Assembly (NCBI RefSeq): GCF_902806445.1
Contig: NZ_LR760298.1
Span: 1,612,001-1,676,000 of the forward strand
Length of the DNA stretch: 64,000 bases
From: Listeria sp. PSOL-1
Lineage (GTDB): Bacteria > Bacillota > Bacilli > Lactobacillales > Listeriaceae
Direction of reading: 5' to 3'
Part shown: positions 1 to 64,000 of the stretch, piece after piece
Position numbering within the stretch: position 1 is the stretch's first letter
Layout: every line of letters starts with the position of its first letter
Notes under the pieces: model-generated
Seen by the model: only the letters and a program-made list of their open reading frames with translations
Databases searched by the model: none
What the model was told of the DNA's origin: nothing
Translations under genes and position numbers: made by a program

Positions 1-1116
1 TCTCTTTTGATGGGGCTCATCGCCAACTACCCCATTGGACTTGCACCTGGCATGGGGTTAAATGCTTTTTTTGCTTATACGGTTTGCGCACAATGGGGTA
101 TTCCTTGGCAAACGGCATTATCAGGTGTCCTTGTTTCTGGGATCGTCTTTATCTGCCTAACGATCTCTGGAATTCGTGAAAAAGTCATCAATGCCATTCC
201 CGCTGAATTAAAATATGCTGTTGGAGCCGGAATTGGCTTTTTTATCGCTTTTTTAGGGATGAAAAATGCGGGAATTATTGTAAGCAACCCATCAACAATT
301 GTTGCACTTGGCAACCTGCATTCTGGTCCAGTTCTTTTAGCTGTATTTGGCATTGGTATCACAATCATTTACATGACTTTAAATCTCAAAGGAGCCATTT
401 TTTTCGGCATGGCAACAACAGCCATTATCGGAATGATTTGTGGTCAAATTGATATGCCAAGTAAAATTGTTTCAGCGATTCCAAGTGTTACACCAACGTT
501 TGGTCAAGCCTTCATTCACCTTCCAGAAATTTTCACACCACAAATGCTCATTGTCATCTTGACCTTCTTCTTTATTGACTTTTTTGACACAGCCGGAACA
601 CTTGTAGCTGTTGCTAATCAAGCTGGTTTTGTAAAAGATAACAAAGTTCCACGCGCGGGACGATCATTATTCTCTGATTCTGCAGCAACTGTTGTTGGCT
701 CGATTTTTGGGACGTCTACAACGACGTCTTATGTTGAATCTACTGCTGGCGTAGCAGTGGGTGGACGAACTGGTTTAACAGCGATTGTTGTCGCCATTTG
801 TTTTTCTTTATCCCTCTTTTTCTCACCCCTTCTTGGCGTCATCACTAGTGCGGTTACAACACCAGCGCTTGTTATCGTAGGAATTTTAATGATTGGAAAC
901 GTGGCACATATTGATTGGACTAAGTTTGAAATTGCTGTTCCTGCCTTTTTTGTTATTTTGATGATGGTTCTTACCTTTTCAATTGCAACGGGTATCGCAA
1001 TCGGTTTTATTTTTTATCCGATTACAATGTTCTTAAAAGGACGCTATAAAGAAGTCCATCCCATCATGTATGTTATGATGTTACTTTTCACTTTATACTT
1101 TATTTTTGTTGTTTAA
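1..1116 (+). CDS. NCS2/AzgA-type purine permease, 5' truncated
   Basis: Membrane permease importing a purine base (hypoxanthine, guanine or adenine in characterised AzgA/PbuG members) by proton symport. The frame is open from the first base, so the true start lies outside the window; 371 codons are visible of a family that is usually about 430 residues. The visible N-terminal block contains NYPIGLAPGMGLNAFF, and later come FFIDFFDTAGTLVAVA and GTSTTTSYVESTAGVA, all hallmark AzgA-subfamily segments lining the substrate site. The rest is a series of hydrophobic helices. Substrate cannot be decided from sequence alone. A possible small RNA gene follows it before gdhA. Confidence 0.9.
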   Translation, partial: SLLMGLIANYPIGLAPGMGLNAFFAYTVCAQWGIPWQTALSGVLVSGIVFICLTISGIREKVINAIPAELKYAVGAGIGFFIAFLGMKNAGIIVSNPSTIVALGNLHSGPVLLAVFGIGITIIYMTLNLKGAIFFGMATTAIIGMICGQIDMPSKIVSAIPSVTPTFGQAFIHLPEIFTPQMLIVILTFFFIDFFDTAGTLVAVANQAGFVKDNKVPRAGRSLFSDSAATVVGSIFGTSTTTSYVESTAGVAVGGRTGLTAIVVAICFSLSLFFSPLLGVITSAVTTPALVIVGILMIGNVAHIDWTKFEIAVPAFFVILMMVLTFSIATGIAIGFIFYPITMFLKGRYKEVHPIMYVMMLLFTLYFIFVV

Positions 1117-1204
1117 TTTTATTTATGACAAAAATGTCACTTTAGAAAAAGAATTTGTAAGCTTATTAGCAGGAAAAATTCTTTTCCTTCACGTATACTT
1201 TATT

Positions 1205-1376
1205 TATCGGAGAAAGTTACCCTAGCAAAAGATAACTTTGTGAAATTTCTCTGAGACAAAATGTTTCAACAAACAACTTCCTCATTGTTTCCCTTCGTTC
1301 CTTTCGTTTTGTCTCGAGAAGTACACACTCCTAAAAACCCATTTTTCACAACGTAGTCCCCCTACGTTGTGTTTTT
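1205..1376 (+). ncRNA. Candidate structured small RNA with C-rich loops
   Basis: Seen: a TATACT hexamer at 1194-1199 would start transcription near 1206. Downstream are three hairpins in a row: 1208-1215 with 1246-1253 (inner GTTA/TAAC, loop beginning CCCT), 1253-1261 with 1307-1315 (GAGACAAAA/TTTTGTCTC, a 45-nt loop holding CTTCCTC, TTTCCC and GTTCCT), and a terminator hairpin with loop TCCCC. Known: LhrC-family sRNAs of Listeria bind targets through UCCC motifs in loops. Inferred: an sRNA of about 170 nt of that kind. No convincing -35 is visible. It could also be an attenuated leader for gdhA, although gdhA has its own promoter further down. Confidence 0.45.
1347..1376 (+). terminator. Rho-independent terminator upstream of gdhA
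   Basis: Perfect 10-bp stem CACAACGTAG/CTACGTTGTG around the loop TCCCC, followed by five T residues. It ends transcripts coming from the permease or from the candidate small RNA. Confidence 0.8.
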
Positions 1377-1390
1377 ATGTCTTTTCTTTT

Positions 1391-1420
1391 CTGAAAATTC
1401 AAAATTATTATCTGTATAAT
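1391..1420 (+). promoter_or_regulatory. Probable gdhA SigA promoter
   Basis: CTGAAA at 1391-1396 and TATAAT at 1415-1420 are 18 bp apart. They lie after the terminator at 1376 and about 75 bp before the gdhA start, so gdhA is transcribed independently of the upstream permease. Confidence 0.5.
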
Positions 1421-1467
1421 TTGCATTTCCACAAATCAGTGTGTAAACTTAATAATAAATACAATGA

Positions 1468-2856
<1,389 letters not shown>

Positions 2857-2866
2857 ACAAAGGAAT

Positions 2867-2902
2867 AGTGGGTAAATATCCTTACAAGCTTATTTATCCA
2901 CT
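2867..2902 (+). other. Stem-loop between gdhA and the lactonase gene
   Basis: AGTGGGTAAATA (2867-2878) pairs with TATTTATCCACT (2891-2902) with one mismatch. There is no T tract, so it is more likely an mRNA stabilising or processing element, or a weak attenuator, than a terminator. It lies directly before the AAAGGAGG ribosome site of the next gene. Confidence 0.35.
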
Positions 2903-2922
2903 AAAAAGGAGGAAGAATTTTA

Positions 2923-3966
2923 ATGCAAACAAATACTGTAACTGCTTATATTGGTACATATACAAAATCTGAAAGTGAAGGAATTTACCGCTTAGTTGTC
3001 GACAAAAATACGGGTGAAATCGTTCAAAGTGAACTCGCTGGAAAAATGAGCAATCCCACCTATTTAAAAATTACAACGGACGGAAATTATCTATATTCCG
3101 TAGCTAAAGATGGTGAAAAAGGCGGTATCGCAGCATTTAAACTCCTTGAAGATGGTACACTTGATTTATTGAATAAAAAAGTGAAGCCGGGAAATCCTCC
3201 ATGCTATGTTGATGCTTCTGATGACGGTAGTGTTGTTGTTTCTGCTAATTATCACCTAGGCCAAATTATAAGCTATCAGACAAAAAGTGGTGCATTAACA
3301 GACTCTGTGAGCGAAATTCAACACATCGGAAAAAGCGTCCACGAGCGTCAAGAAAAGCCACACGCGCATTTTGCTGGTTTTTCACCCGACCAAAAATTTG
3401 TCATAACTTGTGATTTGGGAACAGATCACGTAACAACTTACCGTGAAGCGGATGCTTCTTTAAAAGAAACCAGCAGCTTAAAAGTAACGCCAGGTAGTGG
3501 GCCACGTAACCTAGTATTTCATCCAAATGGGCAATATGTATATATTATGACAGAGCTTACTTCTGAAGTAATCGTTTGTGAATACGATGCTGCCAGTGGC
3601 CAATTGAATATGATTCAAACAATCCCTACTTTACCAACTAATTTTACCAAAGCCTATAAAGGAAGTGCGATTCATATTTCAACTGACGGAAGATTTCTCT
3701 ATATTTCAAATCGTGGACAAGATGCGATTGTAAGTTTTACCATAAATGAAACAGATGGAACACTAACACTTAACGAAACCGTTTCTGTTGAGGGAGATGG
3801 ACCACGCGACTTTGATCTTGATCCAAGTGGTGAAATTCTGATTGCTGCTAACGAAAATTCAAATAATATCACCGTATTTAAAGTAGAGAAACAAACTGGA
3901 ACATTAAAGCTTTTACAAAAAAACATCAAAGTGCCTGAACCTGTTTGTGTAAAATTTATGAAGTAA
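2923..3966 (+). CDS. Lactonase family protein (6-phosphogluconolactonase-like beta-propeller)
   Basis: A 347-residue cytosolic protein of the YkgB/Pgl lactonase family, a seven-bladed beta-propeller. The family hydrolyses 6-phosphogluconolactone in the oxidative pentose phosphate pathway. Repeating blade signatures are visible, for example IGTYTKSESEGIY at the N-terminus, PHAHFAGFSPDQKF in the middle, GSGPRNLVFHPNG, then DGRFLYISNRG and GDGPRDFDLDPSG. No signal peptide is present. An AAAGGAGG ribosome site precedes the ATG. It follows gdhA by 66 bp in the same direction, so co-transcription is likely, and a strong terminator follows. The family assignment is secure; the exact substrate is inferred. 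Confidence 0.88.
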   Translation: MQTNTVTAYIGTYTKSESEGIYRLVVDKNTGEIVQSELAGKMSNPTYLKITTDGNYLYSVAKDGEKGGIAAFKLLEDGTLDLLNKKVKPGNPPCYVDASDDGSVVVSANYHLGQIISYQTKSGALTDSVSEIQHIGKSVHERQEKPHAHFAGFSPDQKFVITCDLGTDHVTTYREADASLKETSSLKVTPGSGPRNLVFHPNGQYVYIMTELTSEVIVCEYDAASGQLNMIQTIPTLPTNFTKAYKGSAIHISTDGRFLYISNRGQDAIVSFTINETDGTLTLNETVSVEGDGPRDFDLDPSGEILIAANENSNNITVFKVEKQTGTLKLLQKNIKVPEPVCVKFMK

Positions 3967-3989
3967 ACACTTCACTCCTTTTCAAAATA

Positions 3990-4045
3990 ACGTTCCTGTC
4001 ATCGAGATCTCTAATAAATTCGATGACAGGAACGTCTCTATTTTT
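3990..4045 (+). terminator. Strong terminator after the lactonase gene
   Basis: A perfect 16-bp stem, 3990-4005 pairing with 4020-4035, with a 14-nt loop, followed by CTCTATTTTT. Confidence 0.9.
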
Positions 4046-4124
4046 GTGTAAATAAACGTTGAAGTGGGTATATTAACAATAGTTTAGCGATAGGAATGAA
4101 TGTTTACGCAAAGGAGGTTTTATA

Positions 4125-4634
4125 ATGAAATTCACACAATTATCAATTGATACTTTAGCACGGGCTAAAGAACGTTTTGAAGAGTCCTTAAATCAAATGA
4201 GCGTAGCTGAAAGCAATACAATGCCTGCTCCGTTAATTAAATCCGTCACTTGGTTAATTTGGCACACGGCACGAGAGCTTGATTATCAAATTTCTGATTT
4301 AAACAAGAGTCAACCACTGTGGTTAAGCCAAGGATGGAAAGAAAAATTTGGATTGGATTTACCTGATGATACGGAGGATTGGCATCATACTCCTCAAGAA
4401 GCAGCTAAAGTGATTGTTTCAGATAAAGCAATCTTGCTAGATTATTTAAACGCCAGTATCGACTTTACAACGTCTTTTTTAAATACACTTGAGGAAGAAA
4501 GCCTTGATGAAATTATTGATGCAAATTGGGATCCCGTCGTTACGCGTGCAACTCGTATTGTATCCATCATTGATGATGCTGTAATGCACTCTGGTCAGGC
4601 GGTTTATACAAGAAGGTTAGTGATTAATAAGTAA
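4125..4634 (+). CDS. DinB family four-helix-bundle protein
   Basis: A 169-residue protein of the DinB/YfiT-like superfamily, metal-binding four-helix bundles that include thiol-dependent transferases; many members have no known reaction. Candidate metal ligands fit the family's three-histidine pattern: H47 in WHTARELD, H87/H88 in WHHTP, and H155 in MHSGQAVYTRR. The ATG follows an AAAGGAGG ribosome site. It stands alone between terminators. The specific activity is unknown. Confidence 0.8.
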   Translation: MKFTQLSIDTLARAKERFEESLNQMSVAESNTMPAPLIKSVTWLIWHTARELDYQISDLNKSQPLWLSQGWKEKFGLDLPDDTEDWHHTPQEAAKVIVSDKAILLDYLNASIDFTTSFLNTLEEESLDEIIDANWDPVVTRATRIVSIIDDAVMHSGQAVYTRRLVINK

Positions 4635-4641
4635 TCTATAG

Positions 4642-4697
4642 GAAGGAAAGGTCGACTGATTTATGGTACAAATTAGCCGAACTTTCCTTCTTTCTTT
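4642..4697 (+). terminator. Weak terminator after the DinB gene
   Basis: GAAGGAAAG (4642-4650) pairs perfectly with CTTTCCTTC (4682-4690), separated by about 31 nt and followed by a T-rich run. The long loop makes it weaker than neighbouring terminators. Confidence 0.4.
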
Positions 4698-4824
4698 TTA
4701 TCGTTATATAAATTAACCCTATTAAACCCGTTACAAAGAGAAGGTATGATCGAAAGAAAATTAAACACGCCAATAAGGTTCAGAGACTTTTACAAAATGG
4801 ATATTCACCGTGGCTAATAGTGTT

Positions 4825-4850
4825 TTGACCCCAAAAAGTTAGTCTTTTTA
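4825..4850 (-). terminator. AT-rich hairpin after dtpT, resembling an IS3-type end
   Basis: AAAAAG (4833-4838) and CTTTTT (4844-4849) form a short hairpin just beyond the dtpT stop, so it may act as its terminator. The sequence TTGACCCCAAAAAGTTAGTC (4825-4844) also looks like the terminal repeat of some IS3-family elements as I remember them. No transposase gene or second end is visible in the 238-bp gap, which otherwise holds nothing I recognise. Confidence 0.25.
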
Positions 4851-4872
4851 TAGCATGGATTTTTCCACTTAC

Positions 4873-6348
4873 TTAACGAACGCCCTTCATTTGTTTTTTC
4901 AAAATCGGTGAAATAATAAAAAGGAAAATAGCAAAAATAATCGCAACAAAGCCTGTTATTCCAAAATAGACAATCTCCGTTTTTGCATTGAAAAATTGCG
5001 TTGCTTGTGCATTAAACGCTTGCGCCATTGCATCTGATAAAAACCAAAGACTCATTGTTTGGGACGAAAAAGCAGCCGGTGCGAGTTTTGTTGTTGCCGA
5101 TAAGCCAACTGGTGAAATACACATTTCGCCAATGATACAAATTAGAAAGCTTGCAACAAGCCAAAGTGGGCTAACAAGCGTACTCGTATTTCCATGAATG
5201 ATTCCAGGTAACATCATGATCACAAAACTCAGTCCAGCAAAAAATAAGCCATAAGCAAATTTTCGGGGGATCGAAGGTTGTCTTTCACCAAGCTTTGTCC
5301 AAATCCAAGCAAATACTGGCGACAAAATAATAATAAAGACCGGATTAAGTGACTGGAAATTAGCCGGATTAAGTTTCCACCCAAAGAAGTCTAAATTCGT
5401 TCTTTCAGCTGCAAAAATAGCGAGTGTAGTCGAGCCCTGCTCTTCAATCATCCAAAACAAGACCGCAATCAAAAAAAGAGGAATATAAGCATATAACCGC
5501 GCATGTTCTTCTGCGGTTGTTTTTTTGCTCGTCAACATAATAATAAAATAAGCAAGCGGAACAAGAACACCCAAAATAGTAATCGCTAAAATAACCGTCT
5601 TTAAGCTAAAATTCCCTGTAATCAAGCCTAAAGTCCCAAACAATAGAGCTAAAGCAACAATCACACTAATCCCGTAAGTAACGATCTTCGTTGTCTCTTC
5701 TTTTTTAAGTGGATTTGGAACTTGCTTCCCTGCATCTTTTAAGTAAAGACGGCCTGTAATTAAATAAACAATCAGTCCAATTGCCATCCCAATCCCTGCC
5801 ATCAAAAAGCCAGCATGATAATTATTTGCTACACCTTGAACACCAGAAACAATGAAAGGCGCAACAAAGGCTCCTAAATTAATCCCCATATAAAAAATAC
5901 TAAAACCAGCATCACGGCGATTATCATTTTTGTCATACAAATCGCCAACAACATTGGATACGTTAGGTTTTAAAAAGCCTGTCCCTAAAATAATTAGTGC
6001 CATCGAAACAAACAAAGCGCCTGCTCCTAAAGGAAGCGCTAAAACAATGTGCCCACACATAATTAACACGCCGCCATAAAAAATAGTTCGCCGAGCTCCC
6101 ATGATTCGATCCGCTGCAAACCCACCAATAACGCCCGACATGAATACAAGTGAACCATAAATCGACATAACCGCAGTAGATGTGGATTGACTAAAACCTA
6201 GCCCTCCATCTGTAACACGTGTGTACATATAATAAATTAAAATCGCTCGCATCCCATAGTAAGAGAAACGCTCCCAAAACTCTGTAAAAAACAAGGTTGC
6301 TAGCCCACGTGGATGTCCAAAAAAGGTCTTCCCTTTTTCTGCATTCAT
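4873..6348 (-). CDS. dtpT: POT family di-/tripeptide:proton symporter
   Basis: Membrane importer of di- and tripeptides driven by the proton gradient. The 491 residues form about 12-14 hydrophobic helices. The POT hallmark EFWERFSYYGMRAIL near the N-terminus contains the ExxER proton-coupling motif, followed by DRIMGARRTIFYGG and the second family signature FYMGINLGAFVAP. The ATG at 6348 has AGAGGG upstream, and a TATAAT at 6408-6403 on this strand probably serves as its -10. It lies downstream of helD in the same direction with 91 bp between them. Listeria DtpT is known to supply peptides for growth and stress tolerance. Confidence 0.93.
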   Translation of the reverse strand: MNAEKGKTFFGHPRGLATLFFTEFWERFSYYGMRAILIYYMYTRVTDGGLGFSQSTSTAVMSIYGSLVFMSGVIGGFAADRIMGARRTIFYGGVLIMCGHIVLALPLGAGALFVSMALIILGTGFLKPNVSNVVGDLYDKNDNRRDAGFSIFYMGINLGAFVAPFIVSGVQGVANNYHAGFLMAGIGMAIGLIVYLITGRLYLKDAGKQVPNPLKKEETTKIVTYGISVIVALALLFGTLGLITGNFSLKTVILAITILGVLVPLAYFIIMLTSKKTTAEEHARLYAYIPLFLIAVLFWMIEEQGSTTLAIFAAERTNLDFFGWKLNPANFQSLNPVFIIILSPVFAWIWTKLGERQPSIPRKFAYGLFFAGLSFVIMMLPGIIHGNTSTLVSPLWLVASFLICIIGEMCISPVGLSATTKLAPAAFSSQTMSLWFLSDAMAQAFNAQATQFFNAKTEIVYFGITGFVAIIFAIFLFIISPILKKQMKGVR

Positions 6349-6439
6349 TCATTTTTACCCTCTTTCTTTTATTTTTCCTTCCCCACTTTAATGACAATAA
6401 TCATTATACTCCTTATAAAATCCCTATACCAGCAAAAAA

Positions 6440-8704
6440 TTATTCTTGAATCGGTAATAAACGCGATGGCTTGCCTTCACTTATAATAAAAAGTTGGTGC
6501 ATTGCTCGCGAACAAATCGTATAAAGAAGCGTTCGTTCTTCTTCCAAATGATAATTTTCATCGGAAGCATCTAACACAATGACTCCATCAAATTCCAATC
6601 CTTTTGCTAAATAGGAAGGAATGATCATAATCCCATCGATTAGTTTTTGATTATCTAAATGAATCAGGCGCACCTCCATTTGCTGATATAAGGAAAGATA
6701 ACAATGCTCGCAGCTTTCCTTATTTTTACCAATAATCGCTACCATCCCATATTTTTCTTGCATCGCCTTTGCTTGCTTCACAATTTTATCCATCATTTCT
6801 AAATAACTTTTTGCTTCAACAATTTGTGGCAATTCACCATGTCGTTCAAAAGGTATAATCTGATTTTCATCTTGAATAATATCTCTTGTAAATTGCGTAA
6901 TCTCATATGTTGAACGATAACTTTTCTTCAGTTCGATTTGCCGCGCACGTGAAGGATCAAATAAATGAAGAATTTCATCGATGAGTGACCTTTCAGTTTG
7001 CTTTGTTTTAAAGATCGCTTGATTCAAATCCCCCAATAATGTAAAATGGCTACTTGGGAAAATAGATCTTAAATACGCAATTTGTGCAGGTGTATAATCT
7101 TGAATCTCATCAATAAACACAAACTTCATCGCTCGCATGGTCTCTTTACCAGTTAGTTGATCTTCTAGCTCCAAAAAGAAAACAACATCTTCCAATGCGA
7201 TTTGATTCGCATTCAGCCGCACCATCAATTGTTTTCTTTCAGCTTCCCATTCCTCTAAACGAATATTAAAATCCTTTAAATCAAGTAATTGTGGCACTTT
7301 TTTTATAAATTGAACGTATTGTTGTTTAAGGTGAAAATAATCGTGCTGCTTAATTTGTTCATGGGTATTTTTAAATTTTAAGCGAACCAGTTTCTTGGCT
7401 AAATAGTCTTCCTCCTCTTCAAAACTGCTAAACTCTAAATGTGTTGGCACTAAGGCATGATAATTTTCTTCACTAAGCAATTCAATTTCATCCTTAATCC
7501 AGTCTTTTTTAGCTTCTTGATTCATGATGACATAAAGCCGTTCTCGCAATTTTTTACTGGTTTCTTGAAGCTTCTCTATTCGCTTAAAATAAGCAGGAAA
7601 TGAAGCATAGATCGCTTGAATTTCTTGTTTTGAAATGATTATTTTCCCACGAAATTTAATATTCTTAAATTGAATTAAATCCCCAAGTTCTGCTGCATAA
7701 CGCTTCACTAATTGGTAAAAAACAAGGGACTCTTTTAAAGCTAAAATATTTTTATATTGCTTTTTTTCACGTGCTTCAAACTGTTCAAATAGACTTTTCA
7801 TTTCCATGCGCTTTAGTCTAACACTAGCAAAATCGTGAAAAGTTGTCTGTACCATATTTTTTTCACCAAGTTCAGGCAGTACATTGGCAATATAATGGTT
7901 AAACAAGCGATTAGGCGAAAAAATCATCATTTGCGTTTCATCCAGTCCTTCACGAAAACGATAAAGCAAATAAGCAATCCGCTGTAAAATAGCTGATGTT
8001 TTCCCACTTCCTGCAGCACCCTGGACAAACAATAAATCACTTGTTGTATCACGAATAATTTGATTTTGTTCCCGTTGAATCGTAGAAACAATGCTTTTCA
8101 TTTGTGCACTTGAACCCTCACCAAGCACTTCTTGTAACATTTCATCCCCGATCGCTTCGGTTGTATCAAACATCCTCTGAATGACAGCCTTTTTAATGGT
8201 ATATTGCCGCTTAAGCTTAACATCCACCTTCAATTTTCCTTCAGGCGTATTATAAACTGCTTCACCCATCCCTCCATCATAATAAATACTAGCAATTGGT
8301 GCACGCCAATCATATACAAGGAAATGATCCTCTTCATCTAAAAAAGAAGAAATCCCAATATAAAGCGATTCTGTTTTTTCATCTTTTTCAGCAACATCAA
8401 TGCGCGCAAAATAAGGCGAGCTTTTCATTTTTTTAAACGCGCGAATTTGTTTTTCAGAATGTTGATAATTCCGCTCACGTTCTCGCAAAAAATGTTCTTG
8501 CTGACGGATGCTGGCATTGGTTTCCGATACATCATCAAGCTCATTCAAATTAACACGAACATCTTCCCAAAAATTAGTACGAATATGACTTGCTTCTTGT
8601 CTGACTTTTTCAATCAAATGGATCAATTCATTTTCTCGTTTATTAATTTGTTGGATTGTATAATCAACACGCGCCTGTTCTTTTTGCCATTCGCTATCTT
8701 TCAT
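6440..8704 (-). CDS. helD: HelD-type RNA polymerase recycling helicase
   Basis: UvrD/Rep-like superfamily 1 ATPase that in Bacillus binds RNA polymerase, inserts into its channels and releases stalled or nucleic-acid-bound enzyme. The start at 8704 is chosen because GGAGGG lies seven T residues upstream; an ATG 15 bp earlier overlaps that ribosome site. This gives 754 residues. Seen: an N-terminal coiled-coil region, YDWRAPIASIYYD (about 131-143), Walker A GAAGSGKT (229-236), Walker B FVFIDEIQDY, and C-terminal helicase motifs including SYLAKGLEFDGVIVLD. Expression is probably controlled by the palindromic overlapping promoters at 8727-8806. Some HelD relatives give rifamycin tolerance, which would fit an unusual promoter. 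Confidence 0.9.
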   Translation of the reverse strand: MKDSEWQKEQARVDYTIQQINKRENELIHLIEKVRQEASHIRTNFWEDVRVNLNELDDVSETNASIRQQEHFLRERERNYQHSEKQIRAFKKMKSSPYFARIDVAEKDEKTESLYIGISSFLDEEDHFLVYDWRAPIASIYYDGGMGEAVYNTPEGKLKVDVKLKRQYTIKKAVIQRMFDTTEAIGDEMLQEVLGEGSSAQMKSIVSTIQREQNQIIRDTTSDLLFVQGAAGSGKTSAILQRIAYLLYRFREGLDETQMMIFSPNRLFNHYIANVLPELGEKNMVQTTFHDFASVRLKRMEMKSLFEQFEAREKKQYKNILALKESLVFYQLVKRYAAELGDLIQFKNIKFRGKIIISKQEIQAIYASFPAYFKRIEKLQETSKKLRERLYVIMNQEAKKDWIKDEIELLSEENYHALVPTHLEFSSFEEEEDYLAKKLVRLKFKNTHEQIKQHDYFHLKQQYVQFIKKVPQLLDLKDFNIRLEEWEAERKQLMVRLNANQIALEDVVFFLELEDQLTGKETMRAMKFVFIDEIQDYTPAQIAYLRSIFPSSHFTLLGDLNQAIFKTKQTERSLIDEILHLFDPSRARQIELKKSYRSTYEITQFTRDIIQDENQIIPFERHGELPQIVEAKSYLEMMDKIVKQAKAMQEKYGMVAIIGKNKESCEHCYLSLYQQMEVRLIHLDNQKLIDGIMIIPSYLAKGLEFDGVIVLDASDENYHLEEERTLLYTICSRAMHQLFIISEGKPSRLLPIQE

Positions 8705-8726
8705 AAAAAAACCCTCCATTTATCAC

Positions 8727-8755
8727 TTGACAAAAATCAATCTTTTATGTATAAT
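8727..8755 (+). promoter_or_regulatory. Consensus SigA promoter opposing helD
   Basis: TTGACA (8727-8732), 17 bp spacer, TATAAT (8750-8755): a perfect SigA consensus on the + strand, starting near 8762. It points away from helD and head-on into the helD promoter. The likely product is the short transcript ending at 8865. Confidence 0.85.
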
Positions 8756-8793
8756 TGAAATGAGATAGAATTAAATAATTATACATAAAAGAT
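8740..8793. promoter_or_regulatory. 17-bp perfect inverted repeat holding the helD -10
   Basis: Arms 8740-8756 and 8777-8793 are exact reverse complements with a 20-bp spacer. Each arm contains TATAAT: 8750-8755 on the + strand and 8783-8778 on the - strand. The - strand copy is the best helD -10, with a start near 8771 and a poor -35 (GTAAAT at 8806-8801). Because both transcripts start inside the spacer, neither RNA contains both arms, so the symmetry acts at the DNA level: a repressor operator, or paired convergent promoters. Confidence 0.75.
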
Positions 8794-8865
8794 GACATCC
8801 ATTTACTATAACATGTTTATTGCAATTAAGCAACCACGTACTTCGCTTTTGTGAAGTGCTTTTTT
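8762..8865 (+). ncRNA. Predicted short transcript from the promoter opposing helD
   Basis: The consensus promoter at 8727-8755 and the terminator at 8838-8865 define an RNA of about 104 nt that contains no plausible gene. It may be only the by-product of a blocking promoter, or a regulatory RNA. It starts within the helD promoter region but does not overlap the helD coding sequence. Confidence 0.45.
8838..8865 (+). terminator. Terminator between the helD promoter region and the CBS gene
   Basis: GTACTTC (8838-8844) pairs with GAAGTGC (8853-8859) with one G-U pair, and is followed by six T residues. Confidence 0.75.
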
Positions 8866-8935
8866 ATTGTCGCTGTACTATCCACATGCTTTAAGCTAAA
8901 ATAGGTATAAATAAGAAATGAATGGAGTGACTGTC

Positions 8936-9574
8936 ATGTTAATCAAAAATCTTTGTATTCCAAAAATCAAGTTAACCACTGTTTCGAAAACGGCCACACT
9001 AAAAGAAGCTATTGATTTATTGGAAAAATCAGGATACCGCTGTGTCCCCGTTCTTGATGAGACCGGAGAAAAATTTCTCGGTAATATTTACAAGATGCAC
9101 ATTTATCGACATGCAGCTAATGGCGGTAGCCTAATGGAACCTGTCACCTCATTACTAAAAAATAAAACAAAACACATCAACGTTAATTCTTCATTCTTTG
9201 AAGTTTTTTTTACAATTAAGGAATTACCTTTTATCACCGTTTTAAATGAAAATGGTACTTTCTATGGCATTTTAACGCATGGAAAATTACTCGGCCTATT
9301 AGAAGATGCTTGGAATGTTAGTACAACAAGTTATGTTTTGACTGTTGCAACTGGCGAGGTTCCTGGTGCGCTTACCAAAATCACAAAAATTATTGATCGC
9401 TATACTTCGATCTCAAACTTAATCACTTTAGATAATCAAACTGATGATTTTATTCGCCGTGTTCTTATCTCCTTACCTCTTGATACAACGGCTAACACAA
9501 AAGATATCATCGTTCAACGCTTAAATAAAAAAGGCTTTCGAGTGGTCGAAGTAGAGCAAGTGAAAAAAGAATAA
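8936..9574 (+). CDS. cbpA: CBS-domain protein with C-terminal ACT-like region, CbpA-like
   Basis: The start at 8936 is preferred because GGAGTG lies just upstream, giving 212 residues. Two CBS motifs occupy roughly residues 5-60 (SGYRCVPVLDETGEKFLGNI) and 65-125 (ITVLNENGTFYGILTHG). The C-terminal third, from about YVLTVATGEVPGALTKI, looks like an ACT domain. Known: L. monocytogenes CbpA (Lmo0553), a CBS-domain protein that binds cyclic di-AMP, lies near dtpT. The similar neighbourhood suggests this is its orthologue, acting as a cytosolic nucleotide sensor. The symbol is inferred from context and domain layout, not from a search. Confidence 0.65.
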   Translation: MLIKNLCIPKIKLTTVSKTATLKEAIDLLEKSGYRCVPVLDETGEKFLGNIYKMHIYRHAANGGSLMEPVTSLLKNKTKHINVNSSFFEVFFTIKELPFITVLNENGTFYGILTHGKLLGLLEDAWNVSTTSYVLTVATGEVPGALTKITKIIDRYTSISNLITLDNQTDDFIRRVLISLPLDTTANTKDIIVQRLNKKGFRVVEVEQVKKE

Positions 9575-9576
9575 AA

Positions 9577-9625
9577 GGATAGCCTTGTCAGTGGATAACC
9601 TTTTTAATAAGAAAGGCTATCCACT
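9577..9625. terminator. Bidirectional terminator with alternative pairings
   Basis: GGATAGCCTT (9577-9586) pairs with AAGGCTATCC (9613-9622). The overlapping AGTGGATA (9590-9597) can instead pair with TATCCACT (9618-9625), with CCTTT/AAAGG inside. The T-rich tail is on the speG side (reading leftward), so it best terminates speG, and it also separates the converging cbpA-like gene. Confidence 0.6.
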
Positions 9626-9639
9626 AATCATATGGCTAA

Positions 9640-10137
9640 TTATTGATTCCAATTTCTTTTTAATAGCCCCATAAAGTAACTATCCCGGTACTCGCCTTTC
9701 ATATAAAACTGTTCAATCATTGTCCCTTCGATTTGAAAACCTAGTTTTTGATAAATATGAATGGCTCCTTTATTTTCAATATCCACATATAGATAAATTT
9801 TATGCAAATTAAGTATTTGAAAAGCATAATTTATCCCTTGCTCCATTGCTTTTTGCGCCAAACCTTTTCCTTGATAATCTTCTTTAATAATCACTTGAAT
9901 TTCACAATTACGATGAATGTAATTAATTTCAACCAGTTCAATCACTCCAGCAAAGCTTTTGTTTTCAATAATAACAAAACGGCGCTCTGATTCATCATAA
10001 ATGTGTTTTAGATATAAGCTTTTGAGCTCACTTAAAGATTCATAGGGCTCTTCAAACCAATAAGCCATAATATGCAATCGATTGTTTAATTTATGAATAT
10101 CAAGCAAATCATCTTCTTCCAGTGCACGAATATACAT
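9640..10137 (-). CDS. speG: Spermidine N-acetyltransferase
   Basis: GNAT-fold enzyme that moves acetyl from acetyl-CoA to spermidine or spermine, detoxifying polyamines in the cytosol. The 165 residues match SpeG closely: YWFEEPYESLSELKSLY and DESERRFVIIENKSFAGV near the N-terminus, the acetyl-CoA loop YQGKGLAQKA, then AIHIYQKLGFQIEG and YRDSYFMGLL at the C-terminus. A GAGGA ribosome site precedes the ATG. It is a single gene, convergent with the CBS gene. A repeat element lies upstream of it. Confidence 0.9.
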   Translation of the reverse strand: MYIRALEEDDLLDIHKLNNRLHIMAYWFEEPYESLSELKSLYLKHIYDESERRFVIIENKSFAGVIELVEINYIHRNCEIQVIIKEDYQGKGLAQKAMEQGINYAFQILNLHKIYLYVDIENKGAIHIYQKLGFQIEGTMIEQFYMKGEYRDSYFMGLLKRNWNQ

Positions 10138-10228
10138 TCTTTGTCCTCACTTTCTTTTCGTATTATTACTAGCTTATGCTTTTCCACTCAGATGATCAAC
10201 AAAAAGGAGTTTGGGCATGCACAAACTA

Positions 10229-10380
10229 AATCGACGGCAAGCGTTCGCATTTAAAAAGTTTGCCAGATTTCCGGTTCTCACGTACAATCGTACGCTCCGA
10301 TTCTAGCAAACTTTTTAAATAAAAACGCTTTCTATCGATTTGTCGTGTTCGAACTGTAGCACCTACGCTATATTTTTTAA
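10229..10380 (+). repeat. Intergenic hairpin repeat, copy A
   Basis: Long copy of the interspersed element: left flank TCGACGGCAAGCG, stem TTAAAAAGTTTGC (10251-10263) with GCAAACTTTTTAA (10306-10318), core GGTTCTCACGTAC (repeated in copies B and C), right flank AACGCTTTCTATCGATTTG and GTTCGAACTGTAGCACC, ending in a T run. It fills the gap between the HdeD gene stop and the speG start. Confidence 0.8.
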
Positions 10381-10390
10381 ACAAGTCCTA

Positions 10391-10918
10391 CTATTTCATT
10401 TTACTTGTAAAGAAAAAGGTGGCAATTGCGCCAAGACCTTCTATAACGAAAAACAGACCAACAATAATAGCAATGCCAATCGCACTGACAAGCGGATTGA
10501 TCATTGCAATAATTCCTAGAATGATTCCTAAAATCCCAACGACTAGTAGAAAACCCCAGCCACTAGCTTGATAATCTCTAGCACTAAATGCGCCAACTGT
10601 ACGCATAATGCCAGTAAAGAGAATCCAGATTGTAAATATTAGAACAAGCGTTGCCGCACCGACAACCTGGTTTGATAAAAGAAAGATACCTAATAGCAAC
10701 GATAAAATCCCGTTAGCTAATACCCATCCTGAAACATGTTGGCTACTTCGATCAGAAAAATATGTAACCGTCTGAAAAACACCTGATATTAAAAGGATCG
10801 TAGCAATAAAAACGTTAAGTGCAAGTAAAGATGCTACTGGGTTCCACATTAGCCAAAAACCAAGGCCAACCATCAAAATCCCCATAATTAATATTAAAAT
10901 TCTCGTCAAGTTCTTCAC
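10391..10918 (-). CDS. HdeD family membrane protein (DUF308)
   Basis: A 175-residue integral membrane protein with about six hydrophobic helices and the internal repeat typical of HdeD/DUF308 proteins, for example LLSGVFQTVTYF-like and GWGFLLVVGILGIILG segments. Enterobacterial HdeD is linked to acid resistance; the biochemical role is unknown. The start is GTG at 10918, supported by GGAAGGG seven bases upstream. A SigB-type promoter lies at 10957-10982, so it is probably part of the general stress response, as I recall for Lmo0596. Copy A of the repeat follows its stop. Confidence 0.8.
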   Translation of the reverse strand: MKNLTRILILIMGILMVGLGFWLMWNPVASLLALNVFIATILLISGVFQTVTYFSDRSSQHVSGWVLANGILSLLLGIFLLSNQVVGAATLVLIFTIWILFTGIMRTVGAFSARDYQASGWGFLLVVGILGIILGIIAMINPLVSAIGIAIIVGLFFVIEGLGAIATFFFTSKMK

Positions 10919-10956
10919 CTTAAAACCCTTCCTTTCCTTCTGTCTATGCTATTTAA

Positions 10957-10982
10957 ATACCCTTTACTCGCCCTTTTAAAAC
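10957..10982 (-). promoter_or_regulatory. SigB-type promoter of the HdeD gene
   Basis: On the - strand GTTTTA (10982-10977), 14 bp, GGGTAT (10962-10957). This fits the Listeria/Bacillus SigB consensus GTTT-N13-15-GGGWAW and lies about 40 bp before the GTG start. Confidence 0.75.
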
Positions 10983-11002
10983 GCTAAATGTAGGATAAGT
11001 GA

Positions 11003-11031
11003 TTGACAATTATATCAATTCAACGTATTAT
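11003..11031 (+). promoter_or_regulatory. SigA promoter of the metX leader
   Basis: TTGACA (11003-11008), 17 bp, TATTAT (11026-11031), with the SAM riboswitch starting about 20 bp downstream. Confidence 0.8.
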
Positions 11032-11051
11032 AAATGTAATTTAATCGTTTT

Positions 11052-11151
11052 CTTATCAAGAAAGGTGGAGGGACTGGCCCGATGAAGCCTTAGCAACCGA
11101 AATTTATTTCACGGTGCTAATTCCAGCAGAAATTTTTTCTGAAAAGATAAG
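11052..11151 (+). promoter_or_regulatory. SAM-I (S-box) riboswitch upstream of metX
   Basis: P1 pairs CTTATC (11052-11057) with GATAAG (11146-11151). The interior holds the conserved S-box blocks GGTGGAGGGACTGGCCCGAT, AGCAACC and GGTGCTAATTCCAGCAG. S-adenosylmethionine binding would favour the terminator at 11181 and switch metX off when methionine is plentiful. Confidence 0.95.
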
Positions 11152-11180
11152 TTGGTACAATTCTATGCTGCAAAATTTGT

Positions 11181-11217
11181 CCCTTCTGGTATCTTTCCAG
11201 AGGGGCTTTTTATTTTA
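11181..11217 (+). terminator. Riboswitch terminator
   Basis: CCCTTCTGG (11181-11189) pairs with CCAGAGGGG (11197-11205), followed by CTTTTTATTTT. It is the expression platform of the preceding SAM-I riboswitch. Confidence 0.9.
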
Positions 11218-11235
11218 TAAAAAGGATGTGAAAAT

Positions 11236-12351
11236 ATGGGATTAAAACAAGTAGTGTTGTTTGAAGAAACGCCATTTATTCTTGAAAATGGTGCGAAATT
11301 AACTGAAGTCATGATCGGCTATGAAACATACGGAATTTTAAATAAAACAGGGGATAATGTTATTTTATTAGAGCATGCGTTGACAGGAACTGCACATGCA
11401 GCTAAACACTTTGCAGAAGATGAAGCTGGTTGGTGGGATTCTTATATTGGACCTGGTAAAGCGCTTGATACAACAAAATATTTTATTATTTGTACGAATG
11501 TATTTGGCGGGTGTAGTGGCACAACTGGTCCTTCTTCTCTCAACCCTAAAACAGGAAAAGCTTTTCGGCTAACTTTTCCCGGGTTTAGTATAAAAGATAT
11601 CATTCGACTACAGCGTGAGCTACTAACAGCTTTAGAGATTCGGCATCTTATCGCGGTTATCGGCGGCTCAATGGGTGGTATGCAGGCAACACAGTGGGCG
11701 ATTGATTATCCTGACATAACTGACACAGCGATTAATATTGCTTCGCCACTTGCAGCCGGTCCTGACGCAATTGGTTATAATTTGATTATGCGTATGGCCA
11801 TTTTAAATGATCCAGATTTTAACGAAGGAAATTATGATGGGCAACCAGAAGGCGGACTGGCCACTGCTCGAATGATAGGAATGATGACTTACCGAACAAG
11901 TGAGCTCTTTTCTAAACGCTTCAAACGCTTTACTGTTAGCGAAAGTTCTCCTTCTGCATTTTCTAAAGAGCACTTTCAAGTTGAATCGTATTTACATTAT
12001 CAAGGCGATGCTTTTGTTGAACGCTTTGATGCGAATAGCTATTTATTTTTAACTAAAGCGATCGATTTATTTGATGTTACTGTGCCAAGAAGTGGAGAAA
12101 TTTCATGTTGTGAGACCATTCGAATCCCCTACCTAATGATTGGTATTACAAGCGATCAACTATTCCGGATTCACGATTTACGCCGTCATCATAATGTGCT
12201 AAAAGCGGCTCAAGTTCCAGTCACATATGTTGAGGTTGATTCAGAATACGGACACGATGCTTTTTTAGTAGAAGAAGAGACAAGTAAATTTGCTAATTTA
12301 ATCACGGACTTTTTAAAGGAGCATGAAAAACAGCCTGATCTACTTTATTAA
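11236..12351 (+). CDS. metX: Homoserine O-acyltransferase MetX
   Basis: Alpha/beta-hydrolase-fold enzyme activating homoserine by acylation (acetyl-CoA in most members, succinyl-CoA in some) at the first step of methionine synthesis. The 371 residues include [14 protein letters not shown] (about 88-101), the nucleophile elbow GGSMGGMQ with Ser145, and the C-terminal catalytic YGHDAFL. A ribosome site AAAGGATG precedes the ATG. It is regulated by the SAM-I riboswitch. The sulfhydrylase gene metY, which neighbours it in L. monocytogenes as I recall, is not adjacent here. The stop overlaps the convergent methyltransferase gene by four bases. Confidence 0.92.
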
Positions 12352-12947
12352 GCTTTTTCAGCAATTAACGAAAACAACGAGGCATCTTGGTTCATAAACA
12401 TTTTTTCTCCATGATAGAAGGTTCTTGACTGGATGTTTTTAAAACCTATTTTTTCAAGTGTTATCTGGAGATCTTGTTGTCGAAAGCCATTATGTACCCG
12501 GTCAGATGGGACATTAGGATTTTTATCAAAGTCGACAATAATCAGTTTTCCAGATTGGCTTAAGGTGTGCAAGATATTTCTTAAAAGCGCTTTGATTTCT
12601 TTTACATGCAAAAGGACTTGTGACATGAATAGATAATCTGTGTGTAAATTGTCCGATACATTTTGGCTTAAATCCGTGACTAAAGTCTTCGCGTTTGTTA
12701 TGTTCTGATCAGTAATTTTTTTATTTACTTGTTCAATCATTTGTTTGGCAATATCGATCATGATTAGCTCCTTAAATTCAGTAGCAAGCTGTAAACCGAC
12801 GAGGCCTGTTCCTGTGCCAAAGTCAATCGCTTTTTTCGTTTTGGATTCTGGGCCAAGGTAATGCTTGATTTCATTTGCGATTTGACTTGCGATATAGATA
12901 CGTTCTTCTGTGTCGTATTTTTTAGCCATTTGATCAAAAATAGTCAT
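12348..12947 (-). CDS. Class I SAM-dependent methyltransferase
   Basis: A 199-residue cytosolic methyltransferase with motif [16 protein letters not shown] around residues 40-54, the acidic motif [13 protein letters not shown], and a post-motif region LIIVDFDKN. The substrate is not evident. GAGGTGAG gives a good ribosome site before the ATG. It is convergent with metX, the stops overlapping by four bases. Confidence 0.82.
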
Positions 12948-13025
12948 GTATTCTCACCTCAAAATTACCGTATCAAACTTTGTCTTGTTTCGTCAATCAA
13001 TGCGTGTTTTAAGCGCAAGCAAACA

Positions 13026-13051
13026 GCACAGCTACTCTTTTATAGCTGTGC
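13026..13051. terminator. Hairpin between the beta-glucoside operon and the methyltransferase
   Basis: GCACAGCTA (13026-13034) pairs perfectly with TAGCTGTGC (13043-13051). It follows the GH1 stop, although the T tract on that side is poor. Confidence 0.5.
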
Positions 13052-13082
13052 CGAGAAGCTATTTTCATCTAATTAAAAGCAT

Positions 13083-15328
<2,246 letters not shown>

Positions 15329-15343
15329 TTCCTTCGACCTCCA

Positions 15344-16690
15344 TTAAGCTTGGACTCCTTCAGCCTTTATTTCTTCAGCAGTTTCTTTTTCTTTATTTGC
15401 TTCTGCTGCAAGTTCTAATTCATATTCTCTTTTGTCAGCGATTTTAACGAATGGATACCACATAACGATACTGATTAACATACAAATGACCAGTAAAATC
15501 GTGTAGTTTAGCCCACCAGCGAATGGCATTTTAATAAAAGTTGGTGTCGTCCAAGGTAGTAAACTCATCGTCGGATTCAAAGAGATTGGTAAAATCGTGG
15601 TTGCTAGAGCCCAAGTAACAAAACCTGCAATCAATTGTGTAAATACTTGCGGGATAAAGAAGATTGGATTCAAAATAATCGGCATCCCAAACATAACTGG
15701 TTCATTAATATTGAAAATCGATGGGACGAGTGATAATTTCCCTAATTGCTTCATTTTGGCAGACTTACTACGAATCATAAAGAAAGCAACAAACCCCATA
15801 AATCCTGCAGCATACATACCTGTGTAAATAACTGAAGGAATTAAATATGGCAAGTCTTGGCCTTTTTGGAAAGCCGAGATATTTGTTACCACCATTGTCA
15901 TACTAATCGCGCCTAAAGGTCCTTGTAAAACAGCATTATGGATACCGAAGAACCAAAGCACTGCTAATAGTTCCACAATAATGATAATCGATAAGGGGCT
16001 TGCGACTAATGAATTGAGTGGCGCATTAATGACATCAATAAAGAATTGAAAGACTGAACCTGAAGCAGTTAAACCAAACAATACGCGTATTACAAACATG
16101 ATAACAAAAATAATGGTGACTCCAAAGACAGGAGCTAGGGATTGGGTAACCATTGGGGGCACACTATCAGGTAATTTGATCATGATGTTTTTCTTAGATA
16201 AGTAAGCATAGAAGCGAGTGACTAACAACGCAATCAGCATACCGATAAAGAGACCTTGCCCACCTAAGAAATCAAGGCGCAATGCTCCAATCGTCGAATC
16301 TACTGCATGACCATCTTTCATTGCTGTCGTTACAATCGTTTGAGGCATTAGCATGACAAAACTTGCTAATGAAATAATGGCTGAGTTTCGTTCGTTTGTC
16401 TCTAATTGTTTGGCATAAGAAAAGGCCAAGCTATAAACAACGTATAGCGAGAAAACACCCATAGCACCATTGGTAATTGCTTCAACATGTGGATAAACAC
16501 CAATCGACTTTAGGTAATTAATCCACCCAGGAAAAGGAAAATTCCCAATAATGGTGATCAAAGCGACGCCAAGTGTAATCGGACTAGTACGGATGAAACC
16601 TTCCATTAACGCGGCTAGAACTTTGTTTTGTTGCAACTTTTGGGATAACGGCAATAATTTACTACTTAAAAATGATTCTAATTTTTGCAT
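15344..16690 (-). CDS. PTS EIIC component, lactose/cellobiose family
   Basis: A 448-residue membrane transporter with about ten hydrophobic segments. The N-terminal LLPLSQKLQQNKVLAALMEG and the region SIFNINEPVMFGMPIILNP are hallmarks of the Lac-family EIIC that translocate cellobiose, lichenan or chitobiose products. Only EIIC is encoded: EIIA and EIIB are absent from the operon and would have to be supplied in trans. It lies 12 bp after the GH3 gene in the same transcript. Confidence 0.9.
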   Translation of the reverse strand: MQKLESFLSSKLLPLSQKLQQNKVLAALMEGFIRTSPITLGVALITIIGNFPFPGWINYLKSIGVYPHVEAITNGAMGVFSLYVVYSLAFSYAKQLETNERNSAIISLASFVMLMPQTIVTTAMKDGHAVDSTIGALRLDFLGGQGLFIGMLIALLVTRFYAYLSKKNIMIKLPDSVPPMVTQSLAPVFGVTIIFVIMFVIRVLFGLTASGSVFQFFIDVINAPLNSLVASPLSIIIIVELLAVLWFFGIHNAVLQGPLGAISMTMVVTNISAFQKGQDLPYLIPSVIYTGMYAAGFMGFVAFFMIRSKSAKMKQLGKLSLVPSIFNINEPVMFGMPIILNPIFFIPQVFTQLIAGFVTWALATTILPISLNPTMSLLPWTTPTFIKMPFAGGLNYTILLVICMLISIVMWYPFVKIADKREYELELAAEANKEKETAEEIKAEGVQA

Positions 16691-16702
16691 GATAACACTC
16701 CC

Positions 16703-18910
16703 CTATTTTTTATAGACCAAAGTAACGGAACTTTCTTCCCCAGTGACATCTAAATAAAACTGATAACTTCCTTCTTCAACAAACTGAGTTCCTGTATTGT
16801 CAAAGAAAGCTAAATCAGGAATCACTAAATGCATTTTCAATTGTTTTTCTTCTTTTCCAGCAAGATGGATAATTTGGCTAGTAATCAGCCTTCTTTCAGG
16901 TCTCACGATACTAGCGGAAGCCTGATGAAGATAAATATGCGCTACTGTATTTGCCTCAAAATCAGATAAATTCTTAATTTGACAGAGCAATTCTATTTGC
17001 TGATTCACGATTTCTCCGGATAAAAGCTTACTAGCAAATTTAGCGTAACTTTCACCAACACCGAATTTGAAGAGTGGCTCATTCCTTTCATCAATATATT
17101 TTGAAACAAAACGATCCGAATGACTACTACTTGCTAATGGGCGGCCCGTAGTGTATTGTGCATGGTAAATCGGAATTTGACCTTCATTTCTTGGGAAAGT
17201 CATCGATAAACGCGCAGAAGGACTCGTTTTTCCTGACAATAGATTAGCAATACCAATTCCTCCCATAATTCCCGGATACCAAACTAATAGTAAGCTATCA
17301 AAATAATCGACAATATCCGTTAGCACTAATGGGCGGCCCGTATATAATATGCCAACAATGGGTTTGCCTGTCTGCTTTAATTTTTCCAGAAGATTCATTT
17401 GCTTTTCTGGTAAACGTAAACGTGTTTTTGAAGCGCCTTCACCACTTTCTAAAAACTGTTCTCCGATCGTCAAAATAATGATGTCTGCTTTTTCAGCGAT
17501 CGTAATAGCTTCTGTTACTAGTTTTTCTGGATCTTCAATGGAGCCATTCAACCTTTCGATCCCTTTTTTCAAAGGCCCAAAAGGTTCATAAGAATCAAAG
17601 AGATTATAGCCTTTTGCAAACGTTAACTGATCAGCATCAAATTGTTCTAGCATCCCTTCTTTTAAAGTTACAGTATCTTGTGGCTTTCCACTGACTGACG
17701 CCCAAAATCCTAATGTCAAACGGCTTTCACCATAAGGACCAATTACCGCAATAGCTTGCCCTTTCTCAAGTGGCAAACTTCCTTGATTTTTTAGTAAGAC
17801 ACAACTTTTTTCTACTAATTCAATGGCAACTGACTTGGCTTCATCAGTTAAAACTTCTCCTGTGTTAACTTCATTCAATCCACGATAAGGATTTTCAAAT
17901 AGTCCTAATTTATTTTTAAGAACTAAAATACGCCAAACTGCTTCATCTAATAATGCCATGAACTCAGGTTCTTCCACTAGCTGTGGTAAATGATTCGCAT
18001 AGATAGAAGTCATCATATCTAAATCTACTCCAGCCAATAGTGCTTTTCTCGCTGCATCAACTTCATCTTTCGCATAGCCATGAGGAATCAATTCTTTCAC
18101 CGCAGCGTAATCAGAAACCAAAACACCTTCGAAACAGAAACGGTCACGCAAGATTTCCCGATTTAACCATTGATTTCCTGTAGCTGGAACGCCATTTAAT
18201 AAATTGAATGCTGTCATTACTAGCATCGTTTGCGACTCGATAGCTTCTTGATATGGCTGAAGATATTCGTTAAACAGGCGCTGATTAGACATATCTACTG
18301 TATTATATTCTCGTCCTGCTTCTGGTGCTCCGTAACCTGCAAAATGCTTGATACAAGCTGCGACATGATTTTTTGGCACCTGTTCTTGAACATCCCCTTG
18401 ATAACCAGTCACTACACTTCTAGCAAAACGTTTAGCTGTATAGACATCTTCACCAGGCGATTCCATCACACGACCCCAACGAGGATCACGCACTAAATCT
18501 AACATTGGTGAAAATAATACATGTAAACCACTTAAATAACTTTCCTTTGCAGTTAGCTCAGCAGCTTTTTGAATCAATCCAAAATCATAAGAGCCAGCTT
18601 GGGCTAAGGGCATTGGAAAAATCGTACGAAAGCCATAAATAACATCTGACATAAAGAGCATTGGAATTTTATGTTTACTTTTATTTAATGTATCTTTTTG
18701 TAACTGCTTCAATTTTTGAAAATCATTTACATTATAGATTGAACCAATTTCATAAATGTTTAAACTAGAAGATAGGCCTAATTCTTCCATAGGACCCGTA
18801 TTCATAACATCATTTTCGACAAGCAAACTCCCATTCAATTGTATCGTCTGGGCAATTTTTTCCGTTGTGGATAATTGCTCAAACAACTTTTGCAACTGTA
18901 CTTTTTTCAT
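16703..18910 (-). CDS. GH3 family beta-glucosidase, cytosolic
   Basis: The start at 18910 is chosen because AAAGGG lies at proper distance, while the ATG six bases earlier abuts it; this gives 735 residues. The (alpha/beta)8 domain contains KHFAGYGA and the nucleophile Asp267 in LVSDYAAVKEL; the second domain has WYPGIMGGIGIANLL; and a fibronectin-III-like domain closes the protein. No signal peptide is present, so it acts on imported oligosaccharides. It is first in the operon, downstream of an inverted repeat at 18926-18970. Listeria GH3 enzymes acting on sophorose-type sugars are known, but linkage specificity cannot be read here. Confidence 0.88.
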   Translation of the reverse strand: MKKVQLQKLFEQLSTTEKIAQTIQLNGSLLVENDVMNTGPMEELGLSSSLNIYEIGSIYNVNDFQKLKQLQKDTLNKSKHKIPMLFMSDVIYGFRTIFPMPLAQAGSYDFGLIQKAAELTAKESYLSGLHVLFSPMLDLVRDPRWGRVMESPGEDVYTAKRFARSVVTGYQGDVQEQVPKNHVAACIKHFAGYGAPEAGREYNTVDMSNQRLFNEYLQPYQEAIESQTMLVMTAFNLLNGVPATGNQWLNREILRDRFCFEGVLVSDYAAVKELIPHGYAKDEVDAARKALLAGVDLDMMTSIYANHLPQLVEEPEFMALLDEAVWRILVLKNKLGLFENPYRGLNEVNTGEVLTDEAKSVAIELVEKSCVLLKNQGSLPLEKGQAIAVIGPYGESRLTLGFWASVSGKPQDTVTLKEGMLEQFDADQLTFAKGYNLFDSYEPFGPLKKGIERLNGSIEDPEKLVTEAITIAEKADIIILTIGEQFLESGEGASKTRLRLPEKQMNLLEKLKQTGKPIVGILYTGRPLVLTDIVDYFDSLLLVWYPGIMGGIGIANLLSGKTSPSARLSMTFPRNEGQIPIYHAQYTTGRPLASSSHSDRFVSKYIDERNEPLFKFGVGESYAKFASKLLSGEIVNQQIELLCQIKNLSDFEANTVAHIYLHQASASIVRPERRLITSQIIHLAGKEEKQLKMHLVIPDLAFFDNTGTQFVEEGSYQFYLDVTGEESSVTLVYKK

Positions 18911-18925
18911 AAGCATCCCTTTCTG

Positions 18926-18970
18926 AAATCGCTTTCTATATACATTGATTATAAAAGGAAAAAGCGATTT
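18926..18970. promoter_or_regulatory. Inverted repeat and promoter of the beta-glucoside operon
   Basis: AAATCGCTTT (18926-18935) and AAAGCGATTT (18961-18970) are exact inverted repeats flanking the leftward -10 TATAAT (18953-18948). No good -35 is visible, as expected for an activator-dependent promoter. The left arm within TGAAATCGCTTTCT also resembles a CcpA cre site. The AraC regulator encoded divergently is the likely partner. Confidence 0.5.
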
Positions 18971-19025
18971 TTGATATAAAAAAACGTCGATTCATATCAA
19001 TTTATTAGTGTTATGAAAAAGCATT

Positions 19026-19034
19026 TGGTATAAT
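19026..19034 (+). promoter_or_regulatory. Extended -10 promoter of the AraC-type regulator
   Basis: TGGTATAAT (19026-19034) is an extended -10 about 50 bp before the regulator start. The -35 is weak. Confidence 0.5.
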
Positions 19035-19082
19035 AAACAAAAAATTATTAGTTGATTGCAACTGAGTAAGGAGTTTTTGAAA

Positions 19083-20258
19083 TTGAAGATTGACAGTGTC
19101 AAACATGTAATGGATCTTTTGTATCATAAGTATCTAATTCCTATGCTATTAGTTGACGAGCAAGGCAAATTACTCTATCCAGATAACTCTTGGGAAATAA
19201 AAAAGCCAATTCAACAATTCCTAAAACCAACAACTACTCAAAAAATCCAACTATATAATATGGGGAACTATTTATTTGCCTATTTCCGCTTTGAAATCAA
19301 TCAACAATTTTTTTATATGGTTGCCGGCCCTTGTGGTGCAATTGGTTCTAAAGAAAACTCCTGCACCTTCTTAGGTCATGAATACCATCATAAAATTCAT
19401 TACTCTAAAGAAGATAAATATTCATTTGAAGAGTTTGTCCATTTATTACACACCATTCTGACTCAGGAAACCATAGATAAGAAAAACTTTTGCTGGTTCT
19501 ATCAAAATGAAAAAGATAAAAAATCATTACAAACAGATATTAATTTAGAAAATAATCTCTATGATCGCCGAGTACATGAAACCACTTTTGATTCCTATCA
19601 CTTTGAACTACGGTATATTGACTATATTAAACGGAATGAACCAGAAAAAGTGACCTGGATCTTTAACAAAATGAAGGAAACCTATAAAGTTGCGCTCTCA
19701 CCATTTGAACTAGAAGGATTAAAACTAAAGTTTGCTGCTTTCGTAGCGATTGTTACGAGAATGGCTATTGAAGAAGGGGTCCCTATCAATCAAGCTTTTG
19801 GTCTATCTGATTCCTTGATTCAAGGGTTGGTCCATATTCACTCTGCTGAAGAATGTCTGCAATATATTAAAGAAGCAACTTTTCGTTTTATGGAATTACT
19901 ACACAATTATCCTCTAGCACATAAATCATTATTAGTTAAAACCATTGTTAATCATATAGATGGGCATTTATATGAGCGCATAACTGTAGATGAATTAGCA
20001 GTCATCGCTCAAAAACATAAGACTCATATATGCAGCCAATTCAAAAAAGAGATGGGTAAAACCATTCACACATTCATTCAAGAAAAGAAAATTGACGAAG
20101 CAAAGCACCTCCTTTTATTCACTGATTATTCCTGTGAAAAAATCAGTAATCTTTTGGCGTTCTCTAGTCAAAGTCATTTTATCCAAGTATTTAAGAAAAT
20201 TTCTGGTAGTACACCAAAAGAGTATAAAGATATTCACTATGCTCATTCCATTATTTAA
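19083..20258 (+). CDS. AraC family transcriptional regulator
   Basis: Probable activator of the divergent beta-glucoside operon. AAGGAG at 19068-19073 favours the TTG at 19083 (9-nt spacing), giving 391 residues; other TTG codons nearby are possible. The C-terminal 100 residues hold the two helix-turn-helix units of AraC proteins, with ERITVDELAVIAQ and SNLLAFSSQSHFIQVFKK followed by GSTPKEYK. The N-terminal 280 residues would be the sensor part, with no domain I can name. A stem repeat (20265-20317) follows the stop. Confidence 0.82.
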   Translation: MKIDSVKHVMDLLYHKYLIPMLLVDEQGKLLYPDNSWEIKKPIQQFLKPTTTQKIQLYNMGNYLFAYFRFEINQQFFYMVAGPCGAIGSKENSCTFLGHEYHHKIHYSKEDKYSFEEFVHLLHTILTQETIDKKNFCWFYQNEKDKKSLQTDINLENNLYDRRVHETTFDSYHFELRYIDYIKRNEPEKVTWIFNKMKETYKVALSPFELEGLKLKFAAFVAIVTRMAIEEGVPINQAFGLSDSLIQGLVHIHSAEECLQYIKEATFRFMELLHNYPLAHKSLLVKTIVNHIDGHLYERITVDELAVIAQKHKTHICSQFKKEMGKTIHTFIQEKKIDEAKHLLLFTDYSCEKISNLLAFSSQSHFIQVFKKISGSTPKEYKDIHYAHSII

Positions 20259-20264
20259 AAAATA

Positions 20265-20317
20265 AAAAGCGTTTGTATCGAAGAAGCCTGAAAGACTTCT
20301 TCAATACAAACGCTTTT
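20265..20317. repeat. Short hairpin related to the repeat family, copy G
   Basis: A 22-bp stem, 20265-20286 with 20296-20317 and one mismatch, loop CCTGAAAGA. The right half TCAATACAAACGCTTT plus the following CAATTTATC matches the right flank of the long repeats. It lies between the convergent araC-type gene and sufB and probably terminates both. Confidence 0.65.
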
Positions 20318-20379
20318 GCTCAATTTATCATATTTAAACTCTCTATTTTTTAAAACGCATGATAGCCCATATTGAGCAA

Positions 20380-21766
20380 CTAGCCAATACTACCTTCCAT
20401 CTCGAATTTAATCAAGCGGTTCATCTCAACTGCGTATTCCATTGGCAATTCTTTAGTAAATGGCTCAATGAATCCCATCACAATCATCTCTGTCGCTTCT
20501 TCTTCAGTAACACCTCGACTCATCAGATAGAAGAGTTGTTCTTCAGATACTTTAGATACTTTTGCTTCATGTTCCAATGAAATATTATTATTTAACATTT
20601 CATTGTACGGGATGGTATCTGATGTGGACGCATTATCCATAATCAACGTGTCACATTCAATATTTGAACGCGCCCCGTCTGCTGCACGTCCAAAATGGAC
20701 AATACCGCGATACGTAACATTTCCACCTTGTTTAGAAATGGATTTAGAAACAATGGTGCTTGATGTGTTTGGTGCTAAGTGAATCATTTTCGCACCAGCG
20801 TCTTGCCGCTGACCTTTACCAGCAATCGCAATGGAAAGCGTCATACCACGAGCACCTTCTCCGCGCAAATAGCAAGCGGGATATTTCATGGTCAATTTAG
20901 AACCGATATTGCCATCGATCCATTCCATCGTCCCATTTTCCTCAACAAAAGTACGTTTGGTTACTAAATTATAAACATTATTTGCCCAGTTCTGAATGGT
21001 CGTATAGCGGCAATATGCCCCAGGTTTAACAATAATTTCGACAACCGCTGAATGAAGTGAGTTCGTTGTATAAACTGGTGCTGTGCAGCCTTCTACATAA
21101 TTAACAGAAGCATTTTCATCAACAATAATAAGTGTTCGTTCAAACTGTCCCATATTTTGTGAATTGATTCGGAAATAAGCCTGTAATGGCGTATCCACTT
21201 TCACCCCAGGAGGAACATAAATGAAGGAGCCACCTGACCAAACAGCTGAATTAAGTGCAGCAAATTTGTTGTCAGTTGGTGGAATTACTTTTGAGAAATA
21301 TTGTTTAAAAAGATCTTCATTTTCTTTTAAAGCCGTATCCGTGTCTTTAAAAACAATTCCTTTGTCTTCTAAATCCTTTTTCATATTATGGTAAACAACT
21401 TCTGATTCATATTGAGCGGAAGCACCAGCTAAGTATTTTTGCTCTGCTTCTGGGATTCCCAATTTATCAAAAGTACGTTTAATTTCTTCTGGTACTTCAT
21501 CCCAAGAACGTACGGTTTGCTCAGAAGGTTTAACATAATACGTGATATCTTCAAAATTAAGTTCAGATAAATCCCCGCCCCACATCGGCATCGGCATTTT
21601 ATAAAATTGCTCAAGTGACTTTAGGCGAAAATCTAACATCCATTCAGGCTCTTCTTTAATTTGCGAAATTTCTCTTACAACATGTTCCGTTAAGCCACGT
21701 TCTGTACGGAAAACAGATGTATCCTTATCGTGAAAGCCATATTGATATTCACCAATTTCTGGAATT

Positions 21767-21774
<8 letters not shown>
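20380..21774 (-). CDS. sufB: Fe-S cluster assembly scaffold SufB
   Basis: A 464-residue SufB, the scaffold subunit of the SufBCD complex that assembles iron-sulfur clusters in the cytosol. Family segments include [30 protein letters not shown] (conserved cysteine), and [20 protein letters not shown] near the C-terminus. Its ATG overlaps the end of sufU by eight bases and AAGGAGGAG precedes it. It is the last gene of sufC-D-S-U-B, the usual Firmicute order. Confidence 0.97.
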
Positions 21775-23445
<1,671 letters not shown>

Positions 23446-24747
23446 TTAGCGCACTTTCCCTTCGATAACTTCCTGTAATAATTCTTTCACACCTTCAACT
23501 GGCAACTGCTTAACAACCGGATCAAGGAAGCCATGAATAATCAACCGCTCAGCTTCTTGTTTTGAAATCCCTCGGCTCATCAGATAGAAAAGTTCTACCG
23601 GATCCACACGTCCAACAGAGGCAGCATGTCCTGCAACTACATCATTTTCGTCAATCAATAGAATCGGATTCGCATCGCCACGTGCCTCTTTACTTAACAT
23701 CAGCACACGTGATTCTTGCTGAGCATCAGATTTTGAAGCACCATGTTTGATATGACCTATTCCGTTAAAAATTGTCGTAGCGCGTTCTTTCATTACGCCG
23801 TGTGAAAGGATGGTTCCAGTTGTTGCTTTTGCATAATGCGTCACGCGAGTTGTAATATTTTGCGTTTGTTTGCCACGCCCGACAGTGACTGTTTTAACAT
23901 CGCTACTCGCACCACTACCGATTAAATTGGTGACATTTTCATTAATTGTATCACCGTCATTCATCAAACCAAGTGCCCATTCAATTGTTGAATCTTGCCC
24001 AACATGACCCCGACGATTAACGTAACTTGTTATCCCGCTTGGCAAATTATCTACTGCCCCGTAAGTGATTCGTGCATTTTTATTTGCAATGACCTCTTCA
24101 ACTATATTTGCAATCCCGCTTTTTTCGCTGTCTAAGCTGATATAATTTTCAACATAAGTAACGGAGCTATGATCATCCGCTACTAATAAAACATGATTTA
24201 AAAGGGGGGCGTTTGCTTTATCAACTACAAATACTGCTTGAATTGGTTCAGTAATTTCTATATTTTTAGGCACGTATAAAAAGACGCCGCCATTTACAAG
24301 TGCTGCATGGAATGCTGTTAATTTATGTTCATCCGCTTTTACAGCTTCTTTCATAAAATACTTTTGGACTAATTCTGGATGTTCTTTAATTGCAGTAAAA
24401 ATATCCGTAAAAATAACGCCTTGTGTTTGTAACTCTTTGTTTAATTGGCGTTTTACTGGGCGTTGATCAATTTGAATATAATAATTCGCATGAGGATTAT
24501 TGGTCTCTACTAAACGAGTCACTTCTTCAGGTAAATCTTCATTCGTTAACTCACTTTGAAAAGCTTGATAGGTGCCAAACTGAGTAAAATTCCAACGATC
24601 GATTTTAGTTTTATCCACAAACGGCAAGTCCAGTTTGCTTGCAAGTTCCCATGATGCTAGACGAAAATCTGTTAAAAAGCTTGGTTCGTCAGCATTTTTA
24701 GAAAAAGTGCGGATAAAATCATCTTGTACTAAACTATTTTCTGTCAT
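23446..24747 (-). CDS. sufD: Fe-S cluster assembly protein SufD
   Basis: A 433-residue partner of SufB and SufC in the cluster-assembly complex. Related in fold to SufB, with VNGGVFLYVPKNIEITEPIQ, a beta-helix middle, and the C-terminal YLMSRGISKQEAERLIIHGF. It lies 19 bp after sufC and abuts sufS. Confidence 0.96.
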   Translation of the reverse strand: MTENSLVQDDFIRTFSKNADEPSFLTDFRLASWELASKLDLPFVDKTKIDRWNFTQFGTYQAFQSELTNEDLPEEVTRLVETNNPHANYYIQIDQRPVKRQLNKELQTQGVIFTDIFTAIKEHPELVQKYFMKEAVKADEHKLTAFHAALVNGGVFLYVPKNIEITEPIQAVFVVDKANAPLLNHVLLVADDHSSVTYVENYISLDSEKSGIANIVEEVIANKNARITYGAVDNLPSGITSYVNRRGHVGQDSTIEWALGLMNDGDTINENVTNLIGSGASSDVKTVTVGRGKQTQNITTRVTHYAKATTGTILSHGVMKERATTIFNGIGHIKHGASKSDAQQESRVLMLSKEARGDANPILLIDENDVVAGHAASVGRVDPVELFYLMSRGISKQEAERLIIHGFLDPVVKQLPVEGVKELLQEVIEGKVR

Positions 24748-24766
24748 GATTTTAGCCTCACCTTCC

Positions 24767-25552
24767 TTAATTTTGGTCTACCGTTTCTTCTTCGTCAAAC
24801 TCGATTCCAAGTTCTTGTTTGATCCAGTCATAACCCTCAGCTTCTAGACGTTTAGCAAGTTCTGGACCGCCTTCTTTGACTATTTTCCCTTGCATCACCA
24901 CATGAACAAAATCTGGTTCAATATAATTTAAAAGACGTTGATAGTGCGTGATGATTAAGCACCCAAAGCCATCGCCACGCATGGCATTCACACCTTTAGA
25001 TACTACTTTTAATGCGTCAATATCAAGCCCTGAATCAATTTCATCTAAAATGGCTATCTTTGGTTCAATCATTAATAATTGTAAAATTTCATTTCGTTTT
25101 TTTTCACCGCCGGAAAAACCTTCATTTAGGTAGCGTTCAGCCATTTCTTCATCCATATCTAAAAGTTCCATTTTTTCATCTAATGTGCGGATAAATTTCA
25201 TTAACGGGATTTCATTGCCTTCTTCGCGGCGACTATTAATTGCAGCGCGCATAAATTCAGCATTTGTTACACCACTAATTTCGCTTGGGTATTGCATAGC
25301 AAGAAAAAGACCTGCACGTGCACGTTCATCAACTTCCATTTCTAACACGTTTTCGCCATCTAGCGTAATGGTTCCTTGCGTTACTTCATACTTAGGGTGC
25401 CCCATAATTGCGGAAGAAAGTGTCGATTTCCCTGTTCCATTTGGTCCCATGATTGCATGGATTTGACCAGTTGAAATTTCAAGGTTGACACCTTTTAAAA
25501 TTTCTTTTCCTTCTATTTCAACGTGTAAATCTTGAATCTTCAATGTTGCCAT
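24767..25552 (-). CDS. sufC: Fe-S cluster assembly ATPase SufC
   Basis: ABC-type ATPase of 261 residues powering the SufBCD complex. It has Walker A GPNGTGKSTL, the SufC-specific signature FSGGEKKRNEILQ, Walker B IAILDEIDSGLD and the switch histidine in LIITHYQRLL. It is the first gene of the operon; a TATACT at 25601-25596 on this strand is a possible -10. A ribosome site GGGAGGG precedes the ATG. Confidence 0.97.
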   Translation of the reverse strand: MATLKIQDLHVEIEGKEILKGVNLEISTGQIHAIMGPNGTGKSTLSSAIMGHPKYEVTQGTITLDGENVLEMEVDERARAGLFLAMQYPSEISGVTNAEFMRAAINSRREEGNEIPLMKFIRTLDEKMELLDMDEEMAERYLNEGFSGGEKKRNEILQLLMIEPKIAILDEIDSGLDIDALKVVSKGVNAMRGDGFGCLIITHYQRLLNYIEPDFVHVVMQGKIVKEGGPELAKRLEAEGYDWIKQELGIEFDEEETVDQN

Positions 25553-25772
25553 TAAAAATACCCTCCCTAAATTTGTTATTCTCTTATTTTAGTTTAGTAT
25601 AATTCTAATTTAATTACAACTATAAGAAATGTTTTTTTGATGATCACTCCTACATTTTACTACTTTAACTGTGTTTTTACCAGCCCTGCTTTTATTATCA
25701 TTTTTTATTCTCTTTTTGAGAATGATTTTATAAAAACAAGGTACAGATACTGCATCAGAAACACAACAAAAC

Positions 25773-25820
25773 AGACGGAAGCGCTTGCAGTTTGAAAACC
25801 ACAAACGCTTGTCACCGATG
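25773..25820 (+). repeat. Short intergenic repeat, copy F
   Basis: GACGGAAGCGCTTGCAGTTTG matches the left flank of the long repeats in outline (listed here as motif 25772-25792), and ACAAACGCTTGTCACCGATGG folds back on it. The central stem and core are missing. It lies directly after the copper ATPase stop, between that gene and sufC. Confidence 0.55.
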
Positions 25821-25822
25821 GA

Positions 25823-27751
25823 TTAAACTTTCATAATTTGAGCATTGATCGCAACAATCACTGTGCTAAGTGACATCAAGATCGCGCCTACTGCTGGCGA
25901 AAGCACAATCCCAATTGGGGCAAGTACACCCGCTGCTAATGGAATCGCAATGATGTTATACCCGGCTGCCCACCATAAATTTTGAATCATTTTTCGATAT
26001 GTTATTTTTGATAATCGGATGAAATAGAGAATATCTTTCGGATTGCTTTTTGAAAGGATAACATCTGCTGTTTCTATGGCTACATCAGTTCCTGCCCCAA
26101 TTGCGACACCAAGGTCTGCTGTGGCTAAAGCTGGTGAATCATTTACGCCATCCCCTACCATCATCATTTTCTTGCCATGTTTCTGATAATCTTTAATAAC
26201 GCTTGCTTTATTTTGGGGCAATAGCTCCGACTCAATATAATCAATGTTTAAGATTTGCCCTACCGTTTTAGCTACATTTTGACTATCTCCTGTTAGCATC
26301 ATGGCTTTTTTGCCTAATTCATGTAAACCTTGCACTGTATCTTTAGCTGTTGTGCGCACTTCATCCATGATGGCGATAAACCCAACCCACGAATGATCCT
26401 GAAGCAAGAATGAAATTGTTTTTCCTTCCTTAGCAAGTGCTGTCGCTTTGCTGATATCAATGTCTTTAAGGTTTTCAGCCATATACTTGCTATTGACCAC
26501 TTGATATGTTTTACCTTCGACTTTACCTGTCAATCCTACACCAGAAATAGCTTTCACATTTTTAGCAGTCATAAAGGAAATATCCTCTTCTTTGGCAGCT
26601 TTGACAATACTTGTTGCAATAGGATGGCTCATTTGCGCTTCAAGGCTTGCTACTATTTGGAGTAAATCTTGTTCTGTTCCATGTATAGCTACCATATCTG
26701 TTATTTTAAACTCACCTTCTGTTAAGGTTCCCGTTTTATCAAAAGCAATCGTATCAACTAACCTTGCACTTTCTAAAGCCCTTCGCTTTCTAACTAATAA
26801 TCCATTATGGGCTGATAGTGATGTGGATTTAGCAACAACAAGCGGGATAGCCAAACCTAACGCATGCGGGCAAGCAATAATTAGTACAGTCACAGCGCGA
26901 TTAACAGCTTCCGCCCAATCATTTGAGAGGCTAAACCAAACAATAAAGGTGATTATCCCTACCAAAAGTGCCAAGTAAAACAGCAATTTAGCAGCTTTAT
27001 CAGAAATCGTTTCTGTTTTTGATTTTTCTTTTTGGGCATCGCTAACAAGTTTGATAACTTGTGATAAATAACTATCCTCGCCCGTAGCTGTTACTTTTAT
27101 TTTGATTGCATTATTTCCATTAAGCGAACCCGCAATCACTTGGTTACCAACTGTTTTATTCACTGCTTTCGATTCCCCTGTTAAAAGAGCTTCATTCACA
27201 TCGGTTTCTCCTGAAATAATTTCGCCATCAGTAGGGACTTTTTCCCCTTCTTTGACTAACACAGTTTGTCCTGTTGTCACTTCTTGTAACGAGATATCCT
27301 TTATTTTTCCAGTCTGAAGTACAAGGTGAGCATTTCCTGGAAGTAATTCGGCCATTTTCTTCAAAGCATTGCTAGCATTCATTACTGCCCGCATTTCAAT
27401 CCAATGGCCTAAAAGCATGATGTCAATTAATGTCGCTAATTCCCAAAAATAATTCATACCATTACTTGAAAAAAGAATCGCGACACTATATACATATGCC
27501 ACAATAATCGCTAGCGCTATCAGTGTCATCATTGCTGGATTTTTTTCCTTTAATTCTTCTATCGTGCCAGAAAGAAAAGGCCATCCACCATAAAAAAAGA
27601 TGACTGTTGCTAAACTTAAGAGCACCCAATTAGAGCCTGGGAATTCAACTTTAGCCCCTGTTAGCATTTCCGTCATTGATGACATGAAAAAAATGGGAAT
27701 CGTTAAAATAACTGAAATGAAGAAACGTTTTTTAAAATTACTATGCTTCAT
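25823..27751 (-). CDS. copB: P1B-type metal-exporting ATPase, CopB-like
   Basis: Membrane ATPase pumping a transition metal, most likely copper, out of the cell. The metal site in helix 6 reads CPH (ACPHALGLAIP), typical of CopB rather than CPC-type CopA. Also visible are the TGES loop in LLTGESKAV, the phosphorylation site FDKTGTLTEG, and GDGVNDSPALATADLGVAIG. There is no N-terminal metal-binding domain. The start at 27751 is chosen for its spacing from AGGGGG; two upstream ATG codons are worse placed, and this gives 642 residues. A CsoR-like operator overlaps the ribosome site. Repeat copies border the gene on both sides. Confidence 0.85.
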   Translation of the reverse strand: MKHSNFKKRFFISVILTIPIFFMSSMTEMLTGAKVEFPGSNWVLLSLATVIFFYGGWPFLSGTIEELKEKNPAMMTLIALAIIVAYVYSVAILFSSNGMNYFWELATLIDIMLLGHWIEMRAVMNASNALKKMAELLPGNAHLVLQTGKIKDISLQEVTTGQTVLVKEGEKVPTDGEIISGETDVNEALLTGESKAVNKTVGNQVIAGSLNGNNAIKIKVTATGEDSYLSQVIKLVSDAQKEKSKTETISDKAAKLLFYLALLVGIITFIVWFSLSNDWAEAVNRAVTVLIIACPHALGLAIPLVVAKSTSLSAHNGLLVRKRRALESARLVDTIAFDKTGTLTEGEFKITDMVAIHGTEQDLLQIVASLEAQMSHPIATSIVKAAKEEDISFMTAKNVKAISGVGLTGKVEGKTYQVVNSKYMAENLKDIDISKATALAKEGKTISFLLQDHSWVGFIAIMDEVRTTAKDTVQGLHELGKKAMMLTGDSQNVAKTVGQILNIDYIESELLPQNKASVIKDYQKHGKKMMMVGDGVNDSPALATADLGVAIGAGTDVAIETADVILSKSNPKDILYFIRLSKITYRKMIQNLWWAAGYNIIAIPLAAGVLAPIGIVLSPAVGAILMSLSTVIVAINAQIMKV

Positions 27752-27755
27752 CTTC

Positions 27756-27778
27756 ATACCCCCTATAGGTATATTATA
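27756..27778 (-). promoter_or_regulatory. copB promoter with CsoR-like operator
   Basis: The near-palindrome ATACCCCCTATAGGTAT (27756-27772) resembles CsoR operators with their TACCC/GGGTA arms. On this strand a TATAAT (27778-27773) lies immediately upstream, so a bound repressor would cover the start site. No csoR gene is in the window. Confidence 0.5.
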
Positions 27779-27807
27779 CATTTCTTTACCACGACTTTAC
27801 CACCTTT

Positions 27808-27965
27808 AAACGCTAACGGCAGCATTGAAGAAGAGTGCCAGACTTCCGGTTCTCACGTACAGTCGTACGCTCCACTTCCGGCTTCTGGCACTCTTCTTCA
27901 ATGTAAACACTTTCGCTCGATTTATCGTGTTCGAAATGTAGCACCTACGCGCTATTTTTTGAACT
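27808..27965 (+). repeat. Intergenic hairpin repeat, copy B
   Basis: Long copy with a perfect 18-bp stem, 27824-27841 with 27885-27902. The core holds CCGGTTCTCACGTACAGTCG. The right flank has AACACTTTCGCTCGATTTA and GTTCGAAATGTAGCACC and ends in a T run. It lies between metQ and copB. Confidence 0.85.
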
Positions 27966-28016
27966 ATATGATGTAAAGGTCAGATATCATGAACAAGTCA
28001 AAATTACATGTTTTGC

Positions 28017-28841
28017 TTATTTATCCACTGGAACAACTGCTCCGCTCCATTTTTTTAGAATCCAGTCTTGTATTTTTTTTGAATGAAGTGCATCGACTAG
28101 TTTCTTTATATTTTTATTATTTTTGTTTGATTCTTTGGTAACAATAATATTTGCATAAGGAGAATCTTTGCCTTCAATGGCAATAGAATCTTTCATCGGA
28201 TTTAAACCTTGGTCTACAACAAAGTTTGAGTTAATGACAACTGCATCGCCTTCTCCATTATTGTAAGCTGTCATGAGATACGCAGGATCTAAGTCATACT
28301 TAAACTTTAAGTTTTTTGGATTTTCTTTGATATCATTAAATGTTGCATCTTCTGGGTTAACACCTGGTTTTAATTTAAGTAGCCCAGCTTTTACAAAAAT
28401 ACTAATGACACGCGGCCAATCAGACTTACTGTTTGAAAGTAAGATTTGTGAACCATCTTTTAGATCTTTAAGTTTTTTTACTTTTTTAGAGTATACACCC
28501 ATTGGTTCAAGATGAATGGCACCAACATTAGCAAATTTATAACCTTTTTCTTTCTCTTCCAATTTAAGGAAAGGTACATGCTGGTAGTAGTTGGCATCTA
28601 GTTCTCCCTCGTCTAAAGCTTTATTAGGCATTACATAATCGGTATATTTAACAATCTTTAAGTTAACACCTTCTTTTTTTAAAATCGGTTTAACTTGCTC
28701 TAAAATTTGTGCATGAGGTGTATTAGATGCACCAACAACTAATGTTTTGTCGTCAGAAGATTTTTTACTCGCGCCTCCACCACACGCAGCAAGAACAAAT
28801 ATTAAGCTAGTGATCAACAAACCTGAAACAATTTTCTTCAT
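28017..28841 (-). CDS. metQ: Methionine ABC transporter substrate-binding lipoprotein
   Basis: A 274-residue lipoprotein capturing methionine (D and L forms in known members) outside the membrane. The signal peptide ends in a lipobox LAAC with Cys20, followed by a glycine/serine linker and the NlpA/MetQ domain (TLVVGASNTPHAQILEQVKP). It is the last gene of metNIQ, 17 bp after metI, under the SAM riboswitch at 30632-30742. Confidence 0.93.
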   Translation of the reverse strand: MKKIVSGLLITSLIFVLAACGGGASKKSSDDKTLVVGASNTPHAQILEQVKPILKKEGVNLKIVKYTDYVMPNKALDEGELDANYYQHVPFLKLEEKEKGYKFANVGAIHLEPMGVYSKKVKKLKDLKDGSQILLSNSKSDWPRVISIFVKAGLLKLKPGVNPEDATFNDIKENPKNLKFKYDLDPAYLMTAYNNGEGDAVVINSNFVVDQGLNPMKDSIAIEGKDSPYANIIVTKESNKNNKNIKKLVDALHSKKIQDWILKKWSGAVVPVDK

Positions 28842-28858
28842 ATAAACACGCTCCTCTT

Positions 28859-29524
28859 TTATCTTTTATCTACTTTTTTAACTAATAAATCGCCAATGAT
28901 CTGGAAGATAAAGACGATAATTAAAATAATAATTGTTGCCGCAATCGTTATATCTGGCTGATTACGTTGGAAACCTTCTAAGTACGCAGCATTTCCTAGC
29001 CCACCTGCACCAATAACACCTGCCATCGCTGTAAAACCAACGAGTGAGATCGCGGTTACTGTAAGACCTGAGATAATTGCTGGTAAAGCTTCAGGAATTA
29101 AGACTTTACAAATCACTGTAAATAAATTAGCTCCCATTGCTTTAGCTGCTTCTAAAACCCCTTTATCTACTTCGCGGAAAGCAATTTCTACCATACGCGC
29201 ATAAAATGGCGCTGCTGAGATAATTAAAGCAGGCAAAGCGGCTTTCGGTCCAATGATCGTACCTACAAGCGTCTTTGTCATTGGTAAAAGTAAAACAATT
29301 AATATAATAAAAGGAATAGATCGGAAAACATTGACTAAAATAGCTGTAATCCAATATAAAACCTTAGCGCCGACATTCCCTTGGCGGTTGCTTAAAAATA
29401 ATAATAACCCTAATAAGATACCAAGAATACATACAGCAACAAGCGAACTTAAGGTCATATATAAAGTTTCACTTGTATAGCCCCACATGATATGCCAATC
29501 AACATCTGGAAAAAGTTTGCTCAT
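28859..29524 (-). CDS. metI: Methionine ABC transporter permease
   Basis: A 221-residue permease with five to six transmembrane helices. The EAA loop that contacts MetN is visible as EAAKAMGANLFTVICKVLIP, and the family segment GFTAMAGVIGAGGLGNAAY follows. It overlaps metN by four bases. Confidence 0.95.
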   Translation of the reverse strand: MSKLFPDVDWHIMWGYTSETLYMTLSSLVAVCILGILLGLLLFLSNRQGNVGAKVLYWITAILVNVFRSIPFIILIVLLLPMTKTLVGTIIGPKAALPALIISAAPFYARMVEIAFREVDKGVLEAAKAMGANLFTVICKVLIPEALPAIISGLTVTAISLVGFTAMAGVIGAGGLGNAAYLEGFQRNQPDITIAATIIILIIVFIFQIIGDLLVKKVDKR

Positions 29525-30543
29525 GCTTCAATCACCTCAGTTTCTACATTAAGTGCGCGCAGATCGCCAATTGTCGCCTCAATTTGTTGCTCATCACCTT
29601 GAATTTGAACATATAATGTTCCGTAAGCACCATTTTGCGTTTGTGTTAAACTGCCATGAAGAACATTCAGCAACACATGATTTTGCTGCGCTACTTGGGA
29701 GATGATTGGCTGTGTCGCATTTTCGCTCATGAAAAGGAGTCGTACAAGCTTCCCATCTGAATAATTGCTTAGGAGCAAATGAATGAGATCTTCTGTTTCA
29801 TCTGTTTCCGTCACTTGTCTGACGAAACGTTTGGTAACATTTTGTTCTGGATGTTTGAAGACTTCTAATACTTCGCCCATTTCTACAACTTTACCCGCTT
29901 CCATTACAGCTACGCGTTTGCAGATTTTACGAATAACGTGCATTTCGTGTGTGATGACAATAATCGTTAAGTTCAGTCGCTTGTTAATATCTAGTAATAA
30001 TTCTAAAACTTCATCCGTTGTTTGCGGATCAAGCGCTGATGTTGCTTCATCACAAAGTAAAACCGTTGGATCGTTAGCCAAAGCGCGCGCAATACCAACG
30101 CGCTGTTTTTGTCCACCACTAAGCTCCGCTGGATAAGCGTCTTCTTTTCCAACGAGGCCCACGAGTCGAATGAGTTCATTTACTCGGGCTTTTCGTTTTT
30201 TACCACGAATTCCAGCTATTTCAAGTGGAAAAGCAATGTTTTCAAAAACAGTTCGCGACCAAAGTAAATTGAAATGTTGGAAAATCATTCCAATTTTCTG
30301 GCGGGCTTTTCGCAATTCACGACCACGAATGCGACTGATTTCTTTGTTGTTTACTTCAACCTTGCCAGAAGTTGGTAGCTCTAAACCATTAAACATACGA
30401 ATTAGGCTACTTTTCCCTGCACCTGAATAGCCAACAACTCCAAAGATTTCACCTTGATTAATGGTTAAATTGACACCTTCAACAGCACGAACCCTTTTTT
30501 TACCAGAAGTATAATCTTTAATAACATTTTGCAAAGTAATCAT
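29521..30543 (-). CDS. metN: Methionine ABC transporter ATPase
   Basis: A 340-residue ATPase: Walker A GYSGAGKSS (38-46), signature LSGGQKQRVGIARAL, Walker B LLCDEATSALDP and switch histidine VITHEMHV. The C-terminal 75 residues are the NIL domain, which binds methionine and inhibits transport when the amino acid accumulates. It is first in the operon, behind a SAM-I riboswitch. Confidence 0.96.
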   Translation of the reverse strand: MITLQNVIKDYTSGKKRVRAVEGVNLTINQGEIFGVVGYSGAGKSSLIRMFNGLELPTSGKVEVNNKEISRIRGRELRKARQKIGMIFQHFNLLWSRTVFENIAFPLEIAGIRGKKRKARVNELIRLVGLVGKEDAYPAELSGGQKQRVGIARALANDPTVLLCDEATSALDPQTTDEVLELLLDINKRLNLTIIVITHEMHVIRKICKRVAVMEAGKVVEMGEVLEVFKHPEQNVTKRFVRQVTETDETEDLIHLLLSNYSDGKLVRLLFMSENATQPIISQVAQQNHVLLNVLHGSLTQTQNGAYGTLYVQIQGDEQQIEATIGDLRALNVETEVIEA

Positions 30544-30579
30544 TTTATTTCACCTTTTTTCGAGATTAATCCATCACAC

Positions 30580-30608
30580 AAAAAAACCTTCCTGCATGAG
30601 CAGAAAGG
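30580..30608 (-). terminator. Riboswitch terminator of the metNIQ leader
   Basis: On this strand CCTTTCTGC pairs with GCAGGAAGG (one mismatch) around a four-base loop, followed by seven T residues. It is the expression platform of the SAM-I riboswitch. Confidence 0.9.
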
Positions 30609-30631
30609 CACCGAATGTTAAGGTTTGCTTT

Positions 30632-30742
30632 CTTCTCATCTTCCAGAACAACTTGTGTCCTGCATGAATTAGCACCTTAAGTAAAACTACTTAGGTTGCT
30701 GGGCTTCACTGGGCATTTCCCTCCACCACTCTTGATAAGAAT
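30632..30742 (-). promoter_or_regulatory. SAM-I (S-box) riboswitch upstream of metNIQ
   Basis: On this strand the leader reads CTTATCAAGAG, GGTGGAGGGAAATGCCC, AGCCCAGCAACC, AAGGTGCTAATTC and GGAAGATGAG, the conserved S-box blocks in the correct order. It reduces metNIQ expression when S-adenosylmethionine is abundant. Confidence 0.95.
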
Positions 30743-30780
30743 CTACAGATAACGTTTCCTAGTGTAAATGTATGTTTTAA

Positions 30781-30809
30781 ATTATAAGTGAAATGAGCGT
30801 GAAAAGCAA
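30781..30809 (-). promoter_or_regulatory. SigA promoter of metNIQ
   Basis: On this strand TTGCTT (30809-30804), 17 bp, TATAAT (30786-30781), starting about 30 bp before the riboswitch. Confidence 0.75.
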
Positions 30810-30849
30810 CTGTTATTTTTTGTTATTATCGAATTTTAAAAAATTATAG

Positions 30850-31986
30850 CTATAATAACGGTAATTTCACCGTAAATGTCGTTCGATGATTCTTGCTGGT
30901 TGCCATAACTAAACCACCGTGTCTTTCTACAATTGACTTAGCGATCGCAAGGCCTAAACCTGTACCTGTCGTTGTACGATTTTTATCCACTTTATAAAAA
31001 CGTTCGAATAAATGTGGTAAATCAAACGCTGGAATTTCTTTGCCATAATTGGTTACACCAATAACTGCCCATTCACCATCACGACGAGCAGTAATGTCAA
31101 TTTGTTTATCCCCTTCTCCGTAACGCAAAGCATTTGAAAATAAGTTTTCAAAAAGTCGCATGATCTGATTTCCATCGCCACTGACCATTAAATTATCATC
31201 TTCGTATATTTCAACCAATTCCATTCCTTTTTTTTGCGCTAAACCATCAAATTCTGCAACCAATTGTCGTAAAAGTTCAATCATATCAAGTTGATCATTG
31301 GCTAATGTATAATCTGGGCTCTCAAGACGTGTATAGGAAAATAAGTCATCAATCAATTTATGCAAATGACGCGCTTTATTATAAACGAGTTCGGTATAAT
31401 AGCGAAGTTCGATTTCATCACGATACCGATCGTCATGAATATAGCTCAAATAACCTAAAATAGAGGTAAGTGGGGTTCTAAGATCATGCGAAACATTGGT
31501 AATTAAATCGTTTTTAGCTTGTTGTGCTTGCTGCTCTTGCTCCATCAGGTTTCTTTGGCGATCACGCATTTTTTCAATATTAACCTCAAGTTCGCGAATC
31601 TCTGGCACAAGGCTTTCTGTATCGACTGGTTGATCAAGATTTAACGCATAATTAATGGTTTGCAGCTGCTTTTTCAACCTTCTTTGACGCGTTAAACGAT
31701 AGAAAATGAAAAAAATGAGCAGCGCAATCATCACTTGAAAAAGAAATTTGGTCAAAAGCAACAACGGCGAATCGATGATGGTTTGAAATTTTCCATGACC
31801 AAATAAAGTGAGGAAAGTTTCAGTCAAGCCACGTAAAACAACGGAATCATCACGAATATTAATCATCCAAAAATAAACTGTTCGTAAAAGAATCGCAGCA
31901 CCTAACCAGGAAACAACGATAAAAAACATGATCTGCCAAGGGTTCATTATATGACTAATATTTTTAATGAATCGTTTAAATCTCAA
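30850..31986 (-). CDS. cesK: Sensor histidine kinase, CesK-like
   Basis: A 378-residue membrane sensor with two N-terminal helices (about 18-42 and 78-98), a HAMP-like linker, the phosphoacceptor His167 in NVSHDLRTPLTSILGYL, and an HATPase domain with N box, and GTGLGLAIAKSIVERHGG. It overlaps its response regulator gene by 11 bases. Known: CesRK of L. monocytogenes responds to cell-wall antibiotics and lies next to metNIQ as I recall; the name is inferred from that position. Confidence 0.75.
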   Translation of the reverse strand: MRFKRFIKNISHIMNPWQIMFFIVVSWLGAAILLRTVYFWMINIRDDSVVLRGLTETFLTLFGHGKFQTIIDSPLLLLTKFLFQVMIALLIFFIFYRLTRQRRLKKQLQTINYALNLDQPVDTESLVPEIRELEVNIEKMRDRQRNLMEQEQQAQQAKNDLITNVSHDLRTPLTSILGYLSYIHDDRYRDEIELRYYTELVYNKARHLHKLIDDLFSYTRLESPDYTLANDQLDMIELLRQLVAEFDGLAQKKGMELVEIYEDDNLMVSGDGNQIMRLFENLFSNALRYGEGDKQIDITARRDGEWAVIGVTNYGKEIPAFDLPHLFERFYKVDKNRTTTGTGLGLAIAKSIVERHGGLVMATSKNHRTTFTVKLPLL

Positions 31987-32671
31987 TTTTATAACCCACT
32001 CCCCAAATGGTTTTAATCACATTTTCCCCGCCGAGCGCCTCCCGCAATTTATCACGCAAATTACTAATATGCACCATAACCGTTTTGCTAGCACCAAATG
32101 CTTGTTCTTGCCAAATTCTTTCAAAGATATATTCTGAGCTAAAAACACGCCCTGGCTCACTTGCTAACAAATATAGAATATCAAATTCAGATGTCGTCAA
32201 ATGAAGCTCTTTTTCATTAACTGTCACAATATGATGTGACCGATCAATGATAATTGGACCGATGACAAGCTTTTCACTTGAAGTCTGTTCGCTTGTTTTC
32301 ATCAATTGGATGCGACGCAAAATCGCTTTAACTCGAACGGAGAGTTCTACTGGGTTAAAGGGCTTAACCATGTAATCATCTGCCCCAGTGAGCAAGCCCA
32401 TAATTTTATCATTATCTTCTGCTTTCGCGCTAAGCATTAAAATCGGTGTATTAATGCCATCATTACGCATTTTCTTACAAACTTCAAGCCCATCCATTTC
32501 AGGCATCATAATATCTAAAATAACGAGCGACAAATCTTTTTCCTGCACATATTGCCATGCCTGTGCCCCGTCATAGGCTTGAAAGATATCATAGCCTTCA
32601 TTTTGGAGATAGAGTTTGACTAAATCAACAATCTCTTTGTCATCATCTGCAATTAAAATAGCCGTCATCAT
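31976..32671 (-). CDS. cesR: OmpR family response regulator, CesR-like
   Basis: A 231-residue regulator: receiver domain with acidic pocket DDD (10-12), phosphoacceptor Asp53 in VILDIMMPEMDG and Lys in MVKPFNPVEL, then a winged-helix DNA-binding domain ending GVGYKIEI. It is the upstream gene of the pair. A ribosome site AAAGGATAATAG precedes two adjacent ATG codons; either could be used. Confidence 0.75.
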   Translation of the reverse strand: MMTAILIADDDKEIVDLVKLYLQNEGYDIFQAYDGAQAWQYVQEKDLSLVILDIMMPEMDGLEVCKKMRNDGINTPILMLSAKAEDNDKIMGLLTGADDYMVKPFNPVELSVRVKAILRRIQLMKTSEQTSSEKLVIGPIIIDRSHHIVTVNEKELHLTTSEFDILYLLASEPGRVFSSEYIFERIWQEQAFGASKTVMVHISNLRDKLREALGGENVIKTIWGVGYKIEI

Positions 32672-32718
32672 CTATTATCCTTTCTATTTGAATTATCTTC
32701 ATTGTATCATCTGCTGAT

Positions 32719-32748
32719 AAAAAAAAGAAATCTACTATGAGACTTCTT
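32719..32748 (-). terminator. Terminator after the CDF transporter gene
   Basis: On this strand AAGAAGTCT pairs with AGATTTCTT (one G-U pair), followed by a run of T residues. It lies just past the stop at 32758. Confidence 0.8.
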
Positions 32749-32757
32749 TAATAAAAA

Positions 32758-33636
32758 TTAAACTTTTTTCGAATAAATTCGTTCTTCTTCTGGCTCTAGA
32801 TGAATTAATACTTGTGCTTTCGAGTAAAAATCGCCAATTTCTGTCTCAATTTCATCACATAATGAGTGCGCTTTTTCAATTGTCATTTCCGATGGGACAA
32901 CTAAGTGAAAATCAATGTATTCCTCAGCACCTGCGCGTCTAGAACGAAAATCATGAAACTCAATAAACTCTGCTTTATGGGTTAAAATAATGCGTTTAAT
33001 TTCTGCCTCTTCCTTTTTTGAAAGACGCTCATCCATCAATGGCGGGAATGATTCTTTTAACAACTGCCAAGCTTCAAACATAATGTAAATGGCAGTAATA
33101 ATCGCAATAACAGGATCAAGCCATAACCAGCCAGTTAAATAGACAAGCAGTAAACTTAAAGCAATACCAAGTGAAGTAAAGACATCAGTAAATAAATGTA
33201 ATGCATTCGATTTCATTGCCACTGAGTTCGCTTTTTTAGCAGCTCGATTAATCACTCGTGAAATAATAATATTCACAGCCGCACCAAACAACATAACCGC
33301 AATGCCAAGCGCTGGAAAACGGATTTCTTTTGGATCTAAGAATTTTTCTACAGATTCGCTAATAATCCAAATTCCAGCAACAAAAATAAGTAAAGTTTCA
33401 ATCGTTCCAGCAATATTCTCAGCTTTTCCATGCCCATACGGATGATCTTCATCAGCCGGCCTTCCTGCTATCCGAATGGAAAAAAAAGTAATCACTGATG
33501 CAAATAAATCCATTGACGAATGAATTCCTTCTGAAATAACAGCAACTGAACCTGTAAAAAAACCAATAATTAACTTCAAAATAACAATCACAAAATTACT
33601 GATAACAGAAAGAATAGTTAAATTGCTATGATTCAT
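32758..33636 (-). CDS. Cation diffusion facilitator family metal exporter
   Basis: A 292-residue CDF protein exporting divalent metal (zinc, iron or manganese in relatives) in exchange for protons. Six helices carry the metal-site motifs SEGIHSSMD (helix 2) and HLFTDVFTSLG (helix 5), with DHPYGHGKAENI between them. The cytoplasmic C-terminal domain ends in VLIHLEPEEE. No metal-responsive operator was recognised. Confidence 0.88.
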   Translation of the reverse strand: MNHSNLTILSVISNFVIVILKLIIGFFTGSVAVISEGIHSSMDLFASVITFFSIRIAGRPADEDHPYGHGKAENIAGTIETLLIFVAGIWIISESVEKFLDPKEIRFPALGIAVMLFGAAVNIIISRVINRAAKKANSVAMKSNALHLFTDVFTSLGIALSLLLVYLTGWLWLDPVIAIITAIYIMFEAWQLLKESFPPLMDERLSKKEEAEIKRIILTHKAEFIEFHDFRSRRAGAEEYIDFHLVVPSEMTIEKAHSLCDEIETEIGDFYSKAQVLIHLEPEEERIYSKKV

Positions 33637-33803
33637 CTTAATAATGCCTCCATTTTTGGCTAATACTCCTTCGATTTAAAGAACTGATTTATCTTAACAT
33701 GCTAGCCTTATATGAGTCTACGGCAATCTTTTTAGTATAGTGCATCTCTATAACGCGAAGGCAATTTTTTTGCATAAAGGAAACTTTTAAAGCGCAAAGA
33801 AGC

Positions 33804-34109
33804 TCAACTTTGTAAAAAAAGATGAAGTGACGTTATATCGGTAAATTGGTAATTTATCGCTACAAATTTCCCAGAACTAAAGCGAGCAAGCGATGGTATC
33901 GAAAGAACCTTGAACTTTTCCGCAAGACCTTTTGTTACGTTCAAATCCATTTTAAAAATCGTTTGTTCCGTCGTTGCCTCAGCAAGCTCTAACATGCGAC
34001 CGGCAATCATACAAGCACCACATATTGGCGTATAAAAATAAAGCGCAAACGTTTCTTTTTGTGCTAATTTAGTTGCAAGGTCGTCCATCTTGATCTCAAT
34101 CATTTTCAC
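33804..34109 (-). CDS. Thioredoxin family protein
   Basis: A 101-residue thioredoxin-fold protein with the redox pair Cys30 and Cys33 in TPICGACM instead of the classical WCGPC, and a cis-proline segment SIPSLARF. It probably handles thiol-disulfide exchange in the cytosol. It lies near gcvH and an ArsC-like gene in the same direction. Confidence 0.8.
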   Translation of the reverse strand: MKMIEIKMDDLATKLAQKETFALYFYTPICGACMIAGRMLELAEATTEQTIFKMDLNVTKGLAEKFKVLSIPSLARFSSGKFVAINYQFTDITSLHLFLQS

Positions 34110-34194
34110 ACTTCTCTCAAAATAAAAAGAATAGGGAGTAACGCAGGTTTTGATGCAGTGTCATCAAAACCTACAATCATTCCCTAAACTGATT

Positions 34195-34572
34195 TCAGCT
34201 AATTTCTTTTTCATATTCCTCACTTGAAAGTAATTCTTTTACTTCAGCATCATTTACATCTTTAACTTTTAAAATCCAGGCTTCTTCATAAGGATCACTA
34301 TTTAAAAGTTCAGGTGCGTCCTCTAATTTTTCGTTCACTTCAACAATCTCACCAGTTATCGGCGCATAGAAATCAGAAACCGTTTTAACAGACTCAATAC
34401 TTCCAATTGAATCACCTTGTGCAATTTTATCACCAATTTCGGGTAACTCTACAAAAACAATATCCCCTAACTGATCTTGCGCAAAATCAGTTATTCCTAT
34501 TTTGTATGTAGTTCCTTCTTCTTTCACCCACTCATGCTCTTTTGTGTAAAGAAAATTTTTCGGTAAACTCAT
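34195..34572 (-). CDS. gcvH: Glycine cleavage system H protein
   Basis: A 125-residue lipoyl-carrier protein. The lipoylation lysine Lys63 lies in SIESVKTVSDFYAP. It shuttles the aminomethyl group in glycine cleavage and, in Gram-positive bacteria, also serves in lipoate transfer. The P and T subunits are not nearby. A ribosome site AAGGAGG precedes the ATG. Confidence 0.96.
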   Translation of the reverse strand: MSLPKNFLYTKEHEWVKEEGTTYKIGITDFAQDQLGDIVFVELPEIGDKIAQGDSIGSIESVKTVSDFYAPITGEIVEVNEKLEDAPELLNSDPYEEAWILKVKDVNDAEVKELLSSEEYEKEIS

Positions 34573-34596
34573 TTTAATTCCTCCTTTTCATCCACT

Positions 34597-34950
34597 TTAC
34601 TTCCAAGTTTTTTCAAATTCATCTTCTTTAAATCCTAAAGTAACGCGACTTCCATCAGTTGTTAGCGGTCGCTTGATTAATTTGCCATCCGAGGCTAAAA
34701 GACTTAGTGCTTCAGCATTTGTCATCTGCTCTAGCTTGTCTTTCAAACCTAATTCCCGATATTTTATTCCACTTGTATTAAAAAAGCGTCGCAGCGGCAG
34801 TCCACTTTTTTGCCAGTATGTTTCTAGCTCAGCAATTATTGGTGGCGTTTCAACTAAATCAATTGCTTCTATCTGGATGTTATTTTCCTCTAACCATCCC
34901 TTTGCTTTTCTACATGTAGAACATTTCGGATACCAATAAAATTTAATCAT
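34597..34950 (-). CDS. ArsC/Spx family protein
   Basis: A 117-residue protein of the arsenate-reductase-like thioredoxin superfamily. It has Cys10 and Cys13 in WYPKCSTCRKAKG and the family segment LIKRPLTTDG. The CxxC arrangement is closer to Spx/YffB-type proteins than to true arsenate reductases. It lies 24 bp upstream of gcvH in the same direction. Confidence 0.82.
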   Translation of the reverse strand: MIKFYWYPKCSTCRKAKGWLEENNIQIEAIDLVETPPIIAELETYWQKSGLPLRRFFNTSGIKYRELGLKDKLEQMTNAEALSLLASDGKLIKRPLTTDGSRVTLGFKEDEFEKTWK

Positions 34951-35116
34951 TGCGCAACTCCCTCCAGCTTAAATCATAATTCTATCATAGTGTATTTTTA
35001 CTCAAAGTACAACTGACAGACGCCATTTATGCGCAAACTCATGGCTAAATTTATCTTACCATGTCATATTTTTTTAATCAACATAAAAAGAAAGCGCATT
35101 CAATTTTTGTAGCATA

Positions 35117-35162
35117 AAAATAAAAAATGTCTGGATGGATAGATTTGCTATCCACCTAGACA
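35117..35162 (-). terminator. Strong terminator after the rodA-like gene
   Basis: A 15-bp stem, 35128-35142 with 35148-35162 with one mismatch and a five-base loop, followed on this strand by TTTTTTATTTTT. Confidence 0.9.
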
Positions 35163-35183
35163 CATATCACCCGTTTGTCTGAC

Positions 35184-36350
35184 TTATTTCTCTTCTTTCA
35201 TTGCAAACATTGATTTTTGATAATTAAAACGAATACCAATAATTAGACCAACCGCCATCATATTTCCAAGAAGAGCACTCCCCCCGTAACTAACAAAAGG
35301 AAGAGGAATCCCTGTAATAGGTAGCAAGCCAATATTCATGCCCACGTTTTCAAGCACATGAAACATAATCATCATGACAACGCCAGTGCAAATATAAGAA
35401 TAAAAAGGCACATTAATATCAAGAGCGACACGGATAATTTGATAAATCAAGAAGAAATATAACGCAAGTAAAACACTCGCTCCAATAAAGCCATAATCGC
35501 CACCAATAACTGTAAAAATAAAGTCATTATGATTTTCTGGAATGGAGATCGCATTATAACCTACCCCATTTCCAAAAATTTGTCCTGAACCAATCGCTGT
35601 AAGTGCGCGTAATACTTGATACCCGCCGCCTTGTGGATCTGTCTCTGGATTAATCCAAGTGGTAATTCGTTCAAATTGATAAGGTTTAAAACCTAATTTA
35701 ATTAGCCATTCTTGATGGGCAACAACCATCCAAACCGCTGTCACACCAATAGCTGTAATCGCTCCGTATAGCGGAACAATAATTTTCCATGTAATACCAG
35801 AAACAAGAATCATCCCAGTCATGATGGCAATAAATACTAATGCTGTTCCTAAATCTGGCTGTAACATAATAAAAACAAGTGGCACCGCTGTACACGCAAA
35901 AATTTTAATCAGTAAGAAAATATCATTTCCTATACGATGACTACTATACTTTTTATTATGATCCCAAATCACTTTAGCTAACACAATAATCAAAATGACT
36001 TTGACCACTTCAGAAGGTTGAATGCTTCCCAAAAAAGGAATGACAATCCAACTTTTTGCACCTTTAATCTCTTTACCAAACAACAAAACAAAGGTAAGCA
36101 TTAACAAGCCAAGCCCGTAAAAATAATAGCCCCACTTTGTTAACTTTTCATAATCTAATTGCACAACAACAACAATCGCAAAAACAGAAACTATCCACCA
36201 AATCGCTTGTTTAATAACAAAGTTTGAATCATATTGTTGATTTGTAAGCTGGGCGCTATAAATCGAAATCATGCTAATTAAACAAAAAAGCATAAGTGAT
36301 AATACAAGTCCGTAATCGATTCGCGCCGATTTTTTATCCTGCTGATTCAT
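35184..36350 (-). CDS. FtsW/RodA/SpoVE family peptidoglycan glycosyltransferase
   Basis: A 388-residue SEDS membrane protein polymerising lipid II for the cell wall, with about ten helices. Conserved SEDS segments include VIPFLGSIQPSEVVK, LQPDLGTALVF and the C-terminal NIGLLPITGIPLPFVSYGG. RodA-like by overall resemblance. L. monocytogenes has two tandem paralogues at this place as I recall; only one is here. Confidence 0.88.
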   Translation of the reverse strand: MNQQDKKSARIDYGLVLSLMLFCLISMISIYSAQLTNQQYDSNFVIKQAIWWIVSVFAIVVVVQLDYEKLTKWGYYFYGLGLLMLTFVLLFGKEIKGAKSWIVIPFLGSIQPSEVVKVILIIVLAKVIWDHNKKYSSHRIGNDIFLLIKIFACTAVPLVFIMLQPDLGTALVFIAIMTGMILVSGITWKIIVPLYGAITAIGVTAVWMVVAHQEWLIKLGFKPYQFERITTWINPETDPQGGGYQVLRALTAIGSGQIFGNGVGYNAISIPENHNDFIFTVIGGDYGFIGASVLLALYFFLIYQIIRVALDINVPFYSYICTGVVMMIMFHVLENVGMNIGLLPITGIPLPFVSYGGSALLGNMMAVGLIIGIRFNYQKSMFAMKEEK

Positions 36351-36499
36351 TTTATAAATACGCTCCTCACTGATTGGCCTAACAACATAAGACTATTTTA
36401 CAGCTTTAAGAAAACAGTTAAGCTCAAATGCTGGCATACGCCGCTAATCTTGTACTATTATAATAAAGTTTAGCCCAGATAGGAAGTTTTTTAACTAAA

Positions 36500-37288
36500 T
36501 TATTTGAATCGCGTGGACGTAAGTGGCTGCACAGTTAGCTTTTCGCCTCTTATGTTTAGCTCTGCTTGGATATGAAAAATGCTCGCTAACGATGATTGGG
36601 TAAACACCTCTTTAGGTGCTCCTTGCTTCACAATCGACCCATTTTGACAGGCAATAATAAAATCGCTATAAAAAGAGGCTTGATTTAAATCATGTAGCAC
36701 TAGAACGATTGTTATTTGATATTTTTTATTAAGATGGGTAAGTAAATCCAATAGTTCTAGTTGATGTGAAATATCAAGATACGTTGTTGGCTCATCAAGA
36801 AGAAGCACTGGTGTTTTTTGCGCTAATGCCATAGCTAACCAAGCTCGTTGCCGTTCTCCGCCAGACAGCGTATGAAGTGGTCTATAAGCTAACTGCTCTA
36901 AATTACATACAGATATTGCCCAATGAATAGCCTCCTCATCTTCCTTTTCAAGACGTGCTAACCATTTTTTGTGCGGCAAACGCCCATATGCCACTAAATC
37001 ATGAACAACAACATCAATTAATCCATCTGGTGATTGGGATAACATCGTCATCTCTTGAGCTAACCTTTTAGCGCTGTAAGTTGTGATCTTTTTGCCTTGT
37101 AAAAGGACTTCACCACGCTCAGGCGATAGTAAATTCATCATCAAGCGCAAAATAGTTGATTTACCCGACCCATTTGGCCCCACTAATGTTGTTATTTTCC
37201 CTTCAGGTATCGCCAAGGAAAGCTCCTTAATTTGAAAATCTTTTTTGCGCGTAAAAGAGAGGTTTTTTAATTCAATGATCTTTTTCAT
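36500..37288 (-). CDS. hupC: Iron-complex ABC transporter ATPase, HupC-like
   Basis: A 262-residue FecE/FepC-type ATPase: Walker A GPNGSGKST, signature LSGGERQRAWLAMAL, Walker B LLLDEPTTYLDI, and VLHDLNQ. It overlaps the permease gene by four bases. In L. monocytogenes the genes at this position (hupDGC) import heme; heme or a hydroxamate siderophore is the likely ligand here. Confidence 0.8.
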   Translation of the reverse strand: MKKIIELKNLSFTRKKDFQIKELSLAIPEGKITTLVGPNGSGKSTILRLMMNLLSPERGEVLLQGKKITTYSAKRLAQEMTMLSQSPDGLIDVVVHDLVAYGRLPHKKWLARLEKEDEEAIHWAISVCNLEQLAYRPLHTLSGGERQRAWLAMALAQKTPVLLLDEPTTYLDISHQLELLDLLTHLNKKYQITIVLVLHDLNQASFYSDFIIACQNGSIVKQGAPKEVFTQSSLASIFHIQAELNIRGEKLTVQPLTSTRFK

Positions 37289-38286
37289 GAAACGACGCGC
37301 CCCCTTTGCAGCAAAAACAAGAAGAATGGTGCACCAATCATAGCTAGCAATATGCCTACTGGAAGTTCAATGGAACCAAACCAACTTCTAGCTGCGGTAT
37401 CCGCAAACGCCACAAGCAAAGCACCACCTAATGCAGAAAGTGGTAATAAGTAACGATAATCGTTTCCAATAATTAATCTGAAAATATGTGGTACAATAAG
37501 ACCAACAAAGCCAATTAAACCTGCAACGCTAACAGCAATTCCGCTTAAAAAAGCTGCCAACATGATGATAAAGAAACGATGCCTTTCAACCGCATAGCCT
37601 AATAATTTTGCTGCATCATCTCCAAGTAGCAAGACATTAGATGAACGAATGGCAAAAATACTAAGAAGAAAACCAATCATCATATACGGCCATATCAATT
37701 CCAAATGATACCAACTTCTCCCAGAAAGCGTTCCTGTCATCCAGGAAATAACGCTTTGAACGCGATTGCTGTAAAGGACCATCACTCCAGATGTAAGCGC
37801 CGTAACAAAAGCATTGATCGCCACTCCAGATAAAATCACACGTAAAGGTGAGACACCTTTATCCCAAGCAACCATATAAATTAAAAGCGCTGTCCCAAAA
37901 GCACCAATAAAAGCACCTAATGGCACAAAACTCGTCAAATTAGGAAAGACAATCGTTAGTAAAATCGAAATGAGCCCTCCCCCAGCAGAAACACCGATAA
38001 CACCAGGATCTGCTAAAGGATTTCGCATCACGCCCTGTAAAAGGCATCCGCTAATTGCAAGCGCTGCCCCTACTAAAAAAGCAATAAGAAGTCGTGGCAA
38101 CCGCAAATTCCAAATTAATTGATCGGAAAGCTCAGGTGCTTTCCCTATCAAAGATTGCCAGACTTCTCCATAACTAATTTTTACAGCACCGGTTGTTAAG
38201 CTATAAAAGAAGACCATGATGAGCAAAGCTAAAATCACAATAAAGGTAAGGTAACGTCGCCTCTGCCTTGGATCACGTATCTTCAT
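37285..38286 (-). CDS. hupG: Iron-complex ABC transporter permease, HupG-like
   Basis: A 333-residue FecCD-family permease with about ten helices, including LISGCLLQGVMRNPLADPGV-type segments (here NPLADPGVIGVSAGG) and GLIGFVGLIVPHIFRLI. It is coupled by four-base overlaps to both neighbours, forming one transport unit. Confidence 0.85.
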   Translation of the reverse strand: MKIRDPRQRRRYLTFIVILALLIMVFFYSLTTGAVKISYGEVWQSLIGKAPELSDQLIWNLRLPRLLIAFLVGAALAISGCLLQGVMRNPLADPGVIGVSAGGGLISILLTIVFPNLTSFVPLGAFIGAFGTALLIYMVAWDKGVSPLRVILSGVAINAFVTALTSGVMVLYSNRVQSVISWMTGTLSGRSWYHLELIWPYMMIGFLLSIFAIRSSNVLLLGDDAAKLLGYAVERHRFFIIMLAAFLSGIAVSVAGLIGFVGLIVPHIFRLIIGNDYRYLLPLSALGGALLVAFADTAARSWFGSIELPVGILLAMIGAPFFLFLLQRGRVVS

Positions 38287-39257
38287 TGCGTAGCCACCGT
38301 ATGAAGCTCTTTTGCCATATAATCAAGTGCTTCAGTAATTCTAACACCTGGATTCGTTCCAAAGAGCGCTGCCGGTAGAACTACAATGTGATTATTTTTT
38401 ACAGCATCGACAGATTTCCATGCGTTGTTTTGCTTCATTTCCTTTTGAAAGGCTGCCTCTGTTTCCTTCTCATCGCCACCATGAATCATTAGAAAGATTA
38501 TCTGCGGATTAGACACAACGATTTTTTCAACATTTAAAGCTGCATACTGCGGGAAATTTTGAGCCCCTTTAAAGTTTTTTGCAACGTTCTCGCCACCAGC
38601 TTTTGTTAAAATATCGCCGCTAAGAGAAGTTGGAAGCGCAGCATAATTACTGCCCGGAGCGCCTAAGACAAGCAAAGAACGGACAGGTTTATTTTGTCCT
38701 TTTTTGCTGACTTCCTCTTCTTTTATCGTCACTTTGTTATTCAATGCCTTGGCTTGATCCGTTTTACCAAGGAGCTTGCCAAGAATCATTGTTTGTTGCT
38801 TAATTTCTGAAATGGAGTTCGCCCCAGTTAAAACAACTTTTGTCCCTAAACCTTCAAGTGCAGGAACGTCTTTTACATTTTGTTCTGAGCTTGCGATGAC
38901 GACACTTGGTGAAAGCGCAGCAATTTTTTCAAGGTTGAGGTTATGTGTATTCCCCACTTCAGCTGCTTTCTTGGCTTCTTCCGGATAGACACCACTCGCA
39001 TCTTGTGTTTGCCTACCAACCACTTTGCCACCAAGTGCATAAATAATATTCATGTCTGAATTCGTCAATGCAACGACCCGCTCTGGCCTCTTTGCAAATG
39101 CAACTTCTCGTCCAGCCATATCCTTTATTGTTAATACTGCTTTTCCCTTTGGCTCACTCGTCTTTTTTACAGGCAACTCGCTTGCCTTCTCTGCTGTACA
39201 TGCAGAAAGAAGAAGTAAAAAAACAGTAAAGATAGATATCATTGTTACCTTTTTCAT
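38283..39257 (-). CDS. hupD: Iron-complex ABC transporter substrate-binding lipoprotein, HupD-like
   Basis: A 324-residue lipoprotein with signal peptide and lipobox LLSAC (Cys20), then a class III binding-protein fold (MAGREVAFAKRPERVVALT). It is first of the three-gene operon. I could not find a convincing Fur box between its start and 39330, although iron control would be expected. Confidence 0.82.
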   Translation of the reverse strand: MKKVTMISIFTVFLLLLSACTAEKASELPVKKTSEPKGKAVLTIKDMAGREVAFAKRPERVVALTNSDMNIIYALGGKVVGRQTQDASGVYPEEAKKAAEVGNTHNLNLEKIAALSPSVVIASSEQNVKDVPALEGLGTKVVLTGANSISEIKQQTMILGKLLGKTDQAKALNNKVTIKEEEVSKKGQNKPVRSLLVLGAPGSNYAALPTSLSGDILTKAGGENVAKNFKGAQNFPQYAALNVEKIVVSNPQIIFLMIHGGDEKETEAAFQKEMKQNNAWKSVDAVKNNHIVVLPAALFGTNPGVRITEALDYMAKELHTVATQ

Positions 39258-39479
39258 AATTTCCTCCCTAACCTTATGTTAATTTTATTGTACTAAATAT
39301 AGGAGGATATTCAAAGGGATCTATATCCTAATTGAGAAATATTTTCATTTAAAAAAGAGCACAATGGCTTATTATCCTATCTTTTCCAGTTGTTTCATAT
39401 TATTCCTTAAAGTCTAATGATAAGAAAAAGTTATTTCTTTAATTAACATTCCCGTTGTTTTCCAGAAGTCATAAGGTTA
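39258..39479. other. Intergenic region without recognised features
   Basis: AT-rich gap between the divergent hupD-like gene and the small-gene leader. It must hold the hupD promoter, but no clear -35/-10 pair or Fur box stands out. Confidence 0.4.
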
Positions 39480-39488
39480 TGCTATACT
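39480..39488 (+). promoter_or_regulatory. Extended -10 promoter for the leader peptide and wHTH gene
   Basis: TGCTATACT (39480-39488) is an extended -10 placed 15 bp before a strong ribosome site at 39503-39514. Confidence 0.5.
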
Positions 39489-39522
39489 CACTTTAGAAAA
39501 TGAAAGGAGGTGAACATTAAAA

Positions 39523-39564
39523 TTGTCGAAAAAGAAGGGGGTGTATACAAAGCTAATAAAATAG
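39523..39564 (+). CDS. Possible 13-residue leader peptide
   Basis: TTG start nine bases after a near-perfect AAAGGAGGTGA ribosome site (39503-39513), encoding MSKKKGVYTKLIK and then TAG. The next gene begins 27 bp later with its own AGAGGTG. The ribosome site is unusually strong for so short a frame, which suggests a translated leader controlling the downstream gene; alternatively it is a spare ribosome-loading site. Confidence 0.4.
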   Translation: MSKKKGVYTKLIK

Positions 39565-39591
39565 ATAAAGATAACCAAAGAGGTGAACGAG

Positions 39592-39876
39592 ATGGATAAC
39601 CATGTATACCAACCGATTCTCGCCATTCTGTTCTTTTTAACCAAGAACCCTTTGCGTGTGGAACATTTTGAAAAACAAGAAAGTATGGTTGAAGATGAAA
39701 CTTGCCTAAGTAAAAACCAAATTCTTGAAATATTATATAAACTTGAACAATACGGCTATGTTTTGAGAGTTTATGAAAAGCGTTGCACAAGCTACCACAT
39801 CACGAAAAAAGGACATGAATTAACGGGAAGGCTAAAAAAAAATCTTAAATGGCCTATAACTAATCGGAAAGGTTAA
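39592..39876 (+). CDS. Small winged-helix-like protein, possibly DUF3116
   Basis: A 94-residue basic protein. The central part (SKNQILEILYKLEQYGYVLR, then YEKRCTSYHITKKGHEL) reads like a winged-helix: recognition helix followed by a beta hairpin and a TxxG end. Listeria species encode many small proteins of this sort (DUF3116), and I think this is one, without proof. The ATG at 39592 is preferred to an upstream GTG because of its spacing from AGAGGTG. Function unknown; probably a transcription regulator. Confidence 0.6.
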   Translation: MDNHVYQPILAILFFLTKNPLRVEHFEKQESMVEDETCLSKNQILEILYKLEQYGYVLRVYEKRCTSYHITKKGHELTGRLKKNLKWPITNRKG

Positions 39877-39884
39877 ACAAACAT

Positions 39885-39913
39885 AGAGTGGAACATGAAT
39901 TTTGTTCCACTCT
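39885..39913. terminator. Bidirectional terminator between small gene and antiterminator gene
   Basis: AGAGTGGAACA (39885-39895) pairs perfectly with TGTTCCACTCT (39903-39913), loop of seven bases. It lies between two convergent stops. Confidence 0.75.
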
Positions 39914-39917
39914 CTAT

Positions 39918-40754
39918 TTATATCTCATCTGTCACTCGGTAGATATGAATGGTTAAGTAAACTTGTTCGTCTCTTGTCAGCTCTGTTTGATGTGTATTAA
40001 TTAAGTAGGTATTAATTTTTCCAGCACAAAAAAAGGCATCTGGATATTTTCTTTTAACCAATTCGTAAAGAAAATCATCTCCAGAATTTACGACTTCATC
40101 GCGTAGCATCCGCTGTGCAAAATATTGCAAATGCGTCACAAAACGTGTGTAATTAAGCGATGTTTCATCCAGCTTCATACCAAAATGGTAGGTAACGATA
40201 CTCAAAATATCTTGAACTATCTGCGTCATTGCAACAGTTGTTTTCATTTGTTGTCCATCTTCTCTAGCATTAACAATATGTAAAGCAATAAAACCCGCTT
40301 CGTCTTCATCAAGAAGATAACCTAATTCTTCTTCAATAATCTTTAAGGCTTGTAATCCCACTTCATATTCGGCATAATAAAATTTTTTAATTTCCCATAA
40401 TAAAGCATTTTTCAAATGAATACCTTGGTTATATCTTGTAACAGCAAAGTTAATGTGATCTGTTAGCATTAAATAGACATTATCGTTAATTTCTGTTCCT
40501 AACTTAACTTTTGCGTAATTTACAATATCATCAGCAACATTTAAATATTGGACTGGAATTTCACTAATTAACTCAGACAGTTTTTCAGAAAGTTCATGAC
40601 TTTCAACAACAAATGTTTTTTCTATTTTTTCATGCTCAATAACTTCTCCCACTTTTTTTTGAAAAGCTAATCCACGTCCCATTACAACGACTTCTTTACC
40701 GTTGGAATTTTCGGCGACAACAACGTTATTATTAAGTACTTTTTTTATTATCAT
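39918..40754 (-). CDS. BglG/LicT family transcription antiterminator
   Basis: A 278-residue RNA-binding antiterminator: N-terminal co-antiterminator domain (1-55, beginning MIIKKVLNNNVVVAENSNGK), PRD1 with His102 in LTDHINFAVTRYNQGI, and PRD2 with DEAGFIALHIVNA and a final TIHIYRVTDEI. PTS-dependent phosphorylation of the PRDs controls dimerisation. A RAT site and overlapping terminator lie in its own leader, so it is autoregulated. No PTS or glycosidase gene follows in its transcript; its other targets must lie elsewhere. GGGAGGAGG precedes the ATG. Confidence 0.9.
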   Translation of the reverse strand: MIIKKVLNNNVVVAENSNGKEVVVMGRGLAFQKKVGEVIEHEKIEKTFVVESHELSEKLSELISEIPVQYLNVADDIVNYAKVKLGTEINDNVYLMLTDHINFAVTRYNQGIHLKNALLWEIKKFYYAEYEVGLQALKIIEEELGYLLDEDEAGFIALHIVNAREDGQQMKTTVAMTQIVQDILSIVTYHFGMKLDETSLNYTRFVTHLQYFAQRMLRDEVVNSGDDFLYELVKRKYPDAFFCAGKINTYLINTHQTELTRDEQVYLTIHIYRVTDEI

Positions 40755-40780
40755 CGTTAACCTCCTCCCTTTTTCAAAAG

Positions 40781-40845
40781 AAAAAAACCCAAACTAATCT
40801 CAAATACTACTACTTAAATAGTAGCATTTAAATTAATTTAGGTTT
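40781..40845 (-). terminator. Terminator controlled by the RAT site
   Basis: On this strand the 3' end of the RAT (AAACCTAAATTAA) can pair with TTAGTTTGGGTTT upstream of seven T residues. The shared AAACC makes the terminator and the RAT hairpin mutually exclusive. Confidence 0.75.
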
Positions 40846-40868
40846 TGCCTGCCGAACAGTAACAATCC
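40841..40868 (-). promoter_or_regulatory. RAT (ribonucleic antiterminator) site, LicT type
   Basis: On this strand GGATTGTTACTG, then TTCG, then GCAGGCAAAACC (40868-40841): the canonical LicT/BglG RAT sequence. It lies in the leader of the antiterminator gene itself. Confidence 0.92.
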
Positions 40869-41011
40869 TTCCTGATTCTGTTTTTATTATAGTATATAGA
40901 GAAATCGTTTGCAACCTATTATACAACAGGAACTTCTACGTTCAGACTTTTACTATTTATTTTATACTATCTTTTTTCTATGCTATCTGTATTTAAAAGT
41001 ACACTTATCAT

Positions 41012-41036
41012 GTTTTTACATCTTTTAAAGGGGAAT
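41012..41036 (+). promoter_or_regulatory. SigB-type promoter of a small protein gene
   Basis: GTTT (41012-41015), 15 bp, GGGAAT (41031-41036). It fits the SigB consensus and lies 33 bp before the ATG of the small gene. Confidence 0.65.
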
Positions 41037-41069
41037 ACTGAAAATAATCTTGAAAAGGAGGGCGAAATT

Positions 41070-41225
41070 ATGTCTAAATCAGAGCACAAAACCGATCAGA
41101 CACCTAAAATCAAAGATGCCATTCCAAGCGAACATGACCACTCAAAAACAGATAAAAGCCACATAAAAGAGCACGCACCAAAAGAGGTAAAACAACAGCA
41201 GTATCATCGTCGAATCCTAGATTAA
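41070..41225 (+). CDS. Small hydrophilic protein of unknown function
   Basis: A 51-residue protein (start 41070, strong AAGGAGG ribosome site) rich in Lys, His, Glu and Asp: MSKSEHKTDQTPKIKD at the N-terminus and KQQQYHRRILD at the C-terminus. There is no hydrophobic segment and it is probably disordered. A SigB-type promoter precedes it, suggesting a stress-induced role. I do not recognise a family. A longer upstream reading of the same frame has no ribosome site and would begin before the promoter. Confidence 0.65.
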   Translation: MSKSEHKTDQTPKIKDAIPSEHDHSKTDKSHIKEHAPKEVKQQQYHRRILD

Positions 41226-41288
41226 AAGTGTAGTTAAATTAACACCACAATAAAATTTTTTCAAACAGAGCCTGTGACATAAATAAAA

Positions 41289-41490
41289 TCAATCGACGAC
41301 AAGCGCTTGCAGTTCAAAATGAAGAGGTTTGCTAGACTTCCAGTTCTCACGTACAGTCGTACGCTTCTGGTTTCTGGCAAACCTCTTCAATACAAACGCT
41401 ATCGCTTGATTTGTCATGTTCGAAATGTAGCATCTACACGATGTCTTTTCTTAAAAAAGAGCGTTGACTCGCATGACGTCTCAAACTGAT
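41289..41490 (+). repeat. Intergenic hairpin repeat, copy C
   Basis: Longest copy. Left flank ATCGACGACAAGCGCTTGCA, stem 41319-41334 with 41373-41388 (one G-U pair), core TTCTCACGTACAGTCGTACG, right flank CAATACAAACGCTATCGCTTG and GTTCGAAATGTAGCA, then a tail CTTAAAAAAGAG to CATGACGTC shared with copy E. It fills most of the gap between the small SigB-type gene and the permease. Confidence 0.85.
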
Positions 41491-41619
41491 GTTTACTAGT
41501 TTATTTTCACAAAAATTTCTGTACTAAAACACTTGGGCATGCTATGCTATAATAAAAAAGATTGATTTGTAGGTTACTTTTTTTCTATAATTCAAATCGT
41601 GAGTTTAGGGGGACAATAT

Positions 41620-42948
41620 ATGGAAGCACAGAAATTAAAAAAGGAGATTGGTTTTTTTACAGCCTTGACCGTGGTTATCGGTACCGTTATCGGTTCTGGC
41701 GTGTTTTTCAAACCAGAGGCAGTGTATTCAGCAACGGGTACTGCTGGACTAGGATTACTCGCTTGGGTCTTAGGTGGACTCATCACCATTTGTGGTGGCT
41801 TGACTGCTGCTGAACTCTCCGCAGCAATTCCCCAAACTGGTGGAATGATGATTTATTTACGTAAGACTTATGGCAAACTTATTTCTTTTTTATTAGGATG
41901 GGCACAAACTGTTATTTATGTCCCTGCAAATATCGCTGCTTTATCTATCATTTTTGCAACACAAATAGCTAACTTATTTGGTACAAGCGACGGGATTATT
42001 ATTCCTGTGGCGATTAGTGTAGCTACTTTTTTAATGCTGATTAATTTTCTTGGGGCAAAAGTCGCTGGCTCTTTTCAAGCTGTGACAACTATTTGTAAGT
42101 TGGTTCCACTAATCCTTATTATTATCTTTGGTTTATTTCATAGTGGTGATGTAGCATTTCGTCTTTTTCCAATGAGTACCGCTGACCATCCATTTTTAAC
42201 AAGTCTGGGCTCTGGCCTTGTAGCTACCATGTTTGCTTACGATGGTTGGATTCATGTTGGGAATATTGCTGGTGAAATGAAAAACCCAAAAAGAGACTTA
42301 CCCAAAGCGATTGTTTTTGGTTTGACTGCTGTCATGATTGTCTATTTGGTTATCAATGTCGCTTACCTATTTGTTATGCCTGCTGCAGCACTTGCAGCAA
42401 CAGCAACACCAGCATCAGACGTTGCTAATATTATCTTTGGCTCCATCGGTGGAAAATTCATTACAATCGGTATTTTGATTTCTGTATTTGGTACAATTAA
42501 TGGTTACTCAATGACTGGGACACGTATTCCTTATGCAATGGCACTCGAAAATCAACTCCCTTTTAGTAATTGGTTTAAAAAGTTGAGCAAACATACAGCT
42601 GTTCCTTATAACGCTGGAATCATTGTGCTTATCATTTCAATTATTATGATTTTTTCTGGACAATTCAACCAATTAACAGATATGCTTATTTTCGTTATTT
42701 GGATCTTTTATACATTGACATTTATTGCTGTTTTAGTTTTACGTAAACAGCAACCAGATCTTGCACGTCCATATAAAGTACCACTTTATCCAGTTATTCC
42801 GTTTATTGCAATTTTCGGTGGTACATTTATCGTATTTAATACATTGTTTACACAGCCATATAATGCTGGGCTGGGATTACTTTTAACACTAATTGGATTA
42901 CCTATTTATTTTTACAAAAAATATAAAGGTCATTTTCCATCAGAATAA
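41620..42948 (+). CDS. APC superfamily amino acid permease, SteT-like (first copy)
   Basis: A 442-residue transporter with about twelve helices. The start at 41620 follows TTAGGGGG; an upstream in-frame GTG is not needed. N-terminal LKKEIGFFTALTVVIGTVIG and the conserved FAYDGWIHVGNIAGEMKNP resemble the serine/threonine exchanger SteT of Bacillus. It is nearly identical in length and much of its sequence to the permease at 47768. Transport of threonine or serine is inferred from the neighbouring catabolic genes. Confidence 0.85.
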   Translation: MEAQKLKKEIGFFTALTVVIGTVIGSGVFFKPEAVYSATGTAGLGLLAWVLGGLITICGGLTAAELSAAIPQTGGMMIYLRKTYGKLISFLLGWAQTVIYVPANIAALSIIFATQIANLFGTSDGIIIPVAISVATFLMLINFLGAKVAGSFQAVTTICKLVPLILIIIFGLFHSGDVAFRLFPMSTADHPFLTSLGSGLVATMFAYDGWIHVGNIAGEMKNPKRDLPKAIVFGLTAVMIVYLVINVAYLFVMPAAALAATATPASDVANIIFGSIGGKFITIGILISVFGTINGYSMTGTRIPYAMALENQLPFSNWFKKLSKHTAVPYNAGIIVLIISIIMIFSGQFNQLTDMLIFVIWIFYTLTFIAVLVLRKQQPDLARPYKVPLYPVIPFIAIFGGTFIVFNTLFTQPYNAGLGLLLTLIGLPIYFYKKYKGHFPSE

Positions 42949-42957
42949 TGTACTAAG

Positions 42958-43035
42958 TCTTTAACATCATGCAATTCAGCTCTATTTTTTAAGAAAATAC
43001 AATTAGCTGAGTCGTATGGTGTTAAAGATTTTTTT
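42958..43035 (+). terminator. Terminator built around a repeat-tail fragment
   Basis: A 24-base stem, 42958-42981 with 43005-43028 (a few mismatches), followed by seven T residues. The left arm and loop contain ATTCAGCTCTATTTTTTAAG, an inverted match to the tail of repeat copy E. Confidence 0.75.
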
Positions 43036-43153
43036 ATCCCCCATGTATCACAACGCTATAAGTTAAAAATTGCCACTCTTTTTTGACAACGCTTTCAAAC
43101 AAAGTTCATTGAATTTATCATTATGCTAACTTACTCTAGTATCTTATTTAAAC

Positions 43154-43206
43154 TTTGTCCAAACCAAGCTAATAAAAGTTGGACAAATTAGTGATTTGTT
43201 TATATT
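43154..43206 (+). promoter_or_regulatory. Promoter and operator-like inverted repeat of the threonine operon
   Basis: TTGGAC (43179-43184), 16 bp, TATATT (43201-43206). TTTGTCCAA (43154-43162) and TTGGACAAA (43179-43187) form an exact 9-bp inverted repeat overlapping the -35. The leader then contains two hairpins (GATAAAG/CTTTATC near 43231-43262; TCGTTAA/TTAACGA near 43279-43304). I do not recognise a riboswitch class. Confidence 0.5.
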
Positions 43207-43329
43207 GCTTATTTGTAAGCGAAGTCATAGGATAAAGATATAAAGGAGTTAGCGCCTTTATCAGGTTCAATTTGATTCCTCGTTAAAAAGTTCAGCATTA
43301 ACGAAGTGGCTACGAAAGGAAGAAAATAA

Positions 43330-45396
43330 ATGTACCTATCAGCACGTTCACGGATTATCTTAGAGAGAATTTTATCAGTAAAAGATGATTCCGTTAAAAA
43401 GCTTGCTCATCACCTAGATGTTAGCGAACGTACCGTACGTCGTGACCTTGATGAAGTAAAACAAACGCTTGCCCAGTTCAACTTAATGCTTATAAAAAAA
43501 GGAAGTAAGCTATCCGTAAATGGTGTGAAAAAAGATCGCGATCGGATTCGCGAAATATTACTACATTTCGTCAGCAACGAATATACACCACCTGAAAGAC
43601 AGCAAATTATCTTACGCGAGCTCCTAACAACAAACGGACCAATGAAGCTCATCGCACTTGCCAGTAAACTTTCTGTTACGGTAGCAACTGTCAGCAGTGA
43701 TTTAACACGAATTGAAGAAGAATGGAACGAGAAAGTAAATATTGTGAGAAAACGTGGGATCGGTGTACAACTTAAGGCAGCAATCCTTGAGAAACGGGAA
43801 CTGCTTCGCGAGCTTACCTTGATTTCTTATCCAAAACGCAAGCTTTATCAACATTTAAAAGATATACTAAGTGGCACAAAAACACCGGTAAAAGAAGAAT
43901 TATCAATGTTTATTAATTTAACTTTGCTAGATAAAGCTGATCGTAATTTAACAAAGTGGATGAAAAAACTTCCTTATGAAATCGGAAACACTTCTTATTT
44001 AAATTTGCTGCTTTATCTTTTAATTACGATACAACAAATCGGTAAAGGACAAAAAATCCACAAGTATCCTGACAGCCCTATTTTCCTGCAAGATTATCCA
44101 GAACATGATATTGCTGAACGGATTTTAAAAGATTGTTTACCCGAAGAAACGATCCCAGAAGCAGAAATTACCGAACTTACCATGCAAATATTAGACTCAG
44201 AGATCCATAAAGGACAAGATCTTTTTTACCATAACGAAAAAGTTCAAGCGCTTCGAATTGCTAAAAAGCTCATTTCTAAAGTAACGAAAGAAATGGATAT
44301 GCCACTTGCACAAATGACAATTTTAAAAGGCTTAACAGAGCACATCCGTAGCTCACTGATTCGCTTAAAAAAGAAAATGCCCCTTACTAATCCACTGTTG
44401 CCACTTATTAAGGTCGAATTCGGAGAGCTTTTTTCACTGATCCACAAAGAAGCTGCTGCGCTTTATCCGTTTCATCAGTTGCCTGAAGAAGAAACCGGTT
44501 TCATTGTTCTTCACTTTGAAGCAGCCATTTTACGCTCTGAAAATATGTACCCTTACAGTGCGCTCATTGTTACCTCGGGAAGTAATGGTGTGAATACTTG
44601 GCTTGAAGCAAGGTTTCGCAAAAAACTACCGAAACTAAAAAAAATTAAATTTATCACATCACTTGAACTTGTTAAAGAAAAGGCACTTCAAGCATACGAT
44701 ATTATTTTATCAACCGATGCTCTTGAAAATTTCCCTTTCGAGTACCAACAAATCAGCCTATTTATTTCTAACAACGAGATTCTACAGATCCAACAGTACT
44801 TAGAAAAAATGGCCAATACAAAAAACAAACTCTACTATAAAACAGATATGGAAAAAGCCGAAACACTAAGCAATTTAAAAGACACGAAGCAGTATTATGA
44901 AATCGTAATCCAACTTCTCGAAGCACTTTATATCGAAAAAATTGCCGATATCACTCGTAATACCGAAGATAATTTGCGTTCACTTAGTCAATCTATTTCA
45001 GAAAAAACAAAGCCGCAAATCAACGCTGAAAAACTTTTTCGGGACCTAATTCAGCAAAAAGTACGTACAAACACTAATAATACGGCCTATTTCATCACAA
45101 ATACCGATGCCAAGCAACCTTCTATTCATGTCTTTCATTTAAAACACGCTTTAGATCTTCATACTGAACGCCAGCTAAAAGCAACGATTTCAACGGTAGT
45201 TACTTTTATCCTACCACGCTCTTTACACCCTGCCCAACTAGAAGTTATCACGTATTTACTAGAGATGCTTACAGAAGATGAAAAAGCCGCTTTCCTCATC
45301 GAATCTGAAGACAAAGAGGAAATCACAGCTTTATTTACACACTACTTACAAACATTCTTACAACAAAAAAATGATTTTGGTCATTATCTCATCTGA
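43330..45396 (+). CDS. MtlR/BglG-type regulator with PRD and PTS-like domains
   Basis: A 688-residue transcription regulator. Order: HTH (about 20-45, VKKLAHHLDVSERTVRRDL), second HTH (about 105-130), PRD1 (about 190-290), PRD2 (about 300-405), EIIB-like (from 410), EIIA-like (about 540 to the end). PRD2 keeps His338 and His395. The PRD1 position normally histidine reads LLYLLITIQQ, the EIIB-like loop IVTSGSNGV has no cysteine, and no EIIA-type active-site histidine is obvious. It is first in an apparent operon with kbl, tdh and a permease, and would regulate amino acid rather than sugar use. Confidence 0.82.
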   Translation: MYLSARSRIILERILSVKDDSVKKLAHHLDVSERTVRRDLDEVKQTLAQFNLMLIKKGSKLSVNGVKKDRDRIREILLHFVSNEYTPPERQQIILRELLTTNGPMKLIALASKLSVTVATVSSDLTRIEEEWNEKVNIVRKRGIGVQLKAAILEKRELLRELTLISYPKRKLYQHLKDILSGTKTPVKEELSMFINLTLLDKADRNLTKWMKKLPYEIGNTSYLNLLLYLLITIQQIGKGQKIHKYPDSPIFLQDYPEHDIAERILKDCLPEETIPEAEITELTMQILDSEIHKGQDLFYHNEKVQALRIAKKLISKVTKEMDMPLAQMTILKGLTEHIRSSLIRLKKKMPLTNPLLPLIKVEFGELFSLIHKEAAALYPFHQLPEEETGFIVLHFEAAILRSENMYPYSALIVTSGSNGVNTWLEARFRKKLPKLKKIKFITSLELVKEKALQAYDIILSTDALENFPFEYQQISLFISNNEILQIQQYLEKMANTKNKLYYKTDMEKAETLSNLKDTKQYYEIVIQLLEALYIEKIADITRNTEDNLRSLSQSISEKTKPQINAEKLFRDLIQQKVRTNTNNTAYFITNTDAKQPSIHVFHLKHALDLHTERQLKATISTVVTFILPRSLHPAQLEVITYLLEMLTEDEKAAFLIESEDKEEITALFTHYLQTFLQQKNDFGHYLI

Positions 45397-45444
45397 AGAC
45401 AGCATTCAGATGTGTTAATATAAAATTTTTAGGAGGAATAGAAA

Positions 45445-46632
45445 ATGTCAAAAGCTTTAAATGAATGTTTAACCCCGCAGCTAGACGCGCTACACGAACA
45501 AGGTCTTTATAATATAATCGATGCAGTTGAAGGTCCAAATGGCGCTAAAATTAAAATTAAAGGACAGACTTTAATCAACTTGTCCTCCAATAACTACCTT
45601 GGCTTTTCAAATGACAGCCGCTTAAAAGAAAAATGTATTGAAGCAACAAAAAAATACGGCGTCGGTGCTGGAGCTGTCCGTACAATTAACGGCACGATGA
45701 CAATCCACGATGAACTTGAAAAACGGATCGCCGACTTTAAGCACACAGAAGCTGCAATCGCTTTTCAGTCTGGCTTCAATTGTAACATGGGGGCAATTTC
45801 TGCTGTCATGACAAAGAAAGATGCGATTATTTCTGATGAGCTTAATCATGCCTCAATCATTGATGGCTGCCGTTTATCTGGAGCTAAAGTTATTCGTGTT
45901 CGTCACCAAGATATGGATCATTTACGCGAAACAGCTAAAGAGGCTACAGAAAGCGGTCAATATGAAAAAGTGATGTACATTACGGACGGCGTCTTTTCAA
46001 TGGATGGTGATGTGGCTAAACTCCCTGAAATTGTAAAAATCGCCGAAGAATTTGATTTAATCACATATGTCGATGACGCTCATGGTTCTGGCGTAATGGG
46101 AAACGGCGCTGGTACTGTAAAACATTTTGGCTTAGCAGATCGCATTGACTTTCAAATTGGTACCTTATCCAAGGCAATTGGTGTTGTTGGTGGCTACGTT
46201 GCCGGAAGCCAAAAACTAATCGACTGGCTCAAGGTTCGTGCTAGGCCTTTCCTCTTTTCCACATCACTAACACCAGGATCTGCTGCTGCTTGTATTGAAG
46301 CCTTTAACATTATGGAACAAAACCCAGAAACAATCGAACAACTTTGGAATAACGGCACGTATCTTAAAAACGGTTTAAAAAATTTAGGCTTTAATATCGG
46401 GCATTCTGAAACGCCGATCACGCCTTGTATCATTGGCGATGAAAATTTAACCCAAAAATTTTCACGTCGATTACTTGAAGAAGGTATTTACGCTAAGTCG
46501 ATCGTCTTTCCTACTGTTCCAAAAGGCACAGGTCGTGTACGCAATATGCCAACTGCTGCCCATACGTCCGAAATGCTCGATGAAGTTTTAGCCGTTTATG
46601 AGCGTGTCGGTAAAGAATTAGGCGTTATTTAA
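45445..46632 (+). CDS. kbl: Glycine C-acetyltransferase (2-amino-3-ketobutyrate CoA ligase)
   Basis: PLP enzyme of 395 residues cleaving 2-amino-3-ketobutyrate with CoA into glycine and acetyl-CoA, the second step of threonine breakdown. The PLP lysine Lys243 lies in [13 protein letters not shown], with [10 protein letters not shown] (about 210-219) and [11 protein letters not shown] upstream. A TTTAGGAGGAA ribosome site precedes the ATG. The next gene encodes the dehydrogenase that makes its substrate. Confidence 0.94.
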
Positions 46633-46731
46633 AAAAGCAATCATTTCACGTGGCTAGAGAATTCCTATATCTTCCAGCCCGTGACATCTATAAATATTAA
46701 ACTGAACATTATTCAATATGGAGGAATTAAA

Positions 46732-47691
46732 ATGAAAAAAATACTTATTACAGGCTGCTTAGGACAAATTGGTTCTGAATTAACCATCCGTTTACGTAAA
46801 GATTATGGTACTGAAAATGTAATTGCCACAGATATCCGCAAAATTGATGGCAATCCAGTCATTGAAGCCGGGCCATTTGAAATCCTTGATGTGACCGATA
46901 AAGAAAAAATGCTTCAAATTGCCAAGGAATATAACGTTGATACATTCATCCATTTAGCTGCTTTATTGTCCGCTGTAGCAGAAACAAAACCACAACTTGC
47001 ATGGGATCTAAATATGAATGGCCTCGTCAATGCTCTTGAAACAGCTCGCGAACTAAACTTATTATTTTTCACACCTAGTTCGATTGGCGCTTTTGGACCA
47101 GAAACGCCAGCTAAAAATACACCACAAGATACCATTCAGCGTCCAACAACAATGTATGGCGTAACAAAAGTTGCTGGTGAACTGCTTTGCGACTACTATC
47201 ATACCAAGTTTGGCGTAAATACACGTGGTGTCCGTTTTCCAGGCTTAATTTCGTATAAAACATTACCTGGTGGAGGCACCACTGATTATGCAGTAGAGAT
47301 TTATTACGAAGCGCTTAAGAATAAGCAATATACTTCCCCTATCTCAGCCGGCACGTATATGGACATGATGTACATGCCAGATGCCATCGATGCAATCATT
47401 AAGCTGTTAGAAGCTGATCCAAAACGCCTTGTACATCGTAATGCCTTCAACATTACCGCAATGAGTTTCGAACCTGAACAAATTGCTGATTCCATACGTA
47501 AATTCATTCCCGAGTTTAAAATGAATTACGCTATCGATCCAGTTCGCCAAAAAATTGCTGATTCTTGGCCAGATAACATTGATTCAAGCTGCGCTAAAAA
47601 AGAGTGGGATTTTGCGCCACAGTATCATCTTGATAAAATGACCGAAGACATGCTCGAAAAACTTACCAAGAAATTAGGAGCATTCTTATAG
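46732..47691 (+). CDS. SDR-type L-threonine 3-dehydrogenase
   Basis: A 319-residue NAD-dependent enzyme oxidising threonine to 2-amino-3-ketobutyrate. The start at 46732 follows GGAGGAATTAAA. The Rossmann motif is [12 protein letters not shown] (7-18) and the catalytic YxxxK is Tyr142/Lys146 in [10 protein letters not shown]. This is the short-chain, epimerase-like TDH type, not the zinc-dependent E. coli Tdh. Pairing with kbl strongly supports the function. Confidence 0.88.
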
Positions 47692-47767
47692 CATATTCAG
47701 TTTGAGCAGAAATGAAAACACCAACTCATTTCTCACTATACAAATGAACAATCAGGGGAGGATTTCT

Positions 47768-49096
47768 ATGGAAAATCGAAAGCTTAAAAAAGAGATTGGC
47801 TTTTTTACAGCATTAACTGTTGTAATCGGCACGGTCATTGGCTCTGGTGTTTTTTTTAAACCTGAAGCTGTTTATTCTGCTACGGGCACAGCTGGGTTAG
47901 GCCTATTTGCTTGGTTTCTTGGGGGATTAATCACTATTTGTGGCGGCCTAACTGCTGCAGAACTTTCTGCAGCTATCCCCCAAACTGGTGGCATGATGAT
48001 TTATTTGAAAAAAACTTATGGTAAAACTACTTCCTACCTACTTGGTTGGGCGCAAACAGTCATCTATTTTCCAGCCAATATTGCTGCTTTGTCTATTATT
48101 TTTGGCACACAAATTGCAAATTTATTTGGGACTAGCGACGCAATTATTGTTCCAATAGCGATTATTGCTGCAGCATTTTTAATGTTTATTAATTCTTTAG
48201 GAGCCAAAGCAGCTGGCTCTTTTCAAGCCATCACGACAGTGTGCAAACTTGTTCCACTAGCACTGATTATTATTTTTGGCTTGTTTTATAGCGGTGACGT
48301 GACCTTCCGCTTATTTCCAATTAATCCCGCTGATCATCCTTTGTTAACAAGCCTTGGCTCTGGCCTTGTTGCTACGATGTTTGCCTATGATGGCTGGATT
48401 CACGTTGGAAATATTGCTGGTGAAATGAAAAATCCTAAAAAAGATTTACCAAAAGCCATTATATTTGGCTTAACAGCAGTAATGTGCGTTTACTTATTAA
48501 TCAATATCGCTTACTTATTTGTCATGCCAGCTGCAACACTTGCCGCAACAGCCACTCCTGCAGCTGATGTAGCAAATATTATCTTTGGATCAGTTGGGGG
48601 TAAGCTCATTACAATTGGTATCTTAATTTCAGTATTTGGCACGATAAATGGCTATACAATGACAGGTATTCGCATTCCCTACGCAATGGCTCTTGAAAAC
48701 CAACTACCTTTCAGCAATTGGCTCAAAAAATTAGGAAAAAAATCAGCAGTCCCTTACAATTGCGGTATCATCATTCTATTGATTTCCATCATTATGATTT
48801 TTACAGGCAAGTTTAATCAACTTACTGATATGTTAATCTTCGTTATTTGGATTTTTTATACCATGACATTTATCGCTATTTTTATTTTACGGAAACGCGA
48901 GCCAGAGCTTCACCGCCCTTACAAAGTCCCACTTTATCCTGTCATTCCTGCCATTGCAATTTTGGGCGGAACCTTCATTGTTTTAAATACGTTATTTACT
49001 CAGCCACTCAACGCAGGCATTGGCTTGATTTTAACTGCAATTGGTTTGCCAATTTATTTTTATAAGAAAAAGCAAGGCCATTTAGATCGTGAATGA
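47768..49096 (+). CDS. APC superfamily amino acid permease, SteT-like (second copy)
   Basis: A 442-residue permease starting after GGGGAGG. LKKEIGFFTALTVVIGTVIG, TGGMMIYLKKTYGK and FAYDGWIHVGNIAGEMKNP are shared with the permease at 41620, and most of the remainder is alike. It is last in the regulator-kbl-tdh-permease operon, so threonine uptake or threonine/serine exchange is the natural inference. A 21-bp terminator follows. Confidence 0.87.
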   Translation: MENRKLKKEIGFFTALTVVIGTVIGSGVFFKPEAVYSATGTAGLGLFAWFLGGLITICGGLTAAELSAAIPQTGGMMIYLKKTYGKTTSYLLGWAQTVIYFPANIAALSIIFGTQIANLFGTSDAIIVPIAIIAAAFLMFINSLGAKAAGSFQAITTVCKLVPLALIIIFGLFYSGDVTFRLFPINPADHPLLTSLGSGLVATMFAYDGWIHVGNIAGEMKNPKKDLPKAIIFGLTAVMCVYLLINIAYLFVMPAATLAATATPAADVANIIFGSVGGKLITIGILISVFGTINGYTMTGIRIPYAMALENQLPFSNWLKKLGKKSAVPYNCGIIILLISIIMIFTGKFNQLTDMLIFVIWIFYTMTFIAIFILRKREPELHRPYKVPLYPVIPAIAILGGTFIVLNTLFTQPLNAGIGLILTAIGLPIYFYKKKQGHLDRE

Positions 49097-49133
49097 GTGA
49101 ATAATTTTTGTTAAAAGCTAAAATTCTAGTCTA

Positions 49134-49182
49134 AAAAAGCAGGGTCAGATAAGTTTTAATTACTTATCTGACCCTGCTTTTT
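49134..49182 (+). terminator. Very strong terminator ending the threonine operon
   Basis: A perfect 21-bp stem, 49134-49154 with 49162-49182, loop TTTAATT. The A and T runs are included in the stem, so it can act in both directions. Confidence 0.92.
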
Positions 49183-49420
49183 CAAATTATTACTTGCTCT
49201 ATCAAAGCGTTATCTAATAAAGTATAAGCAAATTTGCTCTTTACTTCTTTTGTTACATAACGTGCATTCACTTTTTAGTATGGTTAGAAAGTGAAATTCT
49301 TTATGATGAGTTTGTTTACACACTTTATTAAATGTTTTACATGGATCAAAATTGCTTCAGAATTTTTGATATAAAAATTATATTGCACAACATCTGCACA
49401 AATCTTTATAAAAATAATTA
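49183..49420. other. AT-rich gap without recognised features
   Basis: Between the threonine operon terminator and the stop of the secreted protein gene. I see no gene, no clear promoter and no repeat copy. Confidence 0.4.
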
Positions 49421-50302
49421 TTAGAACTTACCTACATAATATGGTCTATACTTAGAAGAAAACATACCTACCACATTGACTGGAGAAATAGGGAAAGTAA
49501 CACTAGGGGTTGGGATCATAACTGGTAAATTTCCACTTCCGTAGTAATATGAATAGTATATTAGTTTTGAACAATAGCTAGGATTATACTCTCTAATAGA
49601 AAAATTAATTTTATACGTCACATGCCTGTCCTTTATTCTACTTCCTTTAGAAGAATAAAACGTCCGATCTGCATATTTAGCTACTTTATCTGCCAATGAT
49701 TTACTGGGAACTCTATAAACATAATTCCACTGTGTAATATGCTTACTTATGTACTGTCTGGTTGTGCATTGGTTGTTATTATTTGGTATACCTTTTATCC
49801 AATTTCGTCCTCCTGGCATTTCAACAATCCAGCCATTGCCATTTGACATAGCAGCATGCCCAATAAAACCAGATAACGTATACTCAGTTGTATAAATAAT
49901 ATCACCCGGTTTAACAGCTTTTACAAACCTTTCAATGTTACTATTACTGGATACACTATTTTTTAATCTTGATAAAATATCGTAAGTTTTCTCTTCCAAT
50001 ATTTTATCACTAGTACCTGGAACAATCCCATAATGATTCACCTCTACCCATGTTTTAAAATCAATATTTTTTGGTAATAATTCTTCCCCTTTCATGTTTT
50101 CATAATTCAAGTATAAAGGGTTAGCTATTTCTTTTTCCCATTTTTTATAGGAAAAGGAAAAGGGATTTATAATATTTTTTTTAATGCCATTTTTATAAAT
50201 ATTAACATAGTTGACTTCTACTGCATTTACTTCCTGAATGTTACAATGATAAGCTAGAATAGTTATTAAAATTAGCACTAAGCAATAACCAATATTTTTC
50301 AC
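49421..50302 (-). CDS. Secreted protein with permuted NlpC/P60-like cysteine hydrolase domain
   Basis: The start is GTG at 50302, eight bases after GGGAGAG, giving 293 residues. An N-terminal hydrophobic stretch (CLVLILITILAYHC) with a VNA end looks like a signal peptide. The segment KPGDIIYTTEY ... FIGHAAMSNGNG places a histidine before a later cysteine, YNPSYCSKLIYYSYY, the permuted order of YiiX/YebB-like NlpC/P60 enzymes. Substrate unknown; cell-wall peptides or amides are possible. Rich in Asn, Ile, Lys and Tyr, unlike its neighbours, and close to a tRNA gene, so horizontal origin is plausible. Confidence 0.65.
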   Translation of the reverse strand: MKNIGYCLVLILITILAYHCNIQEVNAVEVNYVNIYKNGIKKNIINPFSFSYKKWEKEIANPLYLNYENMKGEELLPKNIDFKTWVEVNHYGIVPGTSDKILEEKTYDILSRLKNSVSSNSNIERFVKAVKPGDIIYTTEYTLSGFIGHAAMSNGNGWIVEMPGGRNWIKGIPNNNNQCTTRQYISKHITQWNYVYRVPSKSLADKVAKYADRTFYSSKGSRIKDRHVTYKINFSIREYNPSYCSKLIYYSYYYGSGNLPVMIPTPSVTFPISPVNVVGMFSSKYRPYYVGKF

Positions 50303-50321
50303 TAAACATTCTCTCCCTAGT

Positions 50322-50624
50322 TTAACTATAATTTTGAAACCCAATCAATATAATAAGTAATTGACTAATCAGTACCAAAAAATTAATCAAGAAAAACGAT
50401 ACAATTAACAAACTAAAAACTTTACTTGTTGTCAACCGTAATATGATACCTAATAAAACCTGTGTAACAACAGGTAGTACTAACATGATTACGTAAAATA
50501 ATATTTCATTATTGAAAATAGAAAAATTCCCCGTATTATACATTAAAAACCCGATCAGATTAATAACAAATAAACTATACGTAATAAAATATTTGATAGG
50601 ATCATCTCTCCCTTTCTTTATCAT
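50322..50624 (-). CDS. Small membrane protein of unknown function
   Basis: A 100-residue protein with about three hydrophobic helices (YSLFVINLIGFLMYN, FYVIMLVLPVVTQVLLGII, LLIVSFFLINFLVLISQLLI). The ATG at 50624 has no good ribosome site; a GGGAGAG lies a few codons inside, so the true start may be a rare codon further in. It ends 19 bp before the secreted protein gene and is probably in the same transcript. I do not recognise a family. Confidence 0.55.
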   Translation of the reverse strand: MIKKGRDDPIKYFITYSLFVINLIGFLMYNTGNFSIFNNEILFYVIMLVLPVVTQVLLGIILRLTTSKVFSLLIVSFFLINFLVLISQLLIILIGFQNYS

Positions 50625-50656
50625 AAAAAAATTATATCAAAACAAAACTTTCGAGT

Positions 50657-50706
50657 CCAATTTCACTCATAATTTTTTATTTTTAAAAAATTATGAGTGA
50701 AATTGG
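50657..50706. other. Perfect 23-bp hairpin upstream of the accessory genes
   Basis: Arms 50657-50679 and 50684-50706 are exact reverse complements around TTTT. It lies between the tRNA terminator and the small membrane protein gene. The outer part GAGTGAAATTGG is not related to the repeat family. It could be a terminator remnant or an insertion scar. Confidence 0.6.
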
Positions 50707-50721
50707 TTTTAATGATAGATA

Positions 50722-50788
50722 AAAAACATCTTATAAATAGCAAATGCCCTACCAGAGCTAAGTTTAACGCCATTTATAAGATGTTTTT
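50722..50788 (-). terminator. Terminator after tRNA-Arg
   Basis: A 17-bp perfect stem, 50722-50738 with 50772-50788, with a 33-nt loop and A/T runs at both sides. It lies 13 bp beyond the tRNA 3' end. Confidence 0.6.
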
Positions 50789-50801
50789 AATTTATTAAAA
50801 A

Positions 50802-50873
50802 CGCCCTCGGAGGGAATCGAACCCCCATTTTAAGAACCGGAATCTCACGTGCTATCCGTTGCACCACGAGGGC
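50802..50873 (-). tRNA. tRNA-Arg, anticodon CCG
   Basis: On this strand the acceptor stem pairs GCCCTCG with CGAGGGC, the D arm is GTGC/GCAC, the anticodon stem TGAGA/TCTTA encloses TTCCGGT (anticodon CCG), and the T arm is GGGGG-TTCGATT-CCCTC. The CCA is not encoded. About 72 nt. Accessory genes lie on its 3' side, the usual place for integration at tRNA genes. Confidence 0.93.
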
Positions 50874-50974
50874 TATATATAATCCCATACAAATTAGTAT
50901 TATACCTGAAAAAGTAGTTTAAAACAAGTAAACTTAGTCAAATCACTAAAAAATAGCCTCTTCAAGGTCTATCA

Positions 50975-51004
50975 TTTGACCTATTTTGACCAAGAGTGTA
51001 TGAT
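50975..51004 (+). promoter_or_regulatory. clpP promoter with CtsR operator
   Basis: TTTGACCTATTTTGACC (50975-50991) is the exact CtsR direct heptad repeat. A SigA promoter overlaps it: TTGACC (50976-50981), 17 bp, TATGAT (50999-51004). CtsR represses clpP until heat or protein damage inactivates it. Confidence 0.92.
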
Positions 51005-51071
51005 GAGGGTATCGTATAGAAAAGCTTTTTCTATCCTAAATATTTAAGCTCATACAGGAGGTTTTTGAATT

Positions 51072-51665
51072 ATGAATTTAATTCCTACAGTTATTGAACA
51101 GACAAGCCGTGGAGAACGTGCTTATGACATTTATTCTCGCTTATTAAAAGACCGGATTATTATGCTTGGTAGCCAGATCAATGATGACGTGGCAAACTCG
51201 ATCGTTGCACAGCTCTTATTTTTAGATGCCATAGATTCTGAAAAAGACATTTTCCTTTATATCAATTCGCCAGGTGGTAATATTTCCGCTGGTATGGCGA
51301 TTTATGACACAATGAATTTTGTTAATTCTGATGTTCAGACAATTGGTATGGGAATGGCTGCATCAATGGGTTCTTTTTTACTTGCAGCTGGTACGAGTGG
51401 CAAACGTTTTGCCTTGCCAAATGCAGAAATCATGATTCACCAACCACTAGGCGGTGCACAAGGTCAAGCAACAGAAATTGAAATTGCTGCACGCCATATT
51501 CTTAAAATTAAAGAACGCATGAACCGCATCTTATCCGAAAAAACTGGGCAACCAATTGAGGTTATTGCTCGTGATACCGATCGTGATAATTTTATGGATG
51601 CAACGGAAGCTAAAGAATATGGTTTAATTGATGATATTATAGTAAACAGTTCAACTATTAAATAA
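51072..51665 (+). CDS. clpP: ATP-dependent Clp protease proteolytic subunit
   Basis: A 197-residue serine protease forming the tetradecameric barrel that degrades proteins fed by ClpC, ClpE or ClpX. The catalytic triad is visible: Ser98 in GMAASMGSF, His123 in IMIHQPLGG and Asp172 in DTDRDNF. The ribosome site ACAGGAGG precedes the ATG. It is a single gene regulated by CtsR; an inverted repeat element lies after it. Confidence 0.98.
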
Positions 51666-51696
51666 TGAAAAATGAGTGTAGAAGCTCACACGATTC

Positions 51697-51845
51697 AAAA
51701 AATTAGCGGAAATTCTATATTTCGAATACGACAAATCAAGCGAAAGCGTTTGTAATTGAAGAGGTTTGCCAGAAATCGGAAGCGTACAACTTCCGAAAAT
51801 CTGGCAAACCTCTTCAATCGCGAGCGCTTGTCGCCGATTTATTTT
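51697..51845 (-). repeat. Intergenic hairpin repeat, copy D (inverted orientation)
   Basis: Reads as the family only on the - strand: left flank AATCGGCGACAAGCGCTCG, 19-bp perfect stem (51755-51773 with 51800-51818), right flank AATTACAAACGCTTTCGCTTG and ATTCGAAATATAG. The usual core is replaced by a second small stem CGGAAG/CTTCCG (51777-51782, 51790-51795). It lies between the convergent clpP and nupC. Confidence 0.8.
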
Positions 51846-51854
51846 GTTTATGTG

Positions 51855-53036
51855 TTATAACATTAAACCAACAATTGCACCTGTTACAAGGCTTACAAGC
51901 GTTGCACCAAGTAACAATTTCAATCCGAACTTCGCGACAACATTAGCCTGTGTTTTATCAATACTTTTCGTTGCTCCTACGATAATTCCAATTGAAGAAA
52001 AGTTCGCAAAGGAGACAAGGAAAGTTGAAATGATCCCCACTGTTTTTGGTGTCAAATCTCCAACAACTTTCGTCAGGTCAATCATTGCCACAAATTCATT
52101 TGTTACAAGTTTCGTTGCCATAATGCTCCCTGCTTCAACGATATCTTTAGCAGGAACTCCCATAATAAAGGCGAATGGCGCAAAAACATAGCCTAGAATC
52201 TCTTGGAAACTAATGCCGAAAATGGAATCAAAAACACCATTAACTCCGCCAATTAAGGCGATAAAACCGATCAACATAGCTCCAACAGTTACCGCAACAG
52301 TAAAACCTAGCATAATATATTCACTTAGCATTTCGAAAAACGAAGGACGTCTTTCTTCATTAATTTCTAAAATATCTTCCTCAGGGCTGACAGTGTATGG
52401 GTTGATAATATGTATAATGGTAAACCCGCTAAATAAATTAAGCACGAGTGCAGTCACTACATATTTAGGTTCAATCAATGTCATATAAGAGCCAACAACG
52501 GTCATTGATACGGTTGACATAGCCGATGCACAAAGCGTATATAAACGTTTGCTTGGTAAATCTTTAAGTTGATCTTTAAGTGTAATAAATACTTCAGATT
52601 GCCCTAAGATCGCAGCTGCTATTGCATTATACGATTCGAGCTTCCCTAAACCATTGATCTTACTAATCAAAAAGCCAATCGCACGAATAATAAGTTGTAA
52701 AATTTTAAAATGATGTAAGATCCCTATTAAAGCAGAAATAAAAACGATGGGTAACAATACAGTTAAGAAAAATGGCGCTTCCCCTTTATTCGCTATTCCG
52801 CCAAAAACAAAGTCTACACCTTCCTTAGCATAGCCTAAAATAGCACCAAACATATTGCTAATGCCTTTTATAACAACAAGGCCAGCCGATGTATTTAACA
52901 GGATATACGCCAAAGCAATTTGGACTACGAGCATTAAAATAATTGGTTTAATTCGAATCTTTTTTCGGTCACTACTGGCAAGAAAAGCAATTAAAAATGG
53001 CACTGCAATTCCTAGTATAAAAATTAAAAATTTCAT
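51855..53036 (-). CDS. nupC: Concentrative nucleoside transporter NupC family
   Basis: A 393-residue CNT-family symporter importing nucleosides with protons or sodium. Hallmark segments are NKGEAPFFLTVLLPIVF (GxxxP binding region), YNAIAAAILGQSEVFITLKD and FISFQEILG-like with TKLVTNEFVAMIDL near the C-terminus. About eight helices plus re-entrant loops. Monocistronic; a ribosome site AGGGGG precedes the ATG. Confidence 0.92.
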   Translation of the reverse strand: MKFLIFILGIAVPFLIAFLASSDRKKIRIKPIILMLVVQIALAYILLNTSAGLVVIKGISNMFGAILGYAKEGVDFVFGGIANKGEAPFFLTVLLPIVFISALIGILHHFKILQLIIRAIGFLISKINGLGKLESYNAIAAAILGQSEVFITLKDQLKDLPSKRLYTLCASAMSTVSMTVVGSYMTLIEPKYVVTALVLNLFSGFTIIHIINPYTVSPEEDILEINEERRPSFFEMLSEYIMLGFTVAVTVGAMLIGFIALIGGVNGVFDSIFGISFQEILGYVFAPFAFIMGVPAKDIVEAGSIMATKLVTNEFVAMIDLTKVVGDLTPKTVGIISTFLVSFANFSSIGIIVGATKSIDKTQANVVAKFGLKLLLGATLVSLVTGAIVGLML

Positions 53037-53285
53037 TCAATAACCCCCTAGAAACGATAAATATAATACATCCCTTGTTATTATCGCCTATTCCTTACTA
53101 CATGTAAATAGTTAATCCATGATTTAGGGTAAAAATATAAAAGTTTAGCGCGATGTTTTATTTGAATTTTCAATCTTCCTGTTTCAAATAAACGATAGCA
53201 CCTCGATTTACAAGTTTTGAAAAGAAAATAAAGGCCATTTCTTTCAAAACCTGCAAAGCGAAAGTTGATGCCATTTATAACAGCT

Positions 53286-54299
53286 TTACCAAGCACGCCC
53301 ATATTGTTTGGGGCCTTCAATTTTTTCTCCTAATTGTTCAGCAGCTACTTTTGCAAAATAAGGGTTACGCAATAGTTCGCGTCCAATAAAAATTAAATCA
53401 GCACGTTCATTACCAAGGATTTCCTCTGCTTGCAAGCCATTTGTAATTAAGCCCACAGCTCCCGTTGCAATTCCAGCAAAGCTCCGAATTTTTTCAGCAA
53501 AAGGAACTTGGTAGCCTGGATAGCTTTTTGGCATAACAGCGACAAGTCCACCTGCACTTACATCCAGCAAATCTACACCATCTGCTTTCATCCATTTCGC
53601 AAATGGGAGATAATCATCTATTTGTAAGCCTGCATGTGTATAATCTGTAGCAGAAATACGGACAAGTATTGGTCCATTCCAAACTTCGCGAACTGCTTTT
53701 ATGACTTCACTTAAGATGCGGTAGCGATTACCAGCTGGTCCACCATATACATCTTCCCGGCGATTAGAAATAGGCGATAAAAATTGATGCAACAAATAGC
53801 CATGTGCCGCATGAATTTCAATAACATCGAAACCAGCTTCAAGAGCGCGAGAAGCAGCATGTCTAAAAGCTGCGACAATTTCATGAATTTCGCTGGTTGT
53901 TAATTCATCTGGTATTACGCTATCGTCATTAAAAGGAATACTTGAAGGAGCAACGATTTTACCTGGAATTTCTGCCTTTCGCCCAGCATGTGCTAGCTGA
54001 ATGCCGATCTTAGCCTCGTGCTCATGCACACTATTTACAATTCGCTTAAGCGCTGGTATTTGTTTGTCGTCCCAAATGCCTAAGTCCAATGGAGAAATAC
54101 GTCCTATTTTTGCGACTGCTGTTGCTTCAAGTAAAATTAAACCTGTTCCTCCTGCTGCACGTGAAACGTAATGTGCAAAGTGAAAATCAGTTGCTATCCC
54201 GTCACCTTTTTCAACAGAATACATACACATTGGCGCCATTACTAGGCGATTTTTCAATGTAATGTTTTGCAGTTTATAACTTGAAAATAATTTGGACAT
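53286..54299 (-). CDS. namA: NADPH dehydrogenase of the old yellow enzyme family (NamA/YqjM)
   Basis: FMN enzyme of 337 residues reducing activated double bonds and various electrophiles with NADPH. Conserved pieces are [12 protein letters not shown] (with the YqjM-type cysteine), [28 protein letters not shown] and [12 protein letters not shown]. It is last of the rapZ-yvcK-whiA-namA series, 21 bp after whiA. Confidence 0.93.
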
Positions 54300-54320
54300 T
54301 CCTATTCGCTTCCTTTTCCT

Positions 54321-55292
54321 TTATTTTTGTGGCACTCTAAGTCCTACTTGTGAAGGGGATTCCCCTTTTTTTAAGCGTTCGGCGATCTCATCTATTTTGC
54401 GTAAACGATGATTGATACCAGACTTCGTTATTGGACCACTTGAAAGCATTTCACCTAACTCTTTTAGTGTAACATCTTCATAGGAAATCCGCAGTTCAGC
54501 AATCTCGCGTAAACGTTCGGGTAGCGCTTCAAGCCCTACTGCTTCTTGAATGTATTTAATATTATCAATTTGTCTAACCGCAGCATTAATTGTTTTATTT
54601 AAATTGGCTGTTTCACAATTTACAAGACGATTCACTGAATTTCGCATATCGCGCATGATACGGACATCTTCAAAATGGAGTAATGCCGTTGTTGCTCCGA
54701 TAATACTTAGAAATTCCGTAATCTTTTCTGCTTCTTTTAAATAGGTGATAAAGCCCTTTTTCCGTTCAATAATACGTGCATTTAAATGAAATTGATTCAT
54801 TAACGCACAAATGGCTTGATTATGCTCTTCATAAAATGAAAAAATTTCTAAATGGTAAGAAGAGGTTTCTGGGTTGTTGACCGAACCGCTTGCTAAAAAG
54901 GCTCCTCTTAGATAAGCACGTTTAATGGCACGCTTTTCGATAAACTTGGCATCGATATCTTTCGTAAAAGCAAAACTTTCATCCAAAATACGAAGATCGG
55001 TTAAAATTTCTTTTGTATTTACTTTAATACGTACGATATACACGTTATTTTTTTTCAACTTCATTTTTTTACGAACAAGAAGTTCTGCTTGAATATCATA
55101 AATGCGCTTTAATAACTGATACATCCGCCTTGCAATTGCAGCATTTTCTGTTTGTACGTCTGCTATCATCCTGCCATTTGAAAATGAAAGGACACCATTC
55201 ATCCGAATAAAAGCAGATAATTCCGCTCTTGCTTCTTCATCCGTTACTTCAATATTAGTTAATTCTTTTTTTGTTTCCGAGGCAAAAGACAT
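54321..55292 (-). CDS. whiA: DNA-binding protein WhiA
   Basis: A 323-residue protein joining a LAGLIDADG homing-endonuclease-like fold (with [18 protein letters not shown]) to a C-terminal helix-turn-helix ([24 protein letters not shown], given as 282-305). Known to influence cell division and chromosome segregation in Firmicutes. It follows yvcK by 15 bp. Confidence 0.96.
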
Positions 55293-55307
55293 CGTTTATC
55301 AGCTCCT

Positions 55308-56264
55308 TTACTCTTTTTCAGGCAGTAGATTTAGCAGGGCTCTTGCTACCTTTTCGCCATCATGCCGTACTAAGCGGTCTTCCGTTGATAAGAAGTCCTC
55401 ATATACAGCTTGAATGCCTAATTTAGCCATTCCATCAACGTCATGCTTGACTTGCATCACATCATCTGGAAAAAGTAGCTCTTTTGGTACATCAGAAATG
55501 TTGATTAACGTTTTATCAATAAAAGGAACCCCTACATGTTCATGAATAACCTGAATATGATCCGCATCGCTAAAGTCATCTGTTTCACCAATTTGCGTTA
55601 AGATATTCGTAATGTAAACTTTTGGCGCTTTAGATTCTACGATTGCTTGTGCTAGATCTTTTACCAATAAATTGGGCAAGATACTAGTATAGAGACTCCC
55701 TGGACCAATTGTAATCAAATCGGCTTCCTTAATGGCTTGAAGTGCTGAATCTAGTGGTTTGACATCTTTAGGTTCAAGAAAAACATGATCAATTTGTTTG
55801 CCTTGAAGAGGAATCATTGACTCACCGGTAACAATTGAACCGTCCTTCATTTTTGCTTTTAAAATAAGTGGTTTATCTGTTGCCGGAATCACTTTACCAC
55901 GAATTCGCAAAACTTTTGAAAGAATGTCAATGGCAGCAACATAACTTTCATTCAGCTCCGACAACGCAATTAAAATTAAATTCCCAATAACATGTCCAGA
56001 TAGCTCCCCATCTACATTAAAACGATATTGTAGCAATTCGACAAAACGCGGATCAACATTTGAAAGTGCGACCATAACATTGCGAATGTCACCTGGTGGC
56101 AAAACATCCATTTGCTTACGGATTTTACCAGAACTACCCCCATCATCTGCAACCGCTACAATGGCTGTCAAATTAATCTCTTGACCTTTAAGCCCTTCTA
56201 AAATAACGGGAAGCCCTGTGCCGCCACCTATAACCACAACATTAGGTCTATTTAATTTCTTCAT
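55308..56264 (-). CDS. yvcK: Gluconeogenesis factor YvcK (CofD-like)
   Basis: A 318-residue protein binding UDP-sugars, linked to cell wall synthesis and growth on gluconeogenic carbon. The start at 56264 follows GGAAGGAAAGG and lies one base after the rapZ stop; a longer upstream frame lies inside rapZ. Family motifs are VVVIGGGTGLP (about 8-18), AVADDGGSSGKIR and TIGPGSLYTSILPNLLV. Confidence 0.95.
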   Translation of the reverse strand: MKKLNRPNVVVIGGGTGLPVILEGLKGQEINLTAIVAVADDGGSSGKIRKQMDVLPPGDIRNVMVALSNVDPRFVELLQYRFNVDGELSGHVIGNLILIALSELNESYVAAIDILSKVLRIRGKVIPATDKPLILKAKMKDGSIVTGESMIPLQGKQIDHVFLEPKDVKPLDSALQAIKEADLITIGPGSLYTSILPNLLVKDLAQAIVESKAPKVYITNILTQIGETDDFSDADHIQVIHEHVGVPFIDKTLINISDVPKELLFPDDVMQVKHDVDGMAKLGIQAVYEDFLSTEDRLVRHDGEKVARALLNLLPEKE

Positions 56265-56265
56265 A

Positions 56266-57141
56266 TTACCTTTCCTTCCGCCGCAACATATCCCGGTGTG
56301 TGATTGTCGTTTCATATTTATTACCGATTGCTTTGCCCACATATTCAGTGAGAGCAACTGAACGATGCTGTCCACCAGTACATCCTATAGCAATAACAAG
56401 TTGTGTTTTTCCTTCTCGTTTATAAAAAGGCAATGTAAACATTAGAAGATCAATGACTTTATCTAGATATTCTTGCGTTTCTGGCCACTTCATGACATAA
56501 TCATAAACTTCTTTATCTTTACCTGTTTGCGGACGCATTTTGTCAATATAATGTGGGTTTGGCAAAAAACGCACATCAAAAACTAAGTCAGCATCAATTG
56601 GTAAACCATATTTAAAGCCAAATGAGACAATTTGGACATTAAATACATCTTTTTCACTTTCCTTGAATTCCGCATTGATTCGATCGCGCAGTTCACGTGG
56701 CTTTAAATTTGATGTATTAATGACAATTTGCGCACGCCCTTTAAGTTCGCTTAGCATATCGCGTTCTGCCTTAATGCCGTCAATAATGGAGCCATTGGGT
56801 TCTAGCGGATGGTGTCGTCTTGTTTCTTTATAACGTGATACAAGCACCTGATCATCAGCTTCTAAAAATAAAATTTTTGTTGTAATAAAAGAAGTATTAT
56901 CGAGTTCATCCAGTGCTACTTGGATCGAATCAAAAAATTCACGTCCACGCAAATCCATCACCAGCGCAATTCGATTCATCTTCCCGGTTTCTTTCATCAA
57001 TTCCCAAAATTTAGGTAAAAGTGTTGGAGGTAAATTATCAACACAAAAATAGCCTAAATCTTCCAGTGATTGCATAGCAACTGTTTTCCCTGCTCCGCTC
57101 ATTCCTGTAATAATAACCAATTGCAATTGACTAGCTGCCAT
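56266..57141 (-). CDS. rapZ: RNase adapter RapZ / nucleotide-binding protein
   Basis: A 291-residue P-loop protein with Walker [15 protein letters not shown] near the N-terminus, DNLPPTLLP, and C-terminal [16 protein letters not shown]. In E. coli RapZ controls glucosamine-6-phosphate synthase via sRNA; in Firmicutes the role is less clear. The start at 57141 is chosen because AAGGGACGG precedes it; an ATG 18 bp upstream has no ribosome site. Confidence 0.94.
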
Positions 57142-57282
57142 AAATTTCCGTCCCTTCATTTCATATATCTTTTATTTTAGCACATTTTGCTTTGGAAAAA
57201 ACGAAAAATGGATGAATGAATGATTAAATTCAAGCGGTAAACAAATGGCGAGTTGTGGAAATTGTTCATTTAAACTCCCAAT

Positions 57283-57349
57283 TACAGATTTTGGCAGAAC
57301 CTAGAAGCAGGCCCTGCCAAATTTATGAAATATAAGTGCTTTCGCCAAT
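57283..57349 (+). repeat. Degenerate repeat-like element, copy H
   Basis: TTTGGCAG (57290-57297) pairs with CTGCCAAA (57314-57321), and the following AAATATAAGTGCTTTCGCC resembles the right flank of the family. The core is unrecognisable. It lies just after the phosphoglucomutase stop and may terminate galE-pgcA. Confidence 0.4.
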
Positions 57350-59080
57350 TTATTTTTCCACGTATTCCATTAGTGCGATTTTTATTTTCGTTAATTTATC
57401 AACGCTTGCTGCTTCATTTTGATCTTTTACACTGAAATAAAATTTAATTTTTGGTTCAGTCCCCGATGGACGCAAACAAAACCATGATCCATCTTCAAGA
57501 TAAAATTTTAAAACATCTGCGCGCGGCAACGTGATTTTCTTTGTCTTATTTGTTTTTAAGTAAGTGATTTCACTACGTAAATAATCCTCTATGCGCTCAA
57601 TTTTTTCACCGGCAATGTTTGTTATCGGCTCTGAGCGGAAGGTTGTCATGATCTCAGTAATCCGTTCAGTTCCATCTTTACCGCTTAATGTGAGTGACAC
57701 TAAATCTTCTTTGTAATAACCAAACTGCTCAAAAAGCTGTTTAAGTTCATCATCCAAGCTTAGCCCTTGAAGTTTAGCATGAAGAGCCACTTCGGAAATA
57801 GCAAGGACAGCTTGAATAGCGTCTTTATCGCGTGTAAATGATTTGACCATATAACCATTACTTTCTTCATAGCCAAATTCAAATGTATGCGTATTATTTT
57901 CTTCAAAGGTTTTAATTTTTTCAGCAATAAACTTAAAGCCGGTTAAGACTTCAATCATGCTTACACCATAATATTCAGCAATGGCACTTCCTAGATCACT
58001 TGTTACGATTGATTTCAAAACAGCCGCATTTTCATGAAGTTCATTTTGAGCTTTTTTTTGTTTTAAAAGGTAGTTCAAAATTAAAACACCAATTTGATTC
58101 CCAGAAAGGACATGATATTCTCCCTCATTTGTACGAATAGCTACTCCAAGACGATCCGCATCTGGGTCTGTCCCAACCAAAATATCTGCATGGTGATTCT
58201 TACCATAACGAATAGCTAGATCAAAAGCTTCTCGGTTTTCTGGATTTGGTGACTTTACTGTGCTGAAATTAGGATCGTTAATAAATTGTTCATCTACTTT
58301 GATAATATTCGTAAATCCAGCTTGTTGCAGTGCTGGCACGCCTAAGATACCACCTGTTCCATGAAGCGGTGTAAAAACGATTTTAAGTTCAGAACCTTTT
58401 TCTTTTGTCATTTGCTGATTAACAGTAACTTCTTTTAACTTTTTAAGATAAGGTGTATCTACTTTTTCGCTGATAACTTCCAGAATACCGCTTTCTTTTA
58501 ATTCAATAATATCAGCTGTTTTAACCGAAAAGATGTCTTCAATTTCATCCATATAAGCGGTTACTCTATCAGCACCTTGTGGAGGCATCTGTCCCCCATC
58601 TTCCCCGTAAACTTTATAGCCATTATATTCTGGTGGATTATGGCTTGCCGTAATCACGATACCGCTAAAACAATTCAGATATCGTACAGCAAATGAAAGC
58701 TCTGGTGTTGGTCGTAATGCTTCAAAAACATAGCTTTTAATGCCATATACTCCCAGCACAGCAGCACTCTCATAGGCAAATTCTTGCGACATATGCCGTG
58801 GATCATAAGCAATAACAACCCCACGTGCCTTTGCTTCTGTGCCGTTTTCCATAATATAACGTGCCAAACCTTCAGAGGCTTTTCGGATCGTATAGATATT
58901 CATTCGGTTCGTACCTGGACCGAGCACACCACGCATGCCAGCAGTACCAAATTCCATATTTCGATAAAAGCTATCTTCTAAAGCGCTAGAATTATCTTTT
59001 AGTTGCTTTAATTGATCTTTTAATTCTGGTAACAAATTGTGATATTGAAGCCACTTTTCATATTCTTCTTGCCAATTCAT
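57350..59080 (-). CDS. pgcA: Phospho-sugar mutase (phosphoglucomutase)
   Basis: A 576-residue alpha-phosphohexomutase interconverting glucose-6-phosphate and glucose-1-phosphate, supplying UDP-glucose for wall and lipoteichoic acid synthesis. The phosphoserine Ser146 lies in TASHNPPEYNGYK, the metal loop is DPDADRLGV, and the sugar-binding EESNGYM and RPSGTEPKIKFY follow. The start at 59080 has AAAGGAGC; an upstream extension overlaps galE. Downstream of galE by 19 bp. Confidence 0.92.
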   Translation of the reverse strand: MNWQEEYEKWLQYHNLLPELKDQLKQLKDNSSALEDSFYRNMEFGTAGMRGVLGPGTNRMNIYTIRKASEGLARYIMENGTEAKARGVVIAYDPRHMSQEFAYESAAVLGVYGIKSYVFEALRPTPELSFAVRYLNCFSGIVITASHNPPEYNGYKVYGEDGGQMPPQGADRVTAYMDEIEDIFSVKTADIIELKESGILEVISEKVDTPYLKKLKEVTVNQQMTKEKGSELKIVFTPLHGTGGILGVPALQQAGFTNIIKVDEQFINDPNFSTVKSPNPENREAFDLAIRYGKNHHADILVGTDPDADRLGVAIRTNEGEYHVLSGNQIGVLILNYLLKQKKAQNELHENAAVLKSIVTSDLGSAIAEYYGVSMIEVLTGFKFIAEKIKTFEENNTHTFEFGYEESNGYMVKSFTRDKDAIQAVLAISEVALHAKLQGLSLDDELKQLFEQFGYYKEDLVSLTLSGKDGTERITEIMTTFRSEPITNIAGEKIERIEDYLRSEITYLKTNKTKKITLPRADVLKFYLEDGSWFCLRPSGTEPKIKFYFSVKDQNEAASVDKLTKIKIALMEYVEK

Positions 59081-59099
59081 CCTATTGCTCCTTTCTAAA

Positions 59100-60089
59100 T
59101 TAGTCTTCGTACCCGTTTGGATGTTTTGCATGCCATTCCCATGCTGAGGCGATAATATCTTTTATATCAGTATAAGTTGGTTGCCAATCGAGCGTTAATT
59201 TTACTTTCTCACTAGCAGCAATTAAAGTACTTGGATCACCTTGTCGTCTGGCTACTACCTTAGCTGGAATTACTTTTCCTGTAACCGCTCGAGCAGCTTC
59301 AAGCATTTCTTTTACCGAAAAACCCGCACTACTCCCTAAATTAAAGATATTGCTTGGTCCCCCTTTTTTTAAATATTCTAATGCTAGAATATGCGCTTCA
59401 ATTAAATCGACGACATGAACATAATCACGAATACACGTCCCATCTGGCGTAGGGTAATCATCGCCAAAAATGGCTAGCTCAGAACGCTTTCCTTGAGCAA
59501 CTTGTAAGATAATTGGAACAAGATGTGTTTCTGGAGTATGATCTTCACCAATTGAACCGTCTGCTTTTGCACCAGCAACATTAAAATAACGCAATGAAAC
59601 GTACTTGATGCCATGCGCGATATCGCACCATTTCATCATTTTTTCCATAATGAGTTTTGTATCGCCATACGTGCTTTCTGGATTGGTTGCCATCTCTTCT
59701 GTAATCGGTACAACTTCTGGTTCCCCATATGTTGCAGCTGATGACGAAAAAACGATGTGCTTAACGCCAAATTCTTCCATCACTTCAAGTACAATTTGCG
59801 TGCCGTAAATATTATTATTTAAATAAAGAAGTGGCTTTTCCATGGATTCCCCAACAAGTGAGTTCGCCGCAAAATGGATAACACCTTCTACTTGTTCTTT
59901 TTCAAAAACAGTACGTAAAAAGGTTTTATCGCGAATATCACCTTGATAAAAATGTGCTTTTTCGTGCACCGCCTGCTTGTGGCCTGTTTGTAAATTATCG
60001 ACAACTGACACATGATATCCACGATCTACTAATTGATCTACTGCATGCGAACCAATATAACCTGCTCCTCCAAGAACAAGTACGTTCAT
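59100..60089 (-). CDS. galE: UDP-glucose 4-epimerase
   Basis: A 329-residue SDR-type epimerase interconverting UDP-glucose and UDP-galactose. Motifs: [11 protein letters not shown] at the N-terminus, the active-site [13 protein letters not shown] with YxxxK, and [14 protein letters not shown] precedes the ATG. It forms a two-gene unit with pgcA; the galM gene I recall between them in L. monocytogenes is absent. Confidence 0.95.
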
Positions 60090-60127
60090 GCTGATTCCTC
60101 CTTTAGACTATTCAATCCTATCTTTTA

Positions 60128-60156
60128 ATTCTACACTAGAAAAATACTGAGGTCAC
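60128..60156 (-). promoter_or_regulatory. Probable galE promoter
   Basis: On this strand GTGACC (60156-60151), 17 bp, TAGAAT (60133-60128), about 40 bp before the start codon. Confidence 0.5.
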
Positions 60157-60221
60157 GAAAATTTGCACAAGTTTCACTAAATCGTCATAAATCATACAAA
60201 AAAGTCTGGACATAAACAAGC

Positions 60222-60388
60222 CACTCACGATTTAAGAGGTTTGTCAGACTTCCGGTTCTCACGCACAATCGTACGCTCCGCTTCTGACAAACCTCTTAAA
60301 TACAAATGTTTTCGTTCTATTTTTTAAACCATATTTTCTTAAAAAATAGAGCTGAATCACATGACACCCAAACTCATTTTTCACTCAA

Positions 60389-60390
<2 letters not shown>
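60222..60390 (+). repeat. Intergenic hairpin repeat, copy E
   Basis: Perfect 18-bp stem (60231-60248 with 60283-60300), core CCGGTTCTCACGCACAATCG, right flank TACAAATGTTTTCGTTC, and a tail TTTTCTTAAAAAATAGAGC to CATGACACC shared with copy C. The GTTCGAAATGTAGCA block is missing. It fills the gap between the trxB stop and galE. Confidence 0.8.
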
Positions 60391-61408
<1,018 letters not shown>

Positions 61409-61427
61409 CTATCGATCTGCTCATAAA

Positions 61428-62867
61428 CTAGATATAGCAAATTGCTTCTACATCAATATGGCAAAACGCAGCAGCTTCATCTTCTTCCCAATTTAAACAA
61501 TGCACTAAGAAGAAAGCTGCCAGTTCTGCTGTCTTCTCCTCGGGCCACTTACTTTCCATTTTGAATAGGTGCGAAGCCATTTTATGGTAAAAAGAAAGAT
61601 ACTCGCTTGAAAGTGATAAGCCTTGCTCCTCGTAAAAATGCCAAACCTTCAACAATTCAGCACCATTTTGTTCTAATGTATCTGGTAAATAATCCAGTTT
61701 AGTAAATATAAGATGTTCTAAATAACTCCATTTACTCATATCAAAAAGCGGATGAAACAATACAATTTCCGCCCGAGTAGCCGAAATCGATAAAGCATAC
61801 ACCCCAATGAAGCGATACACTTCGTCTTCTGCATCAAGCAGCGTTAATACTTCAATAATATCATCAGCAAAATTCACTTTTTCATGCCAAGGAAAATCGC
61901 TGTGTTCATAGATATCACAATCTAGAAATTGCTGCCACATCGCCTTAGATTCTTCTAAAAAATCAAGATGAAAAGCCGACTTAGCATAATAATAACAATA
62001 CCTAGCACGATCTGTTATCTCTAAATCGTCAACTGTTTGAAACAACCTCCAAGCTTGTTTATATTCACCAGCCATTGCATGAATAATTGCCAGTCGCTCC
62101 TTATGATAAGCCAAAACAGGAAGAATATTTTTTAATTGATGATAGAAAAAATGCGCCTTTTCCTGTTGATTTTTAAAGTAGTAATAATGATACATATCTG
62201 CTAACCCAAGCAAGTTCCCAGGGTTACGCTCTAATAAATCAGCCAATATCTTAAGCCCTTTTTCTTCCAATAACTGCTCAAAATAAAGCGCAGCAAGTTG
62301 ATTATACGCTGGCCAAAAATTAGGTCGCTCATTCAACACTTTTTCTAAAAATTGGCAAGCCGAAGAACTGTCTTCTTCAGCCAAATACTGATTAATTTCT
62401 TTTTTATATTCGTAAAATTCTTGCTCATAATGACTAAAACGACTTTCAAGCATACCAGCAATCGGCGTTTCTTCAAGTAAAATATGTGCAAGATCATCCG
62501 CTTCTTCTTTATATTCGCCATTTGGATTTAGCTCCAAATAACGTCGAACATATTGCAACGCTCGCCGATAATCTTTCATATAAGCAAAATTATTAGCAAT
62601 AAAATAATAGCATTCCGTCATCTCTGGACTAATTTCTTCTAAAATTCGCCTAAGCAGCTGATTCGATTCATAAAATCGCCTAATCTCAGTGTAACAGATC
62701 GCCAGTTGACACATAATAACTGGTTCACGAGGCTCAAGTTCGTTCGCTCGCTTTAAAAAGCGAATCGCTTCTTTGAGATTTTCTTCTCTGAAAAAAGTTA
62801 AACCTCTTTGAAAATAAAATTGACCGCTCGGGAGAAAATGAACGATCTTCGTTACTTCTTTTTTCAC
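61428..62867 (-). CDS. TPR-repeat protein of unknown function
   Basis: A 479-residue protein of tandem helical repeats. Typical TPR units are visible near residues 14-47 (FYFQRGLTFFREENLKEAIR) and 85-120 (YFIANNFAYMKDYRRALQYV), with more degenerate repeats after. No signal peptide or enzyme domain. Probably a protein-interaction scaffold. It sits at the conserved place between trxB and an acetyltransferase. Confidence 0.85.
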   Translation of the reverse strand: MKKEVTKIVHFLPSGQFYFQRGLTFFREENLKEAIRFLKRANELEPREPVIMCQLAICYTEIRRFYESNQLLRRILEEISPEMTECYYFIANNFAYMKDYRRALQYVRRYLELNPNGEYKEEADDLAHILLEETPIAGMLESRFSHYEQEFYEYKKEINQYLAEEDSSSACQFLEKVLNERPNFWPAYNQLAALYFEQLLEEKGLKILADLLERNPGNLLGLADMYHYYYFKNQQEKAHFFYHQLKNILPVLAYHKERLAIIHAMAGEYKQAWRLFQTVDDLEITDRARYCYYYAKSAFHLDFLEESKAMWQQFLDCDIYEHSDFPWHEKVNFADDIIEVLTLLDAEDEVYRFIGVYALSISATRAEIVLFHPLFDMSKWSYLEHLIFTKLDYLPDTLEQNGAELLKVWHFYEEQGLSLSSEYLSFYHKMASHLFKMESKWPEEKTAELAAFFLVHCLNWEEDEAAAFCHIDVEAICYI

Positions 62868-62910
62868 TTTCTCCCCTCCATTTCTTCTTTGATAATAAAA
62901 AGTGCTTTTT

Positions 62911-63390
62911 TCATTTCATTTGCATAGGATTACTTGTAACAAAAGCACCCGGTGGAATATTTTTTGACACGACTGTTCCTGCTCCAATTGTAGCGTTATC
63001 ACCAATTATAATGCCGGGTAAAATTGTTACATTTGCACCAATTAAGACATTATCTCCAATAATAACCTCACCAACACGATATTCCTTGATTAAATACTCA
63101 TGTGTCAAAATCGTAGTATTGTAGCCAATAATTGTATTTGAGCCAATTGTAATCTTTTCAGGAAAAAGCAAATCGGGCGTCGCCTTATAAGCAAAGGCCG
63201 TTTTCGCACCGATTTCCATGCCTAACAGTTTACGGTATAGTTTCCTTTTACCCGCAATCCATGGAAAAAAACGACAACATTCAATAATTATTGTATTTTT
63301 CAATACCCGCCAGAAAGAAACGGATTGATAAAGATGAAATAACGGGTTTTCATTGTTATTTTTTGCAGGAAAACTTTTCACATCCCGCAT
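62911..63390 (-). CDS. Hexapeptide-repeat acyltransferase
   Basis: A 159-residue left-handed beta-helix acyltransferase. The C-terminal 90 residues show hexapeptide turns: ITIGSNTIIGYNTTILTHEY, then VIIGDNVLIGANVTILPG and GDNATIGAGTVVSKNIPPG. The N-terminal 60 residues are helical and may face the membrane. Acceptor unknown, perhaps a cell-surface sugar. It lies three bases after the ppaX stop. Confidence 0.85.
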   Translation of the reverse strand: MRDVKSFPAKNNNENPLFHLYQSVSFWRVLKNTIIIECCRFFPWIAGKRKLYRKLLGMEIGAKTAFAYKATPDLLFPEKITIGSNTIIGYNTTILTHEYLIKEYRVGEVIIGDNVLIGANVTILPGIIIGDNATIGAGTVVSKNIPPGAFVTSNPMQMK

Positions 63391-63393
63391 GCT

Positions 63394-64000
63394 TTACTGC
63401 TCCTCACTTCTTACAATTTTAAGTAAATCGCCCATTGTTGCTAACATATAATCAGGATGATAATTTTGTAAATGCTGAACACCCTTAATTGTCCAAGAAA
63501 CTCCTGCTGTGAGCGTCCCCGCATTTTTTCCTGCTAAAATATCATGATAATTATCGCCCACCATAATAGCCTCATCCGCTGTAGCGTTTAAGAGCGATAA
63601 CGCCATCTTTATTCCTTCTGGATCAGGTTTTGCTTGATTTACTTGATCAAGCCCAATCACAACTTGAAAAAATTTATCTAAACCGGTTAATTTTAATCCG
63701 CGCATGATCACATCATATCGCTTCGTTGAGACGATAGCTAGTTTGTAATTTTCTTCGTAAAGTGCCCGCACAGCTTCATATACTCCATCATATTCAAGAA
63801 CTAAAGCATCATGGTTGGCGATATTGTGCTCTCGATAAACAGCTGTCATTTCATCAACCCGATCTGGTAAAAATTGTTGAAATGTCTCACTAAGTGGCGG
63901 ACCAATAAACGGCAAAATATCTTCACGCGTAAACACCTGATTTGGGAAAAAAAGACTTAACGTTTCTGTAAAACTAGCAATAATTAGTTCATTTGTGTTA
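63394..64000 (-). CDS. ppaX: Pyrophosphatase PpaX (HAD family), N-terminus outside window
   Basis: HAD-superfamily hydrolase that in Bacillus hydrolyses pyrophosphate released by HPr kinase/phosphorylase. The frame stays open to the window edge, so the N-terminal nucleophile motif is not visible. The visible part starts with [10 protein letters not shown], then [15 protein letters not shown], the Ser/Thr motif [10 protein letters not shown] and the acidic motif [18 protein letters not shown]. About 202 residues are seen of about 216. The context (hprK-lgt-ppaX in Listeria) fits. Confidence 0.9.

What the first reader, a model, noticed from the sequence alone, without database searches (positions are those of the whole stretch)
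8727..8806. Palindromic head-on promoters in front of helD
A perfect 17-bp inverted repeat (8740-8756, 8777-8793) puts a TATAAT in each arm. The + strand copy belongs to a flawless TTGACA-17-TATAAT promoter that fires into the helD promoter; the helD side has the same -10 but a poor -35. Both starts fall in the 20-bp spacer, so no RNA contains both arms and the symmetry must work on DNA. RNA polymerase on the strong promoter should occlude the weak one. A drug or stress that changes polymerase occupancy could then switch helD on, letting the target polymerase itself act as sensor. I have an unverified memory that rifamycin-inducible genes of some Firmicutes carry inverted-repeat promoter elements. 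A conventional repressor operator is the alternative.
Basis: partly seen in the sequence, partly recalled or inferred. Interest (0 to 1): 0.75.

Follow-up and report, generated by a model that had tools for sequence, protein, structure and literature searches.

The report
Rifampicin-alarm promoter pair before helD
Two promoters fire head-on in front of a gene that probably protects RNA polymerase from rifampicin, an arrangement already shown in Bacillus subtilis to switch such genes on when the drug appears; the eye-catching perfect palindrome looks like a peculiarity of this one species.

Summary
The 17-bp inverted repeat and the perfect TTGACA-17-TATAAT promoter are real and beyond chance. 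The helD-side promoter was misassigned. All 9 Listeria helD upstream regions compared carry a sense promoter TTGnnn-17-TGnTATA(C/G)T, here TTGCTT/TATAGT at 8833-8805, predicted start 8798. It faces the antisense promoter at a predicted start-to-start distance of 37 bp (37-42 over the nine); B. subtilis has 39. This is the layout of the published rifampicin alarm of B. subtilis helD and pps (PMC12802891), where the antisense promoter represses helD until rifampicin blocks it. The polymerase-as-sensor idea therefore fits a known mechanism; in Listeria it is inferred. The palindrome is in none of 56 other promoter regions scored and is best read as a lineage-specific accident that adds a leader hairpin. 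One new link: in 14 Listeria genomes the same pair precedes rifampin phosphotransferase, and 6 of 11 such regions given to Rfam match sRNA Rli27 where the antisense RNA should lie.

The parts
6440..8704 (-). helD, class I (HelD_BACSU-type) RNA polymerase recycling motor; probable start ATG 8704-8702 (open frame begins at 8719)
   Evidence: NF041464 802 bits; best PDB match 6wvk_H, E 3.3e-168; start by Shine-Dalgarno position and alignment
8712..8717 (-). Shine-Dalgarno GGAGGG of helD
   Evidence: sequence
8727..8755 (+). antisense promoter: TTGACA 8727-8732, 17 bp, TATAAT 8750-8755; predicted start 8762
   Evidence: equivalent in 9 of 9 Listeria helD regions
8805..8833 (-). sense promoter of helD: TTGCTT 8833-8828, 17 bp, extended -10 TGT-TATAGT 8813-8805; predicted start 8798
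8762..8798 (.). 37-bp interval between the two predicted starts, inclusive (B. subtilis: 39 bp)
   Evidence: paper section 48
8740..8756 (+). arm 1 of the perfect inverted repeat; overlaps spacer and -10 of the antisense promoter
   Evidence: no equivalent in the relatives scored
8740..8793 (-). hairpin predicted in the helD leader RNA if transcription starts near 8798
8838..8867 (+). intrinsic terminator of the antisense RNA (about 107 nt from 8762)
   Evidence: a terminator is predicted at 104-150 nt in 9 of 9 Listeria helD regions

Best explanation
The region is the helD version of the two-promoter rifampicin alarm. A strong antisense promoter (start near 8762) sends polymerases through the weaker sense promoter of helD (start near 8798), making a short antisense RNA that ends near 8867 and keeping helD low. 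When a few polymerases carry rifampicin, the busier antisense promoter is blocked first; interference stops, drug-free polymerase escapes from the sense promoter, and HelD is made and protects polymerase. Shown here: anatomy, spacing, predicted terminator, conservation. Shown by others in B. subtilis only: repression, rifampicin induction, the need for the antisense promoter and for the spacing. Inferred: that it works this way in this species. The 17-bp palindrome is a lineage-specific addition, probably a local inverted copy of the antisense promoter arm, and is not needed for the alarm.
For: Sense and antisense promoters with predicted starts 37-42 bp apart in 9 of 9 Listeria helD regions compared (one beside a broken helD); these are 9 of the 10 genomes (of 25) with a HelD over the family cut-off. 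Same layout, spacing 33-42, in 28 of the 30 best-scoring Bacilli helD loci (160 of 299 genomes matched); one of the 28 (L184) does not exceed its shuffles. 0 of 2000 shuffles of the window region reach its score; it is the only pair over the threshold in the 64-kb window, against 1, 0, 0, 0, 0 in five shuffled windows. A strict pattern of the pair hits once in each of 7 of 25 Listeria genomes, each time at helD, reversed-pattern control 0 in all 25. Antisense terminator predicted in 9 of 9 Listeria helD regions and in 24 of the 28 Bacilli regions. Published mechanism in B. subtilis. The predicted antisense RNA of the equivalent pair at rph coincides with Rli27, an RNA seen by Northern blot in L. 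monocytogenes.
Against: No expression data for this species. The antisense spacer is 17 bp here, against 19 bp noted for both B. subtilis antisense promoters. The tenth Listeria HelD (G009, 33% identity) has no convincing pair, and neither have 76 of the 78 scorable helD loci, nearly all Lactobacillaceae, so the system is not universal for helD. Slow escape from the sense promoter, which the model needs, cannot be read from sequence.
Confidence: 0.85

Rival explanations
1. One reading: the two TATAAT elements in the palindrome are the two promoters, with starts 10 bp apart, so that polymerase on one physically excludes the other.
For: The arm-2 TATAAT is a perfect hexamer facing helD.
Against: No good -35; no equivalent in the 8 other Listeria helD regions, while another sense promoter is conserved in all; B. 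subtilis loses inducibility when the 39-bp gap is cut by 17 bp.
Confidence: 0.07
2. The palindrome is an operator for a dedicated repressor or activator of helD.
For: Perfect dyad symmetry overlapping a promoter; beyond chance.
Against: Not found at the other helD or rph regions scored; outside this site one match with 2 mismatches in the genome against two for the reversed control; the flanking genes are a CbpA-type CBS protein and an oligopeptide symporter, not a regulator of known type.
Confidence: 0.05
3. The palindrome acts at RNA level: a 5' hairpin in helD mRNA that lengthens its life or tunes pairing with the antisense RNA, on top of the alarm.
For: Leader fold -19.6 kcal/mol, z -3.56, 17-bp stem starting about 5 nt from the predicted 5' end, ribosome site left open. 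5' stem-loops protect mRNAs in Bacillota (recalled).
Against: The 8 other Listeria leaders show no comparable fold (z -1.46 to +1.23); the interval between starts has mean z -0.7 over 11 helD regions including the window; the stem has only two G-C pairs.
Confidence: 0.3

Closest known systems
B. subtilis helD / pps two-promoter rifampicin alarm (Sudzinova et al. 2026, PMC12802891)
   Same: Class I helD; antisense promoter between sense promoter and gene; start-to-start about 39 bp; short terminated antisense RNA (about 90 nt in vivo there, about 107 nt predicted here)
   Different: 17-bp antisense spacer instead of 19; perfect 17-bp palindrome over the antisense -10; strengths and induction not tested in Listeria
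Listeria sRNA Rli27 (Rfam RF01463; PMC4214639)
   Same: Coincides with the predicted product of the antisense promoter of the same kind of pair, upstream of Listeria rph; about 130 nt, terminated
   Different: At rph, not helD; no Rfam match in the window or at the two helD loci tested; reported to act in trans on lmo0514
Actinobacterial rifampicin-associated element (RAE)
   Same: Palindrome overlapping a promoter of a HelD-type gene (as described in the discussion of PMC12802891)
   Different: RAE is 19 bp and present at several genes, regulator unknown; here the repeat is at one site in the genome and lies in a convergent promoter pair

Membership tests
two-promoter rifampicin alarm | sense promoter upstream of the gene with an opposing promoter between it and the gene | tested here: met
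   by sequence
two-promoter rifampicin alarm | antisense promoter stronger than sense promoter | tested here: inconclusive
   by my consensus score only: 10.5 against 9.4; activity not measured
two-promoter rifampicin alarm | start-to-start distance near 39 bp | tested here: met
   37 bp predicted; 37-42 in 9 Listeria helD regions
two-promoter rifampicin alarm | short antisense RNA ended by an intrinsic terminator | tested here: met
   predicted
two-promoter rifampicin alarm | located before a rifampicin-protection gene such as helD or pps/rph | tested here: met
   rph case
two-promoter rifampicin alarm | 19-bp antisense spacer (noted by the authors, not shown to be required) | tested here: not met
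   17 bp here; 17 or 18 bp in nearly all relatives with a pair (one 15)
two-promoter rifampicin alarm | induction by sub-inhibitory rifampicin; slow escape from the sense promoter | not testable with these tools
   needs experiments
RAE palindrome | shared element upstream of several rifamycin-induced genes | tested here: not met
   arm found only at this site with up to 1 mismatch and not in the relatives scored
RAE palindrome | match to the RAE consensus | not tested
   consensus not retrieved
Rli27 (RF01463) | match to the covariance model | tested here: not met
   no hit in the window or in L001/L004; hits at 6 of 11 rph-type loci given

The most novel reading that the evidence does not exclude
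In Listeria the rifampicin alarm is a one-per-genome module that guards either helD or rph, and at rph its antisense transcript is the known sRNA Rli27, reported as about 20-fold induced inside host cells and acting on lmo0514. If so, the drug alarm and an intracellular RNA regulator are one device: rifampicin should lower Rli27, and intracellular induction of Rli27 should hold rph down. In the window's species the palindrome would further couple the helD leader to the antisense promoter sequence.
Probability: 0.45. Interest if true: 0.7.

Novelty: new member of a known kind. Interest (0 to 1): 0.45.

Why it matters
It carries a drug alarm that needs no dedicated regulator protein from B. subtilis into a genus with an important pathogen, suggests that the same sensor has been kept while the protected gene differs (helD or rph), and gives a named, already detected sRNA (Rli27) a probable origin as its antisense arm. 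That makes a direct test possible: does rifampicin lower Rli27?

Tried and rejected
Conserved hairpin between the starts: small hairpins are visible in several Listeria helD regions, but z-scores are weak (9 Listeria regions from +0.62 to -2.34; 29 Bacilli mean -0.03; 17 rph-type mean -0.47), so I do not claim one. Operator: judged unlikely on uniqueness. Rfam element at the palindrome: none. Chance: rejected. Origin of the palindrome by template switching: plausible because the interval is not longer than in relatives, but not testable without a close relative; the nearest other HelD among the 25 genus genomes is 64% identical.

Limits and dropped rows. L009, L012 and L013 come from the same G001 helD as L011 and were not counted again; L094-L103 repeat loci. 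The 30 Bacilli loci are the best-scoring ones, not a random draw; L182 scored 15.2 and L195 gave no pair. Some of the 56 comparison regions for the repeat (L182, L166, L169, L170) have no convincing pair. rph candidates were picked by frame length (851-912 aa); none of those matches reaches the profile's own cut-off, so absence of rph in a genome is provisional. Rfam was run on 11 of my 17 rph loci. Start codons are approximate and scores are an ad hoc hexamer scale of my own. The supplementary tables of PMC12802891, which may list Listeria, could not be opened; its main text has the word Listeria once, for the RPH structure. Search for a printed link between Rli27 and rifampicin: 3 papers hold both words; listing and starts of abstracts seen; by title none is about Listeria; no 'rifamp' in the main text of PMC4214639; no Rli27 in the main text of PMC12802891. 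One search was badly framed: the 15 listed of 10,177 papers do not contain Rli27.

Full report
WHAT IS THERE. The perfect inverted repeat (8740-8756 / 8777-8793) and the + strand TTGACA-17-TATAAT promoter are exactly as described. No shuffle of the region (0 of 1000) gives even a 14-bp perfect repeat. The gene on the minus strand is helD, a class I HelD like that of B. subtilis. [quoted passage not shown] subtilis (D56, D57, E60), two positions are acidic here, read by me from the alignment (N, E, D). The likely start of helD is 8704, behind GGAGGG.

WHICH PROMOTER DRIVES helD. I compared the window with the 8 other Listeria genomes that have a close helD (60-64% identity; in G001 it is in pieces of 49-77%, broken by stops). 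All 9 have TTGnnn-17-TGnTATA(C/G)T on the helD strand and TTGAC(A/T)-17-TATAAT, TATAGT or TATATT on the other. In the window the sense promoter is TTGCTT 8833-8828 and TGTTATAGT 8813-8805, predicted start 8798. Predicted starts are 37 bp apart here, 37-42 bp over the nine. A tenth genome (G009) has a HelD of 33% identity without a convincing pair.

HOW SPECIFIC THE PAIR IS. Only this pair passes my threshold in the 64-kb window (five shuffled windows: 1, 0, 0, 0, 0), and 0 of 2000 shuffles of the region reach its score. A strict pattern hits once in each of 7 of 25 Listeria genomes, each time at helD, with 0 control hits; the helD regions of G006 and G008 are missed because their antisense -10 differs. 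Of the 30 best-scoring Bacilli helD loci (160 of 299 genomes matched), 28 score 18 or more with spacing 33-42; one of these, L184, does not beat its shuffles. Of 80 loci from the named-genome scan, 78 could be scored and 2 (a Bacillus and a Neobacillus) have a pair of that strength; the others are nearly all Lactobacillaceae. A terminator for the antisense RNA is predicted at 104-150 nt in 9 of 9 Listeria helD regions (about 107 nt in the window) and within 160 nt in 24 of 28 Bacilli regions; of the two named Bacillus/Neobacillus regions one has it and one does not.

HOW IT WORKS. In B. subtilis the same layout was dissected (PMC12802891; I read the abstract, sections 37, 42, 45, 47, 48, 49, 50 and passages). 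The antisense promoter is several-fold stronger, escapes fast, and its polymerases disturb the slow sense promoter. A little rifampicin arrests the antisense promoter first and releases helD. Mutating the antisense -10, or using a rifampicin-resistant polymerase, removes inducibility. The starts are 39 bp apart and cutting 17 bp abolishes regulation. The window fits this by anatomy; induction in Listeria is inferred.

WHAT THE PALINDROME IS. One search scored 57 promoter regions: 11 helD (9 Listeria including the window, 2 Bacillus/Neobacillus), 29 Bacilli helD and 17 Listeria rph-type; one further Bacilli region gave no pair. Only the window has a long perfect repeat over the antisense -10 (17 bp; next longest 11). 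Outside this site the arm has no match in the genome with up to 1 mismatch and one with 2, against two control matches. The antisense arm sits where relatives have theirs, so arm 2 is probably the derived copy; the interval is not longer than in relatives, which suits conversion or template switching (inference). Because the conserved helD start lies outside arm 2, the helD leader should contain both arms and can fold into a hairpin starting about 5 nt from its 5' end (z -3.56). A role in mRNA stability is possible and untested.

THE rph SIDE AND Rli27. I took the region upstream of 17 rph-type genes in Listeria (candidates chosen by frame length). 14 of 17 have the pair at 38-40 bp: 13 and L156, which has a masked stretch. 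By their N-terminal fragments these 14 proteins are 56-100% identical to the one that matches the solved RPH structures; the other three (43-45%, one over only 49 residues) lack the pair and lie in G004, G006 and G008, whose helD has it. So over the 25 genomes I find the pair at helD in 9, at rph in 14, at both in none, and at neither in G009 and G024. Rfam was run on 11 of the 17 rph loci and 2 helD loci: RF01463, sRNA rli27, matches 6 of the 11, each time beginning 14 nt after my predicted antisense start; three tested loci with the pair (L157, L162, L164) and two without it (L166, L170) have no match. In the six, T-runs end 119-132 nt from the predicted start. Rli27 is a 131-nt RNA, seen by Northern blot at about 130 nt, between lmo0411 and lmo0412 on the other strand, about 20-fold induced in intracellular bacteria (PMC4214639, section 7 and passages). 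That paper calls lmo0411 similar to phosphoenolpyruvate synthase and its main text does not mention rifampicin. On my reading the intracellular rise of Rli27 would keep rph down there; that is a prediction, and such a rise is the opposite of what rifampicin should produce.

VERDICT. It is a new member of a mechanism published in January 2026, with a palindrome seen only in this species so far and a useful link to a known sRNA.

Noticed in passing
window 10249-10320, 27823-27903, 41320-41389, 51755-51818, 60230-60301: A dispersed hairpin repeat of 64-81 bp (arms like TTGAAGAGGTTTGCCAGA): 113 arm matches with up to 3 mismatches in this 2.1-Mb genome, control 0; the 24 other Listeria genomes have 0-7, like their controls (0-9). 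No Rfam match in the window at these places. Looks like a species-specific burst of a REP/MITE-like element.
   Followed up: partly
Listeria rph upstream regions L154, L155, L160, L163, L165, L168: sRNA Rli27 (RF01463) coincides with the predicted antisense transcript of the convergent promoter pair.
   Followed up: yes
25 Listeria genomes (G000-G024): The convergent pair was found at helD in 9 genomes, at rph in 14, at both in none, at neither in 2.
   Followed up: partly
window 11050-11153 (+), 30633-30741 (-), 50802-50873 (-): Two SAM riboswitches and a tRNA; the first riboswitch precedes a homoserine O-acetyltransferase-like gene at 11236-12351 (name from recall).
   Followed up: no
window 50657-50706, 49134-49182, 50722-50788: Further long perfect inverted repeats with arms of 23, 21 and 17 bp; the second has the shape of a terminator.
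   Followed up: no
G001 C2:186024-188309 (L009, L011): helD is in pieces with stops inside, yet its promoter pair is intact; the assembly is 89% complete, so an assembly error is possible.
   Followed up: no
G000: Single-contig genome of 2.10 Mb, against 2.6-3.2 Mb for the other 24 genomes of the genus.
   Followed up: no
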